NCBI GenBank assembly: GCA_003166855.1
Contig: PMUM01000196.1
Location: 1 to 35,736, forward strand
DNA from: Acidobacteriaceae bacterium
GTDB taxonomy: Bacteria; Acidobacteriota; Terriglobia; Terriglobales; Acidobacteriaceae
Reading direction: 5' to 3'
DNA: 35,736 nucleotides
Shown: positions 1 through 35,736 of the stretch, in pieces
How positions within the stretch are numbered: position 1 is the first letter of the stretch
How the letters are laid out: every line of letters starts with the position of its first letter
Translations under genes and position numbers: made by a program
The notes under the pieces: model-generated
What the model saw: only the letters and a program-made list of their open reading frames with translations
What the model was told of the DNA's origin: nothing
The model's database searches: none

Positions 1-9
1 GTCTGCTGG

Positions 10-240
10 ATGCTGACTTCGAAAGACCAACTCCTGACCAATCATGAGGAATTCCGCAGATTGGCTCAGGAACATACGCAGTACTCGAAACGTCTCGATT
101 CACTCACCCAAAAACGTTATCTCAGCGAAGACGAAAAGCTCGAAGAAGTGCGTCTGAAGAAGCTGAAACTCCGCCTCAAGGATCAAATGGAATCCATTGA
201 GCGCGAGTATCGGCAACAGTACGGCGTTAACGTAGCGTAA
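10..240 (+). CDS. DUF465 (YdcH-like) small coiled-coil protein
   Basis: The 76-residue protein is charged, helical and free of cysteine or membrane segments. It matches the DUF465/YdcH family pattern: an N-terminal helix with EFRRLAQEH, a [12 protein letters not shown] turn near residues 36-46, then a second basic helix with [11 protein letters not shown]. Family members are about 70-80 residues, so this looks full length. They are cytosolic helical hairpins of unknown role. The ATG at 10 is very near the window edge, so its ribosome site cannot be judged. A strong intrinsic terminator follows 54 bases after the stop, so the gene ends its transcription unit. Confidence 0.8.
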
Positions 241-293
241 TTTCTGGCCACCCCCGCACGGCTCAGCCGCTGAGGGAGGAATGTATCCACCAC

Positions 294-318
294 AAGGCGC
301 TTTGCAGCGCCTTTTTTT
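294..318 (+). terminator. Rho-independent terminator after the DUF465 gene
   Basis: A perfect 7-bp stem (AAGGCGC / GCGCCTT) encloses the 6-base loop TTTGCA and runs directly into seven consecutive T residues. The T run lies only on the plus-strand side, so it terminates the upstream plus-strand gene. Confidence 0.88.
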
Positions 319-399
319 ATTTATACTTACAACGTCTGGGACTCAATCTCCCAGTCGATGCCGCGGCGCCCGTACGCTGGGTTCCGAATAGGTTCCGGC

Positions 400-405
400 T
401 ATAAT
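400..405 (+). promoter_or_regulatory. Candidate -10 box for the psd operon
   Basis: A perfect TATAAT lies 13 bases before the psd start codon. The -35 area (about 376-383) is only a poor match (CTGGGT-like). A start about 7 bases after the box would give a leader of under ten bases. That agrees with the absence of a Shine-Dalgarno sequence before the ATG at 419. The box is seen; promoter function and near-leaderless translation are inferred. Confidence 0.42.
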
Positions 406-418
406 TAAACGACCCCCC

Positions 419-1084
419 ATGGTTCGCGATGGATACTTCTACGCTCTGCCGTTGATTGCCGCCGCTGTCTTGATCGGCTGGCTGACGAATCCCGCATGGG
501 CAATCATTCCCGTTCTGCTGGCGGCGTTCTTTCTCTGGTTTTTTCGCGATCCCGAGCGAGCCATCCCGCAAGATGCCGGTGCCGTCGTTTCTCCCGGAGA
601 CGGCAAGGTGACCGATGTTTCCACCGTCACACTTGACAACGAAAAGCAGACGCGGCTTAGCATCTTCCTGAATGTCTTCAACGTGCACGTCAACCGCTCG
701 CCCATCGCCGGAGTCATTCGCGATGTGCGCTACCAGCGCGGCCAGTATCTGAACGCCATGAATAAAGCGTCCGCCGAACTGAACGAGCAGAACATCGTCA
801 CCATGGAAAGCGACGGCCAGAAGGTCGTCTTCAAGCAAATCGCCGGCCTTCTGGCGCGGCGCATCGTCTTCTATCCCAAGATTGGAGACCGCCTGGAGCG
901 CGGCCAGCGCGTGGGCCTGATTAAGTTCGGATCGCGCGTCGACGTCCTGCTCGATGCCTCTGCCCTCATCAACGTGAAAATCGGCGACCGCGTGCAAGGC
1001 GGCGCCACCGTCCTCGCTCACTTGCAGCCGCGAGGCGCGCTGGCCTCCGCAGGCCGCGCTCCCGCCACCGAGAGGGCGCACTAA
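419..1084 (+). CDS. psd: Phosphatidylserine decarboxylase proenzyme (short, PSD-A type)
   Basis: The enzyme decarboxylates phosphatidylserine to phosphatidylethanolamine at the inner membrane. At 221 residues it fits the short bacterial/archaeal PSD class. A hydrophobic membrane segment spans roughly residues 8-40. It is followed by the VVSPGDGKV motif (about 57-64), [11 protein letters not shown] (85-95), and the self-cleavage site Gly171-Ser172 within KFGSRVD. In this family, cleavage there turns the serine into the pyruvoyl cofactor. The ATG at 419 has no clear Shine-Dalgarno but sits just after a TATAAT box. The TAA abuts the pssA start with no gap, so the two steps of PE synthesis are translationally linked. 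Confidence 0.95.
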
Positions 1085-1951
1085 ATGGATCAGACTCCCC
1101 CCAGACCGCGACGCCGCCTCAGTAAAGGGATGTACATCCTCCCCTCGCTGTTTACCACCGCCAATATGGCATTGGGCTACTACGCCATCCTCGAGTTGAT
1201 GCATGCCACACTCACGGAGTTTTGGCACCTCGACAACGCGGCCAAAGCGATCGGTTTCGCGGTTCTGTTTGACGGCATCGATGGTCGCATCGCGCGCATG
1301 ACCGGTACCAGCAGCGACTTTGGCAAGGAACTGGATTCTCTTGCAGATGCGATTACGTTCGGCGTGGCCCCAGCCATGCTGGCTTGGACCTGGGGATTTT
1401 ATCTGATGCCGCCCGTCATGCTGACCGATTGGCACAACAATTGGCACGTCAAACTGACGCAGTTGGGAGCGATCGCCAGCTTTCTTTTCCTGGTCGCCGG
1501 AGCCAGCCGCCTGGCGCGATTTAACATCACCAGCAATCCGCAGCCCTCGAATCCCGGTCGTCCAGGAAAGAAATATTTTGTCGGCATGCCCATTCCGGCT
1601 GGCGCCGGCGTGATCGCCGCCGTGGTTCATTTCACCGGTGGGGATCCTCTCGAGTCCTGGTATACGGCACTGGTCTGGCTCGCCATGGTGACGACTGTCG
1701 GTTACCTCATGGTGAGCACGTGGCGCTTTTACAGCTTCAAGGATATCGACTTCCGCTCGCGCCATCCCTTCCGCCTCATTCTTTTTCTGGGCGCGCTGTT
1801 TGCCTCCATCTGGTTCTTTTCGCGCCAGATGCTCTTTTTTATCGCGCTGCTCTATATGGTCTCCGGTGTTTTCTGGCGGGTGCAATGGATGTTTCGTCGC
1901 AAGAGTGACCCTCCACCGCCCCCTTACAAGGAGGCTTCGCAGACGTCATGA
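1085..1951 (+). CDS. pssA: CDP-diacylglycerol-serine O-phosphatidyltransferase
   Basis: This integral membrane enzyme joins CDP-diacylglycerol and L-serine to give phosphatidylserine, the substrate of the adjacent Psd. The CDP-alcohol phosphotransferase signature DGxxAR(x8)GxxxDxxxD is complete: D66, G67, A70, R71, G80, D84 and D88. About six to eight hydrophobic segments follow the N-terminal PSLFTTANM helix typical of PssA. The length of 288 residues is normal for the multi-pass bacterial type. It begins immediately after psd. Its TGA overlaps the next start codon (ATGA), showing a tightly packed operon. Confidence 0.94.
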   Translation: MDQTPPRPRRRLSKGMYILPSLFTTANMALGYYAILELMHATLTEFWHLDNAAKAIGFAVLFDGIDGRIARMTGTSSDFGKELDSLADAITFGVAPAMLAWTWGFYLMPPVMLTDWHNNWHVKLTQLGAIASFLFLVAGASRLARFNITSNPQPSNPGRPGKKYFVGMPIPAGAGVIAAVVHFTGGDPLESWYTALVWLAMVTTVGYLMVSTWRFYSFKDIDFRSRHPFRLILFLGALFASIWFFSRQMLFFIALLYMVSGVFWRVQWMFRRKSDPPPPPYKEASQTS

Positions 1952-3024
1952 ACGATTCCGTCAAATCGCCGTCTGCGTCGCATCCTGTTGCCGTCCGTGG
2001 AAGCCTGTACCGTGCTGCCATCGTGGGCGCCGCTTCGCTCAAAGGCAAGGAAGTTGCCGAGATGCTCAACGGGCGCAATTTCCCGGCCGCGGATATTCGC
2101 TTGCTCGATGATGACGAGTCCATGGGCCAGCTCGAGGCCATGGGTGACGAGATCAGTTTCATCCAACGGGTGCACGCCGAGCAGTTTGAGCACGTGGACT
2201 TCACTTTTTTTGCTTCGGATGAAGAGTGCACCCGCAAAAACTGGAAAGATGCTCGCGACGCCGGCAGCGCGATCATCGATCTCTCCGCCTCTTTGGAAAA
2301 TGAAGCTGGGGCCAGTGTGCGATCGGTGTGGATCGAGCGCGAGCGCGGACAAATCCCCACTCCCGATCTCCAGCCCGGCCCGTGCATCGCGGCGCATCCC
2401 GTAGCAGTAACGCTCGCGCTGCTGCTCTTGCGGGCCACCAAGGCAGGCGCCATCCGTCGCGCTGTGTCCACGATCTTCGAACCTGCTTCCGAGCACGGCC
2501 AGCGCGGCATGGACGAGTTGCACCAGCAGACCGTGAACCTGCTTTCGTTTCAGGCTCTGCCCAAAGAGGTCTACGACGCGCAGGTCGCCTTCAACATGAT
2601 CGCCCGTTACGGGCAGAAGTCGCAGCCTTCGCTCGACTCGGTCGAGACTCGCATTTCCCGTCACTATCAGAAGATTGCCGGGGACGCCGCTCCGCGGCCT
2701 TCACTCATGCTCTTGCAGGCGCCCATATTCCACGGCCACGCGCTGGCTGTTTTCCTCGAAATGGAGGGCGCCGTCGACGTGCGGGCCCTGTCGCAAGCCC
2801 TGGCCGGGGATCACGTCACGATTCCGGGTGCGGACGAAGATTCGCCAAGCAACGTGAGTTCCGCGGGCCAGGCAGATATTCAACTCGCGATCAAACCCGA
2901 TCCAGTGCAGCCCAACGGCGTCTGGCTGTGGGCCGCCGCCGACAATCTCCGCATCGCAGCCCTGACCGCAGTGGAATGTGCCGAGAGCATGACTGCCACG
3001 CGCCCCACAGGAAAAATCCAGTGA
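1948..3024 (+). CDS. Aspartate-semialdehyde dehydrogenase-like protein (Usg-like), catalytic Cys missing
   Basis: The fold is that of aspartate-semialdehyde dehydrogenase: an N-terminal NAD(P)-binding start (RAAIVGAASLKGKEV, about 22-36), a FFASDEE segment (87-93), and a dimerisation/catalytic domain with SEHGQRGMDEL (181-191) and APIFHGHA near residues 258-265. At the position of the family's NPNCxT active site the sequence reads HPVAVT (150-155), so Ala153 replaces the nucleophilic Cys. It therefore probably lacks ordinary Asd activity, and resembles Usg-type paralogues. The start overlaps pssA by 4 bp and the end overlaps the lptE GTG start by 3 bp. It is thus embedded in a phospholipid/LPS operon rather than a lysine/threonine pathway. 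The true role is unknown. Confidence 0.85.
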   Translation: MNDSVKSPSASHPVAVRGSLYRAAIVGAASLKGKEVAEMLNGRNFPAADIRLLDDDESMGQLEAMGDEISFIQRVHAEQFEHVDFTFFASDEECTRKNWKDARDAGSAIIDLSASLENEAGASVRSVWIERERGQIPTPDLQPGPCIAAHPVAVTLALLLLRATKAGAIRRAVSTIFEPASEHGQRGMDELHQQTVNLLSFQALPKEVYDAQVAFNMIARYGQKSQPSLDSVETRISRHYQKIAGDAAPRPSLMLLQAPIFHGHALAVFLEMEGAVDVRALSQALAGDHVTIPGADEDSPSNVSSAGQADIQLAIKPDPVQPNGVWLWAAADNLRIAALTAVECAESMTATRPTGKIQ

Positions 3025-3545
3025 AGACGCGTGCGGCGTGCCTGCTGGCGCTGCTGCTGGCGTTCTTGTTGCCGGGATGCGGTTACCACACCGCGGGCCA
3101 TGCGGTTCAGTTTCCCGAGAACGTCAAGACCATCGCCATCCCCACCTTCAAGAACGAGACGCTCACCTACCGCATCGAGCAGATGCTGACGGCCTCCGTG
3201 GTGCGCGAGTTTACGACCCGCACTCACTACCGCATCCTCAACGATCCCAGTGAAGCCGCCGACGCCACTCTGCGCGGCACCGTGCTTTCCACCACGGCTT
3301 CCCCGCTCACCTATGACTCGGCGACCGGGCGCGCTGCCAGCGTGGCAATCGTAGTCAGCGTCAAGGTCACGCTTACCGACCGGAATGGCAAAGTGCTGTA
3401 CCACAATCCGGCGTACCTTTTCCGCGAGCAATACGAACTCTCGCAAGATCTGTCCAGTTTTTTCGAAGAAGATTCCCCCGCGTTCCGGCGCCTGTCCCAG
3501 GATTTCGCCCGCACGCTGGTCTCAAACATCCTGGAGGGATTCTAG
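3021..3545 (+). CDS. lptE: LPS-assembly lipoprotein LptE
   Basis: The 174-residue product has a lipoprotein signal with lipobox LPGC and acylated Cys20. It continues with the LptE hallmark GCGYHTAGH and the sheet segment VKTIAIPTFKNETLTYRIEQ. In the family it plugs the LptD barrel in the outer membrane and helps insert lipopolysaccharide. I chose the GTG at 3021 because it overlaps the preceding stop (GTGA) and gives a proper signal peptide; a much longer open frame upstream in this frame is non-coding. The next gene starts 3 bases after the stop. holA further downstream recalls the conserved lptE-holA pairing. Confidence 0.9.
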   Translation: MKTRAACLLALLLAFLLPGCGYHTAGHAVQFPENVKTIAIPTFKNETLTYRIEQMLTASVVREFTTRTHYRILNDPSEAADATLRGTVLSTTASPLTYDSATGRAASVAIVVSVKVTLTDRNGKVLYHNPAYLFREQYELSQDLSSFFEEDSPAFRRLSQDFARTLVSNILEGF

Positions 3546-3548
3546 GCA

Positions 3549-4157
3549 GTGAAGCGATTTCTTGGTGGTGGCACAGCCTGCCAGCAGAGTAGACAGCCGT
3601 CAAGGGGCGTCATCCCGAGCGGAGCCGTTTTTCAGGCGAAGGGAGGGATCTCAGTCGGATCGATCCGTCCCCGATTTCTTCTTAGGTTAGTGCTGTCAGC
3701 GACTCTGCTCACCTCGGGTTGCGTCTCCGGTTCCCGCCCGCCGCGCATCGGCAATGCCGCCCGCGACTTCACCGTGCAGGACTCCGATCGCACCGTGACT
3801 CTGAGCCAGTTCCGCGGTCAGGTCGTGATCTTGAATTTCTGGGCGACGTGGTGTCCCCCTTGCGTTGTAGAACTGCCCTCGATGATCGCCATGCAAGACC
3901 GCATTCGAGGCAAGGGAATCGTGGTCCTGGGCGTCAGCATCGATGTCGATGGCGACGCTTATCACCGCTTCCTCAAACTGCGAAACGTCAACTTCCTGAC
4001 CGTACGCGATCCGGAACAAAAAGTTGCCTCCATGTACGGGACCACAGGCTGGCCCGAAAGCTACATCATCGATCGTCAAGGCGTGCTGCGCCGCAAGTTT
4101 GTGGGCCCCGTCGACTGGAACTCGCCCGAGGTGATCGACTTTCTGAACAAGCTATAG
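3549..4157 (+). CDS. TlpA-like thioredoxin-fold lipoprotein
   Basis: A thioredoxin/AhpC-TSA-like domain spans about residues 65-200, with the redox motif WCPPC (CPPC at 102-105) and a cis-Pro loop in TTGWPESYI. It is anchored by lipobox LTSGC (Cys58), so it would be a periplasm-facing thiol oxidoreductase like TlpA/ResA. The GTG at 3549 is supported by GGAGGG about ten bases upstream and by its 3-base spacing from lptE. However, the 57 residues before the lipobox are far too long for a signal peptide. About 16 of them (21-36) are translated from a 47-bp intergenic repeat. The only later in-frame start, GTG 3690, gives a truncated signal. The true N-terminus is therefore uncertain; the domain itself is clear. 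Confidence 0.85.
   Translation: MKRFLGGGTACQQSRQPSRGVIPSGAVFQAKGGISVGSIRPRFLLRLVLSATLLTSGCVSGSRPPRIGNAARDFTVQDSDRTVTLSQFRGQVVILNFWATWCPPCVVELPSMIAMQDRIRGKGIVVLGVSIDVDGDAYHRFLKLRNVNFLTVRDPEQKVASMYGTTGWPESYIIDRQGVLRRKFVGPVDWNSPEVIDFLNKL
3608..3654 (+). repeat. 47-bp intergenic repeat, copy A
   Basis: This is one of three near-identical copies in the window (others at 4183-4229 and 8365-8410). It begins GTCATCC and ends GAAGGGAGGGATCTCAG. This copy lies in frame inside the N-terminal extension of the TlpA-like lipoprotein gene. Confidence 0.85.
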
Positions 4158-4182
4158 TTGTTGACGTCCCTAATTAATTTGG

Positions 4183-4229
4183 TGTCATCCTGACTGGAGC
4201 CATTCTTCACGCGAAGGGAAGGATCTCAG
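4183..4229 (+). repeat. 47-bp intergenic repeat, copy B
   Basis: It aligns to copies A and C over its full length, with substitutions mainly in the centre (CATTCTTCACGC instead of CGTTTTTCAGGC). It lies in the 170-base gap between the TlpA-like gene and holA, which otherwise holds an AT-rich stretch near 4270-4300 and no other gene. Confidence 0.85.
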
Positions 4230-4327
4230 CAGGCATAGGTGCAACGTTACCCCCGGACCACTAGTCGAATCGAATTCTCGATGTTATATTCGAAAATAAT
4301 GACCTTCGCCACGACAGAGGAAATCGG

Positions 4328-5458
4328 ATGAAGGCCTTCGCCCAGGCCGAGCGCTTTGTCAGCGAACTGGAATCGCGCAAGCTCCGCGCCGCCTACGTTT
4401 TCGTGGGCGATGAAGCCTTCTTCCGCAAACGCTTTCGCGACGCCATCCTCGAGCATCTCGTCCCGTCCGATCTGCGGGACTTCAGTTTCTTCGAGTTCGA
4501 CCTCGCCGAAAACGATCTGGCGGAAGTTCTCGACCGCGCCCGCACTCCCTCGCTGATGGCCCCGTTTCAAGTCTTCTTCGTGCGCGGCGTCAAGAATCTT
4601 TTCGGCCGCGGTTCCAACGAAGAAAAGCTCGCCGCCATCGAGGACTACTGCAAGAACCCTAATCCCGACGCGCTCCTGGTTTTTGTCGCCGACCACATCA
4701 GTATCCCCGCCGACGTCCGCCGCATGGAAATGCAGGACAAAGAACGCTACCAGCGCATCCGCGAAACCATGGGCCAGTACTGCGGCATCGTCGAACTGGC
4801 GCGCGTGGAAGAAGGCGAAGCGGTCCGCTGGATTTCCGAGTACTGCGCCAGCCGCGGTGATGGAGTAAAGATCGAGCCCGACGGCGCCCGCGAATTAGTC
4901 GACGCCCTCGGCGGTGACATGATGATGATTTCCAACGAACTGGAGAAGCTGATCCTCTACGTTGGCGAAAAGAAGCGTATCACTCTGGGCGACGTCGAAA
5001 CCATGGTGCTAGCCGCAAAGCAGCGCTCGCTCTACGAACTCACCGACGCCATCTCCGCCAAAGAGCGCGTCCGCGCGCTCGAGGTTCTCGACGCGATTCT
5101 GCTTTCCGGTGAAGGTGAAGAAGCCGCCATCGGACACATCTACATGCTTGCGAAAACCTTCCGCCAGATGCTGGTGATTCTCGAGCGCAACGTCCGCGAC
5201 CAGCGCATGCTTTGGGCCGCGCTGTGGCAGGGCTTCCGCGTCCCCCCCTTCGCCGCCGACGACATCATCAAACAGGCCCGCCGCTACAAGAATCGTCGCG
5301 AACTCACCCGCGCCATTCGCCTAGTGGCGAAGGCCGACCTCGCCCTGCGCTCCAATCCCGTCAGCAAACGCATGGTGCTCGAGCGCCTGGTGATGGACCT
5401 GACCACCGAACCCAAGCTCGAAACCCCCGGCTGGATGCAGGAACAGCTGCCGGTCTAG
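4328..5458 (+). CDS. holA: DNA polymerase III delta subunit
   Basis: HolA is the clamp-loader wrench that opens the beta sliding clamp. The 376-residue protein has the delta features: an N-terminal YVFVGDEAFFRKRFRDAI segment (22-40) matching the degenerate nucleotide-binding region, a central FFVRGVKNL strand, the LGGDMMMISNELEKL helix of domain II (about 195-209), and the helical collar domain ending with NPVSKRMVLERLVMDL. No functional Walker A is present, as expected for delta. AGAGG lies 8-12 bases before the ATG. The gene ends 13 bases from the convergent GloVer-repeat gene with no visible terminator between them. Confidence 0.93.
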   Translation: MKAFAQAERFVSELESRKLRAAYVFVGDEAFFRKRFRDAILEHLVPSDLRDFSFFEFDLAENDLAEVLDRARTPSLMAPFQVFFVRGVKNLFGRGSNEEKLAAIEDYCKNPNPDALLVFVADHISIPADVRRMEMQDKERYQRIRETMGQYCGIVELARVEEGEAVRWISEYCASRGDGVKIEPDGARELVDALGGDMMMISNELEKLILYVGEKKRITLGDVETMVLAAKQRSLYELTDAISAKERVRALEVLDAILLSGEGEEAAIGHIYMLAKTFRQMLVILERNVRDQRMLWAALWQGFRVPPFAADDIIKQARRYKNRRELTRAIRLVAKADLALRSNPVSKRMVLERLVMDLTTEPKLETPGWMQEQLPV

Positions 5459-5471
5459 AAAATCCGCCGCT

Positions 5472-6614
5472 TTACTCTGCGCTCTTCGTCAGTTTGTAGA
5501 TCGAGCCCGTACCATTCGTGCCGCCATGCCACGTGGTCCCGTACATGTTTCCGGCCTGGTCGAAGACCACGCCATCACCCAAGGTGACATCTGGCGTGCT
5601 GTAGAGGTCCGTCTCCACTCCTTGAAGACTGATCTTGTACACCGCGCCGAATCCATAGGTTCCGCCGCGCTGATTTGTGCCGTACAAATTCCCGGCGGAA
5701 TCGATCGTAATCGTCGCGTTGAGGTGGACCCCGGCGGTGTCCAAATAGAACACTTTCTCTCCCCCATTCGCCAGTACCTCGTAAATTCCGTTGAAGCCGA
5801 CGCCGTACAGATTCCCCGAAGCGTCTCGCACGAGGCTACCCATCGGACCCCAAATCTTGTCGCTGAATATGTTGAAACTGTACAAAACCGTCAGCGCCGA
5901 ACCGGGCGTGAACTTGAATACGGTGCCGTTCCCGCCGTTCCCGCCGCAGCAGGTTGCGCCGTAGAAATTTCCCGCTTTGTCCTTAATCAGGCTGCCCACA
6001 GGCCCGGTGCCGCTGGGACTTCCGCCGCCCCACTCGCCGAAGTTGTACTGGATCGAAAACGTGTCCGGGTGGGTGAGCTTGAAAATACTGCCATCATTGG
6101 TTACGAAGTTATTGTCGGTAAAGTAGGTGTATCCGAACAGATTTCCCTTCCCGTCGAGCGTAAGCAGATCGTTGGGATAGTTGCCATAGGGTGGCTTGTT
6201 GGGAAAGCTATAGAGGACGGTCTCGGTTCCGTCAGGCGCCAACTTGTAGAGCGTGCCGTAATAAACATCCGCGCCGCCGGTATAGGTTGTGCCGTAAAGA
6301 TTTCCCGCCGCATCGCGAGTCACGCCACTTCTCGGTGAACTGCCGTCCGGGCCGCTAAAATTGTGGAGCACACTGATCACGCCTGCTGGACTCACTTCAA
6401 AGACCGTTCCACAGCCGTTCGGAGCGCAGTACATACCGCCGCCCTCGGAAGTCGCGTACAGATTGCCCTGGTGGTCGATGGTGAGCCCATTGGGATTCAC
6501 CGGCCCTTGCGAGGATGCAGACGGCAAGTCGACCAGTGTGGAGTAAGTGTAGGTCTGAGCGCCTGCTGCAAGCGGCAGCAGCAGAAGAAGAGTCAGCAAC
6601 GATAGGGTCTTCAT
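5472..6614 (-). CDS. Secreted GloVer-type tandem repeat protein (TIGR03803-like)
   Basis: An N-terminal signal peptide (LLTLLLLLPLAAGA, cleavage near residue 19) precedes about seven copies of a roughly 45-50-residue repeat. The repeat core is GNLYGTTxxGG followed by GTVFKxxPxG. Copies include GNLYATSEGG, GNLYGTTYTGG, GNLFGYTYF, GNFYGATCCGG, GNLYGVGFN, GNLYGTNQRGG and GNMYGTTWHGG. This matches the extracellular GloVer repeat family, probably a beta-propeller-like fold. No sorting domain follows the last repeat, so it may be simply secreted. An AAGGA sits about 8 bases before the ATG. Function is unknown. Confidence 0.85.
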   Translation of the reverse strand: MKTLSLLTLLLLLPLAAGAQTYTYSTLVDLPSASSQGPVNPNGLTIDHQGNLYATSEGGGMYCAPNGCGTVFEVSPAGVISVLHNFSGPDGSSPRSGVTRDAAGNLYGTTYTGGADVYYGTLYKLAPDGTETVLYSFPNKPPYGNYPNDLLTLDGKGNLFGYTYFTDNNFVTNDGSIFKLTHPDTFSIQYNFGEWGGGSPSGTGPVGSLIKDKAGNFYGATCCGGNGGNGTVFKFTPGSALTVLYSFNIFSDKIWGPMGSLVRDASGNLYGVGFNGIYEVLANGGEKVFYLDTAGVHLNATITIDSAGNLYGTNQRGGTYGFGAVYKISLQGVETDLYSTPDVTLGDGVVFDQAGNMYGTTWHGGTNGTGSIYKLTKSAE

Positions 6615-6763
6615 AGTTAGTCCTTATTCTGAGTTCGGAAGAAAGTGTTCGCCGCACGATGGGCCCTGGAGCAATAACGTTGACGGGAACATAGCAGTGG
6701 AGTCAGAGGTTGTCCAGAGTGAAGGATTTTGCAATATGATGCGCGCTACACTCACCCCCCGGA

Positions 6764-7201
6764 TCAAAACATCTTCGCAATCTCTAGATTGCCACACTGC
6801 TGCGCGAGCACCTTGAACGATGTTCCGTGCGTGTCGCTCCCTCTTCGAAGCGCCGGGAACCGCTTCAGAAATCGCGCAACCCACTCGACGTCACCGCGCT
6901 GGATCGCATAACCAAAATCATCCAGTTCAATCGCCAGGAATCCACCCATCTCCCGCAGATATTCGATCGCCCACCCCGTAGGTGTCGCGCCGAATTCGCT
7001 GTCTGCTGCGTTGATGTCCGCGCCCTGCTCCACCAACGCCCGTACGACATCGCGATGTCCGCTAAATGCCGCATGATGAAGCGCCGTGGCGCCGAGTCGA
7101 TCCTTCTGGTGGATGAGCTCGCCATGCCCCTGAACAATGGCTCGAACTTCCACCAGGTTGCCACACTTCGCAGCTTCGATTAGTTTCTCGAACTCACCCA
7201 T
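6764..7201 (-). CDS. Small ankyrin-repeat protein
   Basis: The 145-residue cytosolic protein contains about two and a half ankyrin repeats. One clear repeat at about residues 37-67 reads GATALHHAAFSGHRDVVRAL then VEQGADINAAD. A diverged first copy (LIEAAKCGNLVEVRAI) precedes it and GATPTGWAIEYL begins another. The C-terminal third (FLKRFPALRRGSDTHG...) lacks repeat consensus. GGAGGG lies about 8 bases upstream of the ATG, supporting this start. It is 149 bases upstream of the GloVer-repeat gene on the same strand; that gap shows no clear promoter or terminator. The binding partner is unknown. Confidence 0.78.
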   Translation of the reverse strand: MGEFEKLIEAAKCGNLVEVRAIVQGHGELIHQKDRLGATALHHAAFSGHRDVVRALVEQGADINAADSEFGATPTGWAIEYLREMGGFLAIELDDFGYAIQRGDVEWVARFLKRFPALRRGSDTHGTSFKVLAQQCGNLEIAKMF

Positions 7202-7893
7202 GGAACACCCTCCACGCGTCGAGGTATGTCACCGTTGCGGTCGAACAACCGCAATCGTCCCTTTTGCCTTGACACCAGATTCTTCTGGTGGGATTTTATC
7301 CGTGTTCGGTCGTCCCCCTCTTTGGTTTGCGGCTCGTTTCCACTGATGTGACCGTCGGGCTCCCGTTTCACTCTGGCCGGTATTAATAATCCAGAACTTC
7401 AACCTACTGGCCGAACTACGCTCTAAACGATCCGGCAATCCGGAATCGAAAGCAGGAGATCGTATGAAAGCTTACAAACAAAAAGTAACTGGTGCTGATC
7501 ACCGGGGCGGCGTGCAGTAAGTTTCGCCTTCCAATTACGGGCTAAGACACGCCATCACAGGTATCGAATACGGCCAGCGGCCAGCCGCATCAATGCTCCG
7601 CCAGCGACCTTTTCCACAGAGAAAATTCGCGTTGTGTGACGAACAACCTTGACTGAGGATTCGGAAAAGCAAACACTGGCAGCATGTATGACGGCTCTCT
7701 CCGAAACAACGCGGCAAGGCCCTTGCAACCCAGCTGTTCTAAACCCTTATTTAGCAATATTTTGCGAGCAAGTCCTTGCAGCTCAAGACTTTGCGAAAGC
7801 TCAAATGATCGATAGCTCGGCAACTCTTTTAAAATGAATATTTTAGAAATCAGTGCAGAAAAAAATGTGGAATACACCGGGACGGAGGGGCCC
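7202..7893. other. Gene-poor stretch with no convincing intact gene
   Basis: This interval lies between the ankyrin gene and the rpsT terminator. It holds only short open frames on both strands without recognisable domains. It includes a 7-bp hairpin at 7273-7290 (CACCAGA / TCTGGTG) followed by a weak T stretch, a possible dehydrogenase remnant at 7464-7535, and a more AT-rich part from about 7640 to 7870. It looks like decayed or recently rearranged DNA. Confidence 0.5.
7464..7535 (+). pseudogene. Possible N-terminal remnant of a short-chain dehydrogenase
   Basis: A well-placed AGGAGA precedes the ATG at 7464. The frame reads MKAYKQKVT and then stops after 18 codons. If one base is skipped at 7491 the sequence continues as VLITGAACSK, giving the typical SDR start KV-x-LITGA of the NAD(P)-binding Rossmann strand. 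Similarity ends at the glycine motif and both frames soon stop. I infer a frameshifted, truncated relic. Chance resemblance over about 20 residues is the main alternative. Confidence 0.3.
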
Positions 7894-7925
7894 AAACAAC
7901 AAAGGCAGACCGTTGTAGGTCTGCC
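7894..7925 (-). terminator. Rho-independent terminator of rpsT
   Basis: On the minus strand a perfect 8-bp stem (GGCAGACC / GGTCTGCC, loop TACAAC) runs into TTTGTTGTTT, 40 bases after the rpsT stop codon. Confidence 0.8.
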
Positions 7926-7932
7926 ATGATCT

Positions 7933-7967
7933 TAGCTGATAGCTGAAGGCTGACAGCTGAGAGCTTA
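7933..7967. repeat. AGCT-type short tandem repeat
   Basis: A degenerate tandem of about 10-base units, TAGCTGATAGCTGAAGGC and onward, built around AGCT. It lies between the rpsT stop and its terminator. Related AGCT-rich tracts occur at 13501-13532, 13608-13645, 14173-14206 and about 31203-31240. Confidence 0.6.
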
Positions 7968-8228
7968 CTTCAGCGCCCCAACCCGCTTGCCCAGTCGGGA
8001 CTTGTAGCGTGAGGCCGTGTTCTCGTGCAGCGTGCCCTTCTGGATGGCTTTGTCGAGGGCCGATACCGTCTTGCGATAAGCGAGCTCGGCTGCCGCCTTG
8101 TCGCCCTTTTCAATGGACTCGCGCAGGTCGCGCAGTTGGGTGCGCAGGGAGGAGGTGTTAGCGCGGTTGCGCACGGTGCGTCGTTCGGTCTGGCGCGCAC
8201 GTTTCAACGCCGAAGCATGATTTGCCAT
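7965..8228 (-). CDS. rpsT: 30S ribosomal protein S20
   Basis: S20 binds 16S rRNA during early 30S subunit assembly. The 87-residue product has the standard start [22 protein letters not shown], with alternating basic helices and the C-terminal motif [18 protein letters not shown]. Its length is typical. It forms a single-gene unit, with a strong sigma70-type promoter 58-86 bases upstream and an intrinsic terminator downstream. AAAGG lies about 13 bases before the ATG. Being near holA is common for this gene, though here the GloVer and ankyrin genes intervene and it runs in the opposite direction. Confidence 0.96.
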
Positions 8229-8285
8229 AACTGGTTGTTACCTTTGTAAGTACAGAGAGATATTCGGGGTAGGTCCGAATTCCTT

Positions 8286-8314
8286 ATTATAGGGAAGCAT
8301 TCCCACCCGGTCAA
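8286..8314 (-). promoter_or_regulatory. Sigma70-type promoter of rpsT
   Basis: On the minus strand TTGACC (8309-8314) and a perfect TATAAT (8286-8291) are separated by exactly 17 bases. Only one base departs from the -35 consensus. The expected leader before rpsT is about 50 bases. Confidence 0.85.
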
Positions 8315-8364
8315 ACTTTGAAGAGGTATGTGGGGAGAGTCGCCTTCGGCTGTTCCGGTGAAGG

Positions 8365-8410
8365 CGTCATCCTGACCGGAGCCGTTTTTCAGGCGAAGGG
8401 AAGGATCTAG
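8365..8410 (+). repeat. 47-bp intergenic repeat, copy C
   Basis: It is nearly identical to copy A through CGGAGCCGTTTTTCAGGCGA and then ends AAGGATCTAG. It lies in the 206-base divergent gap between rpsT and the AAA ATPase gene, 24 bases before the ATPase start codon. Confidence 0.85.
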
Positions 8411-8434
8411 CGCGCAGAGTAAAGGGTCCTGAGC

Positions 8435-10138
8435 ATGATAGACGGCCTCGATCGTCTCAAAGTACTCATCAACTCCTCGACCCCCATCATCGTGATGGAG
8501 ACGTCGGAAGAGACGCACGCGGTCAGCATGGTGCGCTCGGCCTGCAGCCAGCTCAACATGGCGACCTTCGAGTGGACCATCGCCGATGGTCTGCAGCGCT
8601 CGGGCACGAACGTTCCTGTCGAAGTACAGAAGACGACACTGCAGGACCGCATCGACCAGTCCACGATGCGAACCCAGGCCGGACGCGCCTATTCGCAAAT
8701 GCGAACCGCGCTCAGCCCCGGCAGCGCGGAAGCCGACCGACTTACCCTCGCGATGGGCTCCTCGTTGGGAGCCGGCGCGTCTGGCGCAGCTACCGGTACG
8801 GCCATCTACAACACGCGCGAACCCGTGCAGGCCCTCGCCAACATGGAGTCGACGACTCTCGAAGCCGTCTTCATCCTGAAGGACTTTCACCGCCACATGG
8901 ACGACCCGATCGTCGTGCGCCGCCTGCGTGATGTTGGCCAGAAGTTCGCGACCAATCGTCGCACGGTCATCATCACCGCACCCGAGATCACCGTCCCGGC
9001 GGAACTCACGACGCTGGTCGAGTACTTCGATCTCCCGCTGCCCGATCGCGATCGCCTGCACGAGATCATCAAAGAAACGTTCACTCGGCTCTCAAAGACC
9101 TACACGCTGAAGCTTCAGCTGGATGCGCCCGGTGTGGACGCCATGTCCGCCAACCTGCGCGGCCTGACAGAAGAGGAAGCGGAGCGCGCCATCTCGCAGG
9201 CGCTGGTCACACGCTATGCGCTTTGTCCCGAAAGCGTCACCGATGTGCTCGAAGCCAAGAAGCAACTGCTGCGCCATTCGGGCATGCTCGAGTTCATCGA
9301 AGCCTCCGACAACATGGCAGCCGTCGGTGGACTCGAGAACCTGAAGCACTGGCTCGGCCAGCGTCGCGGCGCATGGGAAGACTCGGCCCGCGACTTCGGT
9401 CTGGAGCCGCCGCGTGGCATGATCATCCTCGGCGTGCAGGGATGCGGCAAGTCCCTCTGTGCCCGCGCCGTTGCCGGAGAGTGGAAGCTCCCGCTCGTCA
9501 AATTCGACACGTCCGCCGTCTACGACAAGTTCATCGGCGAGACCGAAAAGCGCATCCGCAAAGTCTTCCAGGTCGCTGAAGGACTCGCACCGTGTGTCCT
9601 CTGGATCGACGAGTTGGAGAAGGTCTTCGCCGGAAGCGGTCCAGATTCCGCCTCTGCCGATGCTGGCGTTTCATCGCGCCTGTTGGCGTCGTTTCTGTCG
9701 TGGATGCAGGACCGCAAAGCAGCAGTCTTTGTCGCAGCGACCTGCAACAACGTGACCGTCCTGCCGCCCGAGTTGATCCGCAAGGGCCGCTTCGACGAAC
9801 TGTTCTTCGTGGACCTCCCCAACCAGGCCGAGCGCAAGCAGATCTTCGCGATCCAACTCGCCAAGCGCAAACGCAATCCGGCCGAGTTTGATCTAGACCA
9901 AGTTGCCACCGCCGCAAAGGGATACTCCGGAGCCGAAATCGACGCGGCCGTCCAAGGCGGACTCTACGCCGCATATTCCGAGAAGAAGCAACTCTCAACG
10001 CAGTCGCTGCTCGATGCTCTAACGCAGACCGTCCCGCTTTCGACCACGCGCGCCGAAGAGATCCAAACCCTGCGCGAGTGGGCCCGCACCAGAGCTGTGC
10101 CCGCTTCGGTTCGCGATGACGGCGCTGTCATTCGCTGA
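8435..10138 (+). CDS. Ycf46-like AAA ATPase
   Basis: The C-terminal half is a complete AAA+ module: Walker A GVQGCGKS (333-340), Walker B VLWIDELEK (388-396), sensor-1 region ATCNN (435-439), and RKGRFDE (449-455) carrying the expected arginine. The N-terminal 300 residues form a degenerate RecA-like half with hhVMETSEE near 18-26 and VIITAPE (178-184) but no Walker A. This two-part layout is that of the cyanobacterial/plastid Ycf46 family. A Gly/Ala-rich stretch (108-122) sits between them. The substrate is unknown. The gene stands alone on its strand. Its 3' end overlaps the convergent Cys/His gene by 11 bp. Confidence 0.85.
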   Translation: MIDGLDRLKVLINSSTPIIVMETSEETHAVSMVRSACSQLNMATFEWTIADGLQRSGTNVPVEVQKTTLQDRIDQSTMRTQAGRAYSQMRTALSPGSAEADRLTLAMGSSLGAGASGAATGTAIYNTREPVQALANMESTTLEAVFILKDFHRHMDDPIVVRRLRDVGQKFATNRRTVIITAPEITVPAELTTLVEYFDLPLPDRDRLHEIIKETFTRLSKTYTLKLQLDAPGVDAMSANLRGLTEEEAERAISQALVTRYALCPESVTDVLEAKKQLLRHSGMLEFIEASDNMAAVGGLENLKHWLGQRRGAWEDSARDFGLEPPRGMIILGVQGCGKSLCARAVAGEWKLPLVKFDTSAVYDKFIGETEKRIRKVFQVAEGLAPCVLWIDELEKVFAGSGPDSASADAGVSSRLLASFLSWMQDRKAAVFVAATCNNVTVLPPELIRKGRFDELFFVDLPNQAERKQIFAIQLAKRKRNPAEFDLDQVATAAKGYSGAEIDAAVQGGLYAAYSEKKQLSTQSLLDALTQTVPLSTTRAEEIQTLREWARTRAVPASVRDDGAVIR

Positions 10139-10337
10139 TCTTGCCGGAGTCTTCGGGCGCATGAACCGTCTTGAAGTGCTGGTCAAACGCGCTCTGCAAT
10201 TGCTGACTGCATTCTTCCCGGTTCGGCCGATGGCTCGACGGCGAGGCGCGGAACCTCCACTCCGGGCACGATGTGCACTCGATCTCTACAGGAATCTCCC
10301 CAAGCCACTTGGTGACATGCAGCCTCGGCTTCTTCAT
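10128..10337 (-). CDS. Small Cys/His (possible zinc-binding) protein
   Basis: The 69-residue product starts MKKPRLHVTKWLGEIPVEIE, then has a CTSC pair (CxxC), FRASPSSHRP, and a helix ending QHFKTVH (HxxxxH). The CxxC and HxxxxH elements could bind one zinc ion, as in small Acidobacteria-type proteins that I believe I recognise but cannot name. I chose the inner ATG at 10337; the frame stays open upstream to 10496, but that part is rich in basic residues and not protein-like. The stop lies inside the end of the convergent AAA ATPase gene. Function is unknown. Confidence 0.62.
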   Translation of the reverse strand: MKKPRLHVTKWLGEIPVEIECTSCPEWRFRASPSSHRPNREECSQQLQSAFDQHFKTVHAPEDSGKISE

Positions 10338-10522
10338 CCTGCAAGTTTCCCACAGGGGGCTCACATTTTGCTCCCATTGACTCCCTCTTCGCCCCGGGTT
10401 AGGCTTTAACTTAATGGTAGTGACTTGCCTTCTGGGCATGCGCATTCCGGTTGGTCCCGTCTCCAAGCGAAACCCTGCTTTGTCTGCGAGATGCATAACC
10501 GCATCTCAAATGTTCCGCGGCT

Positions 10523-10562
10523 GCCGGGCTTTGCCCGGCCGGACAGCCGAGGGCGGCTGTCC
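10523..10562. repeat. Two tandem hairpins upstream of phoH
   Basis: The first stem is GCCGGGC / GCCCGGC with loop TTT (10523-10539). The second is GGACAGCC / GGCTGTCC with a 6-base loop (10541-10562). They end 25 bases before the phoH start codon, with no T run. The second resembles a palindromic repeat common in acidobacterial genomes. The rest of the 10338-10587 gap shows nothing else. Confidence 0.65.
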
Positions 10563-10587
10563 CCACATGGTTCTTGAAACTCACTGA

Positions 10588-11652
10588 ATGAAGAAAAGCA
10601 TCGGCGTCAGCCCCAACATCGAGACCTTCTTTGGCACACGGGATGAGAATGTGCGCCTGCTGGAAGACGGTCTCAACGTCACCATCAATCTGCGGTCGAA
10701 CGCCATCGAACTGGAAGGCGCCGCCAAAGACGTCGCTCGCGTCGAGCAGGTCTTTGCCGACTACGAGACCCTGCTGCGCTCCGGCCACACGTTCAACAAT
10801 GGCGACCTCAACAGCATGCTGCGCGTGCTGATCTCCGACGCTAACTCGACCCTCCGCGGATTGGCCGATGCCGGGCGCCAGCGCTCCTTTGGACGCCGCA
10901 CCGTCCAGCCCAAGAGCAGCAACCAGCGCCGCTATGTCGAAGCCATCGAGGCGCACGACATGGTGTTTGGGATTGGGCCCGCCGGCACGGGCAAGACGTA
11001 TCTTGCCGTCGCTATGGCGATCTCCGCGCTGCTGGCCAAGCGCGTGAACCGCATCATCCTGGCGCGCCCCGCGGTAGAAGCGGGCGAGCGACTGGGCTTT
11101 CTGCCCGGCACGCTGCAGGACAAGATCGACCCTTACCTGCGCCCGCTGTACGACGCCTTGTACGACATGCTCGATCCCGAGAAGGTGGATCGCTATCTGG
11201 AGAAGAACGTCATCGAGATCGCGCCCATTGCTTTTATGCGCGGACGCACCCTGAACGATTCGTTCGTCATTCTCGACGAGGCGCAGAACACGACCTCAGA
11301 GCAGATGAAGATGTTCGTCACCCGCCTGGGCTTCAACTCGAAGGCGGTCATTACCGGCGACGCCACGCAGATCGATTTGCCCAACGCGCGCCGCAGCGGA
11401 CTGCTCGAGGCCATGGATGTTCTGAAGAGCGTGGAAGGGCTGGCATTCGTGCACTTCGATGAAACGGATGTGGTGCGTCATCACCTGGTGCAGCGTATCG
11501 TTCGCGCCTACGACGAGCACAAGACGCGTGTGGCCGAGCAGCAGATGCTTTTGCTGGCCGAGCCCAGACATGCGGACGCGGCCAGTGCCGAGAAGCAGGC
11601 GGCAGCCGCAGCCAAGGAAGCGAAGTCGGCTTCGGCCGAAGCCAAGGGATAG
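10588..11652 (+). CDS. phoH: PhoH-family ATPase (YbeZ-like)
   Basis: The protein has an N-terminal KH-like/PhoH-associated segment (about 25-95), then a P-loop domain with Walker A GPAGTGKT (130-137), the [17 protein letters not shown] signature (158-174), Walker B VILDEAQN (227-234), and the [10 protein letters not shown] sensor region. In this family it is a cytosolic NTPase linked to RNA metabolism that works with YbeY. The last 30 residues are an Ala/Lys/Glu-rich tail of low complexity. No Shine-Dalgarno is seen before the ATG; an upstream ATG at 10567 closes at once. It heads the conserved phoH-ybeY-corC order. Confidence 0.92.
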
Positions 11653-11670
11653 AGCGACGCACATGGGGCG

Positions 11671-11693
11671 GGAGGGCCGCGACTCGGCCCTCC
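11671..11693 (+). terminator. Hairpin between phoH and ybeY (attenuator or partial terminator)
   Basis: A perfect 9-bp stem (GGAGGGCCG / CGGCCCTCC) with loop CGACT lies 18 bases after the phoH stop. It is followed by the mixed TGTTTGCATTT rather than a pure T run. It could trim or partly terminate transcripts; translation of ybeY likely begins after it. Confidence 0.5.
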
Positions 11694-11740
11694 TGTTTGC
11701 ATTTGCACCCAGCAGAGAGCAACCCGCAGAGAGAAAGAGT

Positions 11741-12238
11741 TTGGTTATTCTGCAAAAGAAAGTCACGGGATTGAGTGAGGGCACGCTGGAGCGTTTTGTG
11801 TTGCGCGCGCGCAAGGCCGTCGGACTCCGCGCCCCGGTGAATGTGCTCGTCACCAGCAGTTCCGCCGTGCGTTCGCTGAACCGCCAATTTCGCAGCCAGA
11901 ACAAGGCCACCGATGTGTTGTCGTTTCCGCCTCCATCCCCGAGTACGGCATCTCGCAATAAGCCCAGACTGGCCGGCGAAGTCGCTATCTCCGCCGATAT
12001 TGCCCTGCAAAATTCGATCCGGCTCGGGCATCCGGTTGCCCAGGAAATCAAGATTCTGGCGCTGCATGGGATCCTTCATCTGGCGGGCTTTGACCACGAG
12101 CGCGATAATGGTGAGATGGCGCGCAAAGAGCAGACACTGCGCCGGGCGCTTAAGCTCCCGGCTGCCTTGATCGAGCGAGTCCAAGCCCCGAACCGACGAG
12201 GCGCACGGCGTGCGACAGGAGCGCGGAGGATGGCATGA
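11741..12238 (+). CDS. ybeY: Endoribonuclease YbeY
   Basis: YbeY is a zinc-dependent endoribonuclease acting in 16S rRNA 3' maturation and ribosome quality control. The zinc motif HGILHLAGFDH (109-119 in the chosen frame) is complete, preceded by the family segment LNRQFRSQNKATDVLSFP. I chose TTG 11741, giving 165 residues and starting VILQKKVTGLSE. A purine-rich GAGAGAAAGAG lies just upstream, and the alternative ATG at 11663 would place a 9-bp intergenic hairpin inside the gene. The last 20 residues form a basic tail. The stop overlaps the next start (ATGA), and PhoH is its usual partner. Confidence 0.88.
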   Translation: MVILQKKVTGLSEGTLERFVLRARKAVGLRAPVNVLVTSSSAVRSLNRQFRSQNKATDVLSFPPPSPSTASRNKPRLAGEVAISADIALQNSIRLGHPVAQEIKILALHGILHLAGFDHERDNGEMARKEQTLRRALKLPAALIERVQAPNRRGARRATGARRMA

Positions 12239-13500
12239 GTTACGCCGTGGCCATCGCGTTGCTTCTCCTGCTGGGACTGCTGACGCTCGTCTCCTACGTC
12301 GACCGCGTCTACCAGGAAGTTGGCAAGTTTCTTTCCCGCGAATTCCAGGACAACATCGACGTCTTCGAACAGAAGGTCGAGCCGGAACTGGGAGTGGGCC
12401 GCACCCGGGCCGCGCTCTCCATGGCGGTGCTCACGCAACTCACGATGGCGGCGATTGCTCTGCTCATCGGCTTTATCGTCTTCACCGATCTGACCTGGAA
12501 CATCTACGAGATTCTGCAAACCACGATCAGCCTCATCCTGATCGTCATCGTGTTCAACCGCTTCCTGCCGTTCGTCTTTTTCTCGCGCACTAAAGGTGAG
12601 TGGTTAATTCACTGGACTCTGGTCTTAAAAGTATTGATCTACACGGTCATGCCGGTAACAATCGCGTTGGGCTTCCTGCAGTCGGTAGCGGCGCTAACCA
12701 ACCAGAAAACAAGCGAGCAGCCGGAAACATCGGCTGAGGCGGTGGACGCGTTGATCGAAGCCGGGCAGGAAGAGGGCATCATTCAGGAGGGCGACCGCGA
12801 TCTGATTCAGTCGGTCGTCGAATTCAGCGGCAAGACCGTCCGCGAAGCAATGAAGCCACGTCCGCAGATGTTTGCCGTGCCTTCCGATACGACTGTCGAG
12901 CGTTTCATCGAAATGCTGCGCGTCAAGCACTATTCGCGCGTGCCGGTGTATGAAGGCAGCATCCACAACATCAAGGGAATCGTCTACACACAGGATGTGT
13001 TGCAAGTTCCCGACACCGAAGCTCACGTGCGTATCCTTGATACCATCATGCGCCGTGATGTCTACTTCGTCCCCGAGAGCAAGCTGGGAAGCGACCTGCT
13101 GCGTGAAATGCAGAAGCAGAGTATCCGCATGGCCATTGTGGTCGATGAATACGGCGGGGTCGCCGGGCTGGTCACCATCGAAGATCTCGTGGAAGAGATT
13201 GTCGGTGAGATTCGTGACGACCACGACAAGCCGGAGATCGTGCGCGAAGGCGAGCGCTCGTTCATCGTTGCTGGTGGAATGGACGTAGACCGTCTCGATG
13301 AACTCTTCGGCACCAAGCCCGAAGGAAAAGAGTCGGCAACCATCGCCGGTTTGGTGAGCGAACTCGCTGGCCGCATTCCCCGCAAAGGCGAAGTGGTAGA
13401 AGAAGACGGCCTGCGGTTCGAAGTCCTGGAGTCCACGGACCGCAAAGTAGAGCGCGTGCGAGTAACTGCCGTGCAGCCACGGCAGTTGAAGTTGATCTAG
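12235..13500 (+). CDS. CorC/HlyC-type membrane protein with CBS domains
   Basis: The 421-residue protein has about four N-terminal transmembrane segments (residues 3-22, 62-84, 88-112 and 126-150). A CBS pair follows (about 205-330, including SRVPVYEGSIHNIKGIVYTQDVL and VVDEYGGVAGLVTIEDLVEEIVGEI), then a C-terminal CorC_HlyC transporter-associated domain (about 340-415, VAGGMDVDRLDELF). Relatives are linked to Mg/Co efflux or, as E. coli YbeX/CorC, to ribosome-related functions beside ybeZ and ybeY. The gene follows ybeY with a 4-bp overlap, matching that order. The N-terminal membrane part is shorter than a full DUF21 domain and diverged. Confidence 0.87.
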   Translation: MSYAVAIALLLLLGLLTLVSYVDRVYQEVGKFLSREFQDNIDVFEQKVEPELGVGRTRAALSMAVLTQLTMAAIALLIGFIVFTDLTWNIYEILQTTISLILIVIVFNRFLPFVFFSRTKGEWLIHWTLVLKVLIYTVMPVTIALGFLQSVAALTNQKTSEQPETSAEAVDALIEAGQEEGIIQEGDRDLIQSVVEFSGKTVREAMKPRPQMFAVPSDTTVERFIEMLRVKHYSRVPVYEGSIHNIKGIVYTQDVLQVPDTEAHVRILDTIMRRDVYFVPESKLGSDLLREMQKQSIRMAIVVDEYGGVAGLVTIEDLVEEIVGEIRDDHDKPEIVREGERSFIVAGGMDVDRLDELFGTKPEGKESATIAGLVSELAGRIPRKGEVVEEDGLRFEVLESTDRKVERVRVTAVQPRQLKLI

Positions 13501-13645
13501 AGAGCTTCTAGCTACTGGCTCCTAGCTTCTAGGGAAACCTCCTCGGGCCAGAATTCCATCTGTGCCTCATTTGCGCATTGCCCCAAGATGAATAGTGGTC
13601 GCTCACGGCCGAAGCTAGGAGCCAGTAGCTAGGAGCTAGAAGCTT
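13501..13645. repeat. Long inverted repeat of AGCT-type between corC-like and VOC genes
   Basis: The 22-base arms at 13508-13529 and 13611-13632 are exact reverse complements (core CTAGCTACTGGCTCCTAGC) separated by 81 unrelated bases. Extra GCTAGAAGC-type units extend both arms. The right arm ends just before the VOC start codon. Confidence 0.85.
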
Positions 13646-13646
13646 A

Positions 13647-14072
13647 ATGGAACAGCGCGTAAGCATCATCACGCTCGGCGTTGCGGATCTGAAGCGCAGC
13701 CGTGATTTCTATCAGCGGCTCGGATGGCTGCCGTCCATGGCCAAGTCTGAGGGCATCGTGTTCTTCCAGGCTGGAGGAATGGCCCTGGCGCTATATCCAC
13801 GAGACGAACTGGCAAAGGACGCGAACGTTGCCGCCGACGGCAGCGGCTTCAGGGCGACATCGCTTGCCTACAACGCTCGCAACCGTGCAGAAGTCGACTC
13901 GGTGCTCAAAGAAGCTCAGGCTGCAGGCGCGAAGATCGTCAAGCCTGCACAAGAAGCCTTCTGGGGCGGCTATTCGGGCTACTTCTCCGATCCCGACGGG
14001 TTCCTGTGGGAGATCGCCTGGAATCCATTCTTCCCGATCGCAGAGGACGGAAGCATTCGGATTCCTGAGTAA
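13647..14072 (+). CDS. VOC (glyoxalase/bleomycin-resistance fold) protein
   Basis: The 141-residue protein has the paired beta-alpha-beta-beta-beta modules of the vicinal oxygen chelate superfamily. It shows ITLGVADLKRSRDFYQRLGW at about 8-27, VFFQAGGMALALYPRD at 38-53, and GGYSGYFSDPDGFLWEIAWNP at about 107-127. The E of LWEIAW is the usual C-terminal metal ligand position. The first-module ligand is not obvious, since ITLGV replaces the usual His, so enzymatic metal binding is doubtful. Substrate is unknown. The gene is bracketed on both sides by AGCT-type repeats and separates the corC-like gene from era, so it may be an inserted cassette. Confidence 0.85.
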   Translation: MEQRVSIITLGVADLKRSRDFYQRLGWLPSMAKSEGIVFFQAGGMALALYPRDELAKDANVAADGSGFRATSLAYNARNRAEVDSVLKEAQAAGAKIVKPAQEAFWGGYSGYFSDPDGFLWEIAWNPFFPIAEDGSIRIPE

Positions 14073-14172
14073 GAAAACTTTCTAGCTCGTACCAAATCCT
14101 CCTCTGTATAGTCGTCAGTATGTGAAGACGAAATACCCGTAAGATGAAAGAGCACTCAATCTCAATCGCTCC

Positions 14173-14206
14173 AAGCTAGCAGCTAGAAGCTAGTAGCTAG
14201 AAGCTG
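14173..14206. repeat. AGCT-type repeat upstream of era
   Basis: This tandem of GCTAGCAGCTAGAAGC units is related to the arms of the inverted repeat at 13501-13645. It ends 7 bases before the era start codon, overlapping where its ribosome site would be. The rest of the 141-base gap shows no clear promoter. Confidence 0.7.
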
Positions 14207-14213
14207 ATCCCCT

Positions 14214-15221
14214 ATGCCATTCCGCTCCGGTTTCGTTTGTATTCTCGGCCGCCCCAATGCGGGCAAGTCCACCTTGCTCAACGCTCTCGTCGGCGAGAAA
14301 CTGGCGATCATTTCGCCCAAACCTCAGACTACGCGGAACCGCATTCAGGGCGTGGTCCACGTTCCGAAGCGCAAAGGCAAGGGCGGCGGGCAGATCGTGC
14401 TGGTCGATACTCCCGGAGTCCACAAGCCTGACAGTTCTCTGGGACGCAAGATGATGGTCGAGGTGCGCGAGGCACTGGAAGGCTGCGACCTCGTGCTCGT
14501 GATCATGGATGTCACTCGCAAGTTCGATCCTCGCGACCAGTTTGCGCTGGACCTGTTGCGTCGGCCCAAGACGAAAGCGTTCTTGATCCTCAACAAGGTC
14601 GATCTGATCCGCGAGAAGTCAAAACTGCTGCCGCTGATCGAGCAATACCGCAAGCTCTATGATTTCGCCGAGGTGGTTCCGATTTCCGCGCTCAAGCGCA
14701 ACGGGCTCGACACACTGCTGGACATGGTGATCGCGGCTCTCCCCGCTGGCCCTGCCTACTTTCCCGAAGACCAAATCACCGACCAGCCAGCGCGCTTCAT
14801 GGCGGCGGAGATCATCCGCGAGCAAGTCCTGGTGAATACCAGCGAAGAGATTCCCTACGCGACCACGGTAATTGTCGATAACTTCGAAGAAGGGGCCAGG
14901 CTCACGCGGATTGCCGCGACCATCTATTGCGAGCGTGAAGGACAGAAGGGGATTCTGGTGGGCAAAGGCGGTTCGATGCTCAAGAAGATCGGCACATCGG
15001 CGCGCTTGCAGATCGAGCGCATGCTGGGGACTAAAGTCTTTCTGGAGTTGTATGTAAAAGCAGAACCCGGGTGGCGCGATTCGCGCCGGTTCGTGGAAGA
15101 GCTCGACTGGCGCAGGCAACTCGAGCATCGGATGATGGAACACGGGACTCCGCAAGAAAAGACCGAAGAGCCAAGCGCACAGACGGTTGTGCACGACGAC
15201 CGTAACCAGACAGAAGACTGA
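14214..15221 (+). CDS. era: GTPase Era
   Basis: Era is an essential GTPase that binds the 3' end of 16S rRNA and assists 30S maturation. The G motifs are intact: G1 GRPNAGKS (12-19), G3 DTPG (65-68), G4 NKVD (127-130) and G5 SAL (158-160). The C-terminal KH domain carries GILVGKGGSMLKKIG (about 244-258) and ends with LYVKAEPGWR. At 335 residues it is about 30 longer than usual, owing to a charged tail of Glu/Gln/His that is probably disordered. The function joins naturally with the nearby phoH-ybeY ribosome-maturation cluster. The ATG has no clear Shine-Dalgarno because a repeat occupies that space. Confidence 0.95.
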   Translation: MPFRSGFVCILGRPNAGKSTLLNALVGEKLAIISPKPQTTRNRIQGVVHVPKRKGKGGGQIVLVDTPGVHKPDSSLGRKMMVEVREALEGCDLVLVIMDVTRKFDPRDQFALDLLRRPKTKAFLILNKVDLIREKSKLLPLIEQYRKLYDFAEVVPISALKRNGLDTLLDMVIAALPAGPAYFPEDQITDQPARFMAAEIIREQVLVNTSEEIPYATTVIVDNFEEGARLTRIAATIYCEREGQKGILVGKGGSMLKKIGTSARLQIERMLGTKVFLELYVKAEPGWRDSRRFVEELDWRRQLEHRMMEHGTPQEKTEEPSAQTVVHDDRNQTED

Positions 15222-15320
15222 AGTTATGGTATTGTAGCGAGCGCTTCAAATAACGCGGCCATTGCCCGATTTGCGCCCTAACGCTAGAATCGCAATAGCC
15301 GCCCGCATTTTTCGTGGGAA

Positions 15321-15812
15321 GTGAGCGCACAGGGGACGAACGAGCCAACCATGGAATCTGGGGTTTCTTCCGAGGAACAACTCCCGGAGCACGACTTCGA
15401 TCCAGCAAAATTGAGCCTGCGCGTGCGAGTCACGCTGGCGGCGGATCGCAAGTCGGTGGATCCGGTCGTAGCGCAGGTGATGGAAGCCGTCCGCCAGATG
15501 AAATGCGTCGATGGCAAGGAAGACGCTATCGAACTGGCCCTGCAGGAAGCGCTCGCCAATGCCGTGGTTCACGGCGCCAAGGAAGATCCTACCAAGATCG
15601 TGGAGTGCTTGGTCGCCTGCGACGAGCAGCGCGGCATCCTGATCATCGTGCGCGATCCCGGGCCCGGTTTCGACCCGCAGGCAATTCCCAGTTGCACCGT
15701 AGGCGAGAATCTCTATTCCAATCACGGCCGTGGAATTTTCCTCATCAACCAACTCATGGACGAAGTGCAGTTTCACAAGAATGGCACTGAGATCCACATG
15801 GTCAAGCGATAG
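15321..15812 (+). CDS. RsbW-like anti-sigma factor / serine kinase ATPase
   Basis: This is a GHKL-fold ATP-binding protein of the HATPase_c_2 (RsbW/SpoIIAB) class. It has an N-box ELALQEALANAVVHG (71-85), G1 box VRDPGPGFDP (110-119) and G2 box HGRGIFLINQLMDEV (135-149). There is no membrane or sensor domain. Family members phosphorylate anti-anti-sigma (STAS) proteins and hold sigma factors, but no STAS or sigma gene is present here, so the target is unknown. The start is uncertain: GTG 15321 or ATG 15351 are both possible. The first 30 residues are poorly conserved-looking. It lies 99 bases after era. Confidence 0.83.
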   Translation: MSAQGTNEPTMESGVSSEEQLPEHDFDPAKLSLRVRVTLAADRKSVDPVVAQVMEAVRQMKCVDGKEDAIELALQEALANAVVHGAKEDPTKIVECLVACDEQRGILIIVRDPGPGFDPQAIPSCTVGENLYSNHGRGIFLINQLMDEVQFHKNGTEIHMVKR

Positions 15813-15890
15813 GCTCTCCGCATTTCTTGCCTTTCTAGTCAGCAGCAATTGCTCAGTGGATCAGCTGCTTCCGGGTGATAACCTTGCGAC

Positions 15891-16568
15891 ATGGCTAACG
15901 ATTCTGGTGTGCCCCCCTCTCCCAAATCGGTTCGGCCCCGCGCGCCTGTTGTGTTGGCCCTCGGCGTCGGACTGTTCCTCGGTGTGATCTTTTTGGGCTC
16001 CATCGGATGGCTGATGCTCTCGCGAGATTCGGGGCGAGCTCTGTTGAGCCATATGTGGTCGGCGGTGACAGGCAGAACTCTCACGATCGATGTCAGCCAG
16101 CCCACCGTGGTCGATCGCATTCAGCGGCTGCAGCGGTTGGAGACGGTGATCTACACCATGGACAAAATCGTGACCGGAGCGAAAGAAAACTCGTTCTTGC
16201 CCAATTTTCTGGCAGGTGATCGGCTCTTGATGTTGGTGCACGGCGAAGTTGTGGCCGGAATTGATTTCTCAAACTTGAAGCCGGGCGACGTCACCGTGGA
16301 TGGCAAGCAGATACGTTTGCGACTTCCTCCGCCGCAGATTTTCAGCACTCGGATCGACAGCGCGAAGACGCGCGTATATTCGCGGCAAACTGGGCTGCTG
16401 GTGCCCACCGATCCGGATCTGGAAACGCAGGTTCGTCAGGAGGCGGAACGTCAACTACAAGAGGCCGCCATGGCCGATGGCATTCTGCGAAACGCCCAGC
16501 AGAATGCGACTTCTACGATTAAGAGCCTGTTGCAGGGTCTGGGATTCACGAACATTGAGTTCGAGTGA
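15891..16568 (+). CDS. DUF4230 membrane-anchored protein
   Basis: A single transmembrane helix (about residues 19-43) anchors a soluble domain that matches DUF4230. The domain shows VVDRIQRLQRLETVIYTMDKIV (about 73-94), FLPNFLAGDRLLMLVHGEVVAGIDFSNL, LRLPPPQIFSTRIDSAKTRVYSRQTGLL and a C-terminal amphipathic helix ending in LLQGLGFTNIEFE. The length of 225 residues is typical. Topology suggests the domain lies outside the cytoplasm. No biochemical function is established for the family to my knowledge. It follows the RsbW-like gene by 78 bases on the same strand and ends 36 bases from a convergent metallophosphoesterase gene. Confidence 0.8.
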   Translation: MANDSGVPPSPKSVRPRAPVVLALGVGLFLGVIFLGSIGWLMLSRDSGRALLSHMWSAVTGRTLTIDVSQPTVVDRIQRLQRLETVIYTMDKIVTGAKENSFLPNFLAGDRLLMLVHGEVVAGIDFSNLKPGDVTVDGKQIRLRLPPPQIFSTRIDSAKTRVYSRQTGLLVPTDPDLETQVRQEAERQLQEAAMADGILRNAQQNATSTIKSLLQGLGFTNIEFE

Positions 16569-16604
16569 TGCCAGGTCTGTGTTGTGCGCAAGAGTCCGCG
16601 AATA

Positions 16605-17720
16605 CTAGTCGAACTGAAGCATGACGATCTCCGGATTCGATCCCAGGCGCAGCGGCGGTCCCCAGGTGCCAGCGCCGCTCGAGGTGAAGATCTGCATTTT
16701 CCCGATCCGCTTTAAGCCATACACGAACTCCCGGTACATCCGCCGGGCCATCCAACTCCACGGGATGAACTGGCCGAGGTGCGTGTGTCCGGATAGCTGC
16801 AATGAGACGCCTGCAGCCTCAGCCGTTGCTGGATGGTCGGGTGCGTGTATCAAAAGAATGCTGGCGCGGTCGCGGTCCACCCGGACGTCGCGCAGCACCG
16901 ATGCAAGGTGCGCTTCGCGAGTGGCATGATTGTAGGGCACGCCAATGATCTGCAGACCGTCCACTTCTACCTTTTCGTTGCTGAGCACGCGAACTCCGGC
17001 GGCCGCAACCGCATGCAGATATTTGCTGTCATCTCCAAATTGCTCGTGATTTCCCGCGACAAAGTACACGCCTTGCGGTGCCTTTAAATCGCTTAAGGGT
17101 TGCGCCGCCCGCTTTGCGTCGATGGCCGTGCCGTCATACAAATCACCGGCGATAAAGATTGCGTCCGGTTTTTCGCGCAGAACCTTGGCCACCAGGCGCC
17201 GCAGAAAACTGCCGTTTCGTACGTGTCCAAGGTGCAAGTCGCTGATGAGCGCCGCTCTTCGTCCGCGCCACGCGGGAGGCAGGTTCGCGAGTCGAACGGT
17301 CGTCCGTGTGATTCGTGTCCAACTGGCGTTGAAAAGGCCGAAGAGCCCGGCTACGACCGCAGCGCCGAAGAGCCACTCCACCATCTTGTGAAAATCGACG
17401 CTCAGTCCAGCGACCGTCGCTACTCCGAAAATGATCCACGCAGATAACGCTGCAAAGAAGAGGAAACTCACTAAGCCAGTCCACACCGCCGCTACTTTGT
17501 AGAACGCTCGAACTGCGGAATTGGTAAAGCGAAAAGCAAGCAGCGAAGCGCCGACAAAACTTACCGACAAAAGGCTCAGAGCCAGCTTGACCGACAGTCG
17601 TCCCGGCGAACCGCTTGGTGAGGATGAAAAACTCCACGTCTCATACAGAAGGAAATGAGTCAGAAAGAGAATGGACTGGATAATGACGATGAAACCGATC
17701 AGGCCTCTACGTAGCTGCAT
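16605..17720 (-). CDS. Membrane-anchored metallophosphoesterase (calcineurin-like, YaeI-type)
   Basis: Four hydrophobic segments (about residues 8-25, 46-63, 78-103 and 115-131) precede a calcineurin-like phosphoesterase domain with all metal motifs. These are SDLHLGH (160-166), GDLYDG (192-197), GNHE (223-226), HAPDH (292-296) and GHTHLGQ (311-317). The order and spacing match the YaeI/YkuE-like family of two-metal phosphohydrolases, some of which act on phospholipid-linked substrates. The specific substrate is not evident. It lies 77 bases downstream of ntrX on the same strand and may be read through from that operon. Confidence 0.88.
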   Translation of the reverse strand: MQLRRGLIGFIVIIQSILFLTHFLLYETWSFSSSPSGSPGRLSVKLALSLLSVSFVGASLLAFRFTNSAVRAFYKVAAVWTGLVSFLFFAALSAWIIFGVATVAGLSVDFHKMVEWLFGAAVVAGLFGLFNASWTRITRTTVRLANLPPAWRGRRAALISDLHLGHVRNGSFLRRLVAKVLREKPDAIFIAGDLYDGTAIDAKRAAQPLSDLKAPQGVYFVAGNHEQFGDDSKYLHAVAAAGVRVLSNEKVEVDGLQIIGVPYNHATREAHLASVLRDVRVDRDRASILLIHAPDHPATAEAAGVSLQLSGHTHLGQFIPWSWMARRMYREFVYGLKRIGKMQIFTSSGAGTWGPPLRLGSNPEIVMLQFD

Positions 17721-17797
17721 CTTCCATTAGATTCCGCAGCTGGCATTTCGATTGAAAATAGTGAGGCGCAGTGAAACCGACAGAGCCGAACGGTGAC

Positions 17798-19153
17798 CTA
17801 CTCTTTCGCCGCGATACCCAGGGCTTTCATCTTGCGGTAAAGGTGGCTGCGCTCCAGGCCCAGCACCTCAGCAGTGCGGCTCACGTTTCCGTGATTCTGG
17901 TCGAGTGTCTTGAGGATGTAATCGCGCTCGTAGGCGTCGCGGGCCTGATGCAGCGTAGAGAACTCGCTCTTGGGCGCTCTCCGGCTGCCTTCGCGGTAGA
18001 CCAGCGGCGGTAGATGTTTGCTGTCGAAGCGCGTGGTGGTGGGGTTCATGATCACGATACGCTCGATCATGTTGCGCAATTCGCGTACGTTGCCCGGCCA
18101 GGAATAACGCATGAGGATTTCAATCGCGTCGTCGCTAATTTCCCGCGGCCGGCGTCCATAGGTCGCTGCCAGTTCCTTCAGAAAATGCCGCGTGAACAGG
18201 GGAATATCTTCCTTACGCTCGCGCAAGGGCGGGACAAAGAAGGGAATCACATTCAGGCGATAGAACAGATCTTCGCGGAAGTTGCCGCGCGAGATCTCTT
18301 CTTCCAGATCCTTGTTCGTCGAGGCAATCACGCGCACGTCGACGGTGATGGTCTCATCGCTGCCTACGGACGTAAAGCGTTGTTCCTCGAGCGTGCGCAG
18401 CACTTTCGACTGTGTCTTCAGGCTCATGTCGCCAACTTCATCAAGGAACAGCGTTCCACCGTTTGCCCTCTGAAATTTGCCTTCTTTGTCGGAGGCCGCG
18501 CCGGGGAACGATCCCTTGCAGTGCCCAAATAGCTCGCTCTCGATCAGATCTTCTGGAATCGCGGCGCAATTGACTTCGACGAAAGTTTCGTCCTTGCGCA
18601 GGCTCTGGGCGTGGATGGCGTGGGCCACGAGTTCTTTCCCCGTGCCGGATTCGCCGTAGATTAAGACGCGTCCGTTGGTCGGAGCCATCAGGCCTATCTG
18701 CTGGCGCAAAGCCTTCATCGGGATGCTGTCGCCTACGATGATGCTTTTCACCTGCAACTGCTTCTTCAGGTCCACGTTCTCGCGGTGCAACTTCTTGGAT
18801 TCGATGGCGTTCTTGACGAGGATCAGAGTCTTTTCGAGGGAGAGCGGCTTTTCCAGGAAGTCGTACGCGCCAAGTTTGGTAGCGCGCACTGCTGTCTCGA
18901 TGGTTCCGTGGCCGGAGATCATGATGACTTCAGGAGGGTTGTCGAGTTCGCGAATCCTCTCCAGGGTTTCGAGGCCGTCGACGCGGGGCAGCCAGATATC
19001 GAGCAGGACCACGTCAAACGCAGTCTTGCGCAGCAGGTCGAGGCAGGCCTCGCCGCTCTCCACAGAAGAGGCGGAATAGCCTTCGTCCGCCAGGATGCCG
19101 GCCAGCGAGTCGCGAATGCCGGCTTCGTCGTCAACGACAAGGATCTTATGCAT
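17798..19153 (-). CDS. ntrX: NtrX-like response regulator with altered sigma54 loop
   Basis: The protein has a receiver domain (phospho-acceptor D52, K102), an AAA+ domain with Walker A GESGTGKE (167-174) and Walker B GGTLFLDE (232-239), and a C-terminal Fis-type helix-turn-helix (GNVSRTAEVLGLERSHLYRKMKAL). The length of 451 residues is typical of NtrX/NtrC. The loop that contacts sigma54, normally GAFTGA, reads GSFPGA (214-219), replacing the critical Thr by Pro (codon CCC). It may therefore not open sigma54 promoters and could act as a DNA-binding regulator with another polymerase. The gene overlaps ntrY by 8 bp, so they form one operon and a cognate pair. Confidence 0.9.
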   Translation of the reverse strand: MHKILVVDDEAGIRDSLAGILADEGYSASSVESGEACLDLLRKTAFDVVLLDIWLPRVDGLETLERIRELDNPPEVIMISGHGTIETAVRATKLGAYDFLEKPLSLEKTLILVKNAIESKKLHRENVDLKKQLQVKSIIVGDSIPMKALRQQIGLMAPTNGRVLIYGESGTGKELVAHAIHAQSLRKDETFVEVNCAAIPEDLIESELFGHCKGSFPGAASDKEGKFQRANGGTLFLDEVGDMSLKTQSKVLRTLEEQRFTSVGSDETITVDVRVIASTNKDLEEEISRGNFREDLFYRLNVIPFFVPPLRERKEDIPLFTRHFLKELAATYGRRPREISDDAIEILMRYSWPGNVRELRNMIERIVIMNPTTTRFDSKHLPPLVYREGSRRAPKSEFSTLHQARDAYERDYILKTLDQNHGNVSRTAEVLGLERSHLYRKMKALGIAAKE

Positions 19154-21401
19154 GTTGAACGGTCGCCGCTATTGGCGCGGGCTCGAGCACTACCGGAAGT
19201 TCAACGATGAAACGTGTGCCCACGGGACGATTCTCCTCTACCCGGATGGAGCCATGATGATCTTCCACGATACGGCTCACAATGGCCAAGCCCAGGCCGG
19301 TACCGCGCTTCTTGGTCGAGAAATAGGGCAGGAAGAGTTTTTCTTTGAGTTCGCGGGTCACACCGTGACCCGTGTCGGCGACCACAATTTCTACCGCGTC
19401 GCGGCTCGCCACCAAGGCAGTCGTAATCTCAATCTCACGTACTACGGAATCCTGCGACGCCTCGGCAGCATTGTCCACGAGATTGGCCATGGCGCGCTTG
19501 ATCGCCTCGCTGTCAGCCATCACCTTCGGCAGATCGGCGGCCAGGGTCGTGTGCACGCCGATTCCATCGAGCCTGCCGTTGAACATGGAGAGCGCGCTCT
19601 CGATGACTTCATTAATGTCGGCTGGCTGCGGCTTGGCCACGGGGAACCGAGCGAGCGTGGAGAATTCGTCCACCAGGCGGCGAACTGTTTCCGCGGCGCC
19701 CGCAATCGTTTCCGCGCAAGAGCGCACCACGTCAATTGACGCGGGATCATCCGGCGTGGCCCGGTCGAGATGACGCTGAATGCGCTCTGCCGATAATGCG
19801 ATGGGCGTGAGCGGATTCTTGATCTCATGCGCGACGCGCCGCGCCACTTCCCGCCACGCAGCTTGCTTCTGTGCTTTCAGCAAGTCGGAGAGATCTTCGA
19901 ACACGACAACGTATCCAGAGCGTTCGTCCTGATGCTTTAACGTAGCCACAGTGACGGCGACGTTCAACGACACCCGGGGCAACTGCATTTCCATCTGGCT
20001 GGTGGTCATGCCCATGCGGTCGGCGCGTCGCAGCAGAGGCTCGAAATCCTCCAGCACCTCGGCGGGGAAGACATCGGTTAGCGAAGCTCCACGAAGAATC
20101 TGAGTCGCGCTGTCGTGTCCGGCGTCGGGATGGAACATGCGGAGCAACGCCTGGTTGACGTGCGTGACGTGCCGCGCGGCATCCAGCGAGAGTACGCCCG
20201 TCGGAATACTCTCGAGGATGGTCTCCATCTGACGGCGGCGCTGATCGAGTTCTGCGTTGGCCGCGCTTAAGTCGCGACTGGAAGCATCAATCTGCCGCCG
20301 GCTGCTCTCCAAATCCTCCGCCATGCGGTTGAAGGAGCGCACGAGATCGCCAATTTCGTCGGCGAAGCTGACGGGGACGCGGTAGTCGAGACGTCCGCGC
20401 GCAATCTCCTGCGTGGCTTCGGCCAAAGCCGACAGTGGTCGCGTCACGATTTTCGAGAGGAACAACGCGAGCCATGTGGTCACGAAGAGCACGATCATCG
20501 TGAGCAAGAGCAACAGCCCCATGTACGTTCGGCGGACGAGTTTTCGCTCACGGGCGAGATCGTAGTAGCGCTGCTGGCTCGCCTCAACCTGGTGGACCGT
20601 TTGTCCAAACTCGCGGGGAAGAGGAATCGCCACCAGAATCTGGCCTCCGCCCGAAACCGGAGCGCTGCCCAGGGTATAGTCCGTTTGCTGCCACGTGAAT
20701 TGAGCAGGATGTCCCTGGGCGGCCTCGGCTAGCGGCAGCTTCGGCTTTAGGATTCCCCAAGGGGCGGGCGCATTAAAGCTGGCCTCTGCATTGTCATCCA
20801 CGACTGCCAGGGCAAATCCGCCTTGCAGGGTCACTTCGTGCTGCTGAAACTCGCTCACCACCCCCGAAAAGCCGTGGTTGGAAAAGCCATGCTCGAGTTC
20901 CGGGGATGCCGCAATCGCAGACGCTTCGGCCCGAGCGTTCTGCATGGCGTAACTGGCAAGCAGCGTTGCCATCGCGTGCGTGTCGGCCCTCACTTCTTCG
21001 ACCGGCGTTGAGAACCACTTATCGATGGAGCGGTTCATCAACCCGTACGCAAACCAGTACATGACCATCACCGGTAGCGACGACAGCAGAAGCGCGCCGG
21101 CCACCATGCGTGTTCGAAACTTCGAGCCCAGCACTCCGAGACGCCGCTCGGCGAAGAGTTTCAGCAGATTGCGCATCAGGACAAAGGTCAGCGCGACGAA
21201 CAGCAGGAAGATCAGTGCCGAGAGAGCGGCGAAGACCACGATGTCCTGATTGTTTCCGGGACGCAGGAAAGTCAGATCAAAGGCAGTTTGCGAAACCAGA
21301 ATAGCCAGCAATACAAAGACAGAAATCGCCAGCAGGATGATGACCTGCTTACGATGCGAGGTCTTTTGCGGCGGGATTGAGGCCGGTTGTGCCACGGGCA
21401 T
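19146..21401 (-). CDS. ntrY: NtrY-like membrane sensor histidine kinase
   Basis: The 751-residue kinase has N-terminal membrane helices (about 19-39, 54-77 and 99-120), an extracytoplasmic sensor region (about 125-290), and a further helix (294-316). HAMP (about 317-370), PAS (about 390-505), HisKA with H525 in VAHEIKNPLTPI, and HATPase_c follow. The ATPase boxes NLVDNAAEAS, VADTGHGV and GTGLGLAIV are intact. The layout and the ERIQRHL after the H-box fit NtrY. The ligand is unknown. It is first gene of the ntrYX operon. The ATG at 21401 has only a weak ribosome site, so the exact start is tentative. Confidence 0.92.
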   Translation of the reverse strand: MPVAQPASIPPQKTSHRKQVIILLAISVFVLLAILVSQTAFDLTFLRPGNNQDIVVFAALSALIFLLFVALTFVLMRNLLKLFAERRLGVLGSKFRTRMVAGALLLSSLPVMVMYWFAYGLMNRSIDKWFSTPVEEVRADTHAMATLLASYAMQNARAEASAIAASPELEHGFSNHGFSGVVSEFQQHEVTLQGGFALAVVDDNAEASFNAPAPWGILKPKLPLAEAAQGHPAQFTWQQTDYTLGSAPVSGGGQILVAIPLPREFGQTVHQVEASQQRYYDLARERKLVRRTYMGLLLLLTMIVLFVTTWLALFLSKIVTRPLSALAEATQEIARGRLDYRVPVSFADEIGDLVRSFNRMAEDLESSRRQIDASSRDLSAANAELDQRRRQMETILESIPTGVLSLDAARHVTHVNQALLRMFHPDAGHDSATQILRGASLTDVFPAEVLEDFEPLLRRADRMGMTTSQMEMQLPRVSLNVAVTVATLKHQDERSGYVVVFEDLSDLLKAQKQAAWREVARRVAHEIKNPLTPIALSAERIQRHLDRATPDDPASIDVVRSCAETIAGAAETVRRLVDEFSTLARFPVAKPQPADINEVIESALSMFNGRLDGIGVHTTLAADLPKVMADSEAIKRAMANLVDNAAEASQDSVVREIEITTALVASRDAVEIVVADTGHGVTRELKEKLFLPYFSTKKRGTGLGLAIVSRIVEDHHGSIRVEENRPVGTRFIVELPVVLEPAPIAATVQHA

Positions 21402-21481
21402 TCCGCATTCTGACTTGGTGTCGCCAGGATGTGCAAATCATTATAGATGCATGGGCTGAGGGGCAAGGTGCATGGATGCGC

Positions 21482-21600
21482 GTGTGGGACCGGGTCTTCG
21501 ACTCGAAGGGTCGCGGTTTTGCTACTGCCAGATCGATTCCTTCCAGCAATAAAACTGCAGCGCTCCGCGCCGCGACCGGGTCGAAGACCCGGTCCCACAC
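21482..21600. repeat. 119-bp element with exact 20-bp inverted arms
   Basis: The left arm GTGTGGGACCGGGTCTTCGA (21482-21501) is the exact reverse complement of 21581-21600, with 79 bases between. A partial second level of pairing involves GGTCGCGG near 21510 and its complement near 21572. It fills most of the gap between ntrY and the xylanase gene and ends 2 bases from the xylanase stop codon. Confidence 0.9.
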
Positions 21601-21602
21601 GA

Positions 21603-22661
21603 TCAGGGCTTACGAGAAATCTCCTCCACCATGGCGTCGTACGCGGGCTTGGGCTTGTAGGTGCGGTCAAACAGAAGGGCCGCACCGCGCGTGCCGTGAG
21701 AGTGGGAGCCGATCCATGAGTATTTGTCAGTGAATCCCCAGGTTTGGATGGCAGTGCAGCCCCGATTTTGCACGCACGCCCGCACTATGCGGCGATAGAC
21801 TTCGGCTTGGCGAAGAAGATCGCTGTGTTGTGCGTGGCCACTTGAGTCCAGGGGGAGAGACACATCGAGTTCCGTGATGTGAACTTGCAAACCCAACGCG
21901 GTAAGACGCGCGATATTGGCGGCGATCGGGGCGGTGTCGAGATCAGGCTGCGAAACGTGCATCTGCAGGCCGACTCCGTCGATGGGGACACTGCGTTGCT
22001 TGAAATCCTTCAGCATCGCGTAGATGGCATCGGACTTGTGGTTGAGCCCTTCGCCCTCCGCCTCGTTGTAGAAGAGCAGCGCCTGTGGGTCGGCCTCGTG
22101 CGCCCAACGGAAAGCCTGCTCGATATAGGCGGTGCCCTTGTCGGACAGGCCAACGCCGGGCTGGTTGTACCACGGAGAATTCTTCACGTGCCCGTTCTCA
22201 TCCAGAGCTTCATTCACCACATCCCATGCAAAAACCTGGCCGGAATAGTGCTTCATGACCGTCGCAATGTGTTCTTGCAGCAACTGGGATAGCTGAGTTG
22301 GAGTGAAATGTCCCTGCGCCAGCCAGTCGGGATTGTTGTGATCCCAGACCAGACAGTGTCCGCGAACTTTCATGCGGTGGGCCAGCGCGAACTGTACGAC
22401 TTGATCGCCTTCACGAAAGTCGAACGCGCCAGCTGTGTGGCGCACGGTCCACCACTTCATCGCATCTTCGGGCTCGACCATGTTGAATTCGTGAGACAGG
22501 GTTGCCGAGTAGGCGGCGTCGGAAAGCAGATAGGGGCGAACGGCGGTTCCAACCAGCACCTGAGCCTGGTCGGCCGCTTGCCGCAGCAGGAGAGAAGGCG
22601 CGGCGGCCGTGGTAGTGAGAAACAGTACAAGCCAGCGAAAGTTGGGGCACGGATTCAGCAT
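21603..22661 (-). CDS. Secreted endo-1,4-beta-xylanase, GH10
   Basis: A hydrophobic N-terminal signal (about 9-30) precedes a single GH10 TIM barrel of normal length. The acid/base is E151 in WDVVNEAL and the nucleophile is E264 in HITELDVSL. Substrate-cleft motifs include EDAMKWW (65-71), GHCLVWDHNNPDWL (101-114) and the C-terminal TWGFTDKYSWI. The fold hydrolyses internal beta-1,4 bonds of xylan. The usual His after VW is Asp here (VWDHNNP), a variant that may alter subsite binding. There is no carbohydrate-binding module. It lies 37 bases after the endonuclease III-like gene on the same strand, with no obvious functional link. Confidence 0.92.
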   Translation of the reverse strand: MLNPCPNFRWLVLFLTTTAAAPSLLLRQAADQAQVLVGTAVRPYLLSDAAYSATLSHEFNMVEPEDAMKWWTVRHTAGAFDFREGDQVVQFALAHRMKVRGHCLVWDHNNPDWLAQGHFTPTQLSQLLQEHIATVMKHYSGQVFAWDVVNEALDENGHVKNSPWYNQPGVGLSDKGTAYIEQAFRWAHEADPQALLFYNEAEGEGLNHKSDAIYAMLKDFKQRSVPIDGVGLQMHVSQPDLDTAPIAANIARLTALGLQVHITELDVSLPLDSSGHAQHSDLLRQAEVYRRIVRACVQNRGCTAIQTWGFTDKYSWIGSHSHGTRGAALLFDRTYKPKPAYDAMVEEISRKP

Positions 22662-22698
22662 CGTGGACTTCTTGAAGTGAATGGATCCTGCCTATCCA

Positions 22699-23472
22699 TT
22701 AACGCTGGGGCAGAAAGGGCTGTAAAGGACATCCGTCACATTTGGGCTGTGATTTTCTGCAAAAGTTCTTTCCGATTCCCACAATGAGACCGTGCATCTC
22801 GTTGTAGACCTGAGCTAGCGGCGTACGAGCCGCTGTGCTCATGGCTGAGGGCGTATGTGCAGCTCCGCGAATGGCTGATGCAAGCCGAGCCGCTACCTTC
22901 GCGGGCTGCGTATGAGCCACTGGCGCAAGCGCCTGCTCGAACAGCGCCCGAATTTCTTCGTAATCCGCCTTCGTCGGCAGAATACGGTGTCGATCCAGGA
23001 TGCGACGCGTGTAGGCGTCCACAACGAAAACCGGATGATTCCCCGCGTAGAGCAGGATCGAGTCTGCGGTTTCGGGGCCCACGCCGTTCAGGTTGAGCAG
23101 TTCCTCGCGAAGCTGGCTGGTCGGTCGGGCAAACAATGGATCCAGCGAGCCGTCGTATGTCTTATCGAGGAACGAAACGAACGTTTTGAGTCGCTTCGCT
23201 TTCTGACGGAAATATCCGGAAGGGCGAATCAGGCGCTCGAGTTTGCCGAGCGGCGCTCGGCGAATGCCTTCGATGCTCAGCACATTCGCGGCGCGCAGGT
23301 TCGCGAGCGCAAGTTCGACGTTATTCCACGCGGTGTTCTGGGTCAGGTACGCTCCGACGATCACTTCGAAGAGTGTTTCCGCCGGCCACCAGTGCTGCGC
23401 GCCCCAAGCACGATAAAGGGCGCGATAGTACCGCCGCACTTCCTTCTTTTTGTCTGTGTGTGCCGGCGACAA
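22699..23472 (-). CDS. Endonuclease III-like HhH-GPD DNA glycosylase, atypical
   Basis: The HhH-GPD fold is clear: LTQNTAWNNVELAL (43-56), helix-hairpin-helix LNGVGPETAD (128-137), and catalytic Asp152 in VVDAYTRRIL. It probably removes damaged or mispaired bases. Two departures from EndoIII stand out. The Lys of the LPGVGxKTA lyase motif is Glu (GPETAD), and the iron-sulphur motif CX6CX2CX5C keeps only Cys238, Cys245 and Cys248, with no fourth Cys before the end. A roughly 35-residue Ala-rich insertion (184-219) interrupts the region before the cluster. It may be monofunctional; the base specificity is unknown. Confidence 0.84.
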   Translation of the reverse strand: MSPAHTDKKKEVRRYYRALYRAWGAQHWWPAETLFEVIVGAYLTQNTAWNNVELALANLRAANVLSIEGIRRAPLGKLERLIRPSGYFRQKAKRLKTFVSFLDKTYDGSLDPLFARPTSQLREELLNLNGVGPETADSILLYAGNHPVFVVDAYTRRILDRHRILPTKADYEEIRALFEQALAPVAHTQPAKVAARLASAIRGAAHTPSAMSTAARTPLAQVYNEMHGLIVGIGKNFCRKSQPKCDGCPLQPFLPQR

Positions 23473-23517
23473 GTTTGGTAGTTCCTTAGCCCGAGTTTAG
23501 TTGAGCTTGCCCTTCCG

Positions 23518-23682
23518 ATGGTTACGCTCCTCGCGAAGGAGGCACCGAGGCTTACTGAAGTGCATGTACTTGAGCTGACAGCTGCCCCGGCAAACGCGCG
23601 GAAAGTTGCATTTGGCGTGGAGTTTCGCGTAAATGCCGCTGGCCCGCTGAATTTCTCCGTAGTAGTTCAAGTACTAAAGTAA
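23518..23682 (+). CDS. Candidate 54-residue small protein
   Basis: The open frame from ATG 23518 to TAA 23682 reads naturally. After MVTLLAKEAPRL comes a strand-like, Val-rich sequence (TEVHVLELTAAP, VAFGVEFRV, LNFSVVVQVLK) without rare or clustered basic residues. It resembles the end of a beta-sandwich domain. No Shine-Dalgarno is visible and no family is recognised. It could be a real small gene, or the decayed 3' end of a larger one, since the frame stays open only to 23482 upstream. Confidence 0.4.
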   Translation: MVTLLAKEAPRLTEVHVLELTAAPANARKVAFGVEFRVNAAGPLNFSVVVQVLK

Positions 23683-23703
23683 GTGGTGCGGTAATCCGCT
23701 TGG

Positions 23704-23722
23704 GTTGACAATTTGTGTCAAC
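23704..23722. promoter_or_regulatory. Palindrome upstream of pilB (possible operator)
   Basis: A 7-bp perfect inverted repeat, GTTGACA ATTTG TGTCAAC, lies 28 bases before the sigma54-like element. Its left half also reads as a -35 box (TTGACA), but no good -10 box follows at 16-18 bases. Confidence 0.4.
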
Positions 23723-23749
23723 GCAAATGAGCTGCGTCTCTCCCAATGA

Positions 23750-23765
23750 TGGGCGGCCGTTTGCG
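23750..23765 (+). promoter_or_regulatory. Sigma54-like promoter element for pilB
   Basis: TGGGCGGCCGTTTGCG has GG and GC dinucleotides separated by exactly 10 bases and matches 8 of the 12 defined positions of TGGCACG-N4-TTGCW. A start about 12 bases downstream would leave a roughly 45-base leader before the AGGAG and ATG at 23822. This is a weak match, inferred by eye. Confidence 0.3.
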
Positions 23766-23821
23766 CTATGCCCGCACGAGTGCGTGGCGTCGTTCCACCT
23801 ACGTGGATAGGAGATCTGCTT

Positions 23822-25537
23822 ATGTCTCAACGGCTGGGTGACCTTCTCGTCAAAGAGAAGATTATTACCCCAGAGCAGTTGGAACAAGCGAATAAGACGC
23901 AGAAGGAGCAGAGCTGTCGCTTGGGCTCTGCGCTGGTGAAGCTCGGCTTCCTCACAGATGAGGACGTCACCAATTTCCTTTCCCGCCAGTATGGCGTTCC
24001 CGCCATCAATCTTTCTTATTTTGAAATTGATCCCGCGGTCGTCAAGCTGATTCCGTTCGAGACTGCCAAGCGCTACCAGATTCTTCCGCTGAGCCGCGTG
24101 GGCGCATCGCTAACCATCGCGATGGTCGATCCCACGAACGTGTTCGCGATGGACGACATCAAGTTCATGACCGGCTTCAACATCGAGCCGGTAGTTGCTT
24201 CAGAAAGCTCCATCCTGTCAGGGATTGAAAAGGCTTACGGCTCCACCAATCAAGAAGATCTTAAGACGGTCATGGAGTCGATGTCGGAGATGGGCGACAG
24301 CGACGTCGAGCTCCAATCCGAAGAGCAGCAGATGGAGCTGGCCGAACTGGAAAAGGCGGCCGATGAAGCTCCTGTCGTCAAGCTGGTCAATGTCGTCCTG
24401 GGTGACGCTGTGAAGCGCGGAGCCAGCGACATTCACATTGAGCCCTACGAAAAAGAATTCCGTGTCCGGTTCCGTATTGACGGCGTGTTGCAGTCGATCA
24501 TGTCTCCGCCGCTGAAGTTGAAGGACGCGATCACGTCCCGCCTGAAGATCATGTCGAAGCTCGACATCAGCGAAAAGCGTTTGCCACAGGACGGCCGCAT
24601 CATGCTGAAGATGAATGTCGGCGGCCGCAAGAAGCAGCTCGACTTCCGCGTCAGCACGCTGCCCACGTTGTGGGGCGAGAAGATTGTGCTCCGGTTGCTC
24701 GACAAAGAGAACCTGCGTCTCGACATGACCAAACTCGGCTTCGAGCCCGAGTCGCTGGTGAAATTCGAAAAAGCAATTTTGAAGCCGTACGGCATGGTGC
24801 TGGTCACGGGACCGACGGGATCGGGCAAAACCAATACGCTGTACTCCGCAATTTCGCGCCTGAACCAGCCGGACACCAACATTATGACGGCCGAAGATCC
24901 GGTCGAATTCCAGTTGGGCGGCGTCAACCAGGTGCAGATGAAAGAGCAAATCGGATTGAACTTTGCCGCTGCTCTGCGATCGTTCTTGCGACAGGATCCC
25001 AACATCATTCTGGTCGGCGAAATCCGAGACTTCGAAACTGCTGAAATTGCCATCAAGGCCGCCCTCACGGGTCACCTTGTGCTCTCCACGCTCCACACCA
25101 ACGGCGCTCCGGAAACGATTACCCGTCTGATGAACATGGGTATTGAACCATTCCTGGTGGCGACGTCGGTCCACCTCATCTGTGCCCAACGTCTCGTCCG
25201 GCGTATTTGCAAGGACTGCATCGAGCCCATCGACGTTCCCCCGCAGACACTGGTGGACGCAGGATTTACACCCGAGGAATCCAAGACGGTCAAGATTCAA
25301 AAGGGCAAGGGCTGCGGGGTGTGCAACAACACCGGATATAAGGGCCGCTGCGGTCTGTACGAAGTCATGGAAGTCGACGACGAGATGCGCGAACTGGTTC
25401 TGGTCGGCGCCTCGGCGCTGGAGTTGAAAAAGAAGGCCATCGAGCGCGGCATGATCACGCTGCGCCGGAGTGGACTCATCAAAGTTATGGCGGGAATGAC
25501 CACGCTCGAGGAAGTGGCCCGCGAAACGATTCATTGA
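23822..25537 (+). CDS. pilB: Type IV pilus assembly ATPase PilB
   Basis: PilB is the cytoplasmic hexameric motor that drives pilus extension. The N-terminal MshEN/GspE-N region (about 1-145, starting MSQRLGDLLVKEKIITPEQL) precedes the T2SSE ATPase. That domain has ASDIHIEPYE (201-210), Walker A GPTGSGKT (330-337), the Asp box FAAALRSFLRQDPNIILVGEIRD and a His box near LSTLHTNGAPETITRL. A four-cysteine zinc motif (CKDC and CGVC) follows. I chose ATG 23822 because AGGAG precedes it and it gives the family's usual start; an upstream in-frame ATG at 23768 lies before or at the predicted transcription start. It is first gene of the pilBTC cluster. Confidence 0.96.
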   Translation: MSQRLGDLLVKEKIITPEQLEQANKTQKEQSCRLGSALVKLGFLTDEDVTNFLSRQYGVPAINLSYFEIDPAVVKLIPFETAKRYQILPLSRVGASLTIAMVDPTNVFAMDDIKFMTGFNIEPVVASESSILSGIEKAYGSTNQEDLKTVMESMSEMGDSDVELQSEEQQMELAELEKAADEAPVVKLVNVVLGDAVKRGASDIHIEPYEKEFRVRFRIDGVLQSIMSPPLKLKDAITSRLKIMSKLDISEKRLPQDGRIMLKMNVGGRKKQLDFRVSTLPTLWGEKIVLRLLDKENLRLDMTKLGFEPESLVKFEKAILKPYGMVLVTGPTGSGKTNTLYSAISRLNQPDTNIMTAEDPVEFQLGGVNQVQMKEQIGLNFAAALRSFLRQDPNIILVGEIRDFETAEIAIKAALTGHLVLSTLHTNGAPETITRLMNMGIEPFLVATSVHLICAQRLVRRICKDCIEPIDVPPQTLVDAGFTPEESKTVKIQKGKGCGVCNNTGYKGRCGLYEVMEVDDEMRELVLVGASALELKKKAIERGMITLRRSGLIKVMAGMTTLEEVARETIH

Positions 25538-25572
25538 TTTCGAACTGGTAACTGAAAGGGAAGGAATTTCCT

Positions 25573-26709
25573 ATGGGTTTGTCGTTAAGCGATCTGCTCA
25601 AGAGAATGCTGGAGATGAACGGCAGCGACTTGCACATCACCACCAACTCGCCGCCCCAGATTCGTGTGCACGGCCACCTGGTGCCGCTCGATCTGCCGCA
25701 GATGACTCCGGCCGAGACCAAGCAACTGGCCTATAGCGTCATGACCGATTCCCAGAAGCACCGCTTTGAAGAAAGCCTTGAACTGGACTTTTCGTTTGGT
25801 TTGAAAGGATTGGCCCGCTTCCGCGCCAACGTCTTTAACCAGCGCGGAGCCACTGCCGCGGTTTTCCGTTTGATTCCGTTCGAGATCAAATCGTTCAACC
25901 AACTCGGCCTGGCGCCCGTCGTCAGCAAGATGTGCGACAAGCCGCGCGGCCTGGTGCTGGTCACGGGTCCGACAGGGTCGGGCAAGTCGACTACGCTGGC
26001 GGCCATGATCGACAAGATCAACAGCGAGCGCCACGATCACATTCTTACGATCGAGGATCCGATCGAGTTCGTACACATGAACAAGAACTGCCTGGTTAAC
26101 CAGCGCGAACTGCACGCCGACACCAAGAGCTTCTCCGACGCCTTGCGCGCCGCGCTTCGTGAAGATCCTGACGTCGTGCTGATCGGCGAAATGCGCGATC
26201 TGGAAACCATCGAGTCGGCGCTGCGAATCGCCGAAACCGGCCACTTGACCTTTGGCACGCTGCACACTAACTCAGCGACGTCGACCATCAACCGTATCAT
26301 CGACGTCTTCCCGGCTCACCAGCAGCCACAGATTCGCGCTCAGCTGTCGCTGGTTCTGGAAGGCATCATGTGCCAAAGCCTGCTGCCCCGCATCGACGGC
26401 AAGGGCCGCGCCATGATCATGGAAATCCTGGTGCCCAACGCGGCCGTGCGCAACCTGATCCGCGAAGACAAAATTCACCAGATCTATTCGTCGATGCAGT
26501 CCGGACAGGAGAAATTCGGAATGCAGACGTTCAACCAGTCGCTCGCCACTGCGTACTTCCAGAAGCAGATCACGCTGGAAACCGCGATGGCGCGCTCCAG
26601 CAACACGGACGAGTTGCAGGAAATGATTAACCGCGGCGCCGGCCTGGTAAACCGCCCGACCGCTGCGGGATCAACCCTGGCCCGAGGAGCAGCTCCATCC
26701 AAGCACTAG
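25573..26709 (+). CDS. pilT: Type IV pilus retraction ATPase PilT
   Basis: PilT powers pilus retraction and twitching. The 378-residue protein has the PAS-like N-terminal domain (about 1-100, SDLHITTNSPP at 18-28), Walker A GPTGSGKS (132-139), Asp box REDPDVVLIGEMRDLETI, and His box TFGTLHTNSA. The PilT-specific motif AVRNLIRE (290-297) matches AIRNLIRE, which separates PilT from PilB. The C-terminal 30 residues form a variable tail rich in Ala and Gly. AAGGAA lies about 8 bases before the ATG. The gene is 35 bases after pilB. Confidence 0.96.
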   Translation: MGLSLSDLLKRMLEMNGSDLHITTNSPPQIRVHGHLVPLDLPQMTPAETKQLAYSVMTDSQKHRFEESLELDFSFGLKGLARFRANVFNQRGATAAVFRLIPFEIKSFNQLGLAPVVSKMCDKPRGLVLVTGPTGSGKSTTLAAMIDKINSERHDHILTIEDPIEFVHMNKNCLVNQRELHADTKSFSDALRAALREDPDVVLIGEMRDLETIESALRIAETGHLTFGTLHTNSATSTINRIIDVFPAHQQPQIRAQLSLVLEGIMCQSLLPRIDGKGRAMIMEILVPNAAVRNLIREDKIHQIYSSMQSGQEKFGMQTFNQSLATAYFQKQITLETAMARSSNTDELQEMINRGAGLVNRPTAAGSTLARGAAPSKH

Positions 26710-26782
26710 CGCGGTTGGGGCACAAACATTTGGAACGAAACCGTTTTACGGAACCGGTATCTCAGTGAGGAGAAGCTAAAAC

Positions 26783-27991
26783 ATGCCAGTCTTTACATTT
26801 TCAGGCAAGGACGCATCCGGACAGAAGATTTCCGGTGAGCGAATGGCGGCCAACAAGGCGTCGCTGGCGCAGGCGCTGCGCCGCGAGCGCATTACACCCG
26901 GCGCGATTCGCGAAAAAGGCAAAGAATTCTCCATGCCCACGTTCGGCTCGGGCAAGGTCAAGACCAAGGACATCGCGATCTTCTTTCGCCAGTTCTCGGT
27001 CATGATCGATGCCGGCTTGCCGCTGGTGCAGTGCCTGGAAATCCTGGCGGCCAACCAGGAAAACCAGTCATTCCAGAAGGTTCTGACCGGCGTCCGGACC
27101 ACGGTGGAAGGTGGCGCCACGCTCGCGAACGCCATGCGCCAGTATCCCGTGGTCTTCGACGACCTCACGACCAACATGATCGAGGCCGGTGAAACCGGCG
27201 GTATTCTCGACATCATTCTGCAGCGCCTTGCGACTTACGTCGAAAAGGCTGTGCGTTTGAAGTCGGCGGTGAAGTCGGCATTGATTTACCCGGTCGCCGT
27301 CGTTGGCATGGCAGGGTTGATCGTCGGCGCGCTGCTTAAGTGGGTGGTGCCGATTTTCGCGAATCTGTTCGCGGGACTGGGCGTTGCCCTGCCTCTTCCC
27401 ACGCGCATCGTCATGGGGTTGAGCGCGTTCATCAACACTTTCTGGTGGATGTTCCTGGTGGGCGGCTTCGGTCTCTTCTTCGGGATCAAGCAGATCCGCA
27501 AGCATCCTCGCGGCCGCTACTATTTCGATAAGACGCTGCTCTTTATCCCTATAATCGGGGGCCTGTTGCGCAAGATTGCAGTCGGCCGCTTCACCCGTAC
27601 TCTGGGAACTTTGATCACTTCCGGCGTGCCGATTCTTGAAGGCCTGGGCATTACGGCCAGGACCTCGGGCAACGCCGTGCTGGAAGAGGCGCTGATGAAG
27701 GTGCGCAAGGCCATCGAAGAAGGCCGCACCATCGTCGATCCTCTGCGGGAATGCGGCGTGTTTCCCAACATGGTGACGCAGATGATCGGCGTGGGCGAAG
27801 CCACCGGCGCCATGGACTCGATGCTGCAGAAGATTGCCGACTTCTACGAAGAAGAAGTCGACGCGGCCACCAAAGACATGCTGGCCATGCTGGAACCGAT
27901 CATCATCGCCATCTTGGGCGTGAGCGTCGGTGGCATCGTCATCTCGCTCTATATGCCGCTGTTCGCCATGATCGCCAAGTTGGCTGGCTAA
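26783..27991 (+). CDS. pilC: Type IV pilus inner-membrane platform protein PilC
   Basis: PilC is the inner-membrane platform through which PilB and PilT act on pilin. The 402-residue protein has two GspF-type domains (about 68-191 and 272-394). Each carries the GETGG / GEATGAM-type motifs (IEAGETGGILDIIL and IGVGEATGAMDSML) and helical bundles. Three membrane helices lie near 168-190, 208-234 and 370-396. The start MPVFTFSGKDASGQKISG is typical. GAGGAGAAG precedes the ATG. It follows pilT by 73 bases and is separated from pilS by a strong hairpin. Confidence 0.96.
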   Translation: MPVFTFSGKDASGQKISGERMAANKASLAQALRRERITPGAIREKGKEFSMPTFGSGKVKTKDIAIFFRQFSVMIDAGLPLVQCLEILAANQENQSFQKVLTGVRTTVEGGATLANAMRQYPVVFDDLTTNMIEAGETGGILDIILQRLATYVEKAVRLKSAVKSALIYPVAVVGMAGLIVGALLKWVVPIFANLFAGLGVALPLPTRIVMGLSAFINTFWWMFLVGGFGLFFGIKQIRKHPRGRYYFDKTLLFIPIIGGLLRKIAVGRFTRTLGTLITSGVPILEGLGITARTSGNAVLEEALMKVRKAIEEGRTIVDPLRECGVFPNMVTQMIGVGEATGAMDSMLQKIADFYEEEVDAATKDMLAMLEPIIIAILGVSVGGIVISLYMPLFAMIAKLAG

Positions 27992-28012
27992 AAGCAGGTT
28001 TCAAGGTGGAGG

Positions 28013-28062
28013 GGTTTCAAGGTTTCAAGGTGTGACGAGTGACACTTTGAAACCTTGAAACC
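28013..28062. repeat. 20-bp stem hairpin between pilC and pilS
   Basis: Arms 28013-28032 (GGTTTCAAGGTTTCAAGGTG) and 28043-28062 pair over 20 positions with a single G-T wobble around a 10-base loop. Further GGTTTCAA-type units occur before and after (27998-28090). There is no T run, so it is a processing, stability or repeat element rather than a classic terminator. Confidence 0.85.
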
Positions 28063-28106
28063 TTGAAACTCTGAACCTTGAAACTTTGGAACCTTCGGTC
28101 TTCATA

Positions 28107-29819
28107 ATGCAATCGACGTTTGATGAGCGCAATTGGCTGATATGGCTGGTCCGGGTCCGCATTTTTATTCTGACCCTCCTGCTGGCCATTGAACTGGCGG
28201 TCGCCCAATTCAGCCCGGGCCCGGTGCCCATGCGGCTCTTCATCACAACCATTTTGTTGTGGTACAGCCTCTCGCTCTTCTACGTACTTCTTCTCTCGTT
28301 CTGGCAGGAGCACCGTCTGCAGGCCTCGCTGCAGGTTGTGACCGATTTGATCATGGTCAGCCTCGTGGTCCACGAGACCGGCGGGTGGGACAGTTCCCTG
28401 AACTTCCTCTATCCCCTGGTCATCATCGTGGCCAGCGTGCTGTTGCCGCGCGTGTGGGCGCAACTCGTCGCCGCTCTGGCTTTCATCCTTTACGGAACGG
28501 TGCTGGAACTGAACTACTATGCCGTAGTTCCTTCCTACTGCACCACCCATCCCGGCACGAAGGCGCTGCAGGCCATTATCTTTGTCAATCTCTTCGCGTT
28601 CCTGGCGGTGGCTTATCTGGCCGGACTGCTCACCTCAAAACTGCGGCAGGTGGGCGTACAACTGAAGGACACCAGCGGCGCGCTCGAAAGCCTGCAGGCG
28701 CTGCACGAGAACATCATCCACTCCATCAGCAGCGGACTGATCACCACCGGTCTCGACGGGCGCATCACGCTGGTCAACGCCGCGGCCCAGCGCTTGCTGG
28801 AGCGTAGTCCAGCAGAGCTGTTGGGTGCGCCGGTTCATCAGCTGTTTCTGGATCCATTGCCCACCGTGGAATCGCCGGAGGCGCATGGGGAAGTCCGCTT
28901 CGAGCCGCCCACGAAATTCCGCAAGACGGTTCGCGTCCGGGCGGCAGCCTTGACTGTGCCCGAGCGCGGAGACCTGGGTTACGTGTATGTTCTCGACGAT
29001 CTCACGGAGATTCGCCGCCTGGAGCGTGAAGTCCGGATGCAGGACAAACTGGCCGCTGTCGGCCGGCTGGCTGCGGCCATCGCGCACGAAATCCGCAACC
29101 CGCTGACTTCCATTGCCGGCTCGGTCAGCATGCTGTCCGGCGTGCCGGAGATGAACGAGGATCACCGCCGCCTGCTCGACATCGTGACCCGCGAGTCGCA
29201 GCGGTTGAACAGCATCATCACCGACTTCCTGGCCTACTCGCGCACCAAGCAATATCACTTCGACCGGATCGACCTGATTCAGTCCGTGGAAGATACGTTG
29301 ACGCTCATGGAGCACCGCATGACGGCGGAGAAAACCGGGATCAAGATTGAACGCCGGTTCACGGTGCGTCAGGCGTGGGCCATTGCCGACGGCGACAAGC
29401 TCAAGCAGGTGTTCTGGAACCTGTGTGAGAACGCGGTGCGCGCCATGAAAAATGGTGGAACGCTCACCGCCGCGGTCGAGTCTCTGGGCGACGACTGGCA
29501 GGTCTCTTTCATCGATACGGGCACAGGCATGACGCCGCAGCAGATCGAAAAACTCTTCGAGCCCTTCCAGTCCAACTTCGAAGGCGGGACCGGACTCGGG
29601 CTGGCCATTGTCTACCAGATTGTGCAGGCGCACGAAGGCAAGGTTTGGGCGCGATCCAAGCCAGGGCAGGGAACCACGCTCGTCCTGCGGTTGCGCCGTC
29701 TCGATGCCGAGAGGCCGGCCTCCGCCGGTGAGAGTGCTGCCCGCACTGCGGATCAATCCCGGGCACTGGTCGCAGGGCGGCCCGCTGCGGCTGCTGCCGG
29801 AGGAGGTTTGCGTGGCTAA
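28107..29819 (+). CDS. pilS: PilS-like sensor histidine kinase
   Basis: The 570-residue kinase has six hydrophobic helices in about residues 11-176, a PAS domain (about 195-305, IIHSISSGLITTGLDGRITLVNAAAQRLL), HisKA with H327 in AIAHEIRNPLTSI, and HATPase_c (NLCENAVRAMKNGG, FIDTGTGM, GTGLGLAIVYQIV). Six helices then PAS is the PilS arrangement; PilS senses pilin levels in the membrane in other bacteria. I prefer ATG 28107 over TTG 28086. The last 30 residues are an Ala/Gly/Arg-rich tail. Its stop overlaps pilR by 8 bp, so the pair is co-translated. Confidence 0.92.
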   Translation: MQSTFDERNWLIWLVRVRIFILTLLLAIELAVAQFSPGPVPMRLFITTILLWYSLSLFYVLLLSFWQEHRLQASLQVVTDLIMVSLVVHETGGWDSSLNFLYPLVIIVASVLLPRVWAQLVAALAFILYGTVLELNYYAVVPSYCTTHPGTKALQAIIFVNLFAFLAVAYLAGLLTSKLRQVGVQLKDTSGALESLQALHENIIHSISSGLITTGLDGRITLVNAAAQRLLERSPAELLGAPVHQLFLDPLPTVESPEAHGEVRFEPPTKFRKTVRVRAAALTVPERGDLGYVYVLDDLTEIRRLEREVRMQDKLAAVGRLAAAIAHEIRNPLTSIAGSVSMLSGVPEMNEDHRRLLDIVTRESQRLNSIITDFLAYSRTKQYHFDRIDLIQSVEDTLTLMEHRMTAEKTGIKIERRFTVRQAWAIADGDKLKQVFWNLCENAVRAMKNGGTLTAAVESLGDDWQVSFIDTGTGMTPQQIEKLFEPFQSNFEGGTGLGLAIVYQIVQAHEGKVWARSKPGQGTTLVLRLRRLDAERPASAGESAARTADQSRALVAGRPAAAAAGGGLRG

Positions 29820-31206
29820 CATTCTGGTCTGCGACGACGAACGCTCCATTTGCGAGATGCTCGACATCTCTCTGCGCCGCGAGGGACATCGGGTTGAGAC
29901 CGTGCAAGCGGGACAGACGGCAAAAAACAAGATCGACGGCGCGCTCTACGACGTCATCATCACCGACATCAAGATGCCGAATATCGACGGCATCGAAGTG
30001 CTGCGCCACGCGCACCGCGTTTCGCCCGACTCCGCTGTCATCCTGATCACTGCCGTGGACGACTACGAGGCTGCCGTGCAAGCAGTGAAAGCCGGAGGCG
30101 CCACCGATTACATCCGCAAGAGTCCCGGGCTGGTCGATGAGATCAAGCTGGCCATCAACCGCGCGGTCGAGAAGCTGAATCTGAGCAAGCAGAACTTCGC
30201 ACTACGCCGCGACGCTGCCACCCGCAACTCGCTCGACAATATCATCGGCTCCAGTGGGGCCATGGAGAAGCTCAAGCAGACGGTTCGCACGGTTGCCTCC
30301 ACCGCAAGCACAGTTTTGATCCACGGCGAGAGCGGCACTGGTAAGGAACTCGTGGCCCGCGCCGTGCACGTCTGTTCGCCGCGCGCAACCGATGCCTTTG
30401 TTTCCGTGAACTGCGGAGCCTTCCCGGAGACCCTGCTAGAGAGCGAACTCTTCGGCTACCTGAAGGGCGCCTTTACCGGAGCCAACCAGAACAAGCGCGG
30501 CCTGTTCGAAGTCGCAGACGGCGGCACTATCTTCCTCGACGAAATCAGCGAGATGACGATGGCCATGCAGGTGAAGCTGCTGCGCGTTCTGCAGGAGCGC
30601 ACCGTGCGTCCCGTGGGCAGCGCCAGTGAGATTTCGATCGACGTGCGCGTCATCGCCGCTACCAACCGCGACCTCGACAAAGCCGTCGCCGAAAATGTGT
30701 TTCGCGAAGATCTTTACTACCGGTTGAACGTCATTCCCATCCGCGTGCCTCCCCTGCGCGAGCGCCGCGAAGACATCCCGCTGCTGGCGAACCATTTTCT
30801 GAAGAAGTATGCCAGCGCCGCCGGCCGCAGCATCCTGCGCGTGAATGCGCCGTCCCTCGATTCCCTGTGCGGCTACGAGTGGCCGGGCAACGTCCGCCAG
30901 TTGGAGAACACTGTCGAACGCGCTGTCGCGCTTGAAACCACCGAGGAGTTGCACGTCGAACTTCCCGCGGAGCGCCCGAAAGCGCGCGCAGCAGCAGCCT
31001 CTGGCGACGGCGGATCTCTCCCGGAAGTCGGTTCAACTGTGAGTCTTCCAGAAGGGATCGGCATGGAAACCTACGTGGCAGGCATCGAACGTTCCCTGCT
31101 GCAGACCGCGCTCAACCAGAGCGGCGGCGTGCAAACCAAAGCCGCCGACGTGCTTGGCATCTCCTACCGATCCTTCCGGCATTTGATGAAGAAGTACGGA
31201 CTGTAG
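29812..31206 (+). CDS. pilR: PilR-like sigma54-dependent response regulator
   Basis: The 464-residue protein has a receiver (D52 in TDIKMPNIDG, Lys103 followed by Ser rather than Pro), AAA+ domain with Walker A GESGTGKE (172-179), an intact GAFTGA loop (219-224), Walker B GGTIFLDE, and the R-finger region YRLNVIPIRVPPLRER. A C-terminal Fis-type HTH follows (GVQTKAADVLGISYRSFRHLMKKYGL). It should activate sigma54 promoters of pilus genes when phosphorylated by PilS. I chose GTG 29812 because GGAGGAGG lies 5 bases upstream and the receiver begins at once. Longer in-frame starts lie inside pilS. Confidence 0.94.
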   Translation: MANILVCDDERSICEMLDISLRREGHRVETVQAGQTAKNKIDGALYDVIITDIKMPNIDGIEVLRHAHRVSPDSAVILITAVDDYEAAVQAVKAGGATDYIRKSPGLVDEIKLAINRAVEKLNLSKQNFALRRDAATRNSLDNIIGSSGAMEKLKQTVRTVASTASTVLIHGESGTGKELVARAVHVCSPRATDAFVSVNCGAFPETLLESELFGYLKGAFTGANQNKRGLFEVADGGTIFLDEISEMTMAMQVKLLRVLQERTVRPVGSASEISIDVRVIAATNRDLDKAVAENVFREDLYYRLNVIPIRVPPLRERREDIPLLANHFLKKYASAAGRSILRVNAPSLDSLCGYEWPGNVRQLENTVERAVALETTEELHVELPAERPKARAAAASGDGGSLPEVGSTVSLPEGIGMETYVAGIERSLLQTALNQSGGVQTKAADVLGISYRSFRHLMKKYGL

Positions 31207-31240
31207 CTTTGAGCTCCGAGCTTTGAGCCGCGAGCCTAGC
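31203..31240. repeat. AGCT-type degenerate repeat after pilR
   Basis: Units GAGCTCCGAGCTTTGAGCC immediately follow the pilR stop and resemble the other AGCT-rich tracts. A further TCAGCTAGC lies at 31268-31276. Confidence 0.45.
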
Positions 31241-31282
31241 TTCCACCAACCCGATCATTTGCTCGCAACTCATGACTCTCAG

Positions 31283-31633
31283 CTAGCTTTTCTTCAACTG
31301 CTGCTTCCATCCCAGCACCCGCGCCTTGGCACCTTCCGCTTCTGCCTCAGGGATCATCCCTTTCTTCTGATACAGCACCGATAGGCTGGTATGGGCCAGC
31401 ACGTCGTCGGGATCGAGTTCCGCGAGTCGCTGCGCGACGGCGATGGCATCATCGTAACGCTGCAGATCCTGCAGGACGCGCGCCAGACCGTGCATGGCTT
31501 CAGTAAACGTCGGGTCGGCGGCCAGCGACTCCTGATACGCGGCGACGGCCTGTTCCAGGTGCCCGTCGGCCATCAAGTCGAGCGCGGCGTAGTAGTGATC
31601 TTCGGCCTTCTGGCGGGCATTTGCGTCAGGCAT
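31283..31633 (-). CDS. Small TPR-repeat protein
   Basis: The 116-residue soluble protein is made of about three tetratricopeptide repeats. These are EDHYYAALDLMADGHLEQAVAAYQESLAADPTF (about 11-43), TEAMHGLARVLQDLQRYDDAIAVAQRLAELDPDD (44-77), and VLAHTSLSVLYQKKGMIPEAEAEGAKARVLG (78-108). A short basic end (KQQLKKS) follows. I chose ATG 31633 because the TPR pattern starts right after it; the frame is open further to ATG 31717 but that part overlaps an inverted repeat. No signal peptide is present, so it is cytosolic. The partner is unknown. Confidence 0.82.
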   Translation of the reverse strand: MPDANARQKAEDHYYAALDLMADGHLEQAVAAYQESLAADPTFTEAMHGLARVLQDLQRYDDAIAVAQRLAELDPDDVLAHTSLSVLYQKKGMIPEAEAEGAKARVLGWKQQLKKS

Positions 31634-31704
31634 GCGGAAAAATTCCAGGCAGAGACTGGATTCTAACACGCGCTGTGCTTGCATCTCTTGACCCAAGATC
31701 TCTA

Positions 31705-31777
31705 CCACGAAGGTCACGAAGGATCACGAAGGAACCCGTGCAATGAACCCCTTCCTGATCCCTCGTGTCCTTTGTGG
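31705..31777. repeat. CACGAAGG-type inverted repeat
   Basis: The 28-base arms 31705-31732 and 31750-31777 pair with four mismatches around a 17-base loop. The left arm is itself a tandem of CACGAAGG units. It lies between the divergent TPR gene and the 77-residue gene. Confidence 0.82.
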
Positions 31778-31829
31778 TTCCTGTTTTCTCTTGCAGGCTG
31801 CTGGTTGACCTTGCAGGTATGATGGCTGC

Positions 31830-32063
31830 ATGCGCTACAAAGTCCGTTTTCTTTGGAATGCCACGAAGGGCCATCGCCTGGCCCCGTGGCGGAGCCCATA
31901 CCTGCTCTGGCGCATCGAAACCTACACCGGCGTGAAGATGACGCAGATCGGCTTTCTGGAATTCTGGGAGTTCATGTGGCGTGAGAGGCGCGACCTATGG
32001 CGCTTTTTGAAGTGGACGGGCGAAATGGAGCGCTGGGTCCATCCCAAACCGAAGAGTTCTTAG
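31830..32063 (+). CDS. Conserved-looking 77-residue protein of unknown function
   Basis: The protein begins MRYKVRFLWNATKGHRLAPW and is strikingly rich in Trp and aromatic residues, with a motif RSPYLLWRIETYTG followed by FLEFWEFMWRERRDLWRFLKW. It is basic, without a signal peptide, and probably helical and amphipathic. I believe similar small proteins exist in Acidobacteria, but no function or named family is known to me. No Shine-Dalgarno is visible: the bases before the ATG are GCAGGTATGATGGCTGC, where AGG lies about 15 bases upstream. A structured repeat follows the stop. Confidence 0.68.
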   Translation: MRYKVRFLWNATKGHRLAPWRSPYLLWRIETYTGVKMTQIGFLEFWEFMWRERRDLWRFLKWTGEMERWVHPKPKSS

Positions 32064-32070
32064 ATTTACG

Positions 32071-32153
32071 GTAGCGCCGCTGTCGTGGCGGCGTCTCGCC
32101 GCCACAGCGCGGGCGGGAGGCCCCGCCGACAGCCGGCAAGGTGCCGACGCTAC
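32071..32153. repeat. Nested palindromic repeat between convergent genes
   Basis: The outer ends GTAGCG (32071-32076) and CGCTAC (32148-32153) are inverted. Inside is a perfect 9-bp stem GTGGCGGCG / CGCCGCCAC with loop TCT (32085-32105), and a second GC-rich stem near 32112-32128. It fills the 94-base gap between two convergent genes and could block readthrough both ways, though no T run is present. Confidence 0.75.
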
Positions 32154-32157
32154 TAAA

Positions 32158-33006
32158 CTACGCTCCTTTGCCGGCCGCCGCTGCTTCGCCCAGGAAGATG
32201 CTGACCTCGCTGCCCTTGCCGGCCCCAGTGATCTGCGCTGCCGCCGCTCGGTTGGCCACGATCTCGAGATAGCCCATGCTCCCAATGATGCCGAATACCT
32301 CTCCCGGCGTTCCCTCCGCGTAAGCCTTGCGGATATCCGTGATCTCCCGGCTACCCACCACGACTTTGAATTTCGCGGATGCTGTAAACAGGGCGGGAGC
32401 GTCTTGGGGCGTCACATTGGTGATCAGGTTGCCGAAGCGGTCGACTTTCAGCACCACCGCGCGCATGCGGCCCTCGCCCGTGGCCTTGGGCCGAGGCGCG
32501 GCGAAGCGTACGTAATCTTCGATCTCGTCTCCGAACTTGTGCGAATCGACTTGCTTGGCCAGATAGGCAGCTACCGGAGCAAAAATGTCGCGGGCGTGAA
32601 ACGTATTGCTCACGGGCATACGGAAGTAGTGGTCGGAGGTGATGTGCCGCACGTGAATGCGTTCTTCCTTCGCATAGACCATCGAGAGCACGCCATTATC
32701 GGGAGCGACGAAATGATATCCGTCGCTCGAAGCCAGAATCGGCCGCCGCTCGGTGCCCACGCCCGGATCCACGACCACCAGGTGGATCGTTCCGTTGGGG
32801 AAGTAGGAATACGACTGGGAAATCGCCAGTGCACCATCGAGCACATCGAAGGCCTGCACGGCGTGAGAAATGTCGACGATTGCGGCTTCAGGCACGATGT
32901 CGAGAATGACTCCCTTCATCGCGCCCACAAAATGATCGTTGGTTCCAAAATCGGTGGTCAGAGTGATGATCGGACGATGTGCCAACATTCCCTCGCTGGA
33001 AGACAA
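32158..33006 (-). CDS. SAM hydrolase / SAM hydroxide adenosyltransferase (DUF62)
   Basis: The family splits S-adenosyl-L-methionine with water into adenosine and L-methionine. Hallmarks are present: ITLTTDFGTNDHFVGAMKG (14-32), VVDPGVGT (78-85), APDNGVL (101-107), NTFHARDIFAPVAAYLA with the His-Arg-Asp region, and the C-terminal VDRFGNLITNV. The length of 282 residues is normal. ATG 32988 (MLAHRPIITL) is an alternative start. The last 15 residues are Ala/Gly-rich. It lies 70 bases downstream of the MacB-like permease on the same strand, without evident functional link. Confidence 0.88.
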   Translation of the reverse strand: MSSSEGMLAHRPIITLTTDFGTNDHFVGAMKGVILDIVPEAAIVDISHAVQAFDVLDGALAISQSYSYFPNGTIHLVVVDPGVGTERRPILASSDGYHFVAPDNGVLSMVYAKEERIHVRHITSDHYFRMPVSNTFHARDIFAPVAAYLAKQVDSHKFGDEIEDYVRFAAPRPKATGEGRMRAVVLKVDRFGNLITNVTPQDAPALFTASAKFKVVVGSREITDIRKAYAEGTPGEVFGIIGSMGYLEIVANRAAAAQITGAGKGSEVSIFLGEAAAAGKGA

Positions 33007-33076
33007 AATTCTAGGTACAGCGAAGTTAATTTGCGGGGAACCTGCGCGTCAAGGCACGGAGGTAATAGGAAGCTTC

Positions 33077-34333
33077 CTACTCGTAGCGCAGCGCTTCGAT
33101 CGGATTCAGCCGGGAAGCCTTCAGGGCAGGGAAGAATCCGGAGACGATGCCCACCAGCGACAGAATCGTGAACGAGATGATCATCACGCCCATCGAAGCG
33201 TGTAGGAAGATCGCGCCTTCATGGTCGGTGGTCTTGTAAAACTCATCGTAAAGAGGCATGGGAGGAATCGCCCACGTCAGAAACTCGGCGACGAACATGC
33301 CAATGACTCCCCCCACGAACGTGAGCACCAGGGCCTCCAGCAGAAACTGCACCAGGATGTGTCGCGGCCGAGCGCCAATCGCTTTCCGCAGCCCGATTTC
33401 CCGGGTCCGTTCCGTGACCGAAACCAGCATGATGTTCATCACGCCGATGCCGCCTACTGCCAGCGTGCAGACGCCGATCAGTCCGAGTACAGCCTGCAGG
33501 CCGAGGGAGAAGCCGTTGATCATGGCGCGGTCTTCAATCGTGTCCCACTCGGGCGTGGCCTTGTCGTCCTTGGGGTCGAAGTGGTGCCGCCGCGCGATCA
33601 CTTCGCGCACTGCCATGAGCGCCTTCTTGTTGAGTTCGGGGGCGGTGGGCTGGATGATGATCTCGTCGGGATCGCGAACGTTCTTCAGATCGCGCATCAG
33701 CGCGAAGGGAATGAACCCGTTTTCATTGTCCGGACCCTGATACATCGAGTCCTGAATCTTGTTGCGCATGGTGCCGATGACTTCGAAATCGAGGCCTCCG
33801 ATTTCGACGTGTTGTCCCACACCGGGCGCGCCCTGAAACACTTTTTTGGCAGCGCTGTATCCGAGGATTACGACGCGCCGATGATCGGCGAAGTCGGTCT
33901 CGTTGAAGTAGCGCCCGTCCGCGAGTTCGATCTTGCGCATCTGCCCGTACGGCATGTCCACGCCGCGCACCTGGATTGAGACAACGCGGGTGCCGATCTT
34001 GAATCCAAAGTCGCGGTCGATCTCTCCGCTCACGGCGCGCACAATCGGGACTTCGTCCCGAATGGCCTCCACATCTTCCAGTTCGTACTTCACCGCCTTG
34101 CCCGCCCGCTGGCCACCGGCCTGCATACTGGTCTGCCCCGGCCAAATGACGATGACATTGTTGCCCATGTTCAGGAACGCGTGCAGAACGCATCCGCCCA
34201 GTCCCTGCCCGTACGCTAGCAGCAGCACGACGGAAACCAGGCCCCATCCGATGCCCAGCATGGTCAGCGCCGAACGCATGCGATCGCGCATCAGCGACTG
34301 CCAGCCTTGCGAAATGAGTTCTTTCATGTACAT
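33077..34333 (-). CDS. MacB-like ABC transporter permease
   Basis: The 418-residue protein has the MacB/FtsX layout. It has one N-terminal helix (about 20-45, SALTMLGIGWGLVSVVLLLA), a large periplasmic MacB_PCD domain (about 50-270), then three C-terminal helices with the FtsX signature VMNIMLVSVTERTREIGLRKAIGARPRHILVQFL (about 300-333). The end ALKASRLNPIEALRYE is typical. Relatives couple ATP hydrolysis in the cytoplasm to periplasmic transport or mechanotransmission. No ATPase gene is in the window. It lies downstream of the DUF4097 gene and of a second permease of the same family, so both may belong to one unit. Confidence 0.9.
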   Translation of the reverse strand: MYMKELISQGWQSLMRDRMRSALTMLGIGWGLVSVVLLLAYGQGLGGCVLHAFLNMGNNVIVIWPGQTSMQAGGQRAGKAVKYELEDVEAIRDEVPIVRAVSGEIDRDFGFKIGTRVVSIQVRGVDMPYGQMRKIELADGRYFNETDFADHRRVVILGYSAAKKVFQGAPGVGQHVEIGGLDFEVIGTMRNKIQDSMYQGPDNENGFIPFALMRDLKNVRDPDEIIIQPTAPELNKKALMAVREVIARRHHFDPKDDKATPEWDTIEDRAMINGFSLGLQAVLGLIGVCTLAVGGIGVMNIMLVSVTERTREIGLRKAIGARPRHILVQFLLEALVLTFVGGVIGMFVAEFLTWAIPPMPLYDEFYKTTDHEGAIFLHASMGVMIISFTILSLVGIVSGFFPALKASRLNPIEALRYE

Positions 34334-34361
34334 GGGCTTCCGAATTTAACGCTCTTTGGGT

Positions 34362-34438
34362 TCACCACGGAGGCACGGAGTCACAGAGAAAAACAACGCA
34401 TTCAGAAATTTCTCCGTGTCTCTGTGCCTCCGTGGTGA
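34362..34438. repeat. CACGGAGGCACGGAG-type inverted repeat
   Basis: The 30-base arms 34362-34391 and 34409-34438 pair with three mismatches around a 17-base loop; their outer ends are TCACCACGGAGGCACGGAG and its complement. The element sits between the DUF4097 gene and the downstream permease and ends 7 bases from the DUF4097 stop codon. Confidence 0.88.
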
Positions 34439-34445
34439 CATGCTC

Positions 34446-35405
34446 CTACTGAATATGAATGTCGCCCGATCCGGTGCGTACGCGCAGCAGAGGACCTCCG
34501 CCGTGGACCTTGCCGCGGATCTGCTTGTGCGTGTCCCCCACGCGTCCCTGCACGGTCATTTCGATGGGTTCCCCCACGTCGACTGTGCCTGAGCTTGTCG
34601 AAATGTCCGCGTCAAAGGCGGCATTTGCTGGTAGGCGCACATGCACGTTGCCTGAGCCGGTATGAATCTCCCACGAGCCGGTCTGCGTGCCTTCGGCGGT
34701 CACATCGCCGCTACCGGTCTCTCCGTGGAATTCTCCCTGTACACCGCGCGCCGTGATGTTTCCCGACCCGGTGTGCAAATCGATGTTGCCCGAGGCGACT
34801 TCTTCAATCTCGACATCCCCGCTGCCGGTGCCACCCTTCACAGCGCCGGAAATTTGGCGTGCGCGGATGTTGCCCGAGCCCGTCTGCAGCTGAAGCTCGC
34901 CCGTCAGGTTCGCCAGCTTCAGGTCGCCCGACCCGGTTTGCGTGTCGACGTTGCCGTGCGTGCCTTCAATAATCTGGTCGCCCGAGCCGCTACGGGTACG
35001 AATCGTGGTATCCGCGGGCACGCTGATCTCGTAGTCCACGGAAATGTTTCGCATGTTCACGTACTCAATGTGAATGCGATTGCCGTCCTGCCGGATCGGC
35101 GGATTCTGTTCGATCTGGTGGACGTCGGCCTCGCGGCCGCCCATCAGCCAGTGGTCGCCCACGTGGATCTTTCCACGAATGAAGACGGATCCCCCCGAAC
35201 CGGCGCGCACGGTGACGTCGCCCGAACGCGTGAGAACTTCAAGATCGACGGGGCCGCTCACCTGCAGCGTCCTCTCGAACTGGCCCTGGAAGCTGGAAGC
35301 AAAAACAGCGGTAGAGGCAAACAGCACGACCAGCGCGATCGTAAACGATGCCAACACAGATCGGCCGGACACGGAAAAGGAGGAGAGAATGCGGCGATTA
35401 TTCAT
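34446..35405 (-). CDS. DUF4097-family repeat protein, exported
   Basis: After a signal-like helix (about 17-36, VLASFTIALVVLFAST) the protein is a regular beta-repeat. TGSG-type turns begin at residues 139, 157, 175, 193, 212, 230, 249 and 270 and again at 311, a period of 18-19 residues. Each turn is followed by D/N-[VIL] and a short strand. This fits the DUF4097 beta-solenoid family of putative adhesin-like proteins. The exact role is unknown. It overlaps the upstream permease by 8 bp (stop TAA inside ATGAATAA), so it is translationally coupled to an ABC-type exporter, which may move or sense it. Confidence 0.85.
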   Translation of the reverse strand: MNNRRILSSFSVSGRSVLASFTIALVVLFASTAVFASSFQGQFERTLQVSGPVDLEVLTRSGDVTVRAGSGGSVFIRGKIHVGDHWLMGGREADVHQIEQNPPIRQDGNRIHIEYVNMRNISVDYEISVPADTTIRTRSGSGDQIIEGTHGNVDTQTGSGDLKLANLTGELQLQTGSGNIRARQISGAVKGGTGSGDVEIEEVASGNIDLHTGSGNITARGVQGEFHGETGSGDVTAEGTQTGSWEIHTGSGNVHVRLPANAAFDADISTSSGTVDVGEPIEMTVQGRVGDTHKQIRGKVHGGGPLLRVRTGSGDIHIQ

Positions 35406-35736
35406 AGCGTAGTGACTCCACAGGTGTCATATCCGCGGCGCGCTGGGCAGGATACATGCCCGCGGTCACGGTGATCAACGAAAGTGTCAGAATCGAAGCA
35501 ACAATCGAAATCCATGAAACGATGGGGTGCGGAACGAAGTCGGGCAAGGGAAGCGCCTCCATTGCCGTGCAAATCCCGATTCCGACGGAGAGCCCCAGAA
35601 TGCCGCTGCCCACGGTCAACATGGCAGACTCAGCGAAAAACTGCCGCAGGATGTCGCGCTTGGTGGCGCCCATCGCTTTGCGCGTGCCGATTTCGCGGGT
35701 GCGCTCGGTGACTGAGACGAGCATGATGTTCATCAC
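35398..35736 (-). CDS. MacB-like ABC permease, 3' part only
   Basis: Only the last 112 residues are inside the window; the gene runs off the end at 35736. The visible part is the FtsX C-terminus: MNIMLVSVTERTREIGTRKAMGATKRDIL, two more membrane helices, and the end MYPAQRAADMTPVESLRYE. It is a paralogue of the permease at 33077-34333, with the same NIMLVSVTERTREIG block and ending. The N-terminal helix, periplasmic domain and any partner ATPase lie outside. Confidence 0.9.
   Translation of the reverse strand: MMNIMLVSVTERTREIGTRKAMGATKRDILRQFFAESAMLTVGSGILGLSVGIGICTAMEALPLPDFVPHPIVSWISIVASILTLSLITVTAGMYPAQRAADMTPVESLRYE

Follow-up and report, generated by a model that had tools for sequence, protein, structure and literature searches.

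A cysteine-less homolog of aspartate-semialdehyde dehydrogenase is conserved across sampled Acidobacteriota, mostly beside pssA

The closest described relatives of the protein considered here are bacterial aspartate-semialdehyde dehydrogenase (ASADH, encoded by asd; TIGR01296/PRK14874, EC 1.2.1.11), its paralog Usg, and N-acetyl-gamma-glutamyl-phosphate reductase (ArgC), which is a thiol enzyme. Seven residues were scored as the catalytic set of ASADH (Arg102, Cys135, Gln162, Glu241, Lys244, Arg267, and His274 in E. coli numbering), of which we take Arg102, Glu241, Lys244, and Arg267 to be the substrate and phosphate residues and His274 to be the acid-base residue; titles of H. influenzae mutant structures were assumed to name these same positions. 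Paralogs without the catalytic cysteine are not new in themselves, as Usg of E. coli, Proteus, and P. aeruginosa belongs to this type. The usg gene lies in the operons pdxB-usg-truA-dedA in E. coli and leuB-asd-usg-fimV-truA in P. aeruginosa. In Salmonella, the pdxB-usg-truA-dedA operon has been linked to intracellular survival in an article that terms usg a putative ASADH (PMC6358828). A literature search covering titles and the beginnings of abstracts, with most subscription papers outside its coverage, returned no paper naming a psd-pssA operon that includes an ASADH without the Cys.

We identified such a gene, here given the name asdL (a name coined in this analysis), in an Acidobacteriaceae bacterium. 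The window, by which we mean the whole stretch of 35,736 nucleotides that was analysed, carries all of the following genes on its plus strand: the 3' part of a DUF465 (YdcH-like) gene (1..240; PF04325, 33 bits); psd, encoding phosphatidylserine decarboxylase (419..1084; PF02666, 154 bits, with a PRK05305 model also above its cut-off); pssA, encoding CDP-diacylglycerol-serine O-phosphatidyltransferase (1085..1951; TIGR00473, 111 bits, cut-off 107); asdL (1948..3024), which runs from an ATG at 1948 to a TGA ending at 3024 and encodes a Cys-less ASADH-fold protein of 358 aa; lptE, encoding an LPS-assembly lipoprotein (3021..3545; PF04390, 59 bits, cut-off 23); a TlpA/ResA-like thioredoxin-fold protein gene in the lptE-holA interval (3549..4157; PF00578, 92 bits); and holA, encoding the DNA polymerase III delta subunit (4328..5458; TIGR01128, 207 bits, cut-off 80). 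The gene does overlap both neighbors, as the initial annotation of this locus had it, by 4 bases on each side: the asdL start codon and the pssA stop share ATGA (1948-1951), and the asdL stop and the GTG start of lptE share GTGA (3021-3024). These overlaps suit co-translation.

The two-domain ASADH fold (PF01118 plus PF02774) is present at full length in AsdL, as it is in Asd, according to Pfam, an AlphaFold2 model, and structure matching. Specifically, PF02774 and PF01118 matched the window protein with 63 and 43 bits, both exceeding the cut-off of 26, and the model, for which 57 Terriglobales sequences were the input, had a mean pLDDT of 82.2 and a pTM of 0.84. Its top structure match was 2hjs, the Usg protein of P. 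aeruginosa (Z 36.4, rmsd 2.8, 316 aligned residues, 29% identity), followed by ASADH structures at Z ~35. ArgC shares the superfamily fold (Z ~27) but is far more distant in sequence, its model TIGR01850 scoring 17.8 bits, well below the cut-off of 233.6. NCBIfam models named 'aspartate-semialdehyde dehydrogenase' were significant matches for 49/49 AsdL proteins scanned, and the window protein reached at most 149 bits against the NCBIfam asd models, under the cut-off of every one. The highest-scoring NCBIfam model for AsdL is that of Usg, and the window protein missed both Usg models (PRK05671, 149.2 bits, cut-off 284; PRK08040, 94 bits, cut-off 273). Because the asd models match significantly while the window protein falls under every cut-off, AsdL genes may be named aspartate-semialdehyde dehydrogenase despite lacking its chemistry, and name-based pathway reconstructions would err in lineages where neither Asd nor aspartokinase is detected. 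PADLOC returned no match.

The initial annotation had described 1948-3024 as a Cys-less ASADH homolog whose nucleophile had become alanine, with the rest of the fold retained. The ASADH fold and the absence of the cysteine are confirmed, the latter over all 84 AsdL proteins that we read residue by residue, among which a different Cys at the nucleophile column was sought and none was found. The replacing residue, by comparison, is proline. The local sequence at the nucleophile site of asdL is PCIAAHPVAVTLA, with the motif CIAAHPVAVT, and a gapless alignment places His150-Pro151 of AsdL under Asn134-Cys135 of E. coli Asd (the codons of His150-Pro151-Val152, at 2395..2403 on the plus strand, align with Asn134-Cys135-Thr136). 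Moreover, helix 151-163 of the model begins at Pro151, and the equivalent helix of ASADH presumably begins at the catalytic Cys. The gapless alignment and this helix start together identify Pro151, not Ala153, as the replacement, Ala153 lying two positions past the Cys column. Cys146 lies five residues ahead of that column and is no substitute nucleophile. Pro151 is invariant and His150 at least 90% conserved among the 57 Terriglobales sequences, and over the 84 AsdL proteins the Cys column holds Pro in 68, Ala in 9, Ser in 4, Gly in 2, a gap in 1 partial sequence, and Cys in none; this conservation, with the complete lack of Cys, indicates that the loss is not a chance event.

The retained fold proved to be only part of the picture, since most of the other ASADH-site residues are gone as well. 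Each AsdL protein keeps at most three of the seven catalytic residues (84 read), with Arg102 retained in 3, Glu241 in 5, Lys244 in 4, Arg267 in 13, and His274 in 33. In the window protein, the positions of Arg102, Glu241, Lys244, and Arg267 are occupied by Glu117, Val232, Arg235, and Gln257, and His264 (His274) alone is kept. AsdL thus differs from Asd in lacking the catalytic Cys and most phosphate- and substrate-binding residues, though it conserves the equivalents of E. coli Ser165, Gln178, and Asp349. The fold and Pfam domains would fit an ordinary aspartate-semialdehyde dehydrogenase that uses another residue as its nucleophile, but we consider this highly improbable given the missing Cys and the near-complete loss of Arg102, Glu241, and Arg267, and the genomic evidence presented below weighs on the same question.

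The most conserved columns specific to AsdL are F261, H262, P179, W326, W328, and P151, all of which map to segments of the old active site when aligned to the known ASADH positions. The codons for Phe261-His262 lie at 2728..2733 on the plus strand, and the former Arg267 and His274 positions flank this conserved pair. Phe261 is found in 75/75 and His262 in 68/75 of the AsdL sequences fetched first (weighted frequencies of 1.0 and 0.9 over the 84). Such conservation in former active-site segments, with the Phe-His pair retained even in the short diverged forms that we read (see below), would be expected if AsdL were a new enzyme whose cleft (His150, His262, Glu178/Glu182, Gln257) catalysed, without a thiol, a different conversion of a headgroup, of an LPS precursor, or of some other metabolite. 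The candidate residues are unevenly kept, however: besides the incomplete His262, His150 occurs in 53/75 and Glu178 in only 22/75 of the same sequences, and as His150 is not universal there is no single new catalytic group common to all AsdL. The glycine-rich dinucleotide loop is also degenerate in several lineages (e.g. GIVNPLT or ALFDSST in place of GATGAVG), which, on sequence grounds, argues against a redox role in those lineages. We regard a new enzyme as unlikely on balance, and it is nonetheless the main rival to the reading that we favor below.

Retention of AsdL in relation to the aspartate pathway bears most directly on any residual ASADH function. The window's genome also has a second, Cys-containing asd (L001, 852-1904 on the minus strand of contig C41, with the motif TNPNCSAI), which further speaks against AsdL serving there as the ordinary enzyme. 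Across the family, 32 of the 84 AsdL genomes were tested, and no true Asd was detected in 22 of these, a ratio that gives no estimate for the whole family since the genomes were selected mostly as single-match genomes plus controls. In this test, extra PF01118 matches of up to ~30 bits were ignored, Asd in other genomes scoring at least 82 bits, and the PF01118 places listed were too few to prove that the single match is always AsdL. The genomes in which Asd was not detected are mostly 87-100% complete (G004, G020, G045, G047, G072, G078, G081, G092, G093, G100, G102, G111, G120, G137, G144, G146, G154, G177, G178, and G186), with two at 79-80% (G035 and G048). Aspartokinase, which makes the substrate of ASADH, is missing above the cut-off in 21/22 of them, being present in G111; weaker matches to the aspartokinase model (19-50 bits) sit at model positions around 194-275 and are probably UMP kinase. 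Ten of the tested genomes have an Asd-type match; in 7 of these aspartokinase exceeds the cut-off, pieces of 94-100 bits occur in G001 and G017, and G101 has none. Homoserine dehydrogenase is present in 10/22 genomes without Asd and in 10/10 with it. The gene dapB was uninformative: its matches exceeded the cut-off in G000 and G084 alone, the 8 remaining genomes with Asd also having a weak match or none. These results for aspartokinase, homoserine dehydrogenase, and dapB cloud the picture somewhat.

As 21 of the 22 genomes without Asd also have no aspartokinase above the cut-off, AsdL outlives both enzymes, and its retention in their absence is the strongest argument here against a residual ASADH function or a partnership with Asd. 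A role in the aspartate pathway is rejected on account of this retention without detectable Asd and aspartokinase. AsdL is the sole ASADH-type protein found in those 22 of the 32 tested genomes, which on its own would favor the ordinary enzyme, but 21 of the 22 also lack the substrate-making kinase above the cut-off. A regulatory or structural partner that forms mixed dimers with true Asd would be consistent with conserved elements common to Asd, such as Q194 and E190; the persistence of AsdL in the 22 genomes without a detected true Asd leaves this with the slightest probability of any reading that we considered.

The initial annotation concerned a single gene; what emerged is a larger result, a phylum-wide conserved family that mostly lies beside pssA. 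A search with the window protein over 199 sampled Acidobacteriota genomes gave matches in 80, and a profile search added more, so that Cys-less AsdL was read in 84/199 genomes. These 84 comprise 75 fetched first, the window protein, and 8 found later; of the 85 match rows, 80 plus the window were fetched first, and the 4 remaining, examined later, were 2 AsdL and 2 of Asd type. We also identified a short diverged form of 271-277 aa in family f23, which in the three sequences read has no Cys at the nucleophile place, keeps the Phe-His-Gly motif, and has E values between 9e-18 and 3e-17 against the AsdL profile. A profile that includes the short form, and also contains the window protein, found matches in 17/17 sampled f23 genomes and otherwise only at AsdL loci at E <=1e-8. 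By these sequence matches, the f23 short forms are probably AsdL, which would bring AsdL and its short forms to at least 101/199 genomes, with none found in 98/199; the 17 short forms stand outside the tree and the residue counts.

In a careful tree of 52 rows (36 near-copies, long or extra rows left out and 2 added), the 39 AsdL rows form a single clade with a support of 100/100 on a stem of 1.09, and the AsdL clade also had a support of 100 (72 rows) in a quick tree built from 86/90 rows, 4 short ones being left out. AsdL is a separate long-stem clade, distinct from Asd, mostly beside pssA and kept where asd and lysC were not found. The position of Usg relative to this clade differs by tree: Usg grouped with Asd-II at 99 in the first tree, with AsdL at 72 in a thinned quick tree, and weakly beside gammaproteobacterial Asd-II in the careful tree (60/100; three Usg rows). 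These placements matter for the reading of AsdL as an ortholog of gammaproteobacterial Usg with the same role. A grouping of AsdL with Usg is 6 log units worse, with a p-AU of 0.343 (three Usg rows), which leaves room for such orthology, and the two proteins are alike in being Cys-less, in having a Gln at the Arg267 place, in a QAPxF motif, and in the best structure match, 2hjs. Conversely, the weak placement of Usg beside Asd-II counts against orthology, the three Usg proteins have Ser or Ala at the Cys place and FY or FF where AsdL mostly has Pro and FH (Tyr or Phe rather than His at 262), and the usg operons described above differ from the order psd-pssA-asdL-lptE. Taken together, orthology with Usg and a shared role seem rather improbable.

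Near the window, asdL is neither a pseudogene nor neutral and is under purifying selection, with a median dN/dS of 0.095 (13 pairs with measurable dS of 21), similar to the medians of psd (0.115) and lptE (0.116); those of pssA and holA are 0.074 and 0.044. AsdL in this respect resembles a pseudoenzyme, its clade having shed catalytic residues while selection, as measured near the window, is purifying. The opposite possibility, that AsdL is a functionless remnant persisting because it sits in a conserved operon, would accord with its not being found in 98/199 genomes, and hence not being needed everywhere, and with one member (L103) whose codon 263 is an in-frame TGA. We consider a passenger very improbable given a dN/dS of ~0.1, the retention of AsdL in genomes that lack psd and pssA or carry them at another locus, and its retention in reduced genomes of 1.9 Mb (e.g. 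G004 and G047). One further sequence, L179, was set aside owing to an in-frame stop.

The commonest neighbor of asdL across the sampled phylum is pssA upstream, which directly precedes asdL in 74/84 loci (74/101 with the 17 f23 short forms counted); psd and pssA are both present in 69/84, two of the missing psd falling at contig ends. None of 7 Asd-type loci is near psd or pssA. The placement between pssA and lptE proposed in the initial annotation is a feature of close relatives: pssA and lptE were each found at 78/80 named loci (the best 80 of 565 relatives, all with acidobacterial titles), compared with lptE at 6/76 asdL loci in the wider sample, where the LptE profile, seeded from the window gene, may miss diverged LptE. 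The TlpA-like gene occupies the lptE-holA interval in 6/80 of the same named loci (best 80 of 565). Downstream of asdL the order varies over the phylum and includes lptE-holA, a ROK kinase, msbA-yicC-gmk-dfp, macB, and others, and a cluster of DUF465-type ORFs (Pfam on 3 proteins) precedes psd, or immediately precedes asdL, at many loci. We also took 20 pssA neighborhoods from genomes without a match in the first search, of which two proved to hold diverged AsdL (L219 and L220); in the other 18, no same-strand downstream ORF was better than E 0.011 against the AsdL profile. Ten proteins downstream of pssA were assigned by eye and are presumably a thioredoxin reductase, two RecO, a MiaB, an ABC ATPase, a transporter, a transposase, and three unnamed proteins.

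Proximity to lipid genes is frequent, yet AsdL is not tied to phosphatidylethanolamine synthesis. Both psd and pssA are missing from the spot in 10 asdL loci, where the DUF465-type cluster is upstream in 9/10 and msbA or yicC downstream in 9/10. In five of these genomes psd lies elsewhere (G060, G072, G111, G178, and G186); no psd was found in the other five (G012, 75% complete; G093, G146, G154, and G194, 92-95% complete), which have only weak pssA-type matches below the cut-off. For the f23 short form, pssA lies over 100 kb away or on a separate contig in 16/17 genomes, no pssA above the cut-off was found in the remaining one (G182), and the three short-form loci read over 3.5-4 kb contain neither psd nor pssA. 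Furthermore, psd is present in 94/101 genomes with AsdL and 89/98 without it; being equally common in both, psd and asdL are not mutually dependent. Retention of AsdL in four genomes without psd or a clear pssA, together with the short form residing away from pssA, indicates that phosphatidylethanolamine synthesis is not its whole job, and a strict role in that pathway is unlikely, AsdL being kept in G093, G146, G154, and G194.

We hypothesize that AsdL is a non-dehydrogenase, ASADH-fold accessory protein or sensor of an envelope-lipid operon with a rebuilt pocket; drawn from neighborhood and sequence, this is our preferred reading, though we hold it tentatively and at slightly less than even confidence. 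The AsdL clade may have arisen early from a bacterial-type aspartate-semialdehyde dehydrogenase, with loss of its thiol nucleophile and of most residues that bind substrate and phosphate, while the gene itself was retained. The protein would be soluble and probably a homodimer, with Pro151, Pro179, Phe261-His262, and Trp326/Trp328 reshaping what was the active-site cleft so as to bind a ligand other than aspartyl phosphate. AsdL might then serve the operon of psd-pssA followed by lptE or msbA, for example by tuning PssA output to a metabolite. A more specific proposal is possible but more doubtful: that the dehydrogenase fold was turned, early in the history of Acidobacteriota, into a phylum-wide factor for envelope lipids, with a function unlike that of Asd or Usg and either a novel ligand or a novel non-thiol site (Pro151, Phe261-His262, Trp326/328).

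It is from gene neighborhood that we infer the envelope link. The proposal in the initial annotation that a repurposed dehydrogenase fold serving in envelope biogenesis would be new can accordingly be kept in part: the gene is conserved and lies in a lipid operon, but the role is neighborhood-based and Cys-less paralogs were already known in Usg. If the link is true, an amino-acid enzyme fold would have been recruited to membrane-lipid control. In that case asdL would also offer a concrete gene for experiments in Acidobacteriota, a phylum that abounds in soil but has seen little bench work.

Relatives were also sought on mobile elements. No relative was found in viral contigs. Plasmid records gave 98 matches, and the motif was read in 5 among the 30 listed: two are Usg (P. 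aeruginosa and Proteus), and three keep the Cys (Aeromonas, Streptomyces, and Sinorhizobium).

In Usg, a Cys-less ASADH paralogue, the catalytic-cysteine column of the ASADH fold has lost its cysteine in both P. aeruginosa and E. coli, being occupied by Ala in the former (locus L195, 5980-6990) and by Ser in the latter (L033, 1137-2150, minus strand). Their gene neighbourhoods differ as well, with leuB-asd-usg-fimV-truA in P. aeruginosa as opposed to pdxB-usg-truA-dedA in E. coli.

Strong matches to homoserine dehydrogenase were found in ten of the sampled Acidobacteriota genomes in which Asd, the Cys-containing enzyme, was undetected (G004, G047, G072, G093, G102, G111, G146, G154, G178, and G186). 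Nine of these also lacked any aspartokinase match over the cut-off, the exception being G111, which has an aspartokinase match of 255.7 bits and in which, at 94% genome completeness, Asd was not found. In the window's own genome, aspartokinase is represented by several fragments and homoserine dehydrogenase by two matches; part of its genes may be foreign, since contamination of the bin stands at 6.3%.

A short AsdL-like protein is encoded in 17 genomes of the acidobacteriotal family f23, namely those represented by loci L230 (G182), L231 (G097), and L232 (G158) as well as 14 others, and pssA is not nearby. In 12 of the 17, a match to true Asd lies on the same contig, approximately 13-25 kb from the short gene.

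Two AsdL genes were read with an in-frame stop codon. The copy at L103 (genome G020) carries a single TGA at codon 263 in the window's numbering, immediately 3' of a conserved Phe-His pair, and is otherwise open; sequencing error, decay, or recoding may each account for it. The copy at L179 (4001-5017), from a Terriglobia MAG, has one in-frame stop within the matched stretch.

A DUF465 (YdcH-like) gene precedes psd or, where psd-pssA is missing, directly precedes asdL (window 1-240; L085, 4467-4709; L094, 3758-4015). The association of asdL with DUF465 may be as old as that with pssA.

Downstream, the TlpA-like coding part is flanked by a pair of similar sequences, each about 45 bases long (window 3600-3652 and 4176-4229), that have in common the pattern GTCATCC...GGAGCC...GCGAAGGGA.GGATCTCAG. 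Because the first falls within the called 5' part of the TlpA-like ORF, the real start of this ORF is probably downstream of the called one.
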